Below are positions 1-60,770 of a stretch of 60,770 nt of DNA, in pieces. Every line of letters starts with the position of its first letter. Within the stretch, counting starts at the first letter, position 1. The stretch is taken from assembly GCA_944323615.1 (NCBI GenBank), contig CALUTG010000006.1, positions 1 through 60,770 on the forward strand, read 5' to 3'. The notes beneath the pieces were generated by a model that saw only the letters and a list, made by a program, of their open reading frames with translations, did not search any database and was not told the DNA's origin. The position numbers were made by a program, and so were the translations under genes. This stretch comes from Candidatus Gastranaerophilales bacterium (GTDB taxonomy: Bacteria > Cyanobacteriota > Vampirovibrionia > Gastranaerophilales > Gastranaerophilaceae).

Positions 1-831
1 TTCTATAGTAGCTTTTGCGGAATTAAAATCAATATCCGCATTAACCTGTACGGAAACATTTCCTTTTCCCACAATTTTTTCCAAAACATCAGAAACTTTA
101 CTTGCGGTTTGTTTTTCAAGATTGGATTTAAAGCTTTCCATATCTGTTGAGTTTTTGGAAGTCTCATCAGACAGACTATTTCCGTTCTGGTCGGTTATAA
201 ATACCTGTTCCGGTGTCATTCTCGGAACAGAATACGCAACAAGGTTCTTAATTGCTTTAACCTGTGCACTCTTTAACTTATAACCCGGTTCCAAAACCAA
301 AACCACAGAAGCTGTAGGCTTTTCATCCGTATCCTGAAATATTGAACGCTCCGGTTCCGCTAACTGAACCTTTGCGTATTTAATTCCCTGAATTTTTTCT
401 ATTGCACGGGTAATTTCACCCTGAAATATTCTTTGTTTAGTTAATTTATTTTTAAAATCGGTTGAGCCGAGCTGCATATCATCTAAAAGTTCAAATCCGG
501 TATCAGAATTTTTGATTAGGTCATTTTCCGCAACAAAAATTCTCATTTCGTCTCTGACATTTGACGGAACAAGAATTGTTTTCTTATCCTCCGAAACTTT
601 ATAACGATAACCGTTTTTCTTCATATTTTCAACAATAGTAAGGGCATTAACTTCATTTAAATCAGAATAAAGCACAACCCAATCCGGCTCCATTGCTTTA
701 GAGAGGAAAAAGGTAGCAGCAACAATTGTAATTACCAATAAAGCAAGCATACCGAGTTTCTGCCCTTCGTCCAAACCGTTCCAGAGCTTCTTCACATCAT
801 TAGCCAATAGAGAAAAATAATTGTTTTCCAT
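1..831 (-). CDS. fliF: Flagellar M-ring protein FliF (C-terminal part cut off by window edge)
   Basis: Reading leftward from an ATG at 831 gives an open frame of 277 codons that runs off the window. A GGGGAG Shine-Dalgarno site lies just upstream. The protein starts MENNYFSLLANDVKKLW, has a membrane segment at about residues 26-45, and then a YscJ/FliF-type region (VVLYSDLNEVNALTIVENMK, then AKVQLAEPERSIFQ and KPTASVVL), which is the ring-building motif of FliF and SctJ. It would form the membrane ring under the flagellar rotor. It is probably the first gene of a leftward flagellar operon outside the window. Flagellar rather than injectisome identity is supported by fliO-fliP-fliQ-fliR nearby. 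Confidence 0.88.
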   Translation of the reverse strand, partial: MENNYFSLLANDVKKLWNGLDEGQKLGMLALLVITIVAATFFLSKAMEPDWVVLYSDLNEVNALTIVENMKKNGYRYKVSEDKKTILVPSNVRDEMRIFVAENDLIKNSDTGFELLDDMQLGSTDFKNKLTKQRIFQGEITRAIEKIQGIKYAKVQLAEPERSIFQDTDEKPTASVVLVLEPGYKLKSAQVKAIKNLVAYSVPRMTPEQVFITDQNGNSLSDETSKNSTDMESFKSNLEKQTASKVSDVLEKIVGKGNVSVQVNADIDFNSAKATIE

Positions 832-956
832 GTCTCCCCGCGCACAGTCTTTCACTTTAAATAATACATTACAAGTAAAAACTTTTCAAATTGTAAATTT
901 TCATTAATGAAATAAGCGGTTTTAGCTTATTAAAACCGTCCAAAATATCGTAAACT

Positions 957-990
957 AAAAGCGGAGACTTAAATTAATCTCCGCTCTTTT
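957..990 (-). terminator. Terminator after adk
   Basis: GCGGAGA (961-967) pairs with TCTCCGC (979-985). Read on the minus strand just after the adk stop, the stem is followed by TTTTAG. A second perfect 8-bp stem (CGGTTTTA at 917-924 with TAAAACCG at 931-938) lies between this and the fliF start; its role is unclear. Confidence 0.6.
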
Positions 991-996
991 AGAATT

Positions 997-1656
997 TTAA
1001 GCATTTACAACCGACAACAAACGTTCCCAAACTTCGTCAATAGACCCGTTTGCATCAATCTTATAAAGAACGCCTTTATCCTCATAGAATTTTACAAGCG
1101 GAGCTGTTTGTTCAAAGTATGTATCAAATCTTGCTTTAGCGGTTTCTGCATTGTCGTCTGCCCTTGTTTTAAGTTCAACATTACATTTGTCGCAGATATT
1201 TTCTACTTTGGACGGTTTGAATTTCTTATTATAAATTTCTCCGCATACAGGGCAGGATTGACGGTAGATAATTCTTTCAAGAAGAATCTGGGTATCTATA
1301 TCAAAGTAGATTGCTTTGAATGAAGCAGGAGTGTCTCCGTCTACTCTTTTGTTGATTGCTTCAAGTTCTTCTGCCTGCTCAAGACTGCGAGGAAATCCGT
1401 CGAGTACGTATCCGTTTTTGCAGTCATCTCCTGCGAGTTTTTTACCGATAATTCTTGCAACAAGTTCAATCGGTACAAGCTGGCCTTTATCTATAAAAGA
1501 TTTGGCTGTCAGACCTTCTTCTGAACCGCTTGCCATCTCTGCCCGCAAAAGAGAGCCCGTATCAATATGCGGAAGCTTTAAATATTCTGACAATCTGTTC
1601 GTTTGAGTTCCCTTTCCACAAGCCGGAGGGCCTAAAAAAATCAATTCTTTTTTCAT
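997..1656 (-). CDS. adk: Adenylate kinase, zinc-type LID
   Basis: Adenylate kinase, AMP + ATP to 2 ADP, in the cytosol. The P-loop is at residues 8-16 (GPPACGKGT), a slight variant of the usual GxPGxGKGT. The AMP site (DTGSLLRAEM) and the DGFPRS motif (residues 86-91) are intact. The long LID carries four cysteines (CPVC about 30 residues after DGFPRS, then CDKC), the zinc-binding form. At 219 aa it has the normal long-form length. The start is fixed by AAAGGAG eight bases upstream. It follows folC with 42 bases between. Confidence 0.97.
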   Translation of the reverse strand: MKKELIFLGPPACGKGTQTNRLSEYLKLPHIDTGSLLRAEMASGSEEGLTAKSFIDKGQLVPIELVARIIGKKLAGDDCKNGYVLDGFPRSLEQAEELEAINKRVDGDTPASFKAIYFDIDTQILLERIIYRQSCPVCGEIYNKKFKPSKVENICDKCNVELKTRADDNAETAKARFDTYFEQTAPLVKFYEDKGVLYKIDANGSIDEVWERLLSVVNA

Positions 1657-1698
1657 TTATTGCTCCTTTACACTCTTCTGACCAATCTAATTATAGAA

Positions 1699-2838
1699 CT
1701 AAAATTTTAATTTTCCAATCATATAAAATGACCCACATATAATATTCAATTTGTCAGGCGTAAGCTTAACTTCATCCGTATATTTTTCTGCCTGAACCGG
1801 ACATTTTTCTTTTAAGGTTTCAAAGCTGCATGCATTTGGGCAATCAAATCCGTTAAGGTAAACTTCGTCTCCTTCTTGGAAAATGATTTTCATCATTTTT
1901 TCGTAATCCTTATTCTTAAGGCATCCAAACACAAACCGGCGGTTTTCGTCCGGAAAATAATAATCAAGATTATTTCTTAAAGCCTGAATACCGTTTGGAT
2001 TGTGGGAAGCATCTATAATAAGATTTTTTTCTTTAAAATATTCAAACCGGCACGGATTTTTAACTTTGCTCAGCCCCCTTTTTATGGTTTCTTCATCAAT
2101 ATTTTTAAACAAATAATTAATTGTTGTAAGCACAAGTGCCAGATTTTCTGCCTGATGCAATCCTTTTAGAGAAAGTGCTTCAATAAAATCCGGCGGCACA
2201 AAAGGAGAAACAAATACAAGCATAGCATTCAATTCATCAGCCCGGTCTCTTATGGATTCATAGCCCATAGAAGTTATAACGGGGCAGTTCGGTTTTATTA
2301 TCCCTGCCTTTTCAAAAGCGATTTGTTCTTTTGTATTTCCGAGTCTTTCCGTATGATCCAAATCTATCTGCGTTATTATGGAGCATAGATTCTTTTTGAT
2401 GACATTTGTTGCATCAAATCTTCCGCCAAGACCTGTTTCCAAAATAACAACATCAACATTATTCCTCTGAAAATATAAAAACATTATAATAGTGAGAACT
2501 TCAAACTCTGTAAGATGGGTATTTATTTTACTTACTTCCTCAAAGAGGGCGGCAAAGTCTTCTTTTGATATATCTACTCCGTTAATTTTAATTCTTTCCG
2601 TATAGTCATAAATATGAGGTGAAGTATAAAGTCCGGTTTTGTAGCCCGCTTCTCTTAAAACTGATTCCAGCATTGTGCATACAGAGCCTTTGCCGTTTGT
2701 TCCGGCAACATGTATGCATTTCAGATCATTCTGCGGGTTTCCGAGAATCTCAAGCGCCTTTTGAATCCTCTCCAGTCCCAGTTCAATATAGAACATCCCG
2801 CGGGATGTAAGTTTTTCAATTGCATCAGAATAGTTCAT
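1699..2838 (-). CDS. folC: Folylpolyglutamate synthase / dihydrofolate synthase
   Basis: FolC family (Mur-ligase superfamily) adds glutamate to folates and may also make dihydrofolate from dihydropteroate. Visible motifs are the P-loop VAGTNGKGSVC at about residues 44-54, the TSPHIYDYTERI folate/metal loop, and ETGLGGRFDATN. At 379 aa it is slightly shorter than E. coli FolC but complete. It starts 15 bases after the sensor-kinase gene ends, so the two are probably co-transcribed and followed by adk. Confidence 0.93.
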   Translation of the reverse strand: MNYSDAIEKLTSRGMFYIELGLERIQKALEILGNPQNDLKCIHVAGTNGKGSVCTMLESVLREAGYKTGLYTSPHIYDYTERIKINGVDISKEDFAALFEEVSKINTHLTEFEVLTIIMFLYFQRNNVDVVILETGLGGRFDATNVIKKNLCSIITQIDLDHTERLGNTKEQIAFEKAGIIKPNCPVITSMGYESIRDRADELNAMLVFVSPFVPPDFIEALSLKGLHQAENLALVLTTINYLFKNIDEETIKRGLSKVKNPCRFEYFKEKNLIIDASHNPNGIQALRNNLDYYFPDENRRFVFGCLKNKDYEKMMKIIFQEGDEVYLNGFDCPNACSFETLKEKCPVQAEKYTDEVKLTPDKLNIICGSFYMIGKLKF

Positions 2839-2853
2839 TATTCGCTTTCTAAA

Positions 2854-4731
2854 CTAAGCTTCACTCTCAGCAGGAAGCATATTCTTAGGAATATATTCTT
2901 CAAGATCCTCTTCAGCCGGTTTAATCGGGAGTCTGAATCCGAAAGTTGAACCCTCACCTTCCTTAGATTGAACAAATACCTGTCCGTGGTGATGTTTTTC
3001 GATAGTAATTTTTACAAGATGTAATCCGAGCCCCGTACCTTTAACAGTATGTGTATCGTTTTCCACACGGAAAAATCTGTCAAAAATTTTCTTCTGATAT
3101 TTTTCAGGAATACCCGGTCCTTGATCTTCTACGCTTACTTCTACATATTCACCGTCGCGTGAACGTTCAACTCTGATTTTAATACGTTTTCCGTCAGGTG
3201 AATACTTGATTGCGTTAGATAAAATGTTCATTAAAGCTCTTGAAATACTGTCTACATTCAGATAGATTTCAGGAAGATCCGGTTCTTTCATTACAGAAAT
3301 TGTCAAATCATGTTCTTTAGCAAGCACCTGAACCTGATTTACGCAGTCTTCCACAATATCCATAATATTCTGTTTAGTTTTTTCAAGGTGTATATTCTGA
3401 GATTCGTATCTTGAAAAATCAAGAATATCATTAACCATTCTGTTAAGTCTTATAATTTCCTGATTCATAACCCCGATGAATTCCCTCTGGGTATTGAAAT
3501 CAAAATCATTTCCGTAATTATAAAGAGTATCAATATAGCTTCTTAAAACGGTAACAGGAGTTCTCAACTCGTGTGAAACATTTGATATAAAGTGAGAGCG
3601 CAATTGATCCATCTCAACATCCTTTGTCACGTCAATCAAAACTATAATATACCCGACGTAAGAATTTGAGCGGGTAAACATAGGCGAAATAAGACATTTT
3701 AAAATTCTGTTATCAATGGTTATATTGAAAGGAACAGGAGAGCCTTCTTCTTCCAGCGGTGTATCTTTGAACTGAGCAATTTTCTCATTAAAACAGAATT
3801 CTCCGCTTGAATCACAGAACTGCTGAATCTGTGTTCCGACAATATCTTCTTCATCAACTTCCAGAAGTTTTTTAGCATGGTTATTAACCATAATAACTTT
3901 ATCATGGTTATCACATACTACAACCCCGTTAACAATACTCATTAAGACGGATTCCAGTTTGTTTCTTTCAAAAGTCAAACTTTCAATAGTCTGTTCGTTA
4001 TACCGGCTGAGTTTTTCGGACATATCGTTAAATGCGCCGTAGAGCTCTTTAACCTCTTTATCTACGTCTTTGTCATCAATCATATAGCCAAATTCGCCGG
4101 ATGAAATCTTTTTAACCCCCTGATAAAGTTTTCTTAATTCACCGGTGATAATTGAAGAGTTCATATAAATAATACCCGCAATTACAAGCCAAGCAAGCGC
4201 AAATACAAACGCTATAGAGACTTTGGATGTTGCGGAAATTCTATCCATTATACTTCCGGAAAGTCCGACCGTTACTGATCCGACATTGACAGAGTCGCTC
4301 AAGTTTTTAACAATCATCGGAGAACTTACGGTAATTCTTGCTTTTTCAGCCTGCTCCGGATAGTCATCTTTGCTTGAGTAAATAACTTTGGAATCATTAT
4401 CTTTAAAAATAATAAAAGCTATGTCATTATTGCTTCTTAAAATAGAAACCGAATTTGTTCTTAAAGCATCGTACTTAGCCAGAGGCGGAACTTCTTTTGT
4501 TACTTCTACCCCTTCAATTGCAAGAGTTTTGGAAAGCACCTGTGCAAAGTTTTTGTAAGCACTGTTCATGTTTTTATCAATGCTGTAGGTAGCAAAACAA
4601 GCGGTGCAGAAAATAAAGACGGTGCTGAGAACAAGCCCAGTAATAATAAGCCTTGTCTGTGCCGTCATCTTTTTCTTAGCCTTCTTCTTCCCCGGCGGAT
4701 TTTTAAAATCTTCAGCGCTGTTGTTTTCCAT
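2854..4731 (-). CDS. Membrane sensor histidine kinase (WalK/NblS-type layout)
   Basis: A two-component sensor of about 625 aa. In order it has a basic N-terminus, TM1 (about 28-48), an extracytoplasmic domain of about 120 residues, TM2 (about 172-192), HAMP (about 193-246), PAS (about 258-373), HisKA with phosphorylatable His387 in SHELRTPV, and an HATPase with N-box (NILSNAIKYS), DQGPGIP and GTGLGLHL. Firmicute WalK and cyanobacterial NblS share this order, but orthology is not shown. No response regulator is adjacent. An upstream TTG at 4767 is in frame, but TTGCTA-17-TATAAT overlaps it and ends seven bases before the ATG at 4731, so I prefer the ATG and a leaderless message. Confidence 0.88.
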   Translation of the reverse strand: MENNSAEDFKNPPGKKKAKKKMTAQTRLIITGLVLSTVFIFCTACFATYSIDKNMNSAYKNFAQVLSKTLAIEGVEVTKEVPPLAKYDALRTNSVSILRSNNDIAFIIFKDNDSKVIYSSKDDYPEQAEKARITVSSPMIVKNLSDSVNVGSVTVGLSGSIMDRISATSKVSIAFVFALAWLVIAGIIYMNSSIITGELRKLYQGVKKISSGEFGYMIDDKDVDKEVKELYGAFNDMSEKLSRYNEQTIESLTFERNKLESVLMSIVNGVVVCDNHDKVIMVNNHAKKLLEVDEEDIVGTQIQQFCDSSGEFCFNEKIAQFKDTPLEEEGSPVPFNITIDNRILKCLISPMFTRSNSYVGYIIVLIDVTKDVEMDQLRSHFISNVSHELRTPVTVLRSYIDTLYNYGNDFDFNTQREFIGVMNQEIIRLNRMVNDILDFSRYESQNIHLEKTKQNIMDIVEDCVNQVQVLAKEHDLTISVMKEPDLPEIYLNVDSISRALMNILSNAIKYSPDGKRIKIRVERSRDGEYVEVSVEDQGPGIPEKYQKKIFDRFFRVENDTHTVKGTGLGLHLVKITIEKHHHGQVFVQSKEGEGSTFGFRLPIKPAEEDLEEYIPKNMLPAESEA

Positions 4732-4738
4732 ACTCGAA

Positions 4739-4767
4739 ATTATATCACGTAAACTATTTTGTAGCAA
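4739..4767 (-). promoter_or_regulatory. Promoter abutting the sensor-kinase ATG
   Basis: On the minus strand, TTGCTA (4767-4762), a 17-base spacer and TATAAT (4744-4739) are followed by seven bases and then ATG. No Shine-Dalgarno site could fit in the resulting transcript. This is one of several such arrangements in the window. Confidence 0.6.
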
Positions 4768-4856
4768 ATAACATACGGTAAAATCTCTAATCCTTCAAAC
4801 AGTTGATGTGCATATAAAAAAAATACATTATTATACCTATATATTAGGGGATACTG

Positions 4857-4862
4857 TATAAT
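4857..4862 (+). promoter_or_regulatory. -10 box for the flagellar export cluster
   Basis: TATAAT lies 33 bases before the ATG at 4896; the -35 is weak. On the opposite strand another TATAAT (4836-4831) faces the kinase gene, so the interval may hold divergent promoters. Confidence 0.4.
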
Positions 4863-4895
4863 TTTGAGGTTTTCTCCGTAATACAAGGGTTAGGT

Positions 4896-5990
4896 ATGAT
4901 AGGTTCTATATTCTTTGATGAATTATATAAGCAATTTTCCTGGTATGATTCAGTTTTCACACCAGCTGTAAAAAACTGCTCAGACGAATTCTTCTTTGAA
5001 GGATTTGAATATAAGCTTGCATCTGTCAGCACTAATATGAACGTCCTATCCCAGAATGAAACATTCTTTGTTACCAAAGTTAAAATTAATGCTAAGAATG
5101 ATGTTTACATAAGAATCTCACAGGATGCTATAAATGTAATTCTTGATAAAGTTTTAGGCAAAAACAATAAACGCTTTGACCTCACGGAAGTTACAGAGCT
5201 GGAAGCCCGTATAGTAACGGCATTTAATGATTTTATATACGAAACTCTTGCCCCTAATTTTACAATAGAACCTAACCGCCGTTATAACGAGATTCTGCAC
5301 TTAACCTACTTTGTAAGAAGCGCCGCTTCGGATACCGCAGCAAAGTTCATTATTTCTGTTCCGAAAGATATTCTTTCTCCTGTTCCGTTGGAAGAAAAAC
5401 CGCCGAGATTTGAGGACAAAGACTTTGCATCCAGCCTTGTAGAAGTGGATTTAATTGTCGGAAGCACTGTATTTCCGCTTGCAGACATTAAGAAGCTGGA
5501 TATAGGGGATATTGTTCTTTTTGAAAACAGTAATTCATCCGAAATGACACTTGTATGCGAAAATATTGTACAAAAGTTTAAAATAAAACCAAATGAAAAT
5601 ATCATAGAACCTTATGATATGTCGGGAGGAAACGATATGGATAATACAAATACTAATCTCTGGGATAGTATTCAGGTTGATATGACAGCCGAGTTTGACA
5701 AAGTAAAAGTTACTTTAGGTGAACTAAAGAGCATAGAAGAAGGCTTGATTGTAGATTTATGCTCAGTCTATGACAATAAAATTGCGCTCAAAGTCGGCGG
5801 AAAACTTGTCGCATCCGGAGAACTTGTTATAATAAATGACCGCTTCGGAGTAAGAATCGAAGCAATAAATGATTCAAATACAGCTCCGCAAAACACTCCT
5901 GCTCCGGAAACGGCTGAAAGTCCTTCAGAAGAAGAGGGCGGTCAGGAAGATTTTGACTACAGCGATTTTGAAGTAGAAAACAACGCTTAG
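4896..5990 (+). CDS. Flagellar motor-switch protein with tandem SpoA domains (FliM/FliN or SctQ-like)
   Basis: A 364-aa C-ring component. Residues 1-160 look like a diverged FliM/SctQ middle domain (DLTEVTELEARIVTAF resembles the FliM LTEIE helix). Two SpoA domains follow: about 175-235 (VEVDLIVGSTVFPLADIKKLDIGD) and about 260-330 (KVKVTLGELKSI, then GKLVASGELVIINDRFGVRI, the classic FliN signature). The tail is acidic and Pro-rich. Single proteins with two SpoA domains are typical of FliY/SctQ rather than separate FliM and FliN. It is 43 bases upstream of fliO. A weak AGGGTTAGG site precedes the ATG. Confidence 0.75.
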   Translation: MIGSIFFDELYKQFSWYDSVFTPAVKNCSDEFFFEGFEYKLASVSTNMNVLSQNETFFVTKVKINAKNDVYIRISQDAINVILDKVLGKNNKRFDLTEVTELEARIVTAFNDFIYETLAPNFTIEPNRRYNEILHLTYFVRSAASDTAAKFIISVPKDILSPVPLEEKPPRFEDKDFASSLVEVDLIVGSTVFPLADIKKLDIGDIVLFENSNSSEMTLVCENIVQKFKIKPNENIIEPYDMSGGNDMDNTNTNLWDSIQVDMTAEFDKVKVTLGELKSIEEGLIVDLCSVYDNKIALKVGGKLVASGELVIINDRFGVRIEAINDSNTAPQNTPAPETAESPSEEEGGQEDFDYSDFEVENNA

Positions 5991-6033
5991 TTGACTTTTT
6001 TTGATTAATTATTAAATCAGAGGAAGAGGTATT

Positions 6034-6546
6034 ATGGGATATTTAACTAATTTTATAGTCTATACATGTGCGATGGTAGGGATAATGGTAATTGCGCTTC
6101 TGGTATTCAAAAAAACAACCGGAAACGGAGGAAGCAAGCATTCAAAATTCCTGAAAGTTATTGATTCCATATCACTCGGACCAAGAAAAACTCTTTATAT
6201 CGTATCAGCGGGGGAAGAAAAGTTCCTTATTGCGGGAGATACCGAACACACATCTTTAATATCCAAACTCAACCCGAGAGGCGGAGCGGAAGAAAAAATT
6301 CCTGCAATTGCAACAATGGAAGAGGAAAACTTTTCAACTATTCCTGCAAAGAGTTTTCAAGAAACAATGAACTCTCTTCCGAAACAAAAAAGTTATATAG
6401 ACCGTTCTGTTCTCGGAATCAAGAAAAGTGAAAGCCCATATAATTCCGTTATGAAAAACCTTGCGGTTAAAATGAACAGCGGAAGATTCAGTGAAAACGC
6501 CAACGATTTTGCGGGATTTTCCGTAACAAAACTGGGAGGAGATTAG
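6034..6546 (+). CDS. fliO: Flagellar biosynthesis protein FliO
   Basis: FliO is a small membrane protein that helps assemble the FliP-FliQ-FliR export gate. This one has one N-terminal membrane helix (about 6-26) and then the FliO-type cytoplasmic segment (VIDSISLGPRKTLYIVSAGEEKFLIAG), which matches the family pattern of SLGPRRSLYVVEVGDR. The C-terminal 80 residues are unremarkable and charged. At 170 aa it is within the family range. A GAGGAAGAGG site precedes the ATG. It ends two bases before fliP. Confidence 0.82.
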   Translation: MGYLTNFIVYTCAMVGIMVIALLVFKKTTGNGGSKHSKFLKVIDSISLGPRKTLYIVSAGEEKFLIAGDTEHTSLISKLNPRGGAEEKIPAIATMEEENFSTIPAKSFQETMNSLPKQKSYIDRSVLGIKKSESPYNSVMKNLAVKMNSGRFSENANDFAGFSVTKLGGD

Positions 6547-6547
6547 G

Positions 6548-7186
6548 ATGGATTCAGTATTAAAAGATATGAACCCAGTTTTGCAAATGCTGACAGTAAT
6601 GACAATGTTTTCATTACTGCCATTTGTGTTTTGCTGTATGACCTGTTTTTTAAGATTCACAATTGTATTTTCACTCCTTAAAACAGCAATGGGGGTTCAG
6701 GTTCCGCCTTCTATCGTAACAATCGGATTGTGTATGATTCTGACATTCTACACAATGGGCGGTGTTTTTCAGCAGATGTACGAGCGCGGCTCTATTCCTT
6801 ACCAGAAGAACGGAAACCTGCTTATGGCAATTGATGAGGGTTCAAAACCACTGAAAGAATTTATGATGAAACAAACGCGAGAGTCGGATCTTGCATTTTT
6901 TGTGGAACTCAAGCGAAAGACTCCGCCAAAATCTCCGGAAGATTTAACGATTTGGGAAGTCGCTCCGGCATATATCTTAAGCGAACTTAAGGTTGCTTTT
7001 GAAATCGGGTTTGTAGTTTTCGTACCTTTTATTGTACTTGACCTTGTTGTGGCAAATATACTTCTTGCACTCGGTATGTTTATGTTATCACCGACAATTA
7101 TTTCATTGCCGTTTAAGCTGCTGATATTTATTGCGGTAGACGGCTGGGCATTAATTGTACAGGGGCTTGTACAGAGTTATAACTAG
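6548..7186 (+). CDS. fliP: Flagellar export-gate protein FliP
   Basis: A core subunit of the type III export gate. The signature is present: SLLPFVFCCMTCFLRFTIVFSLLKTAMG, then PPSIVTIGLCMILTFYTM, with the conserved C-terminal helices ending LIVQGLVQSYN. At 212 aa it lacks the cleavable N-terminal extension of enterobacterial FliP and resembles SctR in length. The start follows the fliO stop by two bases with GGAG upstream. The next gate gene, fliQ, is unusually far away, 501 bases downstream. Confidence 0.93.
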   Translation: MDSVLKDMNPVLQMLTVMTMFSLLPFVFCCMTCFLRFTIVFSLLKTAMGVQVPPSIVTIGLCMILTFYTMGGVFQQMYERGSIPYQKNGNLLMAIDEGSKPLKEFMMKQTRESDLAFFVELKRKTPPKSPEDLTIWEVAPAYILSELKVAFEIGFVVFVPFIVLDLVVANILLALGMFMLSPTIISLPFKLLIFIAVDGWALIVQGLVQSYN

Positions 7187-7687
7187 AGAGAGGGGGTAAA
7201 TTTTATTATCATGAGTTGTGAGCCGTGAATCGGATACAGTGACTAAGTGATTAAGTGACTGAGATACCCACTCTCCGGGGTAAATGGAAAGGAGAGGAAG
7301 GACAGGTCGGAATGCCTCCCGACAGAAAGTTAAAAAAAGTGATGGTTGACACCTCACCCCAACCCTCTCCTCAAGGAGAGGGAGGGAAAGCAAAATAAGA
7401 TAGTAGATAAGACGGAATGTCTCCCGGCATAAAGTTAAAAGTCCCGCAGCAGAGGGCAGGGGGTAAATAAATGATCTCCCGACAAAAGGATATAGAAGTC
7501 TTACAGCAGAGTGCGGCTAGCTCTAGAGACAAAGAACCAGTAATAATACAATTGCCGCACGACATAAGGTTAAAAAACGCCCGGCACGAACCCGTTGGTA
7601 GGAATACGAAAGAGGGAGACCCGGCAAAACAAAATAAGTTAGTAACAGATATGGGATGTCTCCCGACAAAAGGTTGAAAAAGAAAAA
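7187..7687. repeat. Degenerate repeat block separating fliP from fliQ
   Basis: No gene is evident. About five diverged copies of a 26-base unit (core ATGTCTCCCGACA followed by AAGTTAAAA-like sequence) start near 7309, 7414, 7470, 7551 and 7654. Copies 2 and 5 share a longer leading stretch (GCAAAATAAG about 25-35 bases before the core), and copies 2 and 3 share a trailing CAGCAGAG. The block also holds a perfect hairpin, CCCTCTCCT (7363-7371) with AGGAGAGGG (7374-7382), inside a CTCACCCCAACCCTCTCC element that recurs at 48115, and a GTGACTAAGTGATTAAGTGACT stretch near 7238. Spacing is irregular. Confidence 0.65.
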
Positions 7688-8179
7688 ATGGAAATGTTAA
7701 CTGAATACTTAGCAAAAGGATTTATGGTAATGCTTGCGATATCAATGCCTTGCGTACTTGTTGCGGCGGCGATTGGTCTTGTGGTTGGTATCATTCAGGC
7801 AGTAACCCAGGTTCAGGAACAAACCATTTCTGCCGCGCCGAAGATTTTTGCAGTATTTCTGGTAATCATTATAGGCGGGGTGGGGTTTATAAAACTCCTG
7901 ACCAACCTGTTTCAGGAAGGTACAGTACTGGCATTTAATACTGTACCTAAAAGCGATAATTATGTACTTCCGGCTGATTATTATAAGTACACAACCCCTT
8001 TCGAGGGTGAGATGAAAGATTCTTCGTTTAAGAATGTACCGGATGTAAAAGAGATTATGAAAAATCCGGGCAAGGTTCCTTATATCGATAAAAACCAGAA
8101 GATTAAATACACACCTTCTCCGCAGACACCTATGCCGAAAGCTAACTTTGTTGAAACTAATAAAATTTTGGGAAGATAG
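7688..8179 (+). CDS. fliQ: Flagellar export-gate protein FliQ with C-terminal extension
   Basis: Residues 1-85 are a standard FliQ: two membrane helices around the IQAVTQVQEQTISAAPKI loop. FliQ proteins are normally about 90 aa, but this frame continues to 163 aa with a hydrophilic, Tyr/Pro/Lys-rich tail (residues about 88-163, for example YYKYTTPFEGE and YTPSPQTPMPKA). By topology the tail would lie outside or inside the gate, depending on helix orientation. No frameshift or domain boundary is seen. The downstream secreted protein begins two bases after the stop, so the operon continues. Confidence 0.88.
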   Translation: MEMLTEYLAKGFMVMLAISMPCVLVAAAIGLVVGIIQAVTQVQEQTISAAPKIFAVFLVIIIGGVGFIKLLTNLFQEGTVLAFNTVPKSDNYVLPADYYKYTTPFEGEMKDSSFKNVPDVKEIMKNPGKVPYIDKNQKIKYTPSPQTPMPKANFVETNKILGR

Positions 8180-8181
8180 TT

Positions 8182-8565
8182 ATGAAGAAATTTTTATTGG
8201 GTTTAATACTTTTATCGGCAATACCTGCGTATGCATTTGAGGATTGCTTAATTACAACTAACGGAAAGCTCACGGATATAAGTATTGAACATAATGATAT
8301 AGTGGATGTTTATCCGGTTGTAACTATTATGAACGAAAAAAATACGCTTTTTGTTCACCCGCTGAAAACCGGAGAAACAAGAGTTTGCGTTTTGAAAAAC
8401 GGCAAAGAAAAGGTTATGTTCAATATTAAAATAACACCTGATAAGACTGAAATAGAAGACGTTAAAGGTTTTGATATATTGAAGTTAGACCCGCCTCCGA
8501 TGCAGGATGAGGAGGAGCTTGATCCGCCTCCGATGTTAAGAGAAATAGGGAAAAAGGAGGGCTAG
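8182..8565 (+). CDS. Small secreted protein with pilus/secretin N-domain-like fold, between fliQ and fliR
   Basis: The 127-aa product has a clear signal peptide (MKKFLLGLILLSAIPAYA, cleavage near residue 18). Residues 30-85 resemble the N-terminal beta domain of type II/III secretion pilus proteins of the CpaC/RcpA type (DISIEHNDIVDVYPV, then NTLFVHPLKTGETRV), an inference from pattern only. The C-terminal 30 residues are acidic and repeat LDPPPM twice (102-107, 113-118). It sits tightly between fliQ (2 bases) and fliR (1-base overlap), a slot normally empty, so it is probably co-translated with the export gate. I know of no named protein of this kind. Confidence 0.7.
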   Translation: MKKFLLGLILLSAIPAYAFEDCLITTNGKLTDISIEHNDIVDVYPVVTIMNEKNTLFVHPLKTGETRVCVLKNGKEKVMFNIKITPDKTEIEDVKGFDILKLDPPPMQDEEELDPPPMLREIGKKEG

Positions 8566-9344
8566 TGGAACAGTTTCTAAACCAGATAGCAATATTATTT
8601 CCGGAATTTGAACGCTGGTTTAGCGCAGGTTTTATTGTGTTTGCGCGGCTTCTGGGATTTATAAGATTTGCGCCGGTTTTTAACAGGAGGGAGATTAATA
8701 CAATAGTTAAACTTGCGTTGGCACTGTTATTAACTATGATGATAACCCCTGTTTTACATCCGGCAGCACCGCCCGGAGATGTATCTCCGATACTTTTATG
8801 GGTTCTTAATTTCGCTGTTGGAGCTATTATCGGATATATTGCCCAGCTTCTTATTCTGGCAATAGAAGCCGGCGGAGATATGATAAACACTCAGATGGGG
8901 CTTTCTTCTGCGATGGTTATGGATCCGACGACTAACAGCCAGACTTCAATTTTAAGCAGAATGATTACGCTTCTCGGGCTGGTTATTTTTATGCAAATCG
9001 GAGGCATGTATTGGCTTTTCAACGCTCTTGTAAGAAGTTTTCAGATATTTCCTATTTATGCGGTTCAAATACCTTTGGAACAAATTATTAATATAGATTA
9101 TCTGGTTAAAACAACATCAAATGTTTTGTATGTAGGCTTGCAGATTGCGTCACCTATTCTTCTTGCGACATTGGGGCAGGATATAATTCTTGGGGTAATT
9201 TCAAAAACAGCACCGCAGGTAAACGTGTTTCAGTTAAGCTTCCTGTTTAAACCGGTTTTTGGCGCCGCAATTATGATATGGATTCTGCCTATGCTTGTGA
9301 ATGTAATTTCGGATTTCTTTTTATCTTTTTCCGGAATATACTAA
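8565..9344 (+). CDS. fliR: Flagellar export-gate protein FliR
   Basis: A 259-aa multi-span membrane protein with FliR features: FARLLGFIRFAPVFNRREIN near the N-terminus, then AGGDMINTQMGLSSAMVMDPTTN, the conserved FliR loop. It completes the FliP5-Q4-R1 gate. The start is GTG, overlapping the previous stop by one base (TAGTG) behind a strong AAGGAGGG site. No flhB or flhA follows; the next gene is convergent 12 bases away. Confidence 0.93.
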   Translation: MEQFLNQIAILFPEFERWFSAGFIVFARLLGFIRFAPVFNRREINTIVKLALALLLTMMITPVLHPAAPPGDVSPILLWVLNFAVGAIIGYIAQLLILAIEAGGDMINTQMGLSSAMVMDPTTNSQTSILSRMITLLGLVIFMQIGGMYWLFNALVRSFQIFPIYAVQIPLEQIINIDYLVKTTSNVLYVGLQIASPILLATLGQDIILGVISKTAPQVNVFQLSFLFKPVFGAAIMIWILPMLVNVISDFFLSFSGIY

Positions 9345-9355
9345 AAATTTGGAAA

Positions 9356-11572
9356 TTAATCTCTCGTCATTGAGAGCAAAATTTCCTGCGGGATATATGT
9401 ATTTTTCACTCCCATATCCGTATTAGCCATGAAAAATTCAATTGTTTCGCCTTTTTCGACCCCAATTGTATCAAAAGGGATGGTAATATCTATAACATCT
9501 TTGTATTCAATCTTTATTTTATCAGGGCTGGTTAAAGTCCACATGTTAGGATGCAGGACTTTTGTAAGCCTTGGAGGATAAAGAGTATCTTTGACAAGGG
9601 TAAGGGTTAGTTCATCTTCAAATTTTTCTCTGAGAATCGGATACGGATTATCCGTTTTACTTATCAGCCTTATATAAGCTCTGTTTCCGATACGTGTTGC
9701 ATTACGGATATAAACATAAAACTGATTAATTCTTTCAATAAAACTGATTTCTCCGGAACCTTTATTAATATGCAGCCTGAAATACATATTTTCGCTATCA
9801 CATCCGAAATGAATTTTATCGACATTTTTACTTTCTCTATATACAGGTCCGTCAAGCATACTTATATTTCCGGAGTAATACCAATCATCGTAACTGGAAA
9901 TTAAGCCGTCCATTCTTGGTGAAATCGGTCTTGACGGATGTTTAAACGGCATTTCATACGTAGTTATTAAAGATATGTCAAGTTTTTCCGGCGGAGTCAT
10001 ACCTAGAATCATATAGACATTTTTCAAATGTTCCCTGAACATATAATCAAAAACAAAATCCTGTCCTGAATTATTAGGTTCACCGTACCACCAGAACCAG
10101 TCGCTGCCCTCTGCAATAAAAAGTTCTCTTCTTGCAGCTTCAATATTAGAATGGTGCTTGTTTTCTTTTACAAAAGTTTCAAAATCATCTTTCGTTGTTT
10201 TAAGATAAGCCCAGGCTTTGTTTTTAGTAGATTCTCCTATCCAATATTGGAAAGTTCTGTCAATCCATGAACCTGAATAAATTTTATTTAGAGGTTTTTT
10301 ATGCTTATCATTTTCTATATAGTCTGAGATTAACACCGTTTCAAGAGAATCATCATTTTCAATCAGAGAATAAATCCTCTCGAGAAAATCATTCCCGTCG
10401 TTTTGATAATTTTCCCAGCAGTTTTCACAGTCAAGTGAAATAGTTAAAAGATGTGAAGCATCAGGAGATACAAGAAGTTTGCTTTGAATAACCTTAATTT
10501 TGTCAAATAAATCATCCGCAGCCATTTTAGAATCAATTCCCGCATATTCAAAATTAATCAGGTTAGGAATATTTCTGTCTCTAAAAATTATATCAATAGG
10601 TGCACCCTGATACTCATATACTTTTAAAAGATGATAAGGATCATTTAAATTACCTTTAAAATCTCTGATAAAATCAAAGTTAATAGAACTTGCAAGCACA
10701 CATTCATCAGAAATAGTCCATTTTATGCCTTCTTTAGCAAGAATATTAAATGTTTTCGGCCCTACACACAATTCAGGAGGCCAAAATCCTTTGGGCCGGA
10801 CCCCAAACACTTCTTCAATTCTATCAAGTGCACGTTTCACTTGTTCTTTAGCATCATCAAACATACCCAGAGAGGCAGGAAGCCCTTCTGTTGTTATAAC
10901 AGACTTTATAGATGTTTTTATATCTGCAAGAATAGGAAGAATGACGTGATAATAAGGGCTGGTTGTTAATTCAATTCTGCCTTCTTCAATATATTTTTTA
11001 TAAGTCGGAATAATTTCACGTATAATATCGCGTTGGATATTAATAATTTCAATTCTGTCTTCCAGAGTATAGTTATATTGTTTATCCCAAAGTTCTTGCA
11101 GTCTGGGATATCTTTTATAATGAACCGGATCTATCCAGACAAGATTGAAAAGTGCAGTCAAATCCGACAAATCTTGTTCAGAAAAGTCCTCAAGATTACA
11201 AATATCACTTGAAAACCGTTTTTGATAAAGCCTTTTATAATTCTCACTTTTATAGATCATTGTTTCATACTTGGAACTAAAAAAGTTATTCAGAATAAAA
11301 GATTTTTCCTCTTCGCTCATAGAACCCACATCCGTAGTTGTAAGTTCCGAATGAATATCATTAGCACCGTCAGAATATGCAATAATAGTATCCAAAAGAG
11401 CGGGCACTATATCAAAATTTAATTTAAGCTTTGGATATCTATCCAGAAATAATGCCATATCAAGATAATCTTTTACGGCATGAAGTCTCGCCCAAGGCAT
11501 TAAATAAGTACCTTCAATTTCATATACCGGTTGATGCATGTGCCAATAAAAGGCTATTGATAACTTTTTCAC
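9356..11572 (-). CDS. GH57 alpha-glucan hydrolase/transferase
   Basis: A 738-aa enzyme of glycoside hydrolase family 57, whose members act on alpha-glucans such as starch or glycogen. All core motifs are visible: HMHQP (residues 11-15), TTSPYYH (about 203-209), GFWPPEL with nucleophile Glu267, and SLDCENCWE with acid Asp381. The C-terminal about 200 residues look like an added beta-rich domain. There is no signal peptide, so the enzyme is probably cytoplasmic and acts in storage-glucan turnover. Amylase and amylopullulanase-type specificity cannot be told apart here. The start is GTG, with GGAG nine bases upstream inside a palindrome. Confidence 0.88.
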   Translation of the reverse strand: MKKLSIAFYWHMHQPVYEIEGTYLMPWARLHAVKDYLDMALFLDRYPKLKLNFDIVPALLDTIIAYSDGANDIHSELTTTDVGSMSEEEKSFILNNFFSSKYETMIYKSENYKRLYQKRFSSDICNLEDFSEQDLSDLTALFNLVWIDPVHYKRYPRLQELWDKQYNYTLEDRIEIINIQRDIIREIIPTYKKYIEEGRIELTTSPYYHVILPILADIKTSIKSVITTEGLPASLGMFDDAKEQVKRALDRIEEVFGVRPKGFWPPELCVGPKTFNILAKEGIKWTISDECVLASSINFDFIRDFKGNLNDPYHLLKVYEYQGAPIDIIFRDRNIPNLINFEYAGIDSKMAADDLFDKIKVIQSKLLVSPDASHLLTISLDCENCWENYQNDGNDFLERIYSLIENDDSLETVLISDYIENDKHKKPLNKIYSGSWIDRTFQYWIGESTKNKAWAYLKTTKDDFETFVKENKHHSNIEAARRELFIAEGSDWFWWYGEPNNSGQDFVFDYMFREHLKNVYMILGMTPPEKLDISLITTYEMPFKHPSRPISPRMDGLISSYDDWYYSGNISMLDGPVYRESKNVDKIHFGCDSENMYFRLHINKGSGEISFIERINQFYVYIRNATRIGNRAYIRLISKTDNPYPILREKFEDELTLTLVKDTLYPPRLTKVLHPNMWTLTSPDKIKIEYKDVIDITIPFDTIGVEKGETIEFFMANTDMGVKNTYIPQEILLSMTRD

Positions 11573-11621
11573 ACTAAACTCCGTTTAGTAAGAGTATACT
11601 AGAAATAATTTACTTCCGCAA
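11573..11621 (-). promoter_or_regulatory. GH57 promoter with operator-like palindrome over the ribosome site
   Basis: Minus strand: TTGCGG (11621-11616), 17 bases, TATACT (11598-11593), then the perfect 17-base palindrome ACTAAAC-GGA-GTTTAGT (11589-11573) running directly into the GTG start. The GGAG of the ribosome site lies at its centre. It could be a repressor operator or an mRNA hairpin hiding the ribosome site. Confidence 0.65.
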
Positions 11622-11650
11622 GTAATATAAAGCAATCCGATATAAGTCAA

Positions 11651-12766
11651 TTATTTCCCAATTGATTTTAAATATTCAACAATTTTAGCTGTTGCATCAA
11701 ATCTGGCAAGATGGGATGAATTCTGTTTAAGATAATTCATCTTAACCGGATTTTCAAGAAGCTCAAGAATAGTTTCTCTGAGTTTATTCGGCTCAAGTTC
11801 TTTATCTTCAAGATAAATACATGCACCCATTTCAAGAAAATATTTTGCATTGATTCTCTGATGATTTGCTGCTGCGTACGGAAACGGTACCAGAATAGGA
11901 GCGGCAGCGCTTGCACTGATCTCGGAAAGGCTTAAAGAACCGGCACGCGAAATTACTATGTCGCTTGCTTTTAATACGGAAACCATATCCATAAAGTAAG
12001 GTTTAATAAGCAGGTTTTTATCCTGTTCCCAGCCGGGATAAATAAGTTTAAGTTTCTCTATAACTTCATCATAGTTTTTCTTACCGGTTTGAAAAATTAC
12101 TTGCAGTCTGTTTTCCTGCGAGAATTCTTTAATAAGTTCAACTACGGTATTGTTAATAGCTTTAGCACCCTGTGAGCCGCCCATGATACAAAGAGTCAGC
12201 CTGTTTTCAAGCCCGAGTTTTTCTCTGGCTTCTTCTTTAGTAAGCGTTTCAAAGTCCGCTCTTATCGGGTTTCCCGTAACAATTGAATTTTTATTCGGAA
12301 TAAATTTCTTTGCTTTTTCAAACGCGAGTGAAACGTATTTTGCTCTTTTACATAACCTTCTTGTAACAAGCCCCGGCATAGCATCGCAATCGTGCATCAT
12401 ATAAGGGGTTTTGGTTATGATACAGGCAAAAATCATTGGTGCTGAAACATATCCTCCTGTTGCAAAAACAGCATCAGGCTTATATTTTTGGATATATCTC
12501 ATTGAACGTAAAACAGCTTTAACAAGCTTTATTCCCCAGATAAAAATTTTCGGGTTTAAACCTCTCGGCATTCCTTTTACACTTACGTGAAGGAATTTGT
12601 ACCCTTTTTTAGAAGCAAGTTCAAATTCCATGTTTCTTTTGTTGCCGACATAATAAACCTTGTTTCCTTCTGCGCTTAATGCATCAGCAACAGCCATAGC
12701 CGGGTAAATGTGTCCGCCTGTTCCGCCTCCGGTGACGAAATAGACTTTATTGTATGCTTCTGACAT
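11651..12766 (-). CDS. murG: UDP-GlcNAc:undecaprenyl-PP-MurNAc-pentapeptide transferase MurG
   Basis: Adds GlcNAc to lipid I to make lipid II, at the inner face of the cytoplasmic membrane. GT-B fold with the glycine-rich N-terminal loop VTGGGTGGHIYPA (10-22), GGYVSAP, MHDCDAMPGLVTR, MGGSQGAKAIN and the SRAGSLSLSEI/AANHQ donor-site motifs. At 371 aa it has the normal length. It overlaps the end of ftsW by about 20 bases and is the last gene of a murD-ftsW-murG run, the classic division/cell-wall order. Confidence 0.97.
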   Translation of the reverse strand: MSEAYNKVYFVTGGGTGGHIYPAMAVADALSAEGNKVYYVGNKRNMEFELASKKGYKFLHVSVKGMPRGLNPKIFIWGIKLVKAVLRSMRYIQKYKPDAVFATGGYVSAPMIFACIITKTPYMMHDCDAMPGLVTRRLCKRAKYVSLAFEKAKKFIPNKNSIVTGNPIRADFETLTKEEAREKLGLENRLTLCIMGGSQGAKAINNTVVELIKEFSQENRLQVIFQTGKKNYDEVIEKLKLIYPGWEQDKNLLIKPYFMDMVSVLKASDIVISRAGSLSLSEISASAAAPILVPFPYAAANHQRINAKYFLEMGACIYLEDKELEPNKLRETILELLENPVKMNYLKQNSSHLARFDATAKIVEYLKSIGK

Positions 12767-13904
12767 TTGTATAATTCCTTATCCTTTTCACGTTATCTTT
12801 TGATATATTCAATAAAATTCCAACCATCCACAATGATACCATAATAGAAGATCCACCGTAACTGATAAACGGCATAGGGACCCCGGTTGCGGGAACAAAA
12901 GAACTTGCAACCCACATATTTAAAAATCCTTGAAAACATATTGAGAATGTTAATCCCAGTGCAAGAAGTTTCCCGTACATATCCTGACATTTTGTAGCAA
13001 TCAGGAAACCTCTTTGTAAAATTGTCCAGAAAAGACAAACTATTAAAAGACATCCTATAAACCCGTGTTCTTCTCCGATTACGGCAAATATAAAGTCTGT
13101 ATGGGCTTCAGGAAGCCATGCCAGTTTTTGCTTTGAGCTTCCGTATCCTACCCCGTAAAGTCCGCCTGATGCAAACGCTACAAGGGATTGAATAATATTA
13201 TAGCCGGCACCTAATGGATCTGCTTCCGGATGGAGCCAGGTTGTAATACGTGCGGATTGATATCCTCTCAAACCTTTTAGTAAAAGCAGAGGTATAAAAC
13301 AAGCACCGCCGAAAAGTATTAATTGAATTGAACCTCCGGCGCATAAAAAAATTGCAACGGAAGTAAAAAGTAATAACAGCAGCATACTTAAGTTTGGCTG
13401 CATGTAAATAAGCGCCATCATTATAAGTATAGGAATAAATGCGGTTGCCATTTTATTCCCGTCAAAAATATCCGTATTTCTGTAGAAAACTCCCGCAAGA
13501 AGCATTACGACGACAGGTTTTGCAAACTCTGACGGCTGCAGGCTCAGAGGTCCTAAATTTATCCATCTTTGAGCACCGTTAACCGTTACACCGGCTACTT
13601 TTACCAGAATAAGCATTATTATTACAAATGCCGCAAACGGAAGAGTGTAAGTCATTAATTTTTTATAGTGGAAATTAGATAAAAAGCGGAGACCGATAAA
13701 TCCGATAACTGCGCCAAAAAGCTGCTGAATAAGAAATCTTGCCGGATTAAGCCCCATTTCAATACACTTAGGTGCGCTTGCCGAGAATATTGCCATCAGT
13801 CCGATTACAACAAGGAAAATTACCGCAATCAAAAGAGGTCTGTCTGATTGCATATTTTGAGTACTTATTTTTTCGCTTTGAAATTCGCTATTTTGATAAG
13901 ACAT
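12747..13904 (-). CDS. ftsW: SEDS peptidoglycan polymerase FtsW
   Basis: Polytopic SEDS glycosyltransferase for septal peptidoglycan. Motifs: IFSASAP in TM1, GAQRWINLGPLSLQPSEFAKP, PEAHTDFIFAVIGEEHGF, and PFISYGGSSIMV near the C-terminus. The frame extends upstream to 13952, but that would overlap murD by 65 bases. The ATG at 13904 (MSYQNSEF) overlaps the murD stop by only 17 bases and gives a 385-aa protein, so I prefer it. It works with the class B PBP encoded at 30608. Confidence 0.95.
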   Translation of the reverse strand: MSYQNSEFQSEKISTQNMQSDRPLLIAVIFLVVIGLMAIFSASAPKCIEMGLNPARFLIQQLFGAVIGFIGLRFLSNFHYKKLMTYTLPFAAFVIIMLILVKVAGVTVNGAQRWINLGPLSLQPSEFAKPVVVMLLAGVFYRNTDIFDGNKMATAFIPILIMMALIYMQPNLSMLLLLLFTSVAIFLCAGGSIQLILFGGACFIPLLLLKGLRGYQSARITTWLHPEADPLGAGYNIIQSLVAFASGGLYGVGYGSSKQKLAWLPEAHTDFIFAVIGEEHGFIGCLLIVCLFWTILQRGFLIATKCQDMYGKLLALGLTFSICFQGFLNMWVASSFVPATGVPMPFISYGGSSIMVSLWMVGILLNISKDNVKRIRNYTNVRSIQ

Positions 13905-15216
13905 ACTCTTTAAAAACTTCTCCTCTGTGTTCGTAACTGTTGAACATATCAAAGCTTGCGCAGGCAGGTGAAAGCAATACTACATCAGGTTTAAGTTCTA
14001 TTGCTTTATCAACCGCTTCTTCAAGCGAGTCTGCATTTATTATATTACTAAAACCGTTTTTCCTTAAGTTTTCTTCAAACCTTTGAGCTGCTTCTCCTAT
14101 GAGAAATACGGTTTTAATATGTTTATTAATTGATTGGCACATCTGAGTCAGGTCGGTATTTTTGTCTCTTCCGCCCAGAATAAGTGCTGTGTCAACTCCG
14201 TTAAATGAATCTATTGCAACGATTGAAGCCTCCGGATTAGTTGCTTTGGAGTCATTATAGAATGTAATTCCGTCCATAACCCTGACTTTTTCAAGTCTGT
14301 GCTCCGGAGCTTTGAAAGTCATAATACCCTTTTTAATTTCTTCATTCTTCATGCCGGCAATCTCTGCGCAAATAATTCCGCACATAATATTTTGATAGTT
14401 ATGATGACCGACAAGAGGACATTCATCAAGTGTAATTATCCTCTCTTCCTGACCGCCGGTTTTATACCAGATAGCATTATCTTTAATATAGCAAGCATTT
14501 GGAGCATCTTCCGTATCAAAAAGAAAAACTTTTGATGAGGTGCATTTTTTAGAAAACTCAAGAAGTTTTTCATCTTTGGCATTCAAAATTGCATATTCCG
14601 GTGCTTGTTTATCCAAAAATAATTTAGCTTTAGCATTGAAATAATTTTCTAACCCTTCATGCCAGTCAATATGATCCGGAGTAAAATTTGTCCAGCAGGA
14701 AATAAGGGGTTTAAAATCAACGGTCATTGCTGCCTGATAAGAACTTATCTCACATACTAAATAGTTGTTATTTTCATCCAGAAGAGATGTCGGAGGAACT
14801 CCTATATTCCCGCAAAACGGAGCTTTATATTTTCTGTTCAGGATATGAGAAACCAGAGCAGTTGTAGTTGTTTTACCGTTCGTTCCGGTTATTGCAATAA
14901 AAGGAGTTTTTGTATTTCTGTAAGCTAATTCAATTTCAGAAATTACAGGAATTTCTTTCTCCTTGAGTTTTTGCATAATTCCTGCTTTTGGCGGGATTCC
15001 CGGACTTGTTATTGCAAAAGACGAGCCTGAAACAAAGTTTTCGCTGTGTTCTCCGTATTCGACATTTATACCAAGCTTTCTAAGTTCCTCAACTTTTGCC
15101 GTATCGACATCGGATTTAGACTCGGTCAGGTATACGTTATACCCTTTTTTCTTAAGAAATTTTGCTGCTGATATTCCGCTTTTTGAAAGCCCCAGAACCA
15201 ATACTTTTTCTGACAT
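13888..15216 (-). CDS. murD: UDP-MurNAc-L-alanine:D-glutamate ligase MurD
   Basis: Cytoplasmic Mur ligase adding D-Glu to UDP-MurNAc-Ala. It shows an N-terminal UDP-binding Rossmann segment (VLVLGLSKSGISAAKFL), the P-loop ITGTNGKTTTTALV, TNFTPDHIDWH, and the C-terminal NDSKATNPEAS and LLSPACASFDMF signatures diagnostic for MurD. An in-frame GTG nine bases upstream is possible, but the GGAGAG site fits the ATG at 15216 better. It lies 64 bases after nuoN with no obvious terminator, so read-through from the nuo operon is possible. Confidence 0.96.
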   Translation of the reverse strand: MSEKVLVLGLSKSGISAAKFLKKKGYNVYLTESKSDVDTAKVEELRKLGINVEYGEHSENFVSGSSFAITSPGIPPKAGIMQKLKEKEIPVISEIELAYRNTKTPFIAITGTNGKTTTTALVSHILNRKYKAPFCGNIGVPPTSLLDENNNYLVCEISSYQAAMTVDFKPLISCWTNFTPDHIDWHEGLENYFNAKAKLFLDKQAPEYAILNAKDEKLLEFSKKCTSSKVFLFDTEDAPNACYIKDNAIWYKTGGQEERIITLDECPLVGHHNYQNIMCGIICAEIAGMKNEEIKKGIMTFKAPEHRLEKVRVMDGITFYNDSKATNPEASIVAIDSFNGVDTALILGGRDKNTDLTQMCQSINKHIKTVFLIGEAAQRFEENLRKNGFSNIINADSLEEAVDKAIELKPDVVLLSPACASFDMFNSYEHRGEVFKEYVLSK

Positions 15217-15280
15217 AATATGCACTCTCCGATAAAAAATATTCTACTCCAAAAAAGAGAGAAAGAAAATAATCTTTTAC

Positions 15281-16717
15281 CTAAATGTTATATGCAATAA
15301 GTCTGCAAAGTTCAATTAACTTTTCCGGATATACCCCTATTAAAACAGTTACAGCCGTGCAGAATATAAGTACAAATTTCTGGGAATAAACCGCATTTAA
15401 TACTTTTACTCCCGCATTCCCGTCGCATTTTGTAAACATAGGAGTTATAAGCTTCAAATAATAATAAAGCGCAACTACTGTTAATATTAAAAGTGCAAGC
15501 AAAAACGGTACAAAAATCAAACCTGAATTTGCAATCGCCGTAAAAAGATAAATCTTAGCCACAAAACCTGATGTTATAGGGAAACCGGCGAGTGCTATAA
15601 TAGAAATTCCGTACGCTCCCGCTAAAAGCTTGTTTTTATGAAATAATCCTAAGAAATTTTCTACCCTCTCTCCAACCAGATTGGATTCCGTTATATTCAA
15701 AAACGCAAATACCGCTATATTCATTAATGAATAACAAATCAGATAAAATATTACTGTAGAAAGATTATAAACAGAAACAAGACTTGCCGCCAAAAGTACG
15801 TAAGATGCGTTAGCAGATGCCGAACAGGCAAGAATAACTTTAACATTCTTTTCCCGTATAGCATAAGTGTTTGCCCAAAGAGCGGTCACAAGAGCTATTA
15901 TTAAAATCACAAAAGTAAGTTCAAAACTGCTGCTCAAAGGAAATACCAGCAGCCTGCAAAGTATTCCGAAAAGTGCAAGTTTAGGTATAGTGGACAAAAA
16001 CGCAAGCATAGAAGTTTCTGTTCCTTTATAAACATCAATAATCCAATTGGCAAAAGGAAACACAGCCAATTTTGAAACAAGCCCGAGAACCGTAAGCACA
16101 GAAGCAAATACATAAATTAGAGATGTTTCCTGTTCAACAACTATTTCATAAATTTCCGAAAGGTTAAGGGTCGATGTAATCCCGTAAAGATACGATACTC
16201 CAAACAAAAATACTCCGCTTGATACCGCACTTGTTATGAGATACTTAAACGCAGCTTCTTTAGAATAATAACCTCTTTTTGCGGAGATTAAAAAATAGGC
16301 AGGAAAACTTAGTAATTCAAGCGAAATAAACAAAGTCAAAAAATCGTTTGCCGATACAATATTCATCCCGCCGAGAATTCCCGTTAATAATACCGCCTGA
16401 AATGTATAAGCATTCTGTTTATTTTCCCTTATTAAATTTCTGGTTAAAAGTACAACAAAAAATCCGCACAAGAGGATTACGAACTGAAACAACAAAGTAT
16501 AACTGTCTGACATTATCGAGTTTTTGAAAGCAAAGTACTGCGGCTCTGTCTGAACAGTTGCTAAAAGGACTATACTTAAAGATATTCCGAGAGCCGAAAC
16601 AAGTCTTGAATATTTAAAATACCTCGGTGAGAGAAACATTGAACACAAAAGCTGGATAAGTATAAATATTCCCAAACATATTTGCGGCAACAATATATTA
16701 AAAATATCATTAATCAT
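15281..16717 (-). CDS. nuoN: Complex I subunit NuoN (proton-pumping antiporter-like)
   Basis: A 478-aa multi-span membrane protein, last of the nuo run. The antiporter-like core has the conserved lysine and glutamate helices (SKLAVFPFANWIIDVYKGTETSMLAFLS with the following PKLALFGIL), typical of NuoN/NdhB. It is one of three pumping subunits. The start is ATG with AGGAGCATAAGG upstream overlapping the nuoM stop; the nuoM-nuoN gap is three bases. Confidence 0.95.
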   Translation of the reverse strand: MINDIFNILLPQICLGIFILIQLLCSMFLSPRYFKYSRLVSALGISLSIVLLATVQTEPQYFAFKNSIMSDSYTLLFQFVILLCGFFVVLLTRNLIRENKQNAYTFQAVLLTGILGGMNIVSANDFLTLFISLELLSFPAYFLISAKRGYYSKEAAFKYLITSAVSSGVFLFGVSYLYGITSTLNLSEIYEIVVEQETSLIYVFASVLTVLGLVSKLAVFPFANWIIDVYKGTETSMLAFLSTIPKLALFGILCRLLVFPLSSSFELTFVILIIALVTALWANTYAIREKNVKVILACSASANASYVLLAASLVSVYNLSTVIFYLICYSLMNIAVFAFLNITESNLVGERVENFLGLFHKNKLLAGAYGISIIALAGFPITSGFVAKIYLFTAIANSGLIFVPFLLALLILTVVALYYYLKLITPMFTKCDGNAGVKVLNAVYSQKFVLIFCTAVTVLIGVYPEKLIELCRLIAYNI

Positions 16718-16720
16718 ACC

Positions 16721-18205
16721 TTATGCTCCTATAAGATTTAATATTGCCATCGGGAAAAGTCCAAAAATTACCAGCCCCGCAGTGATTGATGCAAGAACAA
16801 CAAATTCATGCACCGAAATATCATTAATCTTCTCAAACTCTTCATTTATTCTGCCAAAGAATCCTGAATGCAAGAATTTTAGCATATAGCAAGAACTTAT
16901 TATTAACAGCGGAAGTGAGAAGATTGAAACAAATTTCAATACGTCTGAAATTTCGGAGAATAGCGCAGAAATCATAGTTAAGATTTCACCTATAAACGGA
17001 GCAAACGCCGGAACTCCTATAGAAGCCATAACGATAAGTACGCTAAACCCGAAAAGTCTCGGCATTTTGCTTGCTATTCCGCCCAGAGAATTTATATCTC
17101 TGGTTTTACACCTCAGATAAACTATTCCGCAGATCATAAACAAGCCCGATGTTACAAGAGCATGAGCAACCATGTGGAACACTGATGCCGATAATCCGAG
17201 CTGGTTATAAGCGCACAACCCCAGAAGAATCAGTCCCATATTGGAAATACTTGAATACGCTACAATTCTTTTTATATCAGTCTGAGTATAAGCTACAAAT
17301 GCCGTATATATAATATTTATCAAAGCAAATACCGCAAGAAGAGGCGCTATACTAATAAAAGATTCCGGCATAATCTGATAATTAAACCTAAATATACCAT
17401 AAGCCCCCGTTTTTAAAAGGATTCCTGCAAGCACCATGCTAATAGGAGTAGGGGCATTTGTATGCGCATCCGGAAGCCATGTGTGCAAAGGTATAATAGG
17501 AAGTTTTACGCCAAAACCTATTAAGAAACAAACGGCTATTAAGGTTTGTATTCCGTCAGGAATCGAATTATCCATTATCTCTAAAAAGTCTGCCGACAAT
17601 ACTCCGTTTGAAACATAGTTATAATAATGCAAAAGAAGTATCCCGAGCAGCATAAACATACTTCCTAAAAAAGTAAAGAGTACAAACTTCACTGCAGATT
17701 TTTTGTGATTGTCATTATAGCCGACACCCCAATCCCCGCCAATCAGGAAGTATGCAGGAATAAGTTCCAGCTCCCAGAACATAAAGAACATAAACATGTC
17801 TGCTGATGTAAATATTCCTAAAATTGCAAACATTAAGAATAAAAGCATAGAATAATAAAACTTATGGTTTTTTCTTATATTAATCTTGCTTGAAATTGAA
17901 GACATAAGAAAAACAAAAGATGTTAAAGTCGTTAATATCAAACCTATTCCGTCCAAACGAAATTTAAATTTTATCCCCAGTGATTGAATCCAGTCCAGCC
18001 CAAAGAAATGAAGCTGGCTTTCATAAGGATTTGCACTATTATAGAATATCAGCATTAAAATCATATATGCAAAATGAAATCCTATAACCCCTTTAGCAAA
18101 ACGTCTTATTGATATCTCGTTGCTTGTAAAAAGCGGAGACATAATAAGAAGCGATGCCGCAAGCGGTAAGAATACTAAAAACGGTATTGATAAGAACATT
18201 TCCAT
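16721..18205 (-). CDS. nuoM: Complex I subunit NuoM (proton-pumping antiporter-like)
   Basis: A 494-aa polytopic protein. FWELELIPAYFLIG carries the conserved membrane glutamate. KLPIIPLHTWLPDAHTNAP and ISMVLAGILLKTGAYG are the NuoM hallmark, and DIKRIVAYSSISNMG follows. It forms the middle pumping module of the membrane arm. It starts ten bases after nuoL ends. Confidence 0.97.
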   Translation of the reverse strand: MEMFLSIPFLVFLPLAASLLIMSPLFTSNEISIRRFAKGVIGFHFAYMILMLIFYNSANPYESQLHFFGLDWIQSLGIKFKFRLDGIGLILTTLTSFVFLMSSISSKINIRKNHKFYYSMLLFLMFAILGIFTSADMFMFFMFWELELIPAYFLIGGDWGVGYNDNHKKSAVKFVLFTFLGSMFMLLGILLLHYYNYVSNGVLSADFLEIMDNSIPDGIQTLIAVCFLIGFGVKLPIIPLHTWLPDAHTNAPTPISMVLAGILLKTGAYGIFRFNYQIMPESFISIAPLLAVFALINIIYTAFVAYTQTDIKRIVAYSSISNMGLILLGLCAYNQLGLSASVFHMVAHALVTSGLFMICGIVYLRCKTRDINSLGGIASKMPRLFGFSVLIVMASIGVPAFAPFIGEILTMISALFSEISDVLKFVSIFSLPLLIISSCYMLKFLHSGFFGRINEEFEKINDISVHEFVVLASITAGLVIFGLFPMAILNLIGA

Positions 18206-18215
18206 ATTATTTTCC

Positions 18216-20084
18216 CTATCCTCCTATATAACTCAGCATAATAATATAGGCTATTATTAAGCAGCTTAAAATTAAAGTAACAATAATAAACGCATAAGCA
18301 TTATACCTCTGAATATTTCCGCTCTGCGCTTTCATATCCAGACGTGAAAGTCTCTTTGCGGTAACAGCAATAAGCCTTACCGTTCCATCCATAAATTCTT
18401 TTTCTATTAAACCAACAAGCTTAACCGGAATTTTAGAACAAAATACAACCGGTCTGTAGTTTGAAAGAACATTAGTTTCAAACTTATTAAGCATACCGGT
18501 AAAATTATGATATAGTTTAACTACGGTCTCAGAATAAAACTTATCCAGATAAAATCCATTATAAGAAAGCGGATAAAGAACCGGAACCTTCCAAAAAGCA
18601 TTTTTTACATAAAGAATATAAACCACAACCCAAGCAGTCAACGCTGACCAGAAAGGTTCTGCAACTTTGTATTCAAAATGACTTCTAAGATACCAGTATA
18701 AGCCTATATTCATTAAAATAAGAAGAATATAAGATGTAAGCTTAATCTTGTCAGGCATTGATTTTACAAGTCCGTATTCATGCGCTATAACAAGAGCAAT
18801 TCTTGTAATATAAAAAGCTGTAAGAAAAGCAATAACACAGAATAATACAGCAAGAACAGTGTTTCCGCCGTCCAATCCCGCATAAATCATCTCTTTTGCA
18901 GCCATGCCGGAAATAAACAAACCTGAGAGCGATAAACCGCCAAGAAGAAACAGTATAAAATTCCAATAATTCCAACACTCTTCTTTATCCGGAAGAGTCA
19001 GGAAAAGAAGTGTTTTTATAAAAGCATGTGCCGCAAAAAACGCCACAGCAGCCTTAATATTTAACATCCCTACAGCAAAAAACATTAATCCTAATTGGGC
19101 AGAAGTTGAATAAGCAAGGACTTTCTTAGGATGATTTTGGCTGGAAGCACAGAGCGAACAAATTAATGCAGTAAGAATACCGATTACGCTTATAATTTTC
19201 AGCGTGATTCCTGCAAGGGTGAAAAACGGCAGAAGCCTTAAAAGAATAAATACACCGGCTGCAACCATTGTTGCAGAATGCAACAGTGCGCTGACCGGAA
19301 GCTTAGCCTCCATAGCATCCTGAAGCCAGGTATAAAACGGAACCTGAGCAGACTTAACAGCAGCTGCAATTATAAACAAACCGCAAATTAGCAGAAATAG
19401 CGGAGTTGAAGTATAAGCATAAAGGATTGTTGAAATAACATTCATATCCGTAAACGAAAGAGAGCCGAGACTTGCATTTCCGGAATAAGAATACAAAAAG
19501 TATGAACACATAATAATTCCGGAAATTAAAGCTGTATCTCCGATTCTGTTTATTATAAACACTTTTTTAGAAGCCTCAGATTTTTCTTTTTTCCCGTACT
19601 CAAACCCGATAAGAAGATAAGATACAACACTTACCAATTCCCAGAAAAAATACGTCTGAAAAAGGTTCGGGCTGAATAAAAGTCCCGCCATGGAAAAATT
19701 AAAAAGATTAAGAAAAGCAAAAAACCTGTAACTTTTCTTTTCATCTCTCATATACGAAACAGAGAAAAGCTGAACAATGAAGCTGACTACAAAAAGCACC
19801 AGCGCAAAAATTAAGGCCGCTCTATCTGCATGAATCCCCATATTGATTACAAAATCATCTATTTTTAAGAACGGAATCTCGTTTTCAAGGATTCTACCCG
19901 CATCAAGCTTCCATAATGCACTGCCGCAAAGCATTGCTCCCATAAAAGATGAAAACAATGTAAGAACATAAATCACACCCTTGTTTACGTAAACAGAGAA
20001 AAACCTTCCAAGCATGATTATTAAAAATAACCATAACGGAAGAAGTAAGACTAAATATATGTTATCTAAGATTAAATCAGCCAA
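18216..20084 (-). CDS. nuoL: Complex I subunit NuoL (distal pumping subunit)
   Basis: At 622 aa it has the length needed for the extra C-terminal lateral helix that distinguishes NuoL. Motifs: FFWELVSVVSYLLIGFEY, KSAQVPFYTWLQDAMEAKLPVSALLHSATMVAAG, and KKVLAYSTSAQLGLM. The start is TTG (minus strand), supported by CGGAGAT eight bases upstream and by the two-base distance from the nuoK stop. A long C-terminal part (about 480-600) has no counterpart in NuoM or NuoN, as expected. Confidence 0.95.
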   Translation of the reverse strand: MADLILDNIYLVLLLPLWLFLIIMLGRFFSVYVNKGVIYVLTLFSSFMGAMLCGSALWKLDAGRILENEIPFLKIDDFVINMGIHADRAALIFALVLFVVSFIVQLFSVSYMRDEKKSYRFFAFLNLFNFSMAGLLFSPNLFQTYFFWELVSVVSYLLIGFEYGKKEKSEASKKVFIINRIGDTALISGIIMCSYFLYSYSGNASLGSLSFTDMNVISTILYAYTSTPLFLLICGLFIIAAAVKSAQVPFYTWLQDAMEAKLPVSALLHSATMVAAGVFILLRLLPFFTLAGITLKIISVIGILTALICSLCASSQNHPKKVLAYSTSAQLGLMFFAVGMLNIKAAVAFFAAHAFIKTLLFLTLPDKEECWNYWNFILFLLGGLSLSGLFISGMAAKEMIYAGLDGGNTVLAVLFCVIAFLTAFYITRIALVIAHEYGLVKSMPDKIKLTSYILLILMNIGLYWYLRSHFEYKVAEPFWSALTAWVVVYILYVKNAFWKVPVLYPLSYNGFYLDKFYSETVVKLYHNFTGMLNKFETNVLSNYRPVVFCSKIPVKLVGLIEKEFMDGTVRLIAVTAKRLSRLDMKAQSGNIQRYNAYAFIIVTLILSCLIIAYIIMLSYIGG

Positions 20085-20086
20085 AG

Positions 20087-20395
20087 TTAAAGATCTCCGT
20101 ATTTTTCAATATTTTCAGATTGCTTTTTATTGTACATTAAATAGAAAATATAAAGCGCAACAGCAAGTTCCACAGCCCCGATAGCTACATAAAACAATGC
20201 CATTATATAACCGTCAAACTTAGGTGTATCACAATAAGTTGCAAAGGTAACAAAATTAATATTTACCCCTGTCAGAATAAACTCTATTGATATAAGCACC
20301 TTAATCACATGTTTGGAAATAATAGACCCCGCAAGCCCGATTACAAAGAGAGCCAGCCCCAAAAACAGGTAATGATAAACCGTAATTTCACCCAT
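20087..20395 (-). CDS. nuoK: Complex I subunit NuoK
   Basis: A 102-aa protein with three membrane helices. GLAGSIISKHVIKVLISIEFILTGVNINFV matches the NuoK pattern, with one of the two conserved membrane glutamates in IEF and the other in GAVELAVAL. It is part of the E-channel linking quinone chemistry to the pumps. One base separates it from nuoJ. Confidence 0.95.
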   Translation of the reverse strand: MGEITVYHYLFLGLALFVIGLAGSIISKHVIKVLISIEFILTGVNINFVTFATYCDTPKFDGYIMALFYVAIGAVELAVALYIFYLMYNKKQSENIEKYGDL

Positions 20396-20396
20396 A

Positions 20397-20933
20397 TCAG
20401 CTTCTCTCCTTTCTTTTAAACATCGTAAGTCCTACAGCTATTATCGTCAGAATAAGAGATACAAGTTCAAATGCCCAGACATATCTGATAAAAATTCCTG
20501 ATGCAAAAGAACCTATAACCTCCAGAGAATTTGTCTCCTCAGGAAGCGCGTATGTAAAACTGTCCGGCAAGATAACAAATGAAGTCATTAAAAGATATAT
20601 TATAGCCAGAATAAATACTCCTCCTGTCAGAATCACAAGATACTTAAGGTAAGAACTTTTTTCTTTCTTTTCTTCAACCGATTCTTTTTTGAGATTGGTA
20701 AACATAACCGCAACCCCTAATATTACCGGAACGGCAACCCCATATACAGCTATTTGTATAACAGCATTGTATTCAGATCCGAGAACATAAAAGAACATCC
20801 CCGCAAGAAAAAACACTGCTACGGCCGCAAGAAGCGAATGCATAATATTTTTAAGATATATTGTAAGAATCCCGCACAGAATCATTACAATCGCTGCCGG
20901 ATAAAACACTATCGGGTTCTCAATTCCGTTCAT
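20397..20933 (-). CDS. nuoJ: Complex I subunit NuoJ
   Basis: A membrane subunit of about 178 aa with five predicted helices, including LKNIMHSLLAAVAVFFLAGMFFYVLGSEYNAVIQIAVYGVAV, the standard NuoJ TM3 region with its Tyr/Gly bend and the QI.VYVGAV-like motif (here QIAVYGVAV). The frame begins at a TTG at 20945, but GGAGG lies five bases before the ATG at 20933, which I take as the start. It overlaps nuoI by 14 bases. Confidence 0.92.
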   Translation of the reverse strand: MNGIENPIVFYPAAIVMILCGILTIYLKNIMHSLLAAVAVFFLAGMFFYVLGSEYNAVIQIAVYGVAVPVILGVAVMFTNLKKESVEEKKEKSSYLKYLVILTGGVFILAIIYLLMTSFVILPDSFTYALPEETNSLEVIGSFASGIFIRYVWAFELVSLILTIIAVGLTMFKRKERS

Positions 20934-21291
20934 CAGCACCTCCAATAGGATAGTTTAGAATAAGATTTTTTCTATCGCTCAGAGCAAGTTCATATTCTTT
21001 TGACATTTTAATAGCTCCATGAGGGCAATAGAAAGTGCAGTTTCCGCAAAAAATACATTTTTTTAAATCTATTTTGAAACAGTTATTTTCTCTATCTATT
21101 TTAATAGCACCGGAAGGGCAGACTCTCAGACAGACTCCGCAGCCTTTGCAGTTTTCAACAACAGGTTTTCCGCGGAAATTTTCAGGCGGAGTAATCTTTT
21201 TTTCCGGATATTCTAAAGTTACCGGTCTTTTAAACAGGTGTTTAAATACAACAAACATACTTAATAAGAGGTATCCTATCTTTTTAAACAT
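20920..21291 (-). CDS. nuoI: Complex I subunit NuoI, 2x[4Fe-4S] ferredoxin-like
   Basis: A short NuoI of 123 aa (family often 150-180) with both cluster motifs intact: CKGCGVCLRVCP and CIFCGNCTFYCP. These ligate N6a and N6b, which carry electrons to NuoB. An amphipathic N-terminus (FKKIGYLLLSMFVVFKHLF) anchors it. GGAGGCGG precedes the ATG. With no NuoE, F or G, this subunit is likely near the entry point for a reduced ferredoxin-like donor. Confidence 0.94.
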   Translation of the reverse strand: MFKKIGYLLLSMFVVFKHLFKRPVTLEYPEKKITPPENFRGKPVVENCKGCGVCLRVCPSGAIKIDRENNCFKIDLKKCIFCGNCTFYCPHGAIKMSKEYELALSDRKNLILNYPIGGADERN

Positions 21292-22381
21292 AGCCGCCTC
21301 CTGTTAAGTACTTCAAAACCACCATCAAAAACAGATTCAGAATTGATACCGGAAGCAAAACCGCCCAGGAAAACTTAAGCAAATCAAACTGTGCCATTCT
21401 AGGGAAAGTTGCTCTTATCCAGATAACAACAAAGATTATAAGAAACGTTTTTGCAAATAACCAGAAAGCCTGTTCAAAGTAAATAATAATCCAGCTTACA
21501 TCAGGCGGGAATATTATCGGACTTAAATACTTGCCAAAAGGAGATAAAAATCCTCCCAGAAAGAGTACCGCAAGGAGCATAGAGTTTGCAAAAAGCATAG
21601 CATATTCACTTAAATAAAATATTGCAAACCTCATGCCGGAATATTCCGTATTATATCCGCAAATCAGTTCACTTTCAGCTTCCGGAAGGTCAAAAGGACA
21701 GCGGTTTAGTTCCGCAATAACGCAGATAAACATAATTACAAACCCGATAATACACGGGATTCCAAACCAGCCTAAAATCCCGCCCCCTGAACTCTGGGCG
21801 TAAATTATCTGGGTAAGGTTTAAAGAAGATCCCAGCACAGCAACCGATAAAATTACAAATGCCATAGGAAGTTCATACGCCAGAATCTGCGCAACACTTC
21901 TCATAGAACCAAAAAGTGAATACTTATTATTACTTGCCCAGCCTGCCAACAATATGCTTAAAACCGGCAGAGCACCGATTACAATAAAGATTAAAAGATT
22001 AGTCTGAAAGTTCATAAAAGTAAACTCGGAACTGTATGGAATCAACCCCAGAGCAATCATTACCGGAACAAATATAACGACAGGCGCAAGATTAAATAAA
22101 AACCTATCCGCACCCTTAGGTGTAATATTTTCTTTACACAAAAGTTTAAAAGCATCCGCCAGAGTCTGTAAAATTCCCCACAATCCGACTCTATTAGGAC
22201 CTTTCCTTTGAGTAAACCAGCCCAGAAGCTTTCTTTCAAACAAAACCAGAGCCAGTACAACAACAAGCAGCGCGCAAAAGATAATACAGCATGGAATAAC
22301 ATAAAAAGTTAAATCCCCAAAAAGCTGCGGAATATTATGTTTTGCAAGAAATTCTATATACAAAAAATACAGATAATTCAC
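21284..22381 (-). CDS. nuoH: Complex I subunit NuoH
   Basis: A 365-aa, eight-helix membrane subunit forming much of the quinone site. Visible motifs: ERKLLGWFTQRKGPNRVGLWGILQTLADAFKLLCKE, then ELNRCPFDLPEAESELICGYNTEYSGMRFA. The start is GTG overlapping the nuoD stop by one base (TAGTG), with GGAGGTG upstream. Confidence 0.96.
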   Translation of the reverse strand: MNYLYFLYIEFLAKHNIPQLFGDLTFYVIPCCIIFCALLVVVLALVLFERKLLGWFTQRKGPNRVGLWGILQTLADAFKLLCKENITPKGADRFLFNLAPVVIFVPVMIALGLIPYSSEFTFMNFQTNLLIFIVIGALPVLSILLAGWASNNKYSLFGSMRSVAQILAYELPMAFVILSVAVLGSSLNLTQIIYAQSSGGGILGWFGIPCIIGFVIMFICVIAELNRCPFDLPEAESELICGYNTEYSGMRFAIFYLSEYAMLFANSMLLAVLFLGGFLSPFGKYLSPIIFPPDVSWIIIYFEQAFWLFAKTFLIIFVVIWIRATFPRMAQFDLLKFSWAVLLPVSILNLFLMVVLKYLTGGGYV

Positions 22382-23466
22382 TACTTATCCACCTCCGGTA
22401 AGATTATATCCAAAGAGCCGCTTATTGCTATTGCATCGTTCAGGTAAGCTCCCTTTAATATTTTACGTAAAAGATTAACTGAATAATATGACCCCGTTCT
22501 CCATTTTAAACGGTAAGGAGATTTCTCTTCGGTTGATTTAATATAAATAGAAGCTAATCCGCGGGGAGCCTCGATTTCTTGAATATACTCTCCTTCAGGT
22601 AGGGTAAGATTAAGAGGGTTTACAAGCTTTTGCTCCAGCTCTTTTTCGGATTCCAGAACCTTAAGAGTCTGTTTTATTATATTTATACTCTCTTTTATCT
22701 CCAAAACCCTCGCCTTATATCTGCTCCAAGAGTCCGCTCCGTCTAAAACCACCGGATTAAAATCTATTCTCTCATAAAGATAATCTTTTACCCTAAAATC
22801 CAGATTTACCCCGCTCGCTCTTAAATTTACCCCCGTAATTCCAAAATTAAAAGCAGTTTCTTTATCCAAGACACCTTTACCCTTTGTTCTCTGGACAAAA
22901 ATAGGATTTTCAGTTATCAAAGCTTCATAATCCTTAACCTTATCCGGCAGAATATTAATAATATTTTCCACATCCTCAAGTGAAAAAATATCTCTCCTTA
23001 CACCGCCAAAAACAAAGTAATTATTCATCATCCTCTGGCCGGTAATTTTTTCAAAATATTTGAGAATAACCTCTCGTTCTCTAAACGCATAGAAAAACGG
23101 AGAAACAGCGCCCAAATCCATCAAAAAAGCTCCAATCCAGAGAAGGTGTGATGCGATTCTGTTAAGCTCCAATAACATAACCCTGATTGCTTTTACTCTT
23201 TTTGAAAGCTCAACCCCAAGCGCTTTTTCAACAGTTCTGCAAAGGAGTTCCGAATAGAAAAACCCCGCAAGATAATCAATTCTGTCCACAAGGGGTAAAT
23301 ATTGGATATAAGAAAGCTTTTCCGCCATCTTTTCCATCCCGCGGTGAAGATAGCCAATATCAGGTTCGCAGGAGATTATTTTTTCTCCCTCCAGCTCAAG
23401 AATAAGTCTCAAAACCCCGTGAGTTGAAGGGTGTTGAGGCCCAAGATTTAATTTGAGCTTACTCAT
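22381..23466 (-). CDS. nuoD: Complex I subunit NuoD
   Basis: A 361-aa 49-kDa-type subunit lining the quinone cavity. N-terminal GPQHPSTHGVLRL includes the conserved quinone-site His; CEPDIGYLHRGMEK and the closing SGSLDIILPEVDK are standard. The [NiFe]-hydrogenase cysteines are absent, so this is a true complex I subunit rather than a group 4 hydrogenase. It overlaps nuoC by eight bases and is separate from it (no NuoCD fusion). Confidence 0.95.
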   Translation of the reverse strand: MSKLKLNLGPQHPSTHGVLRLILELEGEKIISCEPDIGYLHRGMEKMAEKLSYIQYLPLVDRIDYLAGFFYSELLCRTVEKALGVELSKRVKAIRVMLLELNRIASHLLWIGAFLMDLGAVSPFFYAFREREVILKYFEKITGQRMMNNYFVFGGVRRDIFSLEDVENIINILPDKVKDYEALITENPIFVQRTKGKGVLDKETAFNFGITGVNLRASGVNLDFRVKDYLYERIDFNPVVLDGADSWSRYKARVLEIKESINIIKQTLKVLESEKELEQKLVNPLNLTLPEGEYIQEIEAPRGLASIYIKSTEEKSPYRLKWRTGSYYSVNLLRKILKGAYLNDAIAISGSLDIILPEVDK

Positions 23467-23881
23467 TCCAGTTCAACCTCTCGTCATCTTCTTTATAATC
23501 TTTTCTTAAAGGATGGCCTTTCCAGTATTCAGGCATATAAAGTCTTTTTAGTTCAGGATTGCCAATAAACTTGACTCCGAAAAGATCAAAGATTTCTTTC
23601 TCATCAGCAACAGCTGATTCAAAAATTGATGAGATACTTTCCGCTTCATCTTGAACATTGATTGAAATTAATAAATCTTCTTCATCCTCCAGAGAAAAAA
23701 GACGGTAAGTAAGCTCAACATTCCCGTCTCCGTTATCTGAAGCTATTATCTCTTTCAGCATCTCAAAATGGTAATTTGTTTTAATAAATTCAATTGTTTT
23801 TAAAAGGTCTGAATTTATAACAATTTTTTCCCCTTCTAATCTGCAATCTTTAAATATATTTTGAAACTCTGTCCAGTTCAT
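23459..23881 (-). CDS. nuoC: Complex I subunit NuoC
   Basis: A 140-aa 30-kDa-type subunit. The C-terminal signature ADEKEIFDLFGVKFIGNPELKRLYMPEYWKGHPLRKDY is complete. The N-terminus is shorter than in most bacteria. It overlaps nuoD by eight bases and lies 32 bases after nuoB. Confidence 0.92.
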   Translation of the reverse strand: MNWTEFQNIFKDCRLEGEKIVINSDLLKTIEFIKTNYHFEMLKEIIASDNGDGNVELTYRLFSLEDEEDLLISINVQDEAESISSIFESAVADEKEIFDLFGVKFIGNPELKRLYMPEYWKGHPLRKDYKEDDERLNWNE

Positions 23882-23913
23882 TTAGCACCTGCCCTCATAT
23901 ATTAATAATACTT

Positions 23914-24477
23914 TTAGTTTTCCAAAACTCCTAATTTTGTTACATTAAATTCATCTGTCAGTAAACCGCAGGATTCAGTTAGATTAGAAGTATGCTTATT
24001 TGTAAATTTTTTCCTCTCAAGAATAGATTCTTTTCTAATTTCTTTTTGGAGTTTCCTTATCGCATCCAACAAAGATTCCGGTTTAGGCGGACACATCGGA
24101 AGATAAATATCTACAGGAATAATTTTATCAATTCCTTTTATAACAGAATACGAGGTATCAGCAAACATACCACCCCCGCATGTGCATGCCCCCATTGCTA
24201 TAACATATTTTGGCTCCGGCATCTGTTCATACAATCTTAAAAGCGCAGGCGCCATCTTGTGAGTAATAGTTCCGGCACAAATCAACAAGTCAGCCTGCCT
24301 CGGTGAACCGCGAAAAACTTCCGAGCCAAAACGCGCAATATCGTTATTAGAAGCTACTGTCTGCATCATTTCTATTCCACAACACGATGTAGCAAAAGTG
24401 AGCGGCCACAGGGAATTTGCTCTGCTCCAGTTCAAAATATAATCAATTGAGGTTACTATAACATTCACTATATCCAC
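23914..24477 (-). CDS. nuoB: Complex I subunit NuoB, N2 cluster
   Basis: A 187-aa subunit carrying the terminal N2 [4Fe-4S] cluster. The four expected cysteines are seen: the tandem pair in [11 protein letters not shown], one in [12 protein letters not shown] and one in [11 protein letters not shown]. The usual PGCPPRPE is PMCPPKPE here. The C-terminal 40 residues are an unconserved tail. It overlaps nuoA by ten bases. Confidence 0.95.
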
Positions 24478-24821
24478 CTCAACATTTTCTTTTTAATTAC
24501 AAAAAATAAACCCAGAAGCAGCAGCCCCACAAAAACAAAAGCTTCTATAACCGCAAACATTCCCAGAGAATCCAGTTTAACTGCAAACGGATAAAGAAAA
24601 ATAGTTTCTATATCAAAAATCAGAAACAAAATAGCATAATTAAAATATTTTACATCAAATTTGATTCTTGCATCATTAAAAGGCTCCAGTCCGCATTCAT
24701 ATGTACTTTCTTTTACTTCTGATTTTCTTCTGTACTGACAAATAAACCCCGCTAAAATCATAGCTATTGCTAATAAAGCAGAGAGAACTATAAAAATAGA
24801 AACACAAATAAGTTCTTTCAA
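24468..24821 (-). CDS. nuoA: Complex I subunit NuoA
   Basis: The first gene of the nuo operon: 117 aa, three membrane helices, with the conserved loop [20 protein letters not shown] and [13 protein letters not shown]. The start is TTG, chosen because GAGGAG lies seven bases upstream. A minus-strand TATAAT at 24880-24875 lies 53 bases upstream and may be the operon -10. Confidence 0.93.
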
Positions 24822-24898
24822 AAATTTCTCCTCATGAATGTTTTACTAAAAAAATTTTCTGTTACAATAGAATTATTATACAACATTATGATGAATTT

Positions 24899-25549
24899 AT
24901 GCGACAACCTTCTATAATTTTATTAATTACAATTTTAATATTGTTTTTAAACCTTCCGGCACAATGCGCTGTACAAGGAAAGGTAGATTATGCTCCGCAA
25001 ATCGACTATTCACAGCTTACGGAAGACGATCTTGAACAAAAAGCAAAGGCATACTATTTTCTTGCTATGCAAAACGAATCCGATACTATTACGAATGAAA
25101 CAACAAAAGCCCTTAATATGTACCGTGCTTTACAGAAGATAGACCCGAAAAATGAAGCCTATTGTGTCAAACTCGGAGCTCTGTATGATAAACTTAATCA
25201 GGATAAATACGCAAAGGAAAATTTTTCCAGAGCAATAAGTATAAATTCTACCAACCCTGAACCATATTTTTATTTCGGCGAATATTACTACAAACACTGT
25301 GAATTCAGAAAAGCCTTTAAATATTATAAGAAGGCTTACGAAAGAGGATATATGGTTCACTATGACACCCTTTGCAGAATGGGGGATATATCCGCAAAAT
25401 TCGGCGACACAAGATGTGCAGTCATATACTTTGAAGCCGCATACCAGCTTAATCCAAATCCCGAACTGCAAAAAGCTATAACCTTTTTTAAAGGTAAAGA
25501 CGCAGAGAACCATCTTTTCAATTCTAACACCAGAATTAGAACAAAATAA
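24899..25549 (+). CDS. Secreted TPR protein
   Basis: A 216-aa protein with a signal peptide (LLITILILFLNLPAQCA, cleavage near residue 23) and about three to four TPR-type helix pairs from residue 50 (for example ALNMYRALQKIDPKNEAYCVKLGALYDKLNQ and PEPYFYFGEYYYKHCEFRKAFKYYKKAYERG). It is probably a periplasmic or envelope adaptor; its partner is unknown. It is divergent from nuoA. A TATGAT box ends six bases before the ATG and no Shine-Dalgarno site is visible, consistent with a leaderless start, though the -35 is weak. Confidence 0.75.
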   Translation: MRQPSIILLITILILFLNLPAQCAVQGKVDYAPQIDYSQLTEDDLEQKAKAYYFLAMQNESDTITNETTKALNMYRALQKIDPKNEAYCVKLGALYDKLNQDKYAKENFSRAISINSTNPEPYFYFGEYYYKHCEFRKAFKYYKKAYERGYMVHYDTLCRMGDISAKFGDTRCAVIYFEAAYQLNPNPELQKAITFFKGKDAENHLFNSNTRIRTK

Positions 25550-25592
25550 GGCTGCAAAGCATAATCCGACGGTTTAGTGCACAACTTTTCTT

Positions 25593-25919
25593 TTAAAGAG
25601 ATCTTTTAGAGTGCTTATATAATTCAAAGAACATATCGTATGCATCATCCAGGTATTCTTCCATTCTTTCACATAGTGATGCTACAGCCTCTGCATTCAA
25701 GCCGTTATTATTTTTTATTAAAACGGAATCGATTGTTTTTCTAACCCCGTTATTTGTTTCAACAAAATCATAACCTAACGCAGTGAAATTATTTAACGGA
25801 TCACCTTGATATTTACAAATTAATTTTTGCCCGGCTTTTGGACCTGAAATAACCATCTGCCTTATATTATTAGGAACTTTACCATTAAAATTTACAGAAA
25901 ATGTTTTAGAAATATTCAT
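25593..25919 (-). CDS. Small protein with NF-type N-terminus, unknown function
   Basis: The start is placed at the ATG at 25919 (MNISKTFSVNFNGK) because AAAGGTGG lies just upstream; the frame runs 20 codons further with no support. The 108-aa product has no signal peptide. The C-terminal half is helical and acidic (LCERMEEYLDDAYDMFFELYKH). The N-terminal SVNFNGK resembles INFREN of the gene at 32669 and PSFKARL at 50650. I do not recognise the family. Confidence 0.6.
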   Translation of the reverse strand: MNISKTFSVNFNGKVPNNIRQMVISGPKAGQKLICKYQGDPLNNFTALGYDFVETNNGVRKTIDSVLIKNNNGLNAEAVASLCERMEEYLDDAYDMFFELYKHSKRSL

Positions 25920-26008
25920 TTTTACCACCTTTCTTTCCTTTAGAAAACACGAAAAAAAAATATTTGCTACTTTAATCAAACCCGTCTGATTCTTTCATTT
26001 TTCTGATG

Positions 26009-26020
26009 TATAATAATTTT
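26009..26020 (+). promoter_or_regulatory. -10 box six bases before the SpoIID-like start
   Basis: TATAAT (26009-26014), six bases (AATTTT), then ATG at 26021. An in-frame ATG at 26006 overlaps this box and is unlikely to be used. The -35 is poor. Confidence 0.5.
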
Positions 26021-26896
26021 ATGGGGATGAAAAGATTTTTTCTTTTGCTAATTACTCTGATAATTTTTATACAGCCGTGTTTTGCAATAAAAATAGGGCT
26101 GCAGACTAATGTCGGCAGAACCTATATAGGCTCTTCAACCCAGGCCGAAATTATTGACTGCAACACCAATAAACTTATTTTTATTATGGATCAGATGAAA
26201 GGTTACGAATTCAAACCCTACAGAAATGTTATTGCTATAAAAGTCGACGGTCAGTTTAAAAAAATAAGTTCAAATAAAATTGTTATAAAACCGCAGGATA
26301 ACGGTTATATAAGCGTTAAAAGGAAATGGTACCGCGGGAATTTTATGCTTGTAAACAGCGGGCTCGGACTAACCGTAATAAATGATATTAAAATAGAAGA
26401 ATATCTGCAGGGAGTTGTTCCGTCAGAAATGCCGTCAAGCTGGGAACATGATGCTCATAAGGCTCAAGCAATAGCCGCACGAAGTTATGCAATAGCTAAT
26501 CTCGGGAAACGTGCAAAAGACGGATACGACCTCAAAGACACTCCGGAAGATCAAGCCTATGGCGGAGCAAGCGCTGAAACTATACAAACAAATGATGCCG
26601 TTAAAGAAACCGAAGGCATAGTCCTGATTTATGACGGAAAAATTATCCCTGCATACTATTCAGCCTCAGCCGGAGGCAGAACCCGTTCCTCAGGACAGGT
26701 TTGGACTAAAGACCTTGCTTTTTTAAAATCCGTCCCGTCTTTTGATGACGGAATCAGAAAAAACGGGCATGGTGTCGGCATGAGCCAGTACGGAGCAAAC
26801 AACCTTGCTAAAAAGGGTTACAATGCCTATCAGATATTAAAATACTTCTATGCCAATATAAAGTTTGCTAAAATAAATCCAGAATACTATAAATAG
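26021..26896 (+). CDS. SpoIID/LytB-domain protein (peptidoglycan lytic enzyme type)
   Basis: About 291 aa with a signal peptide (FFLLLITLIIFIQPCFA). The SpoIID domain covers about 115-285: GVVPSEMPSSWEHDAHKAQAIAARSYA with the catalytic-type Glu, then EDQAYGG, YYSASAGGRT and GHGVGMSQYGA. Family members cleave the glycan strand of denuded peptidoglycan or activate amidases. Cyanobacteria and many non-sporulating diderms carry such genes, so sporulation is not implied. The start could also be the ATG at 26027. Confidence 0.85.
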   Translation: MGMKRFFLLLITLIIFIQPCFAIKIGLQTNVGRTYIGSSTQAEIIDCNTNKLIFIMDQMKGYEFKPYRNVIAIKVDGQFKKISSNKIVIKPQDNGYISVKRKWYRGNFMLVNSGLGLTVINDIKIEEYLQGVVPSEMPSSWEHDAHKAQAIAARSYAIANLGKRAKDGYDLKDTPEDQAYGGASAETIQTNDAVKETEGIVLIYDGKIIPAYYSASAGGRTRSSGQVWTKDLAFLKSVPSFDDGIRKNGHGVGMSQYGANNLAKKGYNAYQILKYFYANIKFAKINPEYYK

Positions 26897-26965
26897 GGTA
26901 AAGTATAGGGGTAAAGTATAGAGATAAAGGAAAAAATTGAAAGCAGAAAAACAAAGGAATAAAAA

Positions 26966-27973
26966 ATGCAAACAGCACAGGTTAACGGAGATAAGATTGT
27001 TTTAAAAGAAATTGATGAATTAGCTTTGGGCAGCAAGAAAGGCGCCATAGTAAAAGTACTTGGATGCGGGCTTTGCGGTTCGGATATTGTAAAATTTAAA
27101 CACCGAATTGCAAAAGACGGTGCAGTTTTGGGGCACGAAATAGTTGCAGTTATTGAAGAAATTAACACTGATACAAGCTTTAAAAAAGGAGATAAAATAG
27201 TAACTTCTCACCATATTCCTTGCTTTACCTGTACTTACTGCAAACACGGAAACTACTCTATGTGTTCGCATTTTAAAGAGACCAATATTATCCCCGGCGG
27301 ATTCAGCGAAAAAGTTTTTGTATCAGAAGAACATTTAAAAAACACCGCTTACAAAGTTCCGGATACTATGACAGATGAAGAAATCTCTTTCTATGAACCT
27401 CTCGGGTGCTGTATTAGAGCAATTAAACGCTGTAATCTCCAACAGGGAGACACAGCCCTCGTTGTCGGGCTGGGCTCTATAGGTTTATTGATGGGAGAAG
27501 CTCTGAAAGCTTCGGGAATAAAAGTCTACGGCTGTGACCTTCTTGAACATAGAATCTCTCTTGGCAACAATTTAGGAATTGAGTCCTACAATTCACGTGA
27601 ACTTGATAATTTTGACAGAATTATCAGAGAAAAAACAAACTCACTCGGAGTTGATGCCGTATTTATGACATCAGGAGCAGACAAAGCTATTGATGTTGCC
27701 CTTAAAACAATCCGGCTCGGAGGTAAAATCCTGGTATTTTCAAGTACCCCAAACAATATGGGATATCCTAATAACGATATTTATTATAAAGAATTGACCG
27801 TTATGGGGAGCTATTCTCCTTCTCCTGCTGACTTGAAAGACTCATTTGACCTTCTTGTTTCCGGAAAAGTCAATGTCAAAGGTATGACAACAGTTTATAA
27901 ATTAGATAATATACAACAGGCCTTTGATGACACAATTTCTAACAAGATTCTTAAAGCTTATATAAAGATGTAA
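26966..27973 (+). CDS. Zinc-dependent medium-chain alcohol/polyol dehydrogenase
   Basis: A 335-aa MDR-family oxidoreductase. The catalytic zinc ligands are probably Cys37 (CGLCGSD), His57 (GHE) and the Glu of EPLGC. Four structural-zinc cysteines are at 86, 89, 92 and 100 (CFTCTYCKHGNYSMC). The Rossmann motif is GLGSIGLLMG. The Asp in GCDLLEHR at the end of beta-2 points to NAD(H). The closest broad types are sorbitol/threonine dehydrogenases; the substrate is not determinable. The gene stands alone after a short AT-rich gap. Confidence 0.85.
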   Translation: MQTAQVNGDKIVLKEIDELALGSKKGAIVKVLGCGLCGSDIVKFKHRIAKDGAVLGHEIVAVIEEINTDTSFKKGDKIVTSHHIPCFTCTYCKHGNYSMCSHFKETNIIPGGFSEKVFVSEEHLKNTAYKVPDTMTDEEISFYEPLGCCIRAIKRCNLQQGDTALVVGLGSIGLLMGEALKASGIKVYGCDLLEHRISLGNNLGIESYNSRELDNFDRIIREKTNSLGVDAVFMTSGADKAIDVALKTIRLGGKILVFSSTPNNMGYPNNDIYYKELTVMGSYSPSPADLKDSFDLLVSGKVNVKGMTTVYKLDNIQQAFDDTISNKILKAYIKM

Positions 27974-27975
27974 GC

Positions 27976-28006
27976 TTGACAAAGCCCTAAAAATCGTAAA
28001 TAATAT
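27976..28006 (+). promoter_or_regulatory. Promoter pointing into the tiny hydrophobic ORF from its 3' side
   Basis: Consensus TTGACA (27976-27981) and TAATAT (28001-28006) with a long 19-base spacer. No gene follows on this strand. The first transcribed sequence folds into a long hairpin (ATAGGGA near 28011 pairs with TCCCTAT near 28059; AGAACC and AAGAG inside pair with GGTTCT and CTCTT). It would be antisense to the end of the ORF at 28062-28136. Confidence 0.45.
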
Positions 28007-28061
28007 GAGTATAGGGAAAGAACCCTAAGAGGGTTCGACTCTTAAGGTTCTTCTTAACTCC

Positions 28062-28136
28062 CTATTTTGCGAAAATGAGTGCTATGATTATCAATAAGAT
28101 AAGCCATAGCGCTTTTTCTGTTATCCAGATTTTCAC
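28062..28136 (-). CDS. 24-residue hydrophobic peptide, type I toxin-like
   Basis: A GTG at 28136 follows a good site (AAAGGTGG, seven bases) and opens a 24-codon frame: VKIWITEKALWLILLIIIALIFAK, a single membrane helix with Trp near one end and a terminal Lys. A possible promoter upstream on the minus strand is TTGGGA-17-TTAAAT within 28204-28235. The facing promoter at 27976 could make an antisense RNA. Size, hydrophobicity, ribosome site and antisense layout fit type I toxin-antitoxin modules, but no homology to a named toxin is seen. Confidence 0.5.
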   Translation of the reverse strand: MKIWITEKALWLILLIIIALIFAK

Positions 28137-28239
28137 ATCATCACCACCTTTCCGCTTTAGTCCACTTAACTTGTCTGTGTCGGAGGCGGCAGCAGGAGCT
28201 TACCCTATTTAAAATATTACAATATATTTTCCCAAAAGT

Positions 28240-29133
28240 CTAGACGATTACTTCAATAACATTCCCGTCATCATCCCATAATATCTTGCCTTTTGACGAT
28301 AAATTATGATATGTATAAACGTTGGTTATAAATTCTTTTCTAAATAATTTTTTTTGTACAAGGATTTTAACAATTTTATCTAAAAGGGTTGTACTTCCGG
28401 CAATTGTACCATCTGCAGATGCAGCCTTTTCTCCGTCATAGTATATTTTGGAATCAGCAAAAACAGTTTCTTTAATATTGCTGTAAGTTATAGGCAAAGC
28501 ATCACTAATCAACAAAACTTTATCTGCGGGTTTGGACTTAAAAAACAATCTTAAAGCATCATCCGAAACATGAACACCATCTGCAATAACTTCCGCATAA
28601 AGGTTATCATCAATTAGAGCCGAAAGAGCAGTACTCTTCCCCCGGTGAACAACTCCTGACATAGCATTAAAAGTATGAGTTACACCGTCAACCCTTGATA
28701 AATCTCCTCCTGTACAGTGCCCCGCCTGAACCTTTATCCCTTTTTCCTTCAGATAATCAATCAAACCCTTATCAAGTTCAGGCGCAAGGGTTACAATCTT
28801 TATAAAATCATCCTCAATCTTACGGTAATTATCGACCGTAAGCTCCATAAAGTGATCTGGGTTATGAATACCCTTCTTTAACGAATTAATAAAAATACCT
28901 TCCAAATGTACACCGAGAACTGAATCACAGCTTGCAGCAGCTTTTTTAATAATTTGAACCTGTCTTTTTATATTCTGAACCGAATCCGTGACCAGCGTTG
29001 GGAAGAAACCACCAACACCGATTTTTCTCAAATTTTTCGCCACAAAAAAGATTTCATCAACGTTTTTTGCGGTGTTAAAATCCACCCCAAATGCACCATG
29101 TAAATGCTGATCAATCATTAAAGGAGTTTCCAT
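28240..29133 (-). CDS. NagA-like amidohydrolase, short form
   Basis: A 297-aa member of the N-acetylglucosamine-6-phosphate deacetylase family. Metal and active-site motifs: IDQHLHG (7-13), VHLEG, AGHCTGG, THTFNAMSG, IADGVHV and LISDAL with the catalytic Asp. Family members are about 380 aa; here the N-terminal small beta domain is missing, since the metal HxH motif is almost at the start. GGAG precedes the ATG and the gene begins one base after murE ends, so it is in the cell-wall operon. It may recycle amino sugars. Specificity is not proven. Confidence 0.75.
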   Translation of the reverse strand: METPLMIDQHLHGAFGVDFNTAKNVDEIFFVAKNLRKIGVGGFFPTLVTDSVQNIKRQVQIIKKAAASCDSVLGVHLEGIFINSLKKGIHNPDHFMELTVDNYRKIEDDFIKIVTLAPELDKGLIDYLKEKGIKVQAGHCTGGDLSRVDGVTHTFNAMSGVVHRGKSTALSALIDDNLYAEVIADGVHVSDDALRLFFKSKPADKVLLISDALPITYSNIKETVFADSKIYYDGEKAASADGTIAGSTTLLDKIVKILVQKKLFRKEFITNVYTYHNLSSKGKILWDDDGNVIEVIV

Positions 29134-29134
29134 A

Positions 29135-30598
29135 TTATTCTCCTATAAAAATTTCCCTTACCTTTTCCCGATCATCAAAATGAATAGTTTCATTAGCCAA
29201 AATCTGATAATCTTCATGACCTTTTCCTGCAACAAGAACAACATCATTGGCATTTGCAAGCTTATACGCTTCTTTAATGGCAAGTTCTCTGTCCGGTTCG
29301 ACAATAACTTCATTAACTTTTTTAATACCAGCTAGAATATCTGTTATAATTTGCTGCGGATTCTCGGAACGCGGGTTATCACTGGTTACAATTACTTTGT
29401 CTGCGAGTCTTTCAGCAATTTCACCCATTTTCGGTCGTTTTGTAGCATCCCTGTCACCGCCGCAGCCAAAAATACAAATTAACTGCCCGCCTTGCGGTGT
29501 GATCTCTCTTGCAGCCTTAAGGACATTTTCCAACCCGTCAGGAGTATGTGCATAGTCAACAATGACAGCAGGTTTATTCACAACGATTTCAAATCTTCCT
29601 GCAACACCAGGAATTTTTTCAAGTACACGCAATGATTTTTCTATATCAAAATCCAGTGCAAGCGCTGTTGTTAAAGCTGCCAGAATATTATAGACAGAAA
29701 ACATACCATTCATAGCAAGTTTTGTTTTATATTCTTTTCCTTTAACAACACAGGTGAAAGCCGCACCATCATGCTCAAACACAATATCCTTAGCCATAAC
29801 ATCTGCTTCACGGTTAACCGCATAAGTATAGGTGCTCACCGTCGGAGAGATAACACCAAGGAAAGCTTCTGCATATTTATCATCAAGATTTATAACCGCA
29901 AAATCCCCAGCAACAAGCTGCGAAAATAAGAGAGCTTTTGCTTTAAAATAATTTTCCATTGTTATATGGAAATCAAGATGATCTTGAGTAAGATTGGTTA
30001 ACACTGCCCCGTTAAAATCACAGTAATCGACTCTATGCTGAACAAGAGAATGTGAACTGACTTCCATAACAACATTATCTATACATTTTTCATTAATATT
30101 GTATAAAAGGGCCTGCAACTCGGGAGCCTGAGGAGTTGTATGTTTAGCATCATGATAAGAATCATCACTGGAAAACTTATGCCCCAGCGTTCCTATGAGT
30201 GCACATTTTTGCCCGTTAGCTTCATATAATTTTTGTATAAGGTGGGTTACGGTGGTCTTGCCGTTAGTTCCGGTAACACCTATAACATTCAGCTTTCTGG
30301 AAGGATAGCCATAGAATAATGCAGCTATTTTCGCTATCATCTCATCCGTAGATGATACAACAATCTGCGGCAAATCAGCATTTAAACGTCTTTCAACAAC
30401 AAATACTGTTGCACCATTTGCAGCAGCTTCTTCTGCATATTCATGACCATCCACATGCTCACCTACAAGACAAATAAATATATCATTCGGTTGAGCCTTC
30501 TTTGAATTGTATGAAATTCCCTCTATCTCGTAGGAAGTATCCTCCAGGTTTACCAATTCAATATAATCAATTTCATCAATTAAAGTTCTAAGTCTCAT
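29135..30598 (-). CDS. murE: UDP-MurNAc-tripeptide ligase MurE, meso-DAP type
   Basis: Adds the third stem residue in peptidoglycan precursor synthesis. Motifs: P-loop GVTGTNGKTTVTHL, KHTTPQAPELQ, EVSSHSLVQHR, TNLTQDHLDFH, AGRFE and VDYAHTPDGLENVL. The DNPRSENP motif near the C-terminus is the recognised marker for meso-diaminopimelate rather than lysine. The start is the ATG at 30598 (GAGG five bases upstream), not the GTG two codons earlier. It follows the PBP gene by nine bases. Confidence 0.96.
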   Translation of the reverse strand: MRLRTLIDEIDYIELVNLEDTSYEIEGISYNSKKAQPNDIFICLVGEHVDGHEYAEEAAANGATVFVVERRLNADLPQIVVSSTDEMIAKIAALFYGYPSRKLNVIGVTGTNGKTTVTHLIQKLYEANGQKCALIGTLGHKFSSDDSYHDAKHTTPQAPELQALLYNINEKCIDNVVMEVSSHSLVQHRVDYCDFNGAVLTNLTQDHLDFHITMENYFKAKALLFSQLVAGDFAVINLDDKYAEAFLGVISPTVSTYTYAVNREADVMAKDIVFEHDGAAFTCVVKGKEYKTKLAMNGMFSVYNILAALTTALALDFDIEKSLRVLEKIPGVAGRFEIVVNKPAVIVDYAHTPDGLENVLKAAREITPQGGQLICIFGCGGDRDATKRPKMGEIAERLADKVIVTSDNPRSENPQQIITDILAGIKKVNEVIVEPDRELAIKEAYKLANANDVVLVAGKGHEDYQILANETIHFDDREKVREIFIGE

Positions 30599-30607
30599 AC
30601 ACACCTC

Positions 30608-32347
30608 TTAACTGTTATCTGTCAAATTCTTTGTTTTTCCGTTTATTTTATCCGGCTGAAGATTCAAAATATGCGTTATCTGAGTCGCAATCTCTTTAAA
30701 AATCGGAGTAGCAACTGTATTTCCCCAAATTTCGCCGCCCTGCGCGGAATCCACTATTACATATATTAAAACCTGCGGATTAGATGACGGCAGATAAGCT
30801 ACAATGGATGTATAAAGCTTATTTGTATATCCGGCTCCGTTTTCCTTTGGTTTTATAGAAGTTCCTGTCTTCGCTGCGACATTGAAGTTATCCATCTTTA
30901 CAGCAGTTTTTCCCCTGTTAATAGCTTCTGTCAAAAGCTCCGTAACAGCATGTGCATGCTCAGGAGTCATAACCTGAACTTTTTTAACTTTTATAGCCTC
31001 TTCTTCAGGAGAATATTTTATAACATGCGGAGTAATCCATGTACCTCCGTTCGCTATAGCAGATACTGCCGCAACCATTTGAATTGCAGTTACTGATGAA
31101 CCATAACCGTAGCCCATTGAAGCATGGTCAGAGGCATCCCACTTTGATGCTGGTTTTAAAAGCCCTACAGACTCACCAGGTAAATCAATTCCGGTTTTTT
31201 CACCAAAACCGAATTTTTTAAGCATACCGTAAAACTCGTTCCTGTCCATCATCTGAGCAACCAAAACCGAACCTACGTTGCTTGAGTGTTCAAAAAGATA
31301 AGCCAAATCAATCATACCCGGATTTGGATGCCTGTTGTAATCATAATTCTTTATAGTCCACCAGCCGACTTTTATTTTTCCCGTATCATTAATCTTTGTG
31401 TATTTGTTTATTTTGCCCAGTTCCATCGCAGAAGCAATTGTAATCGTCTTGAAAGTCGACCCCGGCGGAAAAACATCGGTTAATGTCCAATTCTTTGTTT
31501 GAAAACTTGTTGCGGATTTAAAATTATTCGGATCAAAATACGGATAAACAGCATATGCGAGAATTTCTCCGTTATTCGGATTTACAACTATAACAGCACC
31601 CCTAAGCGCCTTAAATTTCTGTATAGATTTCATTAAAGCTTTTTCGCACACATGCTGTACCGCAGCATCAATGGTAAGCGTAACATCCTGCCCCTTTACA
31701 GGTTTTGTGGCGGCAACCGGATCGGTAGAAATATTATAAATAACCTTGCCTTTAGGAGTTACCTCAAGATCAGATGCTTTGGTTACATTTTCAAGCTTAT
31801 CTTTTGCCGTTAATTCTACTCCGGAAGCCACATCTGCATCAAAATTGTAATACCCGAGAACATGAGCAGCAAGAGTGCCTTGAGGATAAGTACGTATGCT
31901 TTTTTTATCCATAGGTATTTCGCGAAGATTCAACTTTGCAATTTGATCTCTTGTATGCCTGTCAACATTCTTTTTTAAAGGAATCAGGGGTACATCCTGA
32001 TTAATTTTCTCCAGAAGAGTCATTTGAGACATTTTCAGAATTGGCGCAAGCATTTTAGCCAATTCTTCTGGTTTATGGACAATGTCATCTCTTCTTACAT
32101 AAATATCATAATAAACAGTGTCTGTTGCAAGTTTTATACCGTTTCTGTCAAAGATATTACCACGCATAACAAAAGAATTTGCTCTACGCTGGTTTTTGGC
32201 TTTTATTCTAAAATGTCTGATATCCAGAACCTGAACAGCAAACAGATATATAACAAACAGGGCTATAAGAATCAAAAAGATTATCTGAAGCCACATAAGA
32301 CGTTCAGAAAAAATCTTATTCTTATTAGGATTACCAGTTTGTCTCAT
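30608..32347 (-). CDS. ftsI: Class B penicillin-binding protein (FtsI/PBP2-3 type transpeptidase)
   Basis: About 579 aa: a short cytoplasmic tail, one membrane helix (about 18-40), a pedestal domain (RGNIFDRNG start), then the transpeptidase with Ser297 in PGSTFK, SSN (355-357) and the KTGTS box near 500. It crosslinks septal peptidoglycan with FtsW. GGGAG six bases before the ATG at 32347 decides the start; an upstream ATG at 32377 lacks a site. Context with murE supports ftsI over the elongation PBP2. Confidence 0.9.
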   Translation of the reverse strand: MRQTGNPNKNKIFSERLMWLQIIFLILIALFVIYLFAVQVLDIRHFRIKAKNQRRANSFVMRGNIFDRNGIKLATDTVYYDIYVRRDDIVHKPEELAKMLAPILKMSQMTLLEKINQDVPLIPLKKNVDRHTRDQIAKLNLREIPMDKKSIRTYPQGTLAAHVLGYYNFDADVASGVELTAKDKLENVTKASDLEVTPKGKVIYNISTDPVAATKPVKGQDVTLTIDAAVQHVCEKALMKSIQKFKALRGAVIVVNPNNGEILAYAVYPYFDPNNFKSATSFQTKNWTLTDVFPPGSTFKTITIASAMELGKINKYTKINDTGKIKVGWWTIKNYDYNRHPNPGMIDLAYLFEHSSNVGSVLVAQMMDRNEFYGMLKKFGFGEKTGIDLPGESVGLLKPASKWDASDHASMGYGYGSSVTAIQMVAAVSAIANGGTWITPHVIKYSPEEEAIKVKKVQVMTPEHAHAVTELLTEAINRGKTAVKMDNFNVAAKTGTSIKPKENGAGYTNKLYTSIVAYLPSSNPQVLIYVIVDSAQGGEIWGNTVATPIFKEIATQITHILNLQPDKINGKTKNLTDNS

Positions 32348-32377
32348 ACTTCTCTCCCGCATAATATATAATACCAT

Positions 32378-32668
32378 AACAGGAGCTGAATAAAAAACAA
32401 ATTAATAAAATTTACAAAAACCAGTTTCTAAAAAGCATGCCAATTTTTAAAAATAGGTGTAAAAAATACACCGATTGGGTAGTAACCTGTTGGGGTATTT
32501 TTAAGTGTAAATTTAGCACTTTATACAAAATATTTAATTATAGGCGGCTTTCGGCATATTTACAAAAGTTTACATACCCTCTTGACAAAATATTTTATAT
32601 GATGCATAATGAAATTGTAAAATGAAGTGTAAGAAAAACACTTAATAAAGATCACGGAGGTGATAATT
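32378..32668. other. Intergenic space with promoter and two small hairpins
   Basis: AT-rich, no gene. It contains GGTGTA-AAAAA-TACACC near 32456-32472, the promoter at 32582-32610, and AAGTGT-AAGAAAA-ACACTT (32625-32643) in the leader of the next gene. Confidence 0.5.
32582..32610 (+). promoter_or_regulatory. Strong promoter for the small NF-motif gene
   Basis: TTGACA (32582-32587), 17-base spacer, CATAAT (32605-32610). The transcript would have a leader of about 50 bases with a hairpin and then a GGAGGTG site. Confidence 0.7.
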
Positions 32669-32935
32669 ATGCAAGTAAATAGAATTAATAATAACATAAA
32701 CTTTAGAGAGAATAATCTGACAAGAAGCGTTAATTCAGAAAATGCTATCTTAATGCTCAGAGACCCGAATGCAGCGGTAAAGTTCCAAAAAAATCAGGAA
32801 TATGCTAGAATGGCAGACTCTGTTGACACTAACCCGTTTGTTTCTCTCGGTTATAAGTTATACAGAACTTTCAGCCAGATAAAGGTTAGAGAAAGATCTA
32901 ATGCCGAAAACAATAAATTTAGCGCAATCGCATAA
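32669..32935 (+). CDS. Small protein with NF-type N-terminus, unknown function
   Basis: An 88-aa protein with its own strong promoter, GGAGGTG six bases before the ATG and a strong terminator, so it is probably well expressed. It begins MQVNRINNNINFREN; the rest is polar and helical (AILMLRDPNAAVKFQKNQEYARM). There is no signal peptide or membrane helix. The gene at 50650 starts with the same ATGCAAGTAAAT bases and an Asn/Phe-rich stretch, suggesting a shared N-terminal element. The family is not recognised. Confidence 0.7.
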   Translation: MQVNRINNNINFRENNLTRSVNSENAILMLRDPNAAVKFQKNQEYARMADSVDTNPFVSLGYKLYRTFSQIKVRERSNAENNKFSAIA

Positions 32936-32972
32936 GTTTTTTCTATAATATAATACACACACATAATTTAGC

Positions 32973-33003
32973 AGCGATAATTGTGGTACAATTATCGCTT
33001 TTA
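32973..33003 (+). terminator. Terminator after the small NF-motif gene
   Basis: GCGATAATTGT (32974-32984), loop GGT, ACAATTATCGC (32988-32998), then TTTTA: an 11-bp perfect stem with a U-tract. Confidence 0.85.
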
Positions 33004-33137
33004 CTTATTTAGCAATAGATACTTAAAGCCGGATTGATTCGCTCACTATGACGCGGTTTAAAACTCAATAGAGCCTAGAGTAAGTTTTAGCGAATAATTC
33101 CAGATATAGAAAACTCACGACTCACAAATTACTCCCT

Positions 33138-35003
33138 TTACCCCTTAAGCATAACCATAAGCACAGATATATCTGCAGGTTTAACCCCGCCGATACGGGA
33201 TGCCTGTGCAAGGTTTTGAGGACGGACTTTTTCAAGTTTTTCGCGAGTTTCGGTCGAAATATGTTTTATCGCGGAATAATCAATATTTTCAGGGATTCTG
33301 TATTTTTCCAGCTTTTCTGCTGTTTCTACCTGCTGTTCCTGCCGTTTTAAATATCCGTCATATTTAATAAGAACTTCTACTTCGCCTGTAATATCTTCGC
33401 TCAAATTGAGCTTGCGGGTTTCTTCATCAAGTTCTTTAAACATTTCATAATTAACATTCGGACGTTTAAGAAGTTCTGCCAGACGAATTCCGCGGTCAAT
33501 ATGTTCTTCGTATTTGGCAAGAATTGAATTAACCTCATCCGTTGCCGGAAGTTTGGTTTCTTTTAAACGTTCCATCTCTTTTTGAATAGCTTCTTGTTTG
33601 GCTGTAAACCTTTTAAACTGTTCATCATCAATGAGTCCGATTTTATGACCGAGTTCCGTTAATCTTGAATCAGCATTATCCTGTCTTAATAGAAGCCTGT
33701 ATTCGGAGCGGGAAGTCAGCATTCTGTAAGGCTCCTGAATATCTTTTGTAACTAAATCATCAATAAGAGTTCCGATATAAGAGGAGCTTCTCGGAAGCTC
33801 AAGCATTTCTGAGGAATTGAGGTAATTAACAGAATTTATGCCTGCAATCAACCCTTGCGCGGCAGCTTCTTCATAACCGCTTGTCCCGTTAATCTGACCG
33901 GCAAAGAACAGTCCTTCAATATCTTTTGACATCAAAGAGTGCTTGGTCTGAATAGCCGGAACATAATCGTATTCAACCGCGTATGCGGGTTTAATAATAT
34001 GAGCATTCTCTAAACCCGGAAGAGAGCGAATCATTTCGACCTGAACGCATGCCGGAAGACTGGTTGAAAAGCCCTGAATATAAACTTCATAGGTATTTAA
34101 TCCTTCAGGTTCAATAAAAATATGGTGGGAAGGATTAGAAGCAAAACGTACAATTTTATCTTCAATAGACGGGCAGTAACGAGGTCCGACACCTTGGATA
34201 AGTCCCTGATACATCGGGGATTTGTCGAGATTTGCCCTGATAATATTGTGGGTATCTTCATTTGTTCTGGTTAAATAACACGGAACCTGTTTTCTTACGG
34301 GGCGGTTAGGTTTATAGGAATAAAAGCTGAGTTTATCATCACCGGGCTGAATCGTCATTTTGGAATAATCAATCGTCCGTTTATCCACTCTGGCAGGAGT
34401 TCCTGTTTTAAGTTTTTTTGTCAGGATTCCGTGTTCTCTAAGCCAGCCTGAAAGTCCTATTGCAGGCATCTCACCGAGTCTGCCGCCCGGATAGGCTTGA
34501 AGTCCTATATACATTTTCCCTTCAAGGGATGTTCCGGTTGTAAGTATTACGGCGCGGGCAGAGTATTCTATTCCATACTCGTCCATAGCACCCGTAATTT
34601 TTCCGTCTTTTACCCTTAGTTCAGTTATACAACACTGCTTAAGCCAGATATTCGGAGTGCTTTCCAGAATATGGCGCATATACTGGGTGTATTCTTTTTT
34701 ATCGGACTGTGCCCTTAAAGCGCGAACAGCAGGACCTTTAGATGAGTTAAGGGTTTTCATCTGAATGTAAGTTGCATCCGCGACTTCACCCATAACTCCG
34801 CCTAAGGCATCAATTTCTCTCACAAGAGTTGATTTTGCGGGACCACCAATAGCAGGGTTGCAGGGCTGGAGGGCAATGTTATCGAGGTTAAGTGTACACA
34901 AAAGAACATTGCAGCCCAGATGTGCGGCGCTAAGGGCTGCTTCACAACCGGCATGTCCTGCGCCTACCACTATTACATCAAACTTGTTATTAAGATAATC
35001 CAT
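33138..35003 (-). CDS. mnmG: tRNA uridine-34 carboxymethylaminomethyl synthesis enzyme MnmG
   Basis: FAD enzyme that, with MnmE, modifies wobble uridine 34. N-terminal FAD motif VVGAGHAGCEAALSAAHLG (12-30), CNPAIGGPAKSTLVREIDALGG, QFKSTLR-equivalent region and GQINGTSGYEEAAAQGL are intact, and the C-terminal helical domain ends RIGGVKPADISVLMVML. At 621 aa it is standard. Its start overlaps the alaS end by 14 bases, an unusual but tight pairing. Confidence 0.97.
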   Translation of the reverse strand: MDYLNNKFDVIVVGAGHAGCEAALSAAHLGCNVLLCTLNLDNIALQPCNPAIGGPAKSTLVREIDALGGVMGEVADATYIQMKTLNSSKGPAVRALRAQSDKKEYTQYMRHILESTPNIWLKQCCITELRVKDGKITGAMDEYGIEYSARAVILTTGTSLEGKMYIGLQAYPGGRLGEMPAIGLSGWLREHGILTKKLKTGTPARVDKRTIDYSKMTIQPGDDKLSFYSYKPNRPVRKQVPCYLTRTNEDTHNIIRANLDKSPMYQGLIQGVGPRYCPSIEDKIVRFASNPSHHIFIEPEGLNTYEVYIQGFSTSLPACVQVEMIRSLPGLENAHIIKPAYAVEYDYVPAIQTKHSLMSKDIEGLFFAGQINGTSGYEEAAAQGLIAGINSVNYLNSSEMLELPRSSSYIGTLIDDLVTKDIQEPYRMLTSRSEYRLLLRQDNADSRLTELGHKIGLIDDEQFKRFTAKQEAIQKEMERLKETKLPATDEVNSILAKYEEHIDRGIRLAELLKRPNVNYEMFKELDEETRKLNLSEDITGEVEVLIKYDGYLKRQEQQVETAEKLEKYRIPENIDYSAIKHISTETREKLEKVRPQNLAQASRIGGVKPADISVLMVMLKG

Positions 35004-37683
35004 AATTGCTGATTAAATCCGTTTCAACCTTGGCAAGTATTTCCTCAAGTTTTGCAGTATCTTTGATTCCGCCCTGGGCAAAGTTTGGTCTTCCGCCGCC
35101 GTTTGCTCCGGTCGCTCTGGAAATCTCGCCGACAAGTTTCCCTGCATTAACGCCTGATGTAACAAAACCATCTGAGATCTTTGAAAGAACGGTTCTATTA
35201 TTGGCTAAGATTATGATGCTTTCGCCAAGCTTATTAGATAAAAGTTCAGCTCCGGTTTTAATTGCATCTGCATCAAAATCTTCCACTTTAGAAATAAACA
35301 ACTTACCGCCCTTTATGTCCTGAGCTTTAGAAATAAAGCTTGCAAATTTATTTCTGGCTTGTTCTTCTTTGAGCTTAGTTACCTCTTTTTGGAGTTCTCT
35401 GTTTTCTTCCGCAAGTTTTTCAACACGTTCAAGAACCTCGTCAGTATGGACTTTGAATCTTGATTCAAGCGCATTTGTAACTTTGATTTTGTTATTAACA
35501 TAATCAAGAGCCGCATTTGATACAACGAGTTCAATTCTTCTTGTACCCGCTGAAATTGCACTTTCAGAAAGTATTTTAACAAGTCTTAAGTCTTCTGTAT
35601 TTCTTGCGTGCGTACCTGCACAGAATTCCATAGAAATAACTTCTTTTTCTTCCTCTTTATGACATCCGCAGCCTCCATGTCCGCACTTGCACTCATGTTC
35701 TCCATGGTGGTGATGGTGGTGATGTTTTTTACCGCCAATAGATACAACACGAACCTCATCTTCGTATTTCTCGCCAAAGAGAGCAGTCGCACCGGTAAGC
35801 TTAGCTTCTTCAATTCCCATAACCTCTGTATGGACAGGAAGTTTTTCTCCGATCCATTTGTTCATGAGGTTTTCTGTTTTTTCAATCTCCTCATGAGTCA
35901 TCGCGCGGGAGAAAGTGAAGTCGAATCTCATCCGGTTTTCTTCAACCTGAGAACCTGCCTGTTTAACTTCGTCTCCCAGAACCTTAACCAGAGCTGCCTG
36001 CAATAGGTGGGCAGATGTGTGGTGAACCCTGATTTCTTCTCTGCGAGGAAGGTCAATTGCTGCAAGAACAGTATCACCAACGTTTATTTCACCGTTAACA
36101 ATCTGGCATCTGTGAACAAACAAATGATTAACTTTGAATGTTGTAAGAACTTCCGCCTTCAAATCATCGTTGGTTAAAAATCCGCTGTCACCTACCTGAC
36201 CGCCGCATTCTGCGTAGAAAGGTGTTTTATCAAGTACAACATCTGTGTATCCTTCCCCTTCAATTAATGCAAGAACTTTAGCTTCACAAGAATTTTCTTC
36301 ATACCCGATAAAATCAGTTGAACCAACTTGTTCTTCCACTTTTGCATACTTGATATCACCGGTTACGGAAATCTTTTCAGCAGCTGCTTTGGCACGGTCT
36401 TTTTGTTCCTGCATTGCAGCTTTAAACCCTTCTTCATCCACATTTAACCCGTTTTCCTGAGCTATTTCTTTTGTAAGCTCAAACGGGAATCCGTAAGTAT
36501 CATAGAGTTTGAAAGCACTTTCGCCGTCAATATCTTTTTTAGATTCTATAAACTCATCAAGCATTTTATATCCTCTGTCAAGAGTCAGCTTGAATCTTTC
36601 TTCTTCTTTTTTGATCACATCAATAACTTTTGCCCTGTTCTTAACAAGTTCAGGATAAGCTTCGCCGTAATTTTCAACCACCACATCAACAAGTTTGTAT
36701 AAGAACGGAAGTTCCATTCCGAGAATCTTGCCGTGTCTGAGCGCACGTCGGAGAATCATTCTGAGAACATAGCTTCTTCCTTCATTACCCGGGGTTACGC
36801 CGTCAGAAATAAGGAAGGTAACACATCTTGCGTGATCTGTAATAATCCTTAAAGAAATGTCTGTTTTTTCCGATTTTTTATAAGGAACGCCCGACATTTC
36901 GGACACTTTATCCAAAATCGGCTTCAAAAGGTCTGTTTCAAAAGTTGAAGCAACGCCCTGACAAACCATTGTTATACGTTCCAAGCCCATGCCGGTATCA
37001 ACGTTTTTCTTTTCTAATGGAGACTGGTTTCCTTCTTCATCCTGATAAAGCTCAGTGAACACAAGGTTCCAGATTTCTACCCAGCGGTCGCATTCGCAGG
37101 TATCAATACCGCAGTCATCAGAACATTTGTACTGTTCGCCTAAATCATAGTGGATTTCGGAGCAAGGTCCGCAAGAACCTGAAGCTCCCGGAGGTCCCCA
37201 GAAATTATCTTTTTTACCTTTTCTCTTAATTCTTTCTGCCGGAACTCCGATACTTCTCCAAATATCAAAAGCCTCGTCATCAGTTTCAAAAATAGTAATC
37301 CAAAGTCTGTCTTTATCAAGTTTAAGAACTTCTGTTACAAACTCCCATGCCCAAGGAATAACTTCTTTTTTGTAATAATCCCCGAAAGAGAAGTTTCCGA
37401 GCATTTCAAAGAAGGTATGGTGTCTTGGAGTTCTGCCGACATTTTCTATGTCGGAATCCTTACCGCCCGCTCTGGCGCATTTCTGGCAGGAAACCGCTCT
37501 CGGCGGGTCATAAGGTGATTTTACAATCCCTAAAAATATAGGCAGAAACTGAAGCATACCTGCTGTTGTTAAAAGCACTGTCGGGTTATCCGGTACAAGG
37601 CTTGAGCTTTCAACAATAGTGTGCTGGTGTTTGTCTTTAAAATAATCTAAATATAATTTTCTGATTTCATTTCCTTTAAGCAT
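34990..37683 (-). CDS. alaS: Alanyl-tRNA synthetase with His/Cys-rich insert
   Basis: Charges tRNA-Ala. Class II catalytic core at the N-terminus (AGMLQFLPIFLG, GRTPRHHTFFEMLGNFSFGDYYK), then the editing domain with HHTSAH and CAGTH (688-692) zinc ligands, a coiled coil (about 740-775) and a C-Ala domain with GANGGGRPNFAQGG. Immediately before CAGTH, residues 654-675 form an insert of seven consecutive His followed by Cys/His pairs (GEHECKCGHGGCGCH). At 897 aa it is otherwise normal. The TTAGMLQFLPIFLG segment resembles cyanobacterial AlaRS. AAAGGA precedes the ATG. Confidence 0.97.
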   Translation of the reverse strand: MLKGNEIRKLYLDYFKDKHQHTIVESSSLVPDNPTVLLTTAGMLQFLPIFLGIVKSPYDPPRAVSCQKCARAGGKDSDIENVGRTPRHHTFFEMLGNFSFGDYYKKEVIPWAWEFVTEVLKLDKDRLWITIFETDDEAFDIWRSIGVPAERIKRKGKKDNFWGPPGASGSCGPCSEIHYDLGEQYKCSDDCGIDTCECDRWVEIWNLVFTELYQDEEGNQSPLEKKNVDTGMGLERITMVCQGVASTFETDLLKPILDKVSEMSGVPYKKSEKTDISLRIITDHARCVTFLISDGVTPGNEGRSYVLRMILRRALRHGKILGMELPFLYKLVDVVVENYGEAYPELVKNRAKVIDVIKKEEERFKLTLDRGYKMLDEFIESKKDIDGESAFKLYDTYGFPFELTKEIAQENGLNVDEEGFKAAMQEQKDRAKAAAEKISVTGDIKYAKVEEQVGSTDFIGYEENSCEAKVLALIEGEGYTDVVLDKTPFYAECGGQVGDSGFLTNDDLKAEVLTTFKVNHLFVHRCQIVNGEINVGDTVLAAIDLPRREEIRVHHTSAHLLQAALVKVLGDEVKQAGSQVEENRMRFDFTFSRAMTHEEIEKTENLMNKWIGEKLPVHTEVMGIEEAKLTGATALFGEKYEDEVRVVSIGGKKHHHHHHHGEHECKCGHGGCGCHKEEEKEVISMEFCAGTHARNTEDLRLVKILSESAISAGTRRIELVVSNAALDYVNNKIKVTNALESRFKVHTDEVLERVEKLAEENRELQKEVTKLKEEQARNKFASFISKAQDIKGGKLFISKVEDFDADAIKTGAELLSNKLGESIIILANNRTVLSKISDGFVTSGVNAGKLVGEISRATGANGGGRPNFAQGGIKDTAKLEEILAKVETDLISNYGLS

Positions 37684-37860
37684 ATATAATTTCCTTTAAG
37701 TAATTGTCTTTTAAGTTTATTATATATCAAACATAGACGAGCAATAAATCAAAATAACACGAAATACTGTTAAGATAACTTTTGCTCCTGTTACAAAAAT
37801 AAATATATTTATATAACTTTCTGCTTAGTGTAAAATAAAGAAATAGAGATGGAGGAGAAG

Positions 37861-38352
37861 ATGAATTATCACGATATAACAAAGGATGATATGCTAAACG
37901 GCGACGGATTAAGGGTTGTACTCTGGGTTTCAGGGTGTATACATCACTGTCATAACTGCCAGAACCCGATTACCTGGGATGTTGCCGGAGGGCTTCCGTT
38001 TGACGAAGATGCGGAAAAAGAATTGTTTGAAGCTCTTGCAAAACCGCACATTTCCGGAATAACCTTCTCCGGCGGAGATCCTCTGCATCCGTTTAACAGA
38101 GAAGAAGTTTTCAGGATTGCAAAGAAGATTAGAAACGAGCTCCCGGATAAAACTATCTGGCTATATACAGGCTATGAGTGGGACGAAATTAAAGATATTC
38201 CGGAAATTGCAGATTTGGACGTTGTCTGCGAAGGAAAATTTGTGGAAAAACTTCTGGATAATAAAAAACACTGGGTAGGAAGCACAAACCAGCACGTTGT
38301 TGATGTAAAAAAATCACTTGAAAAAGGTGAAATCGTAGAACACGAATCATAA
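37861..38352 (+). CDS. nrdG: Anaerobic ribonucleotide reductase activating protein NrdG
   Basis: Radical-SAM activase for the anaerobic class III ribonucleotide reductase. The cluster motif is CIHHCHNC (CxxxCxxC) in WVSGCIHHCHNCQNPITWDV; GITFSGGDPLHP and the C-terminal CEGKFVEKL are typical. The start is the ATG at 37861 because GGAGGAG lies just before it; the ATG at 37849 actually forms part of that site. No nrdD is in the window. It indicates DNA synthesis without oxygen. Confidence 0.93.
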   Translation: MNYHDITKDDMLNGDGLRVVLWVSGCIHHCHNCQNPITWDVAGGLPFDEDAEKELFEALAKPHISGITFSGGDPLHPFNREEVFRIAKKIRNELPDKTIWLYTGYEWDEIKDIPEIADLDVVCEGKFVEKLLDNKKHWVGSTNQHVVDVKKSLEKGEIVEHES

Positions 38353-38419
38353 GCATGTAAAAACAGCCATTCTTCTGATATAATATTTATACAATGTAAG
38401 TGTCGGTTTAGGAGGAAGT

Positions 38420-40096
38420 ATGAAAGATCGTAAAAGTAATGTATTATCATTACTCGAAGACAAGACCAATGATTATGCCAGAAAAGTTGCGCTCGGTATG
38501 AGAACCAATTTTGGCTGGACAGAATTGACTTATGACGGTCTAGGATTATTATCAAGAAGACTTGCCGCATATTTGGTAAACGATTTGGGAATCCAAAAAG
38601 GTGAAAAAATGGCAATTCTATCAGAATCAAAACCGGAATTCGGGATTTCTGTTTTTGCATCCGTAATCGCCGGAATGATTACTGTTCCTCTTGATATTAA
38701 ACTTACTATTTATGAATTAACTTCCATCCTTTCAGACTGCATGCCTTCCGTCATGATGGTTTCGCAAGCTTACATCGACAAAGCGCTTGAGCTCCAGAAG
38801 GTTATTCCGTCCTTAAAACATATTATAGTAATGGATGAACAGCCTGTTACAAACGGTCTGCAAAGTATTTATACTCTCCCTTGCAACTATACTTGCAAAT
38901 GGAGACATCGTTCCAGAAAATCAAGAATGTTTATTATTTATACATCAGGGACAACCGGAGCTCCAAAAGGAGTTGAAACAACTTTTGGAAATATTATGGC
39001 TCAAGTAGAAGATTTACAAAGCCTGCTTGATAAAATATTCCCAAAAGGAAAAGATATGAGAGTTCTCTCAATCCTCCCGATGAACCATTTGTTTGAAATG
39101 ACAGTAGGTTTCTCTACTTTCCTTAATATGGGGCATTCCGTATATTATACAAAAAGTTTAAAACCTAAAGATACACTTAATACTATAAGGGACAAAAAAA
39201 TTCACTTTATGGTGCTTGTTCCTGCCTTTTTAAGATTGCTTAAAACAGCTTTGGAAGCGGAAATCAGAAATGCGCCTAAATTTTATCGCGACACATTCCC
39301 TCTAAGGTATCATATAGCAAAATTTTTACCTTACAGATGGCTTAAAAAGCTGATGTTTAAAAGACTTCATGATTGTTTTGGAGGTTCTTTCAGGGCTTGT
39401 TTGTCAGGCGGAGCTCCATTTGATTTTGAAGTGGCTAAATTTTTCAGAAGAATCGGGATTGAAGTATATGAAGGCTACGGTTTAACGGAAGTAAGTCCTG
39501 TTGCGACTTTGAATATAGAGAAAAACAGAGATTTACGCTCTGTAGGCAAGCCTCTGCCAAGCTTTGAAGCAAAAACAGATCCAACAACTGGTGAGCTCCT
39601 GTTAAAAGGCCCATGTGTAATGAAAGGGTATCATCATCAGCCGGAGTTAACAGCGGAAGCAATTGATTCTGAAGGCTGGTTCCATACAGGTGATATTGCA
39701 AGAATCGATTCTCAAGGAAGGGTTTATATTACCGGAAGAATCAAGAATATGATTGTACTCTCCGGAGGAAAAAAAGTTTTTCCTGAAGAAGTTGAAGCCG
39801 TTCTTGAAAAAAGCCCGATGTTTGCTGAGCTTTGTGTTTTCGGAGTATCAAGAGAAGGCGGAGCTAAAGATGGTACTGAAGATATTGCGGTAGTCGTTGT
39901 TCCAGCAGATATAGTTAAAGAAAAATACAGCGGTGAAGAGTTAGAAAAAGCTATGCGTGATGAAGTAAAACGTTTGTCTAAGCACCTTGCACCATACAAA
40001 CGTCCTATAAATATTATTGTTTTAAATCAGGCTCTTCCAAGAACCGCAACAAGAAAAGTTCAGCGTAAGAAAGTTAAAGAACTGGTTCAGGTATAA
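38420..40096 (+). CDS. AMP-forming acyl-CoA/acyl-ACP synthetase family enzyme
   Basis: An ANL-superfamily ligase of 558 aa. Motifs: IIYTSGTTGAPKGVE (ATP loop), EGYGLTEVSPVATLN, GWFHTGDIARIDSQGRVYITGR, and a C-terminal lysine in PRTATRKVQRKKVKEL. It has the general form of a long-chain fatty acyl-CoA or acyl-ACP synthetase; substrate chain length is unknown. GGAGGAAG precedes the ATG and TATAAT is at 38379-38384. The family-4 UDG gene starts three bases after the stop. Confidence 0.85.
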   Translation: MKDRKSNVLSLLEDKTNDYARKVALGMRTNFGWTELTYDGLGLLSRRLAAYLVNDLGIQKGEKMAILSESKPEFGISVFASVIAGMITVPLDIKLTIYELTSILSDCMPSVMMVSQAYIDKALELQKVIPSLKHIIVMDEQPVTNGLQSIYTLPCNYTCKWRHRSRKSRMFIIYTSGTTGAPKGVETTFGNIMAQVEDLQSLLDKIFPKGKDMRVLSILPMNHLFEMTVGFSTFLNMGHSVYYTKSLKPKDTLNTIRDKKIHFMVLVPAFLRLLKTALEAEIRNAPKFYRDTFPLRYHIAKFLPYRWLKKLMFKRLHDCFGGSFRACLSGGAPFDFEVAKFFRRIGIEVYEGYGLTEVSPVATLNIEKNRDLRSVGKPLPSFEAKTDPTTGELLLKGPCVMKGYHHQPELTAEAIDSEGWFHTGDIARIDSQGRVYITGRIKNMIVLSGGKKVFPEEVEAVLEKSPMFAELCVFGVSREGGAKDGTEDIAVVVVPADIVKEKYSGEELEKAMRDEVKRLSKHLAPYKRPINIIVLNQALPRTATRKVQRKKVKELVQV

Positions 40097-40099
40097 AAT

Positions 40100-40684
40100 A
40101 TGTATGAAGAACTTGAATCTATAAGGGAAAAGTGCCTTTCCTGCACAAAGTGTCCTCTGAGTAAAACCCGAAATAATATTGTTTTCTCAGATGGTGTTCC
40201 GAATGAAAAAATTATGCTTATAGGAGAAGCTCCCGGGTTTTATGAAGATCAGCAGGGAAAACCTTTTGTCGGGAAAGCAGGACAGCTTCTCGACAGAATT
40301 TTTGAGTCGGTCGGATTTACAAGGAAAGATATTTATATTTGTAATACCTTAAAATGCCGTCCTCCTGATAACAGGAATCCGCTTCCCGATGAAAAAGATG
40401 CTTGCTGGGAATATTTGAAAGCCCAGATTGATATAATTCATCCAAAAATTATTCTTCTCTGCGGAAATGTTGCAGTGCAATCCATTTTAGGTAACGTCGG
40501 CGGAATAACCAAAATCCGCGGGCAGTGGTTTCAGGGCGGAGAAATCGTTCATGGTGCAAAACTTATGCCTATATTTCACCCTTCGTATCTTTTGAGAAAT
40601 GACACCCGTGAAAAAGGCGGGCCCAAATGGCTTATGTGGCAGGATATTCAAGAGATTAGAAGAGAATATGACAAGTTAACATAA
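40100..40684 (+). CDS. Uracil-DNA glycosylase, family 4 (Fe-S type)
   Basis: A 194-aa base-excision repair enzyme. N-terminal Cys cluster ligands in CLSCTKCPLSKTR, two more in NTLKCRPPDNR and DEKDACWEY; the active site is GEAPGFYEDQQGKPFVGKAGQLLD and the second motif FHPSYLLRND. Family 4 enzymes are common in thermophiles and anaerobes. No Shine-Dalgarno site is visible in the three-base gap, so translation is probably coupled to the upstream synthetase. Confidence 0.93.
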   Translation: MYEELESIREKCLSCTKCPLSKTRNNIVFSDGVPNEKIMLIGEAPGFYEDQQGKPFVGKAGQLLDRIFESVGFTRKDIYICNTLKCRPPDNRNPLPDEKDACWEYLKAQIDIIHPKIILLCGNVAVQSILGNVGGITKIRGQWFQGGEIVHGAKLMPIFHPSYLLRNDTREKGGPKWLMWQDIQEIRREYDKLT

Positions 40685-40720
40685 AAAAAACCGGGATATG
40701 ATACCACATCCCGGTTTTAT
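40685..40720. terminator. Bidirectional terminator between udg and fabF
   Basis: CCGGGAT (40691-40697) pairs with ATCCCGG (40708-40714), flanked by A and T runs on both sides. It serves two convergent genes. Confidence 0.85.
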
Positions 40721-40735
40721 TTTATATCTATCCTT

Positions 40736-41989
40736 CTACACTTCTTTAAATACTAAAGTTGCGTTATGACCGCCAAACCCAAAAGAGTTTGATAAAGCGG
40801 CATGAACTTTTTTATCACGAGCTTTATGCGGTACGTAATCAAGATTTGCTACATGTTCATCCTGATTATCAAGGTTAATTGTAGGAGGAACTTTACCTTC
40901 AGAAATAGCTTTTACGCAAACGATTCCTTCTACAGCACCTGTTGCACCAAGCATATGCCCGTGCATACTTTTGGTAGAACTTACAACAAGGTTAGGATTT
41001 TGTTCTTTATCGCCAAAAATCTTTGCAATAGCTTGAGATTCAGCAATATCACCTAAACCTGTACTTGTTCCGTGCGGATTAATATAATCAATATCTTTTG
41101 GAGTTAATCCCGCATCTTCAAGCGCAAGTTCCATAGACTTGATAGCACCGTTTCCTTCAGGATCAGGAGCAACCATATCATAAGCATCCGCTGACTGACC
41201 GTAACCTGCGATTTCAGCATAGATTTTAGCGCCTCTTTTCTTAGCGTGTTCATACTCTTCAAGAACAAGAACACCAGCACCTTCACCCATAACAAAACCA
41301 TCTCTGTCTTTATCATAAGGTCTTGAAGCTTTTTCAGGTTCATCATTTCTCTTAGAAAGAGTTCTTGCTGCGGTGAAAGCTCCGATACCCAGAGTTGTAA
41401 TTGTAGCTTCGCAGCCTCCTGCAACTACAACATCCGCATCACCGTATTGGATTGAACGAAGAGCATCGCCGATTGAATGAGAACCTGTTGCACAAGCTGA
41501 AACAACAGCTTTATTTAAACCTTTGTAACCATGTTTCATGGAAATTCTTCCTGATGCCATATCAACAATCAGCATAGGAACGGTAAACGGAGAACCTTTT
41601 GTAGGTCCTTTTTCTATCATTGCAATGTGGTTTTTCTCAAATGTTTTAAAACCGCCGGCTGCAGAACTTACGATAACACCGATTCTGTACGGATCAATAT
41701 TTGCTTCATCAATACCTGAATCTGCAATAGCTTCATCGGCAGCTACCATTGCAAACTGAGTAAATCTATCCATTCTTTTTGCATCTTTAGGATCAAGATA
41801 ATCTTCAGGATTAAAATCTTTATCCTTTATTTCAGCGGCAATTTTAACGGTGTGTTTTTCTGTATCAATTGCTTCAATAAGAGATACACCGCTTTTTCCA
41901 GCTAAAAGAGCATTCCAAAATTTATCAACTCCTATACCGAGTGGAGTTACAGCTCCCATTCCTGTTATTACAACTCTACGTTTTGTCAT
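40736..41989 (-). CDS. fabF: 3-oxoacyl-ACP synthase II FabF
   Basis: Condensing enzyme that elongates fatty acids. The catalytic Cys-His-His triad is visible in SACATGSHSIG, NPHGTSTGLGD and SMHGHMLGATG. At 417 aa, full length. It is the last gene of the leftward fatty-acid cluster, 78 bases after acpP, and ends at a strong terminator. Confidence 0.97.
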   Translation of the reverse strand: MTKRRVVITGMGAVTPLGIGVDKFWNALLAGKSGVSLIEAIDTEKHTVKIAAEIKDKDFNPEDYLDPKDAKRMDRFTQFAMVAADEAIADSGIDEANIDPYRIGVIVSSAAGGFKTFEKNHIAMIEKGPTKGSPFTVPMLIVDMASGRISMKHGYKGLNKAVVSACATGSHSIGDALRSIQYGDADVVVAGGCEATITTLGIGAFTAARTLSKRNDEPEKASRPYDKDRDGFVMGEGAGVLVLEEYEHAKKRGAKIYAEIAGYGQSADAYDMVAPDPEGNGAIKSMELALEDAGLTPKDIDYINPHGTSTGLGDIAESQAIAKIFGDKEQNPNLVVSSTKSMHGHMLGATGAVEGIVCVKAISEGKVPPTINLDNQDEHVANLDYVPHKARDKKVHAALSNSFGFGGHNATLVFKEV

Positions 41990-42067
41990 CTTCTACTTTC
42001 CCCTAATAAATAAGAGGGCGAAAAAAGTTTGAATTCTCACCCTCTTATATAAATCTAATCAAATTTA

Positions 42068-42298
42068 TTATGAGTGTGCATCGATGTAGTTAACTGCATC
42101 TTGAACTGTTTGGATTTTTTCAGCTTCTTCATCAGGAATTTCGCAACCGAATTCTTCTTCGAAAGCCATAACTAATTCAACTGTATCCAATGAGTCTGCA
42201 CCTAAATCAGCGGTGAAGCTAGCTTCAGGAGTAACTAAAGCTTCATCACAGCTTAATTGATCAACAACAACTTTTTTTACTTTTTCAAATGTACTCAT
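42068..42298 (-). CDS. acpP: Acyl carrier protein
   Basis: A 76-aa acidic four-helix carrier; the phosphopantetheine serine is in [18 protein letters not shown]. It carries growing acyl chains for FabD, FabH, FabG and FabF. It has its own promoter (TATAAT at 42346-42341) after the fabG terminator, which fits the high expression expected of ACP. GAGGATG precedes the ATG. Confidence 0.98.
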
Positions 42299-42340
42299 TT
42301 TTTCATCCTCTTATTTATGTGTTATACACTATTCTACTAA

Positions 42341-42369
42341 ATTATACTATTTCAAGATAATTTTGCAAA
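42341..42369 (-). promoter_or_regulatory. acpP promoter
   Basis: Minus strand TTTGCA (42369-42364), 17 bases, TATAAT (42346-42341). It lies between the fabG terminator and acpP, and gives a leader of about 35 bases. Confidence 0.6.
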
Positions 42370-42408
42370 TAAACTTAAAAAAACGTTACAACAGGATGTA
42401 TTTCCTAC

Positions 42409-42450
42409 AAAATAAAAGCAGCGAGAGTAAAAATATACCGCCGCTGCTTT
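42409..42450 (-). terminator. Terminator after fabG
   Basis: AAAGCAGCG (42415-42423) pairs with CGCTGCTTT (42442-42450); read on the minus strand the stem is followed by TATTTT. Confidence 0.75.
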
Positions 42451-42458
42451 CACAATTC

Positions 42459-43190
42459 TTATATCATCAAACCGCCTGCAACTTCAATAGCTTGACCTGT
42501 TACATATTCTGTATCAAGAGCTAAGAATTTAACAACTTTAGCGATATCTTCCGGAGTACCGAGTCTCTTCATAGGAATAGCTTTCAGATACTCATCAATA
42601 TTAGCCAAATCGTGTGTCATAGCTGTTTGGATGAAACCAGGGCATACAGCATTAACTCTGATACCGCGGGAACCAAATTCTTTTGCAAGAGTTTGAGTTA
42701 AACCGATTAAACCTGCTTTAGACGCAGAGTAGTTTGCCTGACCTGCATTACCGTGGCGGCCTACTATGCTTGACATATTGATAATTGAACCCTGACGAGC
42801 CTTCATCATATATTTGATTACGGCATGAGTTACACAGTATGCGCTTGTTAAGTTAATCTTGATAACTCTTTCCCATTGTTCCATATCCATTCTTACAAAC
42901 AGACCATCTTTGGTAATACCGGCATTGTTTAATAAGATATCGATTTTGCCGTGTTCAGCAATCATCTTGTCAACATTTTCCTGAACAGCTTTGTCATCAG
43001 AAACATCAAAGCTGTAGAAATAAGCGTTCACTCCGCATGCTTTAATTTCACCTAAAGCCGGCTGAGCTTTTTCAGCATCGCAAATGTCATTAATAATGAT
43101 ATCGCATCCTGCTTTAGCCAGTTCTAAAGCGCATGCTAACCCGATACCTCTTGATCCGCCCGTAATTAAGGCAACTTTTCTTTCTGTCAT
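42459..43190 (-). CDS. fabG: 3-oxoacyl-ACP reductase FabG
   Basis: A 243-aa short-chain dehydrogenase for the first reduction step. Cofactor loop TGGSRGIG (9-16), NNAG, catalytic Ser in NMSSIVG, YSASKAG with Tyr/Lys, and the C-terminal AVCPGFIQTAM. Its place between fabD and acpP supports the assignment among SDR paralogues. Confidence 0.95.
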   Translation of the reverse strand: MTERKVALITGGSRGIGLACALELAKAGCDIIINDICDAEKAQPALGEIKACGVNAYFYSFDVSDDKAVQENVDKMIAEHGKIDILLNNAGITKDGLFVRMDMEQWERVIKINLTSAYCVTHAVIKYMMKARQGSIINMSSIVGRHGNAGQANYSASKAGLIGLTQTLAKEFGSRGIRVNAVCPGFIQTAMTHDLANIDEYLKAIPMKRLGTPEDIAKVVKFLALDTEYVTGQAIEVAGGLMI

Positions 43191-43255
43191 TAATTCTTCT
43201 CCTTATTTTAAATTTTTGTCGGACAATTAGCCCAACCCATATCTATTCTTTTGGA

Positions 43256-43281
43256 TTCCCTCTCCTGAGAAGAGAGAGTTA
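43256..43281. repeat. CCCTCTCCT-type palindrome, diverged copy
   Basis: CCCTCTCCTGAGAAGAGAGAG in the fabD-fabG gap resembles the palindromes near 7363, 48128 and 51380. A weaker hairpin (AAGTTTTTC-like arms around GCTTGTAAGC, 43315-43345) lies beside it, directly after the fabD stop. Confidence 0.45.
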
Positions 43282-43345
43282 GTGTAATATCACAAATATA
43301 TGACCTCGAAGTTTTCCATTTTTCGCTTGTAAGCTGAAAAACTTT

Positions 43346-44293
43346 CTATACACCTGCCATTTGTTCTTTTAAAGCTGAAACAGTTGCTTCAAGTGTAGCT
43401 TTGTCAAACACATTATAAACAACAGCTTCCGGAGCGATTTTTTTATTTAATCCCGCAAGAACTTTACCCGGACCGATTTCAATAAATGTATCTACACCTT
43501 CTGAAACCATTTTTTCAATAGTTTGAGTCCAATGCACTGATGAATAAATCTGCTTAGGCATTTTCGCCCTAAAATCTTCGGCAGATGTTGCAGCTTCGGC
43601 ATCAACATTGGTAATAACAGGAATTGATGCGTTATTTAATTCAAAATCGGAAATAAATTCAGCAAATTCTTTGCCGGCTCCTTCCATAAACTTAGAATGG
43701 AATGCACCTGAAACAGCCAGAGGAACAACTCTTCTTACACCGTTTGCAAGCAGATAGTCAGAGGCCGCTTTTACTGCATTCTCATCACCAGTGATAACAA
43801 CCTGAGCAGGTGAATTATAGTTAGCTACATCAACATAGCCGACCTTTGAACCTTCTTCCAAGCCTGCTTTTAATTGTTCTTCGCTCGCATTCAATACCGC
43901 AGCCATTGAACCGCCCTTTGTCTGCCCCATTAAGTCAGCTCTTTTTTGAATAGCTTTTAGAGTATTTTCAAGAGACATAACTCCTGCCGCATACATTGCG
44001 CAATATTCACCTAAAGAATGCCCCGCAACAAAGTCAGCTGAAATATTTAATTCTGATTTTAAAGCTTCCATTGCGGCAATAGACATAGTAACTATGCAAG
44101 GCTGGGTGTTAACTGTTTGTTTAAGGCTTTCTTCCGGACCTTCAAAACAGAGAGTTGTAATGCTTTTACCCAAAGTTAAATCGGCTGTATCAAAAACTTT
44201 CTTAGCTGATTCAAAATTGTCATAAAGCTCTTTTCCCATGCCTACAGCTTGTGAACCCTGTCCCGGGAACAGAAACGCAATTTTCTTCACCAT
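43346..44293 (-). CDS. fabD: Malonyl-CoA:ACP transacylase FabD
   Basis: A 315-aa acyltransferase that loads malonate on ACP. FLFPGQGSQAVGMGKEL (N-terminal loop), catalytic Ser in GHSLGEY, and AFHSKFM with the active-site His. The order fabH-fabD-fabG is standard. A gap of 104 bases separates it from fabH; it holds the direct repeat CCCGAATATTTA twice near 44367. Confidence 0.96.
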   Translation of the reverse strand: MVKKIAFLFPGQGSQAVGMGKELYDNFESAKKVFDTADLTLGKSITTLCFEGPEESLKQTVNTQPCIVTMSIAAMEALKSELNISADFVAGHSLGEYCAMYAAGVMSLENTLKAIQKRADLMGQTKGGSMAAVLNASEEQLKAGLEEGSKVGYVDVANYNSPAQVVITGDENAVKAASDYLLANGVRRVVPLAVSGAFHSKFMEGAGKEFAEFISDFELNNASIPVITNVDAEAATSAEDFRAKMPKQIYSSVHWTQTIEKMVSEGVDTFIEIGPGKVLAGLNKKIAPEAVVYNVFDKATLEATVSALKEQMAGV

Positions 44294-44397
44294 CTTATAC
44301 TCCTTATATTTTATTATCTTTTTCCGGATTATTTCGCGTTATTTACGCCGGCAAAAGAATTCTACCCGAATATTTACCCGAATATTTACCCCTGCCA

Positions 44398-45408
44398 CTA
44401 GCAAATTCCTTCACGCAGTCTGACAATCGCACCGCCCCAGGTCATACCGGCACCAAATCCGCACAGTACAGCAGTTGTGCCGAGTTTCATATTACCCTGT
44501 TCAACGCTTTCTGCAAGAGCAAGCGGAATGGATGCTGCAGAAGTGTTGCCATAATATTTAATATTGGTAACAACTTTATCATCAGAGTATCCGAGTCTTT
44601 CCTGTACAGCCTGAATAATTCTGATATTAGCCTGGTGAGGAATTAGATAATCAATATCTTCCGCTTTCATGCCCGCATTTGTAATAAGATTTTCTACATA
44701 ATGTGGAAGAATCTTAGCAACAAAAGCATAAACACCCTTACCGTTCATTCTGATTCCGGTCGGTTTTGGCTCATACTGTTCAACAAGCGGACAGTTCTTT
44801 CCGTCAAAAGAAAGCTCAATTAAATCACCTATGCTTCCGTCAGATTTAATATCAATAGCTATAACGTCATCAACTCCGTCTTCCGCTACAGTAACAACCA
44901 TAGCTCCGGCACCGTCGCCAAACAAAATTGAAGTACCTCTATCTTCCCAGTTCACAAGCCTTGAATTGTTATCAGTAGCAACGATAAGTATATTTTTGTA
45001 CATGCCTGATGCTATATACCCTTTAGCGATACTCAAAGCATAAATTAAACCTGTGCAAGCCGCCGTAATATCAAAAGCTGGAATCTGTGTTTTGATTCCT
45101 AATCTTGCCTGAATATGACATGCAATAGCAGGGTACAAATCAGGCGGAGCCGAAGATGCTGCTATAATTAAATCTATTTTATCAGGAGACATTTTAGCTT
45201 TTTCCAAAGCCCTTTGAGCAGCTCCAAAGCCTAAATCAATAGCATTTTGCTCTCCTGAAACGACTCTTCTTTCCTTAATTCCGGTTCTTGTATAAATCCA
45301 TTCATCAGAAGTGTCATACAATTTTGTTAAGTCATTATTTGTTATAACCGTTTCCGGCACACTATACCCTACACCAGCAATTCTCAAAGGTATTGCGTTA
45401 TTTGTCAT
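44398..45408 (-). CDS. fabH: 3-oxoacyl-ACP synthase III FabH
   Basis: A 336-aa starter condensing enzyme (acetyl-CoA + malonyl-ACP). Cys in DITAACTGLIYAL, His in YLIPHQANIRI, Asn in YYGNTSAASIP. It sits between plsX and fabD. The family is clear. Confidence 0.97.
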   Translation of the reverse strand: MTNNAIPLRIAGVGYSVPETVITNNDLTKLYDTSDEWIYTRTGIKERRVVSGEQNAIDLGFGAAQRALEKAKMSPDKIDLIIAASSAPPDLYPAIACHIQARLGIKTQIPAFDITAACTGLIYALSIAKGYIASGMYKNILIVATDNNSRLVNWEDRGTSILFGDGAGAMVVTVAEDGVDDVIAIDIKSDGSIGDLIELSFDGKNCPLVEQYEPKPTGIRMNGKGVYAFVAKILPHYVENLITNAGMKAEDIDYLIPHQANIRIIQAVQERLGYSDDKVVTNIKYYGNTSAASIPLALAESVEQGNMKLGTTAVLCGFGAGMTWGGAIVRLREGIC

Positions 45409-45431
45409 TGTTTTATTGCTCCTATCCCAAA

Positions 45432-46487
45432 TTATTCGCTTATGCTTTCCAAAATTTTATCGTTAACACAGGATTCAACAGCATATTTAGCTACTTTAAC
45501 AGCGTTCTTGATAGCATAAGCATTGCTTCTTCCGTGAGAGATAACGGTAATACCTTTTACACCAAGTAATAAAGCTCCGCCAAACTCTTCATAATTAATT
45601 TTTTCATAAATTCTTTTCATAAACGGTTTTGCTAAAAGTCCGATAACCATTCCTAAGAAGTCAGACTTAAACTCGCTCTTAATCATCTTAAATAAAAGTG
45701 ATGAAGTTCCTTCCGTAACCTTAAGAACCACGTTACCGACAAATCCGTCGCAAACGACAACATCACATAAATTCAGGAATAATTCTCTTCCCTCAATGTT
45801 TCCCATAAAGTTAAATTTTTCTTTTTCTTCTTCAAGAATGTTGTATGTATGCTGTGCAAGCTCGTTACCTTTTCCGGCTTCTTCACCTATATTAAGAACA
45901 CCTACACGAGGTCTTTCAACACCTAAAACATTCTTAGAGAAAGTCATACCCATAATCGCAAACTGTTTAAGCATTTGCGGAGTACAATTGCTGTTAGCCC
46001 CGGCATCAATAATAACAATAGGTTTTTTCATCGTAGGAAGAGTTACGGCGATAGCCGGTCTGTCAATTCCCGGGATTCTTCCGAGTCCGAAAAGACTTGA
46101 TGCCATAGCAGCACCGGTAGAACCGGCTGCAACAAGAGCATCAGAGCTTCCTGTTGCAACAGAATTTACCGTTAATACTATTGAGGAATTTTTCTTTTTA
46201 CGAATAGCCTGTCCCGGAGCTTCACCCATTTCTATAATTTCAGATGCATGGGTAATTTTTATGTCGAGTGATTTTACATCAACTCTTACCCTTCTTTTTC
46301 TTCCGGCTTTACCGCAGTCAGAAAGAAATCCTTCCTGCTGGATAACTTCAAGACAATGTTCAATTCTGTCTTGTTTTCCGACCAATTCCAGAGCTACTCC
46401 GTAATCAGCCGCTGCCCATACTGCACCCGCAACTATTTCAAAAGGCGCGTGGTCTCCGCCCATTGCATCAATAGCTATTCTTGTCAT
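45432..46487 (-). CDS. plsX: Phosphate acyltransferase PlsX
   Basis: Makes acyl-phosphate from acyl-ACP for phospholipid synthesis. Signature IDAMGGDHAPFEIVAGA at the N-terminus, GAGANSNC-like DAGANSNCTPQML and NIGEEAGKGNELA in the middle, CDGFVGNVVLK near the end. At 351 aa it is complete. It starts eight bases after rpmF, the conserved rpmF-plsX-fabH order. Confidence 0.97.
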   Translation of the reverse strand: MTRIAIDAMGGDHAPFEIVAGAVWAAADYGVALELVGKQDRIEHCLEVIQQEGFLSDCGKAGRKRRVRVDVKSLDIKITHASEIIEMGEAPGQAIRKKKNSSIVLTVNSVATGSSDALVAAGSTGAAMASSLFGLGRIPGIDRPAIAVTLPTMKKPIVIIDAGANSNCTPQMLKQFAIMGMTFSKNVLGVERPRVGVLNIGEEAGKGNELAQHTYNILEEEKEKFNFMGNIEGRELFLNLCDVVVCDGFVGNVVLKVTEGTSSLLFKMIKSEFKSDFLGMVIGLLAKPFMKRIYEKINYEEFGGALLLGVKGITVISHGRSNAYAIKNAVKVAKYAVESCVNDKILESISE

Positions 46488-46495
46488 CTTCCCCT

Positions 46496-46900
46496 CTATT
46501 CTTCAGTTTTTTCTTCAACTGTTTCTTCTGATTTAGCCTCTTCAACAGCTTCGGTTGTTTCAGCTTCTTTAACTTCTTCTTTTACTTCCTCAACAACTTC
46601 AGCTTTAGTTTCTTCTACTGCTTCAGCTTTTGTTTCTTCAGCTTTTTCAGATTTAGCTGATGCTTTTTTTGTAGATTTTTTAGGTGCTTTTTTAGTTTCA
46701 ACTTTAGCATCTTCTACAAAGCCTTCAGCTTTTCTTGAAACAACTTTGCCCTTGTATTGACCGCATGCTGTGCACACTGTGTGTGTTAACATTACTGAAC
46801 CGCAGTTCGGACATTTAGTTGTGGTCGGCTTAGTTGCCTTCCAGTTTGATCTTCTTTTTCCTTGAGCGCTATGCCCTGTTCTTTTCTTTGGTACTGCCAT
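46496..46900 (-). CDS. rpmF: Ribosomal protein L32 with long acidic C-terminal extension
   Basis: Residues 1-60 are a normal zinc-type L32: MAVPKKRTGHSAQGKRRSNW with Cys at 30, 33, 43 and 46. L32 is normally about 57-60 aa; here the frame continues to 134 aa with a low-complexity Glu/Lys/Ala/Thr/Val tail, a Lys-rich part (about 67-85) followed by a strongly acidic repeat-like part (VEETKAE, VEEVKEEV). A fused unknown domain is unlikely given the composition. AAAGGTATAGGA precedes the ATG. Confidence 0.95.
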   Translation of the reverse strand: MAVPKKRTGHSAQGKRRSNWKATKPTTTKCPNCGSVMLTHTVCTACGQYKGKVVSRKAEGFVEDAKVETKKAPKKSTKKASAKSEKAEETKAEAVEETKAEVVEEVKEEVKEAETTEAVEEAKSEETVEEKTEE

Positions 46901-46970
46901 TTTCCTATACCTTTCTAATTTGTTGTACTACTTATATCTTCGGTTTGTGTTTTTCCCGATAAAAAGGTGT

Positions 46971-47459
46971 TTACTCCTTGCGTTCAATCTTGATAGTCTT
47001 AAAAATGTCCATCCTGTTGTCGTGAACCTGATTGTTTTCGTCGGACGCAAACATTCCTTCATTACAATTTATACCACAAACTTTTTTATTTGGTAAAGCT
47101 AATATTACAGATTGATACAATAAGTCATAAACATCAATTTCTTTTTCTCCGTTTAAGTCTGTAATAAATTGACCGTTCTTAAGCTCAAACTCCTGCGAAT
47201 ACTCGTCTTGAAGCGCACGCTTCGCAAAAGTTTCATCAATATCAATATCCAAATCATACTCAAATTCATTTAAGCATCTGTCACAAGTAAGCCTAAGTTT
47301 ACCCGTGACTTCACCTGTCACCTCAACGAATTCTCCCAGAGACTTGAATTCCAAATCTGCATGAATATCCGCACCGAATTCCGGCATAAATTCATTAAAT
47401 TCATATTCAAGAATCTTGCCGGGTTCCCGTTCAATATCTTCGATTTCTATTCTTTGCAT
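46971..47459 (-). CDS. YceD/DUF177 family protein
   Basis: A 162-aa protein of the family that lies upstream of rpmF in most bacteria and affects 23S rRNA processing or L32-linked gene expression. The hallmark LRLTCDRCLNEFEYDLDIDIDETF is present, with a second Cys pair (CGINCNEGMF) near the C-terminus. Context (yceD-rpmF-plsX) agrees. AAAGGATAA precedes the ATG. Confidence 0.88.
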   Translation of the reverse strand: MQRIEIEDIEREPGKILEYEFNEFMPEFGADIHADLEFKSLGEFVEVTGEVTGKLRLTCDRCLNEFEYDLDIDIDETFAKRALQDEYSQEFELKNGQFITDLNGEKEIDVYDLLYQSVILALPNKKVCGINCNEGMFASDENNQVHDNRMDIFKTIKIERKE

Positions 47460-47489
47460 TATAAATTATCCTTTGTAAACAGAGGGAAA

Positions 47490-47735
47490 TTATGCGTACG
47501 GTTCTTCCTGAAGAACAAGACCTGCCATCTGGGTAGAGACAAAACAAAGTTTCTTAATCGGACCAACCGGTTCTTTTTCAACCAAAACCGGAGTCGGACT
47601 TTTCATAAGCTGTTTGAGTTCCGCATAAACTGCCTGCGGATTATCGAAATACATAACAATCGGTGTTGCAGAACCTTTCAAAAACAAAATAACTGCCTGT
47701 CTTGTTTTTTGCGGTGTATTAAATTGCTGAACCAT
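47490..47735 (-). CDS. Conserved-looking 81-aa protein of unknown function
   Basis: First gene of the fatty-acid cluster. It has an AAGGAGGG site before the ATG and a minus-strand TATAAT at 47780-47775. It is compact alpha/beta by pattern: RQAVILFLKGSATPIVMYFDNPQAVYAELKQLMKS then PIKKLCFVSTQMAGLVLQ. It looks like a small single-domain cytosolic protein. There is no motif I can name. Confidence 0.65.
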   Translation of the reverse strand: MVQQFNTPQKTRQAVILFLKGSATPIVMYFDNPQAVYAELKQLMKSPTPVLVEKEPVGPIKKLCFVSTQMAGLVLQEEPYA

Positions 47736-47811
47736 AAATCCCTCCTTTTATCTTCTTATTTCCCTAATGAAATAATTATAATATAAAATCCTTTTTGTGA
47801 ACAGAGAGAAA

Positions 47812-47847
47812 AATCGTGGTTAGAGGGAAATACCTCTAACCACGATT
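47812..47847. terminator. Perfect 15-bp hairpin upstream of the fatty-acid cluster
   Basis: AATCGTGGTTAGAGG (47812-47826), loop GAAATA, CCTCTAACCACGATT (47833-47847). It is flanked by an A-rich stretch on the left. No transcript on either strand obviously needs it; it may belong to the adjacent palindromic element. Confidence 0.4.
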
Positions 47848-47861
47848 AGTTAACACATCAC

Positions 47862-48363
47862 TTTACATAAAAAGATGTAAAAACCGGAATTCTATCTCGG
47901 GGCTGATGCCGCCCCGTACCCTGCACCATATTTCTTTCTTTTGTTGCGATATAAAAGAAAGAAATATGGAAAAGAAAGAAAACAACGCACTGCTGCATTT
48001 TTCTACCGAAAAATGCCTGTTTATAATCCTCCCCGGGAAGCGTAAGCGGAAGGCGGGGAGGGTAGGATTCCTTTGCGAACTGTGTGAGCTTAGGAATCCG
48101 GAAGGGGGTTAATCCCCTCACCCCAACCCTCTCCCTAAGGAGAGGGGGTAATATTGTTCCCTTTGATATCGCGAGCGTGTGCCTGTAAGGCACCATAGCG
48201 AGCGTAAGAGATTGTGCGAAGCACAACAATTATGATGCCCGAAGGGGCATTGAAAACAATGCGTGTTTCTCTTTCTTTGTGTGTATTTCTTTCTCTTTGC
48301 TTCGCTACAAAGAGAAAGAAATACACAATATTAAAAATACATAAATACATCTTTTTATGTAAA
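47862..48363. mobile_element. MITE-like element with 17-bp inverted ends
   Basis: TTTACATAAAAAGATGT (47862-47878) is exactly inverted at 48347-48363 (ACATCTTTTTATGTAAA), bounding 502 bases with no credible gene. Inside are nested palindromes, the best being 19-bp perfect arms at 48281-48299 and 48308-48326 with an 8-base loop. No clear target-site duplication was seen. It could equally be a patchwork of hairpin repeats. Confidence 0.45.
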
Positions 48364-48405
48364 AAGATGCATTCAAGTTATTCTTGCTTGTGGTATAAAA
48401 TAAGT

Positions 48406-48993
48406 ATGAAAAGAATAGAAAATATTGAAAAGATTAATGAAATTTTACTAAATGACGGCGTTATTGCTTTTGTAACAGACACTGTCTGGGGTCTGGGCTG
48501 CCTTCCATCAAGTGAAAAAGCCGTAAAAAAGATTTATGAAATTAAGCACAGAGAAGAAGTAAAACCGCTGATTCTTATGTCCGATGAAATCTACAACCTT
48601 TTTGACTATGTTAAACAACCAATCCCCAAAGAAGGTCAAAAATTAATAAAGAAATACCTTCCCGGCGCTTTAACCGTTGTTCTGGATAAATCTTCCAAAA
48701 CCCCGGATTATATGACCTCAAATATGCCGACTGTAGGAATAAGAATCCCTGATAACGAGATTTTTGCAGAACTTTGCAGAGGAATAGCGGGAAGAGTTCT
48801 TGCAACAACAAGCGCAAATATTTCCGGTGAACCTCCAGCTCTTACGTATGAAGAAGCAATAAAATGTATCGGCGGAAAAGCAGACTTTGTAATTCCGGAT
48901 TACGGTTTCCCCGCAAAAGGACGTGCATCAACTGTTGTCGGATTCAGAGGAGAATCACCGGTAATCTATCGTCAGGGCGAGATAGAAATTTAA
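48406..48993 (+). CDS. tsaC: Threonylcarbamoyl-AMP synthase (TsaC/Sua5/YrdC)
   Basis: First step of t6A37 tRNA modification. The YrdC fold covers the whole 195 aa: VIAFVTDTVWGLGC, IKHREEVKPLILM, LPGALTVVL, VGIRIPDN and LATTSANISGEP. The frame could begin at a GTG at 48214, but that region is repeat DNA; the ATG at 48406 gives the right length. TATAAA ends six bases before it and no Shine-Dalgarno site is seen, so a leaderless start is likely. It is a short, TsaC-type form without the Sua5 C-terminal domain. Confidence 0.92.
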   Translation: MKRIENIEKINEILLNDGVIAFVTDTVWGLGCLPSSEKAVKKIYEIKHREEVKPLILMSDEIYNLFDYVKQPIPKEGQKLIKKYLPGALTVVLDKSSKTPDYMTSNMPTVGIRIPDNEIFAELCRGIAGRVLATTSANISGEPPALTYEEAIKCIGGKADFVIPDYGFPAKGRASTVVGFRGESPVIYRQGEIEI

Positions 48994-49036
48994 TAATATA
49001 TTTTGTTTTTAAGCGAATTGTTGGTAAAATATAAGT

Positions 49037-49363
49037 ATGAAAAAAATATTGGCTACTTTGTTTCTAATATTAATAATCGCATATCCTGTGAAAGCAGAAC
49101 ATATCAGGTCAGATGGAATGGGTGGATATTATACCCCTGACGGACATGTTCGCTCGGATGGTATGGGCGGATTTTATACTCCGGTAGGTCATATGCGATC
49201 TGATAATATGGGTGGCTTTTACACTCAAGATGATCACATTCGTTCAGATGGTATAGGCGGGTTTTATTCAAAAGAAGGGCATATACGTTCTGACGGTTTT
49301 GGAGGATTTTATACTCCGGACGAACATATCAGATCGGATGGCATGGGCGGATTTTATAAGTAA
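49037..49363 (+). CDS. Secreted six-repeat glycine-rich peptide
   Basis: A 108-aa protein with a signal peptide (residues 1-20, ending AYPVKA), then exactly six tandem 15-residue repeats with consensus H-I-R-S-D-G-M-G-G-F-Y-T-P-D-G; the last is cut after FYK. Arg-Ser-Asp-Gly and Gly-Gly-Phe/Tyr are nearly invariant. The repeats differ at DNA level, so they are maintained at protein level. TAAAAT ends six bases before the ATG, with no ribosome site. Its function is unknown; it may be a surface or periplasmic structural or metal-binding peptide. Confidence 0.75.
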   Translation: MKKILATLFLILIIAYPVKAEHIRSDGMGGYYTPDGHVRSDGMGGFYTPVGHMRSDNMGGFYTQDDHIRSDGIGGFYSKEGHIRSDGFGGFYTPDEHIRSDGMGGFYK

Positions 49364-49426
49364 TAAAGATTTACCTGAGTAAAATTCATCCTTCCATTAT
49401 TTTAAGACCAAAATGCTTAATAAAAT

Positions 49427-49457
49427 AAACTTAAATTATTTCAAAATTTAAGTTTTT
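49427..49457 (+). terminator. Terminator after the repeat peptide
   Basis: AAACTTAAATT (49427-49437) pairs with AATTTAAGTTT (49445-49455), followed by TTATT. It is AT-rich but perfect. Confidence 0.6.
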
Positions 49458-49494
49458 ATTCTCAAGACTCAAAAAATATAGATAAAATTATATC

Positions 49495-49827
49495 TTAACC
49501 CAAATAATTCACTCTTAAATAATTTTTGTATTCTGTTTTTGAAACAAATTTTTTCATTATACCTGAAAAATTATAAAACCAAGTTCCTAAGTATTTTGTA
49601 TTATTATAGTGATGTTGCACAACAAGCCCCGATTCATATTTATGCAGAACATTAACGAGGTTGCGATTTCTGTCAAAACTCTGCACTCTTGTATGCTCCG
49701 GCGTTTTCCTTAAAATATCAATTCGTCCGCCTTTATTGCGTAATATTTTATAAGACTGTGGATTTCTCCTTGCAACATCAATAGATGTTTGAAAGTTTAC
49801 AGGCATAATACATATATTCCTATTCAT
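49495..49827 (-). CDS. Small basic protein, unknown function
   Basis: Up to 110 aa, very basic (many Arg/Lys/His), without signal peptide. It contains RIDILRKTPEHTRVQSFDRNRNLVNVL and WFYNFSGIMKKFVSKTEYKNYL. The start may instead be the ATG at 49806, giving MPVNFQTSI, which would resemble the short Asn/Phe N-termini of other small proteins here; AGGA is weakly placed for it. The gene is of unknown family, alone between convergent and co-directional neighbours. Confidence 0.5.
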   Translation of the reverse strand: MNRNICIMPVNFQTSIDVARRNPQSYKILRNKGGRIDILRKTPEHTRVQSFDRNRNLVNVLHKYESGLVVQHHYNNTKYLGTWFYNFSGIMKKFVSKTEYKNYLRVNYLG

Positions 49828-49881
49828 TAAACACTAACATTAATTAATATATATGCATTTTGAGTATTTTGCAATAAAAAT

Positions 49882-50421
49882 TTAAAATTTTGAAAGATCC
49901 GTAGATTTAGATAATTTATAAATCAGATGTGTCATTTCCTTATTTCTGACATTTTTGATAAATTCACCACAAACTTTTGCATTCAAGTTTTCAGCAACTT
50001 TGCGTGATGAGATATTATTGGGACGAATTTCAAAGATAACTTCATTTAAGTGTAAAACATAAAACGCATAATCTTTTAGCGCTTTTGCGGCTTCTGTTGC
50101 ATATCCTTTATGCCAATAATCTTTTTTTAAAATATAACTGATTTCATAATATTGATTATCTGCAATTATATCCTGCTTTAATGCAGCTTGACCTATAACT
50201 TTTCCTGATTTATTTTCAGACATTATAAAAAAACCAAGATTACATTTTTTATACAGCTCTAAGTTTCTATCAATCCATTCTTGGACATCTTTATCCGTAA
50301 AATCGTATTCCCAAGCATACATAACCCGCTTATCTTGCAAAATTGTTTTTAAAACCTCAAAATCATCTTGAGTTATATATCTTAAACTTAATCTTTCTGT
50401 TTCTAAAAATAAATTTTGCAT
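49882..50421 (-). CDS. GNAT acetyltransferase, RimJ/RimL type
   Basis: A 179-aa N-acetyltransferase. TERLSLRYITQDDFEVL at the N-terminus, then the acetyl-CoA loop region YILKKDYWHKGYATEAAKAL (Q/RxxGxG/A-type) and the terminal NISSRKVAENLNAKVCGEF are typical. It may acetylate a ribosomal protein or small molecule. A TAGAAT box on the minus strand ends six bases before the ATG and there is no Shine-Dalgarno site, fitting the leaderless pattern. Confidence 0.85.
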   Translation of the reverse strand: MQNLFLETERLSLRYITQDDFEVLKTILQDKRVMYAWEYDFTDKDVQEWIDRNLELYKKCNLGFFIMSENKSGKVIGQAALKQDIIADNQYYEISYILKKDYWHKGYATEAAKALKDYAFYVLHLNEVIFEIRPNNISSRKVAENLNAKVCGEFIKNVRNKEMTHLIYKLSKSTDLSKF

Positions 50422-50506
50422 GAAAATATTCTATCTTAAAATAATCTTTTTAAGCAAGGACGCAGTATTCCGCTATCAACAGCTTTGTGAAATGCGTAGA
50501 AAAAGT

Positions 50507-50594
50507 GTCGGTTGGGCATACTTACCCAACCGACGAAACCCCTAAAACCGTTCTCGGGAGTTTACGAGAAAAATGCATATTTTTCCGTAAACTC
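50507..50594. repeat. Two strong hairpins side by side
   Basis: GTCGGTTGGG (50507-50516) pairs with CCCAACCGAC (50525-50534). GAGTTTACG (50558-50566) plus GAAAAAT (568-574) pair with ATTTTTC plus CGTAAACTC (579-594), 16 bp with one bulged base. They lie between divergent genes, so ordinary terminator duty is not required. Confidence 0.6.
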
Positions 50595-50649
50595 AGATAG
50601 CAAAAATCATTTTTACAGGATTTAATACATGATAAAAAAAAGAGGATGT

Positions 50650-51033
50650 ATGCAAGTAAATTTAAATACACATTACAATCAATTCAAGCCGTCATTTAAA
50701 GCTAGACTCAGTGATGATGAGGAAACCCAGGAGTGTTTGAAACGTCTGGTTAAAAAAGACCCTGTAGCAACATTGGCTCTGCGTCTAGCGGTAGAAAGTG
50801 ATGATCAACACTCAGAGGTAGGAATACACAGATGGTCTATGGATAAGTGGTACTTTCAATTATCTGGCCCGAGATTTTGTCCCAAGAATCAAACACCGAT
50901 GGGCTTATTATATGGGTATGTGAATTCTATAAATAATCGTTTCTTTGAATCGCCTGAATATTACATAGAAAAAGCGAAAGAAATAATTAACAATAACAAG
51001 AATATGCGAATGTTAACAATACCTAGAAGATAA
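50650..51033 (+). CDS. Small NF-motif protein, probable frameshift near its end
   Basis: The start at 50650 is set by AGAGG four bases upstream; an ATG 21 bases earlier lacks one. It begins MQVNLNTHYNQFKPSFKARL, like the gene at 32669. The middle is mixed (LALRLAVESDDQHSEVGIHRWSMDKWYFQL). The frame stops after NMRMLTIPRR, but the +1 frame across the stop reads on as QYLEDKSESAKKLLKDAYLQ and further to a stop near 51100, which looks like a real helix. A one-base change near 51010-51018 may have truncated the protein. Function is unknown. Confidence 0.55.
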   Translation: MQVNLNTHYNQFKPSFKARLSDDEETQECLKRLVKKDPVATLALRLAVESDDQHSEVGIHRWSMDKWYFQLSGPRFCPKNQTPMGLLYGYVNSINNRFFESPEYYIEKAKEIINNNKNMRMLTIPRR

Positions 51034-51461
51034 ATCTGAATCCGCAAAAAAATTATTAAAAGATGCTTATCTTCAACAAATATTAAAGAAAATGTTATAG
51101 AAACAAACACTTTTTGTCATTGTTCACTACTTTTCTCCTTTCCTTATGAATTTACAAATTCTCATAAAATTCGATATTATGAATTTATGAGAAAAATATT
51201 TATGCAGAAAGAAGCGGGCAATTACTTGATTTAAAAATCCTTTATGGTATTGGGTTCGGATAAGCAAAATTCCCCGTACTCTGGGAAGATTTCTCCAAAA
51301 ATTCTCTGCCCTGTCTTGAATTCTTCGTGGTGTCGAAAAGTTTTCAGCTTCCCGCATGCGGAACCCTACCGAAAATTCGCTCTCCTGTAAGGAGAGGGTG
51401 TATAACTTTACTCAATCTCCCATTCACCGTTCACGAAAGTTAATAAAAATACTTATTTTTA

Positions 51462-51490
51462 TTGACACAAAACCATGTTCATTCTAGGAT
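51462..51490 (+). promoter_or_regulatory. rpsL-rpsG promoter
   Basis: TTGACA (51462-51467), 17-base spacer, TAGGAT (51485-51490). It predicts transcription from about 51497 and a leader of about 143 bases. Confidence 0.75.
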
Positions 51491-51496
51491 TAAGGT

Positions 51497-51639
51497 ACTC
51501 TAGTCGAAATTTTCTTGCCGGATTTGACGGCTAGAGGGATGACGTACCCTCTTAAACCAGAGGTTAGTCAAAAGGGTAAAACTGCTGACATTCAGTTTTA
51601 CTTTAGGTGAAAGTAAAATAGGTAAAAGGAGAAAAAGTT
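51497..51639 (+). promoter_or_regulatory. Structured leader of rpsL with mutually exclusive stems
   Basis: CTCTAG (51498-51503) can pair with CTAGAG (51531-51536); AGAGGG (51533-51538) can instead pair with CCCTCT (51547-51552); CCTCT (51548-51552) can pair with AGAGG (51559-51563). A 9-bp stem GTAAAACTG/CAGTTTTAC (51576-51601) follows, then AGGAG before the ATG. The overlap of the first two stems is switch-like, possibly for r-protein feedback. Confidence 0.45.
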
Positions 51640-52023
51640 ATGCCTACAATTAACCAGCTTGTACGTTCAGAACGTAAAAAGCTCACAGACAAAACCAAAT
51701 CGCCGGCTCTTATGGAATGTCCACAAAGACGAGGCGTTTGTACAAGGGTTTACACTACAACCCCTAAAAAACCGAACTCAGCTTTGAGAAAGGTTGCCAG
51801 AGTCAGACTTACTAACGGATTTGAAGTTACTTCTTATATCCCTGGTATCGGTCACAACCTCCAGGAACACAGTGTTGTTCTTATAAGAGGCGGAAGGGTT
51901 AAAGACCTTCCTGGTGTAAGATATCACATCGTTCGCGGTACTTTAGATACAGCAGGTGTTGCGAACAGAGAACAAAGCCGTTCTAAATATGGTGCTAAGA
52001 AAGCTAAAGGAGGTAAGAAATAA
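51640..52023 (+). CDS. rpsL: Ribosomal protein S12
   Basis: A 127-aa decoding-centre protein. [14 protein letters not shown] start, [29 protein letters not shown] with the Lys pair whose mutation gives streptomycin resistance (wild-type here), [42 protein letters not shown] precedes the ATG. Its stop overlaps the rpsG start by one base. Confidence 0.99.
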
Positions 52024-52493
52024 TGTCTAGAAGATCTAAACCTGAAAGAAGAGTTCCTTCAGCTGACCCTATTTATAACAGCGTAGATGTTTCTAAATTT
52101 ATTAACAGAATTATGAGACGCGGTAAAAAGTCTCTTGCTGAAAGAATATTCTATTCAACAGTAAAGAAAATTGAAGAAAGAACAAACGAAAAAGGTCTGG
52201 AAATTTTCCAGAAAGCTGTTACAAATGCTACTCCGTTATTGGAAGTTAAAGCAAGACGTATCGGCGGTTCTACTTATCAGGTACCTATTGATGTTAAACC
52301 TGACAGAGGATTTGCACTTTCTTCATCTTGGTTAATTGCAGCTGCTAAAAACAGAAGCGGCAAATCATTCGTAGAAAAACTAACTAACGAATTAATTGAT
52401 GCTTCTAACGGAAACGGTGCAGCATGCAAAAAACGTGAAGACACCCACAGAATGGCTGAAGCTAACAAAGCTTTTGCTCATTACAGATACTAA
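52023..52493 (+). CDS. rpsG: Ribosomal protein S7
   Basis: A 156-aa 16S-binding assembly protein. [42 protein letters not shown]-equivalent RRIGGSTYQVPIDV, and ending REDTHRMAEANKAFAHYRY. AGGAGG lies just before the overlapping start. A strong terminator follows at once, so fusA and tuf are not in this operon, unlike the common str operon. Confidence 0.99.
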   Translation: MSRRSKPERRVPSADPIYNSVDVSKFINRIMRRGKKSLAERIFYSTVKKIEERTNEKGLEIFQKAVTNATPLLEVKARRIGGSTYQVPIDVKPDRGFALSSSWLIAAAKNRSGKSFVEKLTNELIDASNGNGAACKKREDTHRMAEANKAFAHYRY

Positions 52494-52515
52494 TTCTTTT
52501 ATAGAATATAATCAA

Positions 52516-52550
52516 GAAAGCGGCTTGGCAAAATGCCAAGCCGCTTTTAT
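52516..52550 (+). terminator. Terminator after rpsG
   Basis: AAGCGGCTTGGCA (52518-52530), loop AAA, TGCCAAGCCGCTT (52534-52546), then TTAT. A 13-bp perfect stem. Confidence 0.92.
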
Positions 52551-52633
52551 TAGCAGCAAAATCGGCAGTATTTTCACAAGAGTCCGGCAGAGGGCAGGTA
52601 CAAAATTATGGAAAGCAGAAGTTCTTAAGTTAT

Positions 52634-52840
52634 CTAACCTGCCACAATACCGTCCAAGTTTGAAGCTAATTCCTTCTGGTTGTTTAAGAGAACTTCCAGC
52701 ACTGCGCCGAGAGCAATAAATTCCTGAGATTTGTCGTAATGAAAATCACAGTATGTTTTTGCAACTTCCAGCAATCCGATACTGAATGTAATCTTTTGTT
52801 CCAAATTTAAAATATTGTCTTTATCATTAATAATCATCAT
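52634..52840 (-). CDS. Small unknown protein, predicted leaderless
   Basis: About 68 aa from the ATG at 52840 (MMIINDKDNILNLEQK). A longer frame starts at 52855 but would run through the -10 box. The body is helical (EQKITFSIGLLEVAKTYCDFHYDKSQEFIALGAVLEVLL), and no motif is recognised. The promoter is excellent and no ribosome site exists, so this is one of the best leaderless candidates. Confidence 0.6.
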   Translation of the reverse strand: MMIINDKDNILNLEQKITFSIGLLEVAKTYCDFHYDKSQEFIALGAVLEVLLNNQKELASNLDGIVAG

Positions 52841-52846
52841 ATACAT

Positions 52847-52875
52847 ATAATACATGATTTTATTATTAATGTCAA
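52847..52875 (-). promoter_or_regulatory. Consensus promoter six bases from an ATG
   Basis: Minus strand TTGACA (52875-52870), 17-base spacer, TATTAT (52852-52847), ATGTAT, then ATG at 52840. Confidence 0.75.
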
Positions 52876-52906
52876 TACCTAATTGGAAAATATATTAAAA
52901 ATTTTA

Positions 52907-53794
52907 TTAAAATAAAATATTGTTAAAACCGGTTGTAATTACTGCCATTGCGTATTTATCTGCGGCTGATACAACGTCTTTTGATGCAAAAGGCACTATA
53001 ACTGTTCCGATTCTGCCTTGTGATGCGACATTGATATCATGAACAGTTAACGGCATGTCTGAAGCCAGTATAGCATCTTTTGACATGTCACAGGAATAAT
53101 CCAGCGCAAATTCAATTGATGCGGATTGCAGCCCCTGTGAAATCGCAGATGTTTTTAAATCTTTTGCAATTACAATACACTGTGAGTTATTATGTTTAGC
53201 TACTTTCCAGGCAAAAACAGCATCTTCAATCTGTTCAACCGTAGGCTTATTAGTTGTTACCACTTTAAATGTATCCTTATCCAGTTCGCTTAAATTCGGA
53301 GTCTGGGTTAAAGTACCGAGAGGTGTAACTCTTACTTCATTAGAAAGATACTGTTTATAGTCTTTTAACGGTGTATTAACGGTTACATATCCTACATTAT
53401 GCATCTGAAGAATTTCAAGAGCATTTTTTGTATATTTCGGAGCGGCTATTAAGTTAGAATCCCTGAAAAATCTGGCAGTTTCGCTGTCCACTTCCGAAGA
53501 AAGCACAACAGTTGCGTTCATAAAATCAACCGGATTAGAATCCATAATCTTCGTAACTGCATCCGCCAGCGTTTTACCGAGAGCAACCGCAATAATTCCG
53601 GTTCCTTTTACCGCAGCAGCAGCCTGAACATCGTAAAACTCGCTTATGACATTCAGCCCTTTAACCAAAGACAAAACATTTATGTAAGATAACTGAATAC
53701 TTGTCTCGTAATCAATGGTTTTATCATTTCTCTCAATATCTGCGCTCTGAAATGAATTTTCGCCGCAGACAAATTTTAAATCTTCTAATTTCAT
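52907..53794 (-). CDS. AICAR transformylase-domain homologue lacking catalytic motif (PurH-like)
   Basis: A 295-aa protein aligning by eye with the C-terminal AICAR formyltransferase half of PurH: CGENSFQSA (cf. RYGENxHQ), QLSYINVLSLVKGL (cf. LSYNN), VVTTNKPTVEQIEDAVFAWKVAKHNNSQCIVIAKDLKT, AILASDMPL and AADKYAMAVITTGF. The IMP cyclohydrolase half is absent. The catalytic KHxNPCG is replaced by VKGTGIIAV, and ASDAFFPF is altered, so formyl transfer is unlikely. It is probably a regulatory or repurposed paralogue. TTGGAG precedes the ATG; the PBP1A gene is 16 bases upstream. Confidence 0.7.
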   Translation of the reverse strand: MKLEDLKFVCGENSFQSADIERNDKTIDYETSIQLSYINVLSLVKGLNVISEFYDVQAAAAVKGTGIIAVALGKTLADAVTKIMDSNPVDFMNATVVLSSEVDSETARFFRDSNLIAAPKYTKNALEILQMHNVGYVTVNTPLKDYKQYLSNEVRVTPLGTLTQTPNLSELDKDTFKVVTTNKPTVEQIEDAVFAWKVAKHNNSQCIVIAKDLKTSAISQGLQSASIEFALDYSCDMSKDAILASDMPLTVHDINVASQGRIGTVIVPFASKDVVSAADKYAMAVITTGFNNILF

Positions 53795-53810
53795 TTTTTC
53801 TCCAAAATAC

Positions 53811-55985
53811 TTATTGTCCTACAGGAGCCGCACCTACCGGCACCGGAGCTAAATCCGGAGCAGGCGGCTCGTCTTTAACTTCTATTGTTTTTGGTTCAAC
53901 AGGCTCTTTTTTCTGTATAGGTTTAAATGCCTGCGGAAGAAGCGCCGACGGTTTAACTGCATCAGGTTTTACAACCGGAGGCTGTGGAGCAGCTGACTGC
54001 GCAGCCGCTTCTTTTTCAGCAGCTTCGCGCTCTGCGGCTTCTTTTTCTTCCCAAACCTTTTTAGCTTCGCTCTGCGGAATTATTGATACACTTGACGCTT
54101 TGAACGGATTCAAAACAACCTCCGGATACTCAAAATCGGAGTTCCCGTAAGGTTTTGTTGCAACAAGCATTATATCCCGCCAGATTTTTGCAGGAACCGT
54201 TCCGCCTGTAAGCTCGCCCATTCTTGAGTTGTCATCATTACCTACCCAGACACCCGTTACAACATCAGGAGTGAATCCTATAAAGTACGCATCTTTACAA
54301 TCATCAGTCGTACCGGTTTTTCCGGCAGCGGGTTTTCCGATATTTGCCGCACGGCCGGTACCGTTGGTAATAACTGTTTTCATGATAGCTGTCATCGTTG
54401 CAGCCGTATTTATATTAAGAACCTTATTGGTTTTGGCTTTTCTGGCTTCAAAAAGTACAGTTCCTCTTGAAGATTCCACCCTCTCAATTGCGTATGGCTC
54501 AACTTTAAACCCGCCGTTTGCAAAAATACCGTAAGCGCGGGTCATTTCAAAAAGTTTAACACTGTTTGAACCGAGAGAAATTGTATAATCATAAGGAATA
54601 GGCGTTGTTATGCCCATAACCCTTGCAAGTTGGATAACAGGACGTACACCTATCGCATCCATAAGTCTTGCCGCACATACGTTTGAAGAAACCATAAATG
54701 CCGTATACAGCGGTATCTGACCTCTGTATTTATTTCCGTAGTTTTTCGGAGTCCAATTGCCGACCTTAAACGGCAAGTCATCAATCATATCATTAGGAGA
54801 ATATCCCTTTTCAATGGCCGCCGTATAAATAAACGGTTTAAAAGCTGAGCCGGAAGGTCTCAAAGATTGCGTAACTCTGTCATACTGGCTCTTTGAATAA
54901 TCTTTTCCGCCTGCATAAACGAGGATTCTCCCGTCAATCGGGCTGAAAGAAAATACCGCAGCCTGATTTTTATCCCCTCTTAAGCCCCAAGCATTCAGGT
55001 TTTTAAGAATAGCTTCGTTAGCCGCAACCTGCGCATCATAATTAAGAGTTGTAATAACCTTATAGCCGCCGTTTACAATTTCTTCTTCCGTAAAACCAAG
55101 TTTGTGGAGCTCTTTTATAACATAGTCGCAGAAATACGGCGCTTTATTAGTAGCATAAAGCATTGGCATGGTTGAAAGTTTAATCGGTTCAGCTTTTGCT
55201 TTTTCCATAGTTTCTTTATCAATGTATTTCATTTTATACATTCTCAAAAGAACCTGATTTCTGCGTTTTTTAGCTTTGTCAATGTCATTATACGGAGAAT
55301 ATATTGACGGTGCCTGCGGAAGCCCTGCTATCAAAGCCATTTCTGAAAGCGTGAGCTGATTAAGATTTTTGTTAAAGTATATTTTAGCGGCACCTTTGAC
55401 CCCGTATGCGCCAGAACCTAAATAAACATTGTTCAGGTACATTTCAAGAATTTTATCTTTGGAAATAGTTTTCTCTATCTGTGCGGCAACCTGCAGTTCC
55501 TTGATTTTTCTTGTGAAAGTTTTTTCATTAGATAAGAATAGTATTCTTGAAAGCTGCTGGGTCAAGGTACTTGCCCCCTGAACGACTTTTCCGGCAAGAA
55601 TATTAGCAACCATAGAACGCGCAAGCCCTACTATATCATAGCCCGGATGCTTATAGAAGTTTTTATCTTCTGTTGCTATTAAGGCCTGAATCAGTTGTTC
55701 CGGCACTTCTTTCAGTTCGACATTAGAAAATGTATATGCGGCAAAGGTTTTAATAACCTGACCGTCACTTGCACAAAACGTTGTTACAATATTAGGTTTT
55801 AATGTGTTCAAATTCTTAATTGGCGGCAGCGACATTAAATATAATTTAAGTGCAAGCATACCGGCAAGTGCTACACCTATAAAAAATACAAACACATAAG
55901 TTAAAAACTTGAGAAGCGGATTATCAAAAGTAACTCTTTTTGAAGAGCCTCTTTTTCTGCCCCGCGGTACATTATACTGTCTCAT
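53811..55985 (-). CDS. Class A penicillin-binding protein (PBP1A family)
   Basis: A 724-aa bifunctional peptidoglycan synthase: basic N-terminus, one membrane helix (about 28-50), GT51 glycosyltransferase (ATEDKNFYKHPGYD with the catalytic Glu; QGASTLTQQLSRILFL), then a transpeptidase with SGSAFKP, SSN and GKTGTTDD. The last about 90 residues are an Ala/Glu- and Pro-rich disordered tail (PQPPVVKPDAVKP). AGGGG precedes the ATG. Complete. Confidence 0.95.
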   Translation of the reverse strand: MRQYNVPRGRKRGSSKRVTFDNPLLKFLTYVFVFFIGVALAGMLALKLYLMSLPPIKNLNTLKPNIVTTFCASDGQVIKTFAAYTFSNVELKEVPEQLIQALIATEDKNFYKHPGYDIVGLARSMVANILAGKVVQGASTLTQQLSRILFLSNEKTFTRKIKELQVAAQIEKTISKDKILEMYLNNVYLGSGAYGVKGAAKIYFNKNLNQLTLSEMALIAGLPQAPSIYSPYNDIDKAKKRRNQVLLRMYKMKYIDKETMEKAKAEPIKLSTMPMLYATNKAPYFCDYVIKELHKLGFTEEEIVNGGYKVITTLNYDAQVAANEAILKNLNAWGLRGDKNQAAVFSFSPIDGRILVYAGGKDYSKSQYDRVTQSLRPSGSAFKPFIYTAAIEKGYSPNDMIDDLPFKVGNWTPKNYGNKYRGQIPLYTAFMVSSNVCAARLMDAIGVRPVIQLARVMGITTPIPYDYTISLGSNSVKLFEMTRAYGIFANGGFKVEPYAIERVESSRGTVLFEARKAKTNKVLNINTAATMTAIMKTVITNGTGRAANIGKPAAGKTGTTDDCKDAYFIGFTPDVVTGVWVGNDDNSRMGELTGGTVPAKIWRDIMLVATKPYGNSDFEYPEVVLNPFKASSVSIIPQSEAKKVWEEKEAAEREAAEKEAAAQSAAPQPPVVKPDAVKPSALLPQAFKPIQKKEPVEPKTIEVKDEPPAPDLAPVPVGAAPVGQ

Positions 55986-56091
55986 TTATACCCCTTTTGT
56001 ATTGTTTTTTTCTATTAAACTTAGTACTATATAAATACAGTCTACAATATTTTATCAAATAAATATTTCTATTGGGATTTTTTAAAATAAT

Positions 56092-56493
56092 ATGTTAAGT
56101 TTTTTGACAACTTTAAAAAATGAGTTTCTATCCTACTTTGTTCCGGAAAAAATGGAATACAAAATCACCGGAGAATGCCTTAAATGCGGGAAATGCTGCA
56201 GATATATGTACAGTTTTGACACCTATACGACAACCGACTTTAAGATTATGCAGTTTCTTTTCCCGGCTTACAGAAGATTCTATATAAGAGGAAAAGATGA
56301 GAACGGCAACCTTATTTTTGCCTGCAAATATGTAACTGATGAGGGGCTTTGTTCTGTTTACGATAAAAGGCTGAGAATGTGCAGAAGATATCCGGCTTCC
56401 AAAATCGGATACCCCGGAAAACTTCATCCCGGCTGCGGATATAAAATTGAGGATAAGAGTTTTGAAAGTTATTTAAAAAAAGGCGGTGATTAA
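56092..56493 (+). CDS. YkgJ-type CxxCxxCC cysteine-cluster protein
   Basis: A 133-aa protein of the putative zinc/iron-chelating family: ECLKCGKCCRYM (CxxCxxCC) at about 24-31, then ACKYVTDEGLCSVYDKRLRMCRRYP and HPGCGY. Eight conserved cysteines suggest a metal or Fe-S site; the biochemical role of the family is not settled. No ribosome site is seen; AT-rich -10-like sequence lies immediately before the ATG. It ends in a shared terminator. Confidence 0.8.
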   Translation: MLSFLTTLKNEFLSYFVPEKMEYKITGECLKCGKCCRYMYSFDTYTTTDFKIMQFLFPAYRRFYIRGKDENGNLIFACKYVTDEGLCSVYDKRLRMCRRYPASKIGYPGKLHPGCGYKIEDKSFESYLKKGGD

Positions 56494-56504
56494 ACCGCCT
56501 TTTT
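56477..56504. terminator. Bidirectional terminator containing the stop codon
   Basis: AAAAAGGCGGT (56477-56487) pairs with ACCGCCTTTTT (56494-56504); the TAA of the YkgJ-like gene is in the loop. The convergent gene ends five bases beyond. Confidence 0.85.
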
Positions 56505-56508
56505 ATTA

Positions 56509-57117
56509 TTAAAATCTTCTGTCAGGTGTTATACCTCTGTCTACACTTCTGTGTTCTTCCCTGTACATTCCCGGCTCACCGAAAAATCTTGCTTTCTGCG
56601 CTTCGAAATCTTCTTTATCTTTTTCGTATCTGGTTTTGTCAGGAATATTGGTGCTGCCGTAGCTATATGGGTTGGAAGCATCCATTGTTCCTTTTTTGAA
56701 AGTGAATGAAGATTTATGTTTAGCTTTATTAATAGTTGGTTTTTCCTGTATGGCATCTCTTAGTGCCGGAGCTGCAGTTGCCTCTTCTTTTACAGGCGGC
56801 TGAATTTGAGCATCCGCAGGCGGAACAGCTTCTTCTTTTTGCTGTATTGCTGCCGGTACTTCTTTTGAAGATTCTGAATCAAGCGGTTTAAATACCGATT
56901 CTTCTGACGGAGCTGAATACTTGTTCACCGCATCATTTACAACACCTGCTTGAGCTTCATCCATTTGAATTTTACGGACGCTTGAATAGCCTCCTCTGCC
57001 TAAGAAATGCATTCTGCCTAAATCATCTGTATAAATCGCATCTGCCGCAAACACTGCAGACATTGAACAGGATGCAACAGCTAAAAGACCTAATATCATC
57101 AAAGATTTTTTCGACAT
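56509..57117 (-). CDS. Secreted low-complexity protein, unknown function
   Basis: A 202-aa protein with a signal peptide (MILGLLAVASCSMSAVFA, residues about 7-24), then IYTDDLGRMHFLGRGGYSSVRKIQMDEAQ, a disordered Pro/Glu/Ala middle (60-115) and an Arg-rich end with RYEKDKEDFEAQKARFFGEPGMYREEHRS. A cysteine close to the cleavage region could make it a lipoprotein, but the lipobox is poor. AAGGAG precedes the ATG. It is next to an OmpH-like gene, so an envelope role is plausible. Confidence 0.65.
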   Translation of the reverse strand: MSKKSLMILGLLAVASCSMSAVFAADAIYTDDLGRMHFLGRGGYSSVRKIQMDEAQAGVVNDAVNKYSAPSEESVFKPLDSESSKEVPAAIQQKEEAVPPADAQIQPPVKEEATAAPALRDAIQEKPTINKAKHKSSFTFKKGTMDASNPYSYGSTNIPDKTRYEKDKEDFEAQKARFFGEPGMYREEHRSVDRGITPDRRF

Positions 57118-57193
57118 AATTTTATCTCCTTGGGTTGTACATTTATATTATAATTATAATACATAACCCAGTAAAATAAAAATTTTTGTTAAT

Positions 57194-57631
57194 TTATTTT
57201 ACACTGTTAAGAAGCTCGTTTGTGATATCTTTCCCGCCGTATAAAACAACGCTTTTAGCAAATACATAGGTATAAGAATCTTTCTGGGCTTTCTTTTCTA
57301 TTTCTGTCTTTATATTTTTTTCTATTGCTGCAAGACGGCTGTTATAATCCTTATCTATTGCATCTTTTTTGGCATTAAATTCTTTGGTGTATTTTTCTTC
57401 TAAAGCCAAAACTTTAGCCGGATCTGTCTGGTTAGAAATTTCTCCTCGTGCATTAACTATAATTTTATTGAGCTCATCCATTTTTTTGGAATGCTCCTGC
57501 TTAAGCTGTTTTACTTGAGAAGAATTGCTCACAATTTTTTGTAAATCAACAACCGCAACTTTATCTTCTGCAAATACGGCAGAAGAAGAAACTAAAACAA
57601 TCGCGCAAACAAATAAAAAACATTTTTTCAT
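57194..57631 (-). CDS. OmpH/Skp-family periplasmic chaperone
   Basis: About 145 aa: a signal peptide (KCFLFVCAIVLVSSSAVFA), then the family opening KVAVVDLQKIVSNSSQVKQLKQEHSKKM, a long coiled coil and the closing YVFAKSVVLYGGKDITNELLNSV. It would hold outer-membrane proteins in the periplasm, which implies a diderm envelope. The start is the ATG at 57631 after GAGAGG, not 15 bases upstream. Confidence 0.88.
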   Translation of the reverse strand: MKKCFLFVCAIVLVSSSAVFAEDKVAVVDLQKIVSNSSQVKQLKQEHSKKMDELNKIIVNARGEISNQTDPAKVLALEEKYTKEFNAKKDAIDKDYNSRLAAIEKNIKTEIEKKAQKDSYTYVFAKSVVLYGGKDITNELLNSVK

Positions 57632-57723
57632 AATAAAACCTCTCATTTCTCCATACCGTTATATATTCTGTAATAGCAAAAAACAATTACCCTTTTTCTT
57701 ATCCATCAGGGTAATTTTTCACG

Positions 57724-57752
57724 TTGAAATCGTTCGAAGTTTCATTTAAAAT
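57724..57752 (+). promoter_or_regulatory. Near-consensus promoter six bases from an ATG
   Basis: TTGAAA (57724-57729), 17 bases, TAAAAT (57747-57752), ATAAGT, ATG at 57759. The same TAAAATATAAGTATG string occurs at 49025-49039. Confidence 0.72.
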
Positions 57753-57758
57753 ATAAGT

Positions 57759-58466
57759 ATGGAGAAAATATTTCTTATAATAACGTTAATAGCTTTAACC
57801 ATTGTACCGGTGTCTGCGGAAGAAGTCGTTAAAGAAACCTATAAACTTCAGGGTCAGGTAGAATACGATGATAATCCAGTTGAGACAATTTATCTGGATG
57901 ATACAATAGAAAGACCCCAGGTGAACATCCCAAAGCGGACATTGACCCTTCCGGTAGGGGTCCTGAATATAACATCCAATACCGACACTCCCAGGAGTGC
58001 ACTCGCCAGAGCGATGGTAAATAGAAGACGTGTTCAGGATATACTTCCCCTTAGCGGTAGTATTTCGGAACAATCAGGAGGTTTTTCATACGGATCAACC
58101 TGGGGAGAAGAACTCTCATATGCTCAGATAGAGTCTTCTGCTTCAATGTTTGTAAGATATGATGCGCCTAAATTTTTTTCTCTGATGACAGATATAAAAC
58201 AGTCCGCCAATCAGGACATAGGAACACAATATAACACATTAAGAGTTACTCCAGAGTGGCATATAACGGATAAATTAACATTGAAAGATTCTTTTTCTAC
58301 TTATATGAATCTTCCAAAGAATAAAAATGAGATTACACTGGTTTACACTCCGGACTTAAAAAAATATGCGGATTCACTTAAATTTGAATTGGGAGTCGCT
58401 CAATCTTATTATCAAAGCGGAAGACAAAGTTCTTCATTCAGCTTTACAACAGGTTTCAAGTTGTAA
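57759..58466 (+). CDS. Secreted beta-rich protein, possible small outer-membrane barrel
   Basis: A 235-aa protein with a signal peptide (FLIITLIALTIVPVSA). The C-terminal half alternates polar and hydrophobic residues as in beta strands (ASMFVRYDAPKFFSLMTDIKQ, YNTLRVTPEWHITDKLTLKDSF, KFELGVAQSYYQS) and ends FSFTTGFKL, a C-terminal aromatic/hydrophobic pattern like outer-membrane barrels. Residues 60-110 include RRRVQDILPLSGSISEQSGGFSYGSTWG. The family is not recognised. It is preceded by a strong promoter and no ribosome site. Confidence 0.65.
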   Translation: MEKIFLIITLIALTIVPVSAEEVVKETYKLQGQVEYDDNPVETIYLDDTIERPQVNIPKRTLTLPVGVLNITSNTDTPRSALARAMVNRRRVQDILPLSGSISEQSGGFSYGSTWGEELSYAQIESSASMFVRYDAPKFFSLMTDIKQSANQDIGTQYNTLRVTPEWHITDKLTLKDSFSTYMNLPKNKNEITLVYTPDLKKYADSLKFELGVAQSYYQSGRQSSSFSFTTGFKL

Positions 58467-58489
58467 TTAATCGGAAAATTTTATATAAT
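58461..58489 (+). promoter_or_regulatory. Promoter seven bases from the DivIC-like ATG
   Basis: TTGTAA (58461-58466), 17 bases, TATAAT (58484-58489), seven bases, ATG at 58497. It overlaps the end of the preceding gene. Confidence 0.7.
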
Positions 58490-58496
58490 TAGTTGT

Positions 58497-58928
58497 ATGG
58501 TACGCTACAGACAAGAAAAAAGAAGACCCGGAAAAGTAGTCAATAAAGAAGGGAAAAAAGACAAGACCGCACAAACTAAACGGGCAGAGAAAAATTCTTC
58601 CAGCGGTTTTTACTATTCTTTTCTTACTATAATTCTGCTTTTGTGCCTTGTACAAATAACAATAAGTGCTGTCTTAAATATTTCTAAAATAATTTCTTAT
58701 AAAGCAAAAATTATTCAAATAACAAAGACGAGAGACGCCGCATTAGCTTTAAATGATCAGCTTAAGGATAATATCAATAACTTTTCAAATGTTGCCGGTT
58801 TGGAAGCTATTGCAAGAAATAATTTAAAAATGTCATCGGAAGATGAAGTTCTGGTTATTATAAATTCAAACAAAGATGAAGAGAAAGAAGAAAAACCTAA
58901 GAAGATAGGCTTTATAAAACATGATTAA
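58497..58928 (+). CDS. Division protein of the DivIC/FtsB septum-initiator type
   Basis: A 143-aa bitopic protein: a basic cytoplasmic N-terminus of about 38 residues (KRRPGKVVNKEGKKDK), one membrane helix (about 42-64), a short coiled coil and the family signature VAGLEAIARNNLKMSSEDEVLVI. It would join FtsL and FtsQ at the septum. The long basic tail is more DivIC-like than FtsB-like. It overlaps the TPR gene by eight bases. Confidence 0.8.
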   Translation: MVRYRQEKRRPGKVVNKEGKKDKTAQTKRAEKNSSSGFYYSFLTIILLLCLVQITISAVLNISKIISYKAKIIQITKTRDAALALNDQLKDNINNFSNVAGLEAIARNNLKMSSEDEVLVIINSNKDEEKEEKPKKIGFIKHD

Positions 58929-59952
58929 AGAACTTTTGCAGGAAGGTTTCCTGCTAAAATCAAAAGGATATTATAAACATGCTGTAGAAGCTTTCTATAA
59001 AGCTCTTGAAATAGACAATTCAAGCAGTGAACTTTTACTTGAAATTGCTGAACTTTATTATTTAATGGGGAATGAAGAAAGAGCTCTTAATTATATTGAA
59101 CAGATTTTAGATAAAGAACCTGCTCATATTGAGAGTTTAAAACTTCTGGAAAAAATATTTGAAGAAAAAGGCGCCCTGGAGGAAGCTGAGCAAACGGCTA
59201 AAAATATTTACTGTTTTTCAAGGACAAATGAGCATCTTGCAGATATTTTCAGGCTTTTAAATGTACAAAATAAATTTGATGAAGTTTTTGAATACTCTGT
59301 AGAGAATCCTGACTCCAAAGTTTTGTATGAACAAGCTTATGCAAAATATATGAAGAATGAATTTGAAGAGGCTGAAATCCTTATTAATAAAGCTCTTGAA
59401 GAAAAACCTAGAAATAAATATCTGCTTCTTAAAGGAGAAATTCTGTTTAAATCCGGGAATAAAGATGCTTGTATAGATATTTTAGATGGTTTGGAGCTTG
59501 ATGAAAACAATCCTGAGATGCTTGATTTTGCCGGATTAGTGAAACAATATCAAGGAGAATACAATAAGGCTCTTGAATATTTCAAAGCAGCATCAAGGCT
59601 TGCGGAGAATGATGACAGATATTATTATAATATCGCAAGTACGTACTTTAAGCTGGGAAATATTCAACTTGCAAAAAAATACTATAACCTTGCTATTTCG
59701 CATAATCCGGAGAACCAGAGCTACCACTTTGCACTGGCAAACCTTTATTATTCAGAAAGGCATTATAAGCGTGCAATGGAGGAACTTCAGGGAGATTTTT
59801 TTGAAGCACGACTCTTAAAGGCAATAATACTTTATGATACAGGATATCTTGCTATTGCAAAACGAGAACTTGATAAGCTCTCGGATGAATTTCCCGAAAA
59901 TGAAATCGTTAATGATTATAAAATAAGGATTACCGAAGAGTTGGGAATTTAG
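58921..59952 (+). CDS. Cytoplasmic TPR-repeat protein
   Basis: 343 aa made almost wholly of tetratricopeptide repeats, about nine (for example LLKSKGYYKHAVEAFYKALEIDNSS and YYNIASTYFKLGNIQLAKKYYNLAISHNPEN). There is no signal peptide or membrane helix. It is translationally coupled to the DivIC-like gene by an eight-base overlap with an AGG-rich stretch upstream. It is likely an adaptor for protein complexes, perhaps related to division by context only. Confidence 0.85.
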   Translation: MIKELLQEGFLLKSKGYYKHAVEAFYKALEIDNSSSELLLEIAELYYLMGNEERALNYIEQILDKEPAHIESLKLLEKIFEEKGALEEAEQTAKNIYCFSRTNEHLADIFRLLNVQNKFDEVFEYSVENPDSKVLYEQAYAKYMKNEFEEAEILINKALEEKPRNKYLLLKGEILFKSGNKDACIDILDGLELDENNPEMLDFAGLVKQYQGEYNKALEYFKAASRLAENDDRYYYNIASTYFKLGNIQLAKKYYNLAISHNPENQSYHFALANLYYSERHYKRAMEELQGDFFEARLLKAIILYDTGYLAIAKRELDKLSDEFPENEIVNDYKIRITEELGI

Positions 59953-60320
59953 GAAAAGAATTCTGTTTCTTTAAATAATGCGTAGAACTCTTCAAGCCTT
60001 GGTTTATTATGCAAATACCAGAATCCGATTAGGGCTTCAAAAGCGGTTGCTTGACGATAATCGGACTGAATTTTCCTTCTGCCGACCGGAATTGGGAGGT
60101 TTCGCGCACGGCGGGCGATTTCAAGCTCTTCTTCCGTCAGTTTAGGCATAATAAGTTCAAGCATATCTTTTTGGAATGAAGCGTTAACCCTGTCAGTAGT
60201 TAATTTATGCAGAAGCTTTGCGTTAGGGGTTTTCAAGACGGTGTAATCTCTTACAAAAACTTCCCAAACAGCATCGCCAATATGTGCATAGTTTCTGAGC
60301 GGCATAATTTCTTCTATCAT
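59949..60320 (-). CDS. mrnC: Mini-ribonuclease III (MrnC)
   Basis: Dimeric RNase III without a dsRNA-binding domain; it matures 23S rRNA in known species. The domain is complete from the ATG at 60320: YAHIGDAVWEVFVRDY with the metal Asp, KLLHKLTTDRVNASFQ, RRARNLPIP, SDYRQATAFEALIGFWYL with the second Glu/Asp site, RLEEFY. The length of 123 aa fits the family. An alternative ATG at 60380 has AAGGGG upstream but adds 20 non-family residues; TATTAT ends six bases before 60320. It overlaps the TPR gene end by four bases. Confidence 0.9.
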   Translation of the reverse strand: MIEEIMPLRNYAHIGDAVWEVFVRDYTVLKTPNAKLLHKLTTDRVNASFQKDMLELIMPKLTEEELEIARRARNLPIPVGRRKIQSDYRQATAFEALIGFWYLHNKPRLEEFYALFKETEFFS

Positions 60321-60429
60321 AAAAGTATAATAGCATGAAATCTTTAAGCTTAGAATTTTGTCTTTTTGCAGCGGCTTCATTTCAACCCCTTTACAAAAAA
60401 AATTTATTTGATAATATAGATAAGTGAAT

Positions 60430-60549
60430 TGAATAATCCTCAGTAGCTCCCAAAGTGAAGCGAACGCGGAACGGGCTACAGATATCGGAGCAGTTGCTCC
60501 GGCATTGAGGAGATACAATTGAATAAGACTGAATAATCCTCAGTAGCTC
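60430..60549 (+). repeat. Duplicated 20-base tRNA front end
   Basis: The 20 bases at 60430-60449 and 60530-60549 are identical, exactly 100 bases apart, and comprise the leader plus the first 13 bases of tRNA-Asn (from TCCTCAG). After the first copy the tRNA does not continue; instead there is GAAGCGAACGCGGAAC-type sequence and a perfect hairpin CGGAGCA-GT-TGCTCCG (60486-60501). Confidence 0.7.
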
Positions 60550-60608
60550 AATGGCGGAGCAACCGGCTGTTAACCGGTAGGTTGTTGGTTCGAGTCCAAC
60601 CTGGGGAG
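60537..60608 (+). tRNA. tRNA-Asn (GTT)
   Basis: A full cloverleaf: acceptor TCCTCAG/CTGGGGA, D stem GCTC/GAGC, anticodon stem ACCGG/CCGGT with loop CTGTTAA and anticodon GTT, T stem GTTGG/CCAAC with TTCGAGT, discriminator G. CCA is not encoded. It is followed by TTTTTT and then a terminator. Confidence 0.96.
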
Positions 60609-60626
60609 TTTTTTATTGTTAAAATT

Positions 60627-60654
60627 AAAGCAGGGTGTGCCCCTGCTTTTGTTT
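60627..60654 (+). terminator. Terminator after tRNA-Asn
   Basis: AAAGCAGGG (60627-60635), loop TGTGC, CCCTGCTTT (60641-60649), then TGTTTT. Confidence 0.85.
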
Positions 60655-60770
60655 TAACCAAAATTCTAAAGTTGGACGAGAACCACAAGGCGAAGCCTTG
60701 TTTTAGGTTCGAGCGCGAGCCGGCAGAGGGCGAAGGCTTGACGGCAAAATGGCAAAGCCATTGCAGGCGG
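60655..60770. repeat. Small-loop hairpin cluster at window end
   Basis: CAAGGC-GAA-GCCTTG (60686-60700) and AATGGC-AAA-GCCATT (60748-60762) are perfect stems with 3-base loops; GGCAGAGGGCGAAGG between them resembles sequence near 7449 and 52589. No gene is visible. Confidence 0.5.

Follow-up and report, generated by a model that had tools for sequence, protein, structure and literature searches.

The gene that begins at position 57759 raises the question of how a message is translated when the -10 box of its apparent promoter lies only six bases before the start codon. This candidate leaderless promoter (57724..57761, plus strand) consists of TTGAAA (57724-57729), a 17-base spacer, TAAAAT (57747-57752), six bases and the ATG, and the ORF that follows (57759..58466, plus strand) encodes, by ORF and Pfam evidence, a 235-aa secreted protein with a signal peptide and no Pfam family. 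The window, by which we mean the whole stretch of 60,770 nucleotides analysed here, is one contig of a 1.93-Mb, 90-contig Candidatus Gastranaerophilales MAG; the Gastranaerophilales are a non-photosynthetic, mostly gut-dwelling branch of Cyanobacteriota/Melainabacteria. We consider it probable (about 0.9) that sites of this kind are sigma70-type promoters giving leaderless mRNAs. In the proposed mechanism, a -35 TTGnnn element or an extended TGn would be set together with TATAAT so that transcription begins at the A of the ATG. The mRNA that RNA polymerase makes would then have a 5'-terminal AUG and no leader, and its translation, with no Shine-Dalgarno site to guide it, would presumably use 70S or IF2-assisted leaderless initiation. 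The sequence basis for this reading is the promoter geometry, its conservation, its genomic distribution and the anti-Shine-Dalgarno 16S tail in two relatives; it is from these that we infer where transcription would start and how translation would begin.

A preliminary description of the window had listed nine such sites. Extraction of 60 upstream bases per site recovered all nine motif strings and spacings exactly as described, including the -35 boxes at a 17-base spacer before 57759, 52840, 58497 and 4731, and comparison of the upstream strings showed that ATAAGTATG is indeed common to 57759, 48406 and 49037. Downstream of the 57759 gene, the candidate promoter of a DivIC-like gene (58461..58499, plus strand) reads TTGTAA (58461-58466)-17-TATAAT (58484-58489)-7-ATG, its -35 element being made of the last codon and stop codon of the gene at 57759-58466; the ORF (58497..58928, plus strand) encodes a DivIC/FtsB-like septum protein (PF04977, E 9e-9). 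These two genes adjoin in this genome and in most relatives having both, which suggests a conserved pair. On the minus strand, the candidate promoter at 4729..4767, TTGCTA (4767-4762)-17-TATAAT (4744-4739)-7-ATG, precedes an ORF identified by domain matches as a PAS/HAMP histidine kinase (2854..4731, minus strand), and that at 52838..52875, TTGACA (52875-52870)-17-TATTAT (52852-52847)-6-ATG, precedes a 68-aa ORF at 52840 whose start is uncertain, given that the ORF is short and has alternative ATGs 6 and 15 bases upstream.

At the other five sites the box itself stands six bases before the ATG. On the plus strand these belong to a SpoIID-like secreted protein (gene 26021; 26009..26023, TATAAT at 26009-26014), a Sua5/YciO/YrdC protein (gene 48406; 48394..48408, TATAAA at 48394-48399) and a small secreted repeat protein (gene 49037; 49025..49039, TAAAAT at 49025-49030). 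The protein encoded at 49037-49363 has about six near-identical HIRSDGMGGFYTPDG repeats and no Pfam family. On the minus strand are the weak box of a GNAT acetyltransferase (gene 50421; 50419..50433, TAGAAT at 50433-50428) and the box of a mini-RNase III-like protein (gene 60320; 60318..60332, TATTAT at 60332-60327), a gene adjoined on the opposite strand by a tRNA gene (60537-60608). A strict scan of the window returned eight genes with a box (five divergent, three 'mid'), comprising seven of the nine sites and a possible tenth, absent from the preliminary description, before the secreted protein gene 24899 (24887..24901, plus strand, TATGAT-6-ATG), which is weak and could be a chance match. 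It passed over 48406, whose TATAAA does not satisfy the TA...T filter, and 60320, a gene absent from the called set.

We then counted boxes in an 851-kb sample of the same genome (790 kb in stretches plus the window; GC of the genome about 36-37%), in which 747 genes were called by codon usage. The strict -10 was TATAAT with at most one mismatch and TA...T kept, and d denotes the number of bases between the end of the hexamer and the ATG. The preliminary description had named a genome-wide positional peak as support for leaderless messages and its absence as refutation, and such a peak is present, at d=6 with a shoulder at d=7. Among 249 unambiguous ATG starts, chosen without reference to upstream signals, a box stands at d=6 in 16 and at d=7 in 5, as against about 3 at other distances; pooled over d=5-7, 21 boxes were observed and 8.1 ± 2.7 were found in dinucleotide shuffles. 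In the larger set of 719 genes, 48 have a box at d=6 and 22 at d=7, as against an average of 16.3 at d=13-39; ATGs opening at least 60 codons give 87 at d=6 vs about 44. Over all ATGs of the whole genome there is only a weak excess (236 vs about 180), so restriction to ORF starts is needed. TATAAT-like boxes also form a secondary bump at d=11 in the same-genome sample; we dropped this as a second class, as overlapping registers, in which TATAGTAAAAT reads as two boxes, explain at least part of it. At d=6/7 the sample holds 71 ATG candidates with a strict -10 vs about 32 expected by chance, so that chance, which accounts for about half of the candidates, is not negligible for any single site. 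Counted above background with the strict -10, the leaderless class would be a minority, at about 6% of genes overall and about 12% of those that are divergent and promoter-proximal.

The preliminary description had further held that two initiation modes are split by gene position. We classed genes by their neighbours, compared divergent first genes with close operon-internal ones, and scored Shine-Dalgarno sites as GGAG/GAGG/AGGA. Of 202 divergent first genes, 37 have a -10 at d=6/7, whereas only 6 of the 235 close internal genes do (Fisher p 2e-8), which makes it about 7 times commoner in the promoter-proximal position. Shine-Dalgarno sites are the larger class at both positions (101/202 divergent, 129/235 internal), and of the 15 divergent first genes in the window seven have a Shine-Dalgarno site and five a -10. 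The -10 seldom coincides with a Shine-Dalgarno site, 63 genes having the -10 only and 7 both. Coexistence of the two modes is thus borne out, in this genome and across the family, and the strict split is not: the separation is statistical, and as Shine-Dalgarno sites outnumber the -10 box among operon-first genes of both window and genome, position permits a mode and does not dictate it. This MAG lacks the 16S gene, but two relatives have an intact anti-Shine-Dalgarno CCTCC at their 16S ends, which makes initiation by Shine-Dalgarno pairing available. One 16S rRNA gene, L314 (G038:C34:2855-4606), is about 230 bases longer than that of a relative (L313), with an insertion near the 5' end.

The boxes keep the company expected of sigma70-type promoters. 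Among 64 promoter-proximal cases, 20 have a TTG at spacer 16-18 and 23 a TGn, its TG one base away from the -10, and TTG-17-TAnnnT-6-ATG has 49 matches in the whole genome vs 20 for the reversed pattern. The -35 TTGnnn at 17 ± 1 and/or TGn is therefore enriched in the class as a whole and absent at some sites (26021 and 49037, for example). At d=6 the ATG follows a T in 40 cases, a C in 3 and an A in 1, so that 43 of 44 have a pyrimidine there, compared with 139 of the 247 Shine-Dalgarno genes (p 5e-9); for T alone, the comparison is 40/44 vs 130/247 (p 6e-7). Since bacterial RNA polymerase usually prefers a pyrimidine before a purine start, this base is independent evidence that transcription probably starts on the A of the ATG. 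The enrichment is confined to ATG starts, and TTG and GTG starts in the 851-kb sample show no -10 enrichment, falling below expectation. Leaderless initiation prefers AUG, and the confinement is consistent with that preference.

Four of six genes (4731, 57759, 60320 and 26021) share the spacing with at least half of their orthologues; the counts that follow omit the window's own gene, the kinase set consists of relatives only, and since orthologues are related, their counts are not independent. For the histidine kinase (4731), 33 of 37 orthologues have a -10 at 6/7 vs 1.1 shuffled, and most have a TTGCTT-like -35 and TGn too, though the flanks differ. The spacing recurs in 18 of 24 homologues of the 57759 protein vs 1.4 shuffled (maximum 4), those outside the genus being 22-38% identical, and in 14 of 28 orthologues each of the mini-RNase III (60320; 1.2 shuffled) and the SpoIID-like protein (26021; 0.9 shuffled). 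The DivIC-like gene (58497) has it in 5 of 20 orthologues vs 0.8 shuffled, many of its relatives being Shine-Dalgarno-led, often with a -10 at 16-36 bases upstream, and Sua5 (48406) in 2 of 29 vs 0.6 shuffled, the other relatives being mostly Shine-Dalgarno-led. At Sua5 three close relatives keep TATAAA-N6-ATG while the six bases vary, and we therefore rejected a reading of the 48406 site as TAAAAT at d=4. Among orthologues generally, some have the -10 at 9-11, for a leader of 3-5 bases, or at 16-36 with a Shine-Dalgarno site. As DivIC and Sua5 relatives are often Shine-Dalgarno-led, the initiation mode turns over. Individual genes may have an extra upstream promoter.

To place this signal within the phylum, we counted TATAAT-N6-ATG against the frame-matched TATAAT-N9-ATG in 146 Cyanobacteriota genomes. 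All 62 genomes of the family to which this one belongs have an excess (7415 N6 vs 3351 N9, ratio 2.2, minimum 1.4). The photosynthetic set, 62 genomes picked by their photosystem reaction-centre family PF00124, has no N6 excess (1810 vs 1743, ratio 1.04). A photosystem-lacking outgroup family (f11) has 213 N6 vs 95 N9 over five genomes, a 2.2-fold ratio, and three genomes of the same class tallied beside it have 162 vs 121; the f11 and f15 samples (152 and 106 kb) are too small to show a distance profile, and pattern counts are the basis for the outgroup claim. It is possible, if on balance doubtful, that leaderless initiation is a trait of the non-photosynthetic Cyanobacteriota lineage, absent or lost in the oxygenic members, with genes switching modes as gene order changes. 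The Sua5 and DivIC orthologues suggest such switching, between Shine-Dalgarno-led operon member and leaderless promoter-proximal gene.

Three other readings of the boxes have to be weighed. In an A/T-rich genome of 36% GC, where about 32 of 71 matches are expected by chance, the hexamers could be fortuitous TATAAT matches singled out in the preliminary description, and this may hold for weak single sites, 24899 and 50421 among them. As an account of the class this has almost no probability: the peak is sharp, at a single distance and not seen in shuffles, every one of 62 family genomes exceeds the frame-matched control spacing, and orthologues conserve the box. The box might instead be an RNA-level translation signal in leadered mRNAs, an S1-binding or Bacteroidetes-like A-rich element and no promoter; in other phyla, S1 binding has come under discussion as a possible role of AT-rich biases near -10 (PMC5397173). 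Such a signal would be needed equally at operon-internal genes, yet it is nearly absent there (6/235). It is also coupled to, and conserved together with, an upstream -35 TTG and TGn, and its exact spacing and the pyrimidine before the ATG suit a transcription start, so we regard this reading as highly unlikely.

If the boxes are promoters, translation could still begin at a downstream codon, which would give the mRNAs leaders after all, as is conceivable where the N-terminus is not fixed, 52840 being one such gene. The proteins whose N-termini can be judged speak against this. Read from sequence, a signal peptide begins at the ATG in the 57759, 26021 and 49037 proteins, and among candidates elsewhere in the genome PurB, RimO, IspE and Rpe match curated families from the first few residues, and for UvrB and MiaA the match begins at residues 4-5. 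The ATG-only usage and the base preceding the ATG, moreover, show selection on the ATG codon itself, and downstream initiation is accordingly very improbable as a general explanation. The suggestion in the preliminary description that the box corrects over-long starts is backed at 60320 and 48406 by orthologue lengths and alignments, the lengths of mini-RNase III-like orthologues favouring a start at 60320 over 60518.

Leaderless initiation, as we read these promoters, would give the numerous uncultured genomes of gut Gastranaerophilales a simple rule for choosing start codons. In these genomes gene finders seeking only Shine-Dalgarno sites may pick over-long starts, as could occur at 60320 and 48406. 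It also offers a testable contrast within the Cyanobacteriota, between leaderless genes in the non-photosynthetic gut branch and none detectable by the TATAAT-N6-ATG pattern in the oxygenic relatives.

TA-led leaderless genes are already known from Deinococcus, Actinobacteria and others, so the Gastranaerophilales are a new lineage for a known kind and the mechanism is ordinary; among open-licence papers, we found no report of leaderless genes for Gastranaerophilales/Melainabacteria. Leaderless transcription is predicted for 21.6% of bacterial species, a figure cited in the StartLink paper (PMC9581028). The definition of TA-led leaderless genes comes from Zheng et al. (2011; PMC3160421), who also set out the reason that leaderless genes have to be operon-proximal; as here, the signal lies about 10 bp upstream of the start and Shine-Dalgarno-led genes coexist. 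Cyanobacteria were not among their groups with leaderless genes, and many cyanobacterial genomes were said to use neither mode; the genomes were downloaded in 2010, and inclusion of Gastranaerophilales is not stated. Mycobacterium tuberculosis too has many leaderless mRNAs (PMC3898074); there the class was set by experimental transcription-start mapping, whereas ours is set by sequence alone. A close likeness is to the -10 motif that Zhong et al. (2025; PMC12340547) describe next to ORFs in Deinococcus-Thermus, where the hexamer also stands 6-7 bp before the ORF, RBS-led genes coexist and the arrangement is conserved between species. There the motif is TAnnnT, precedes about 30% of ORFs and was reporter-tested, whereas here it is TATAAT, at about 6% of genes and known from sequence only, and often accompanied by -35 or TGn elements.
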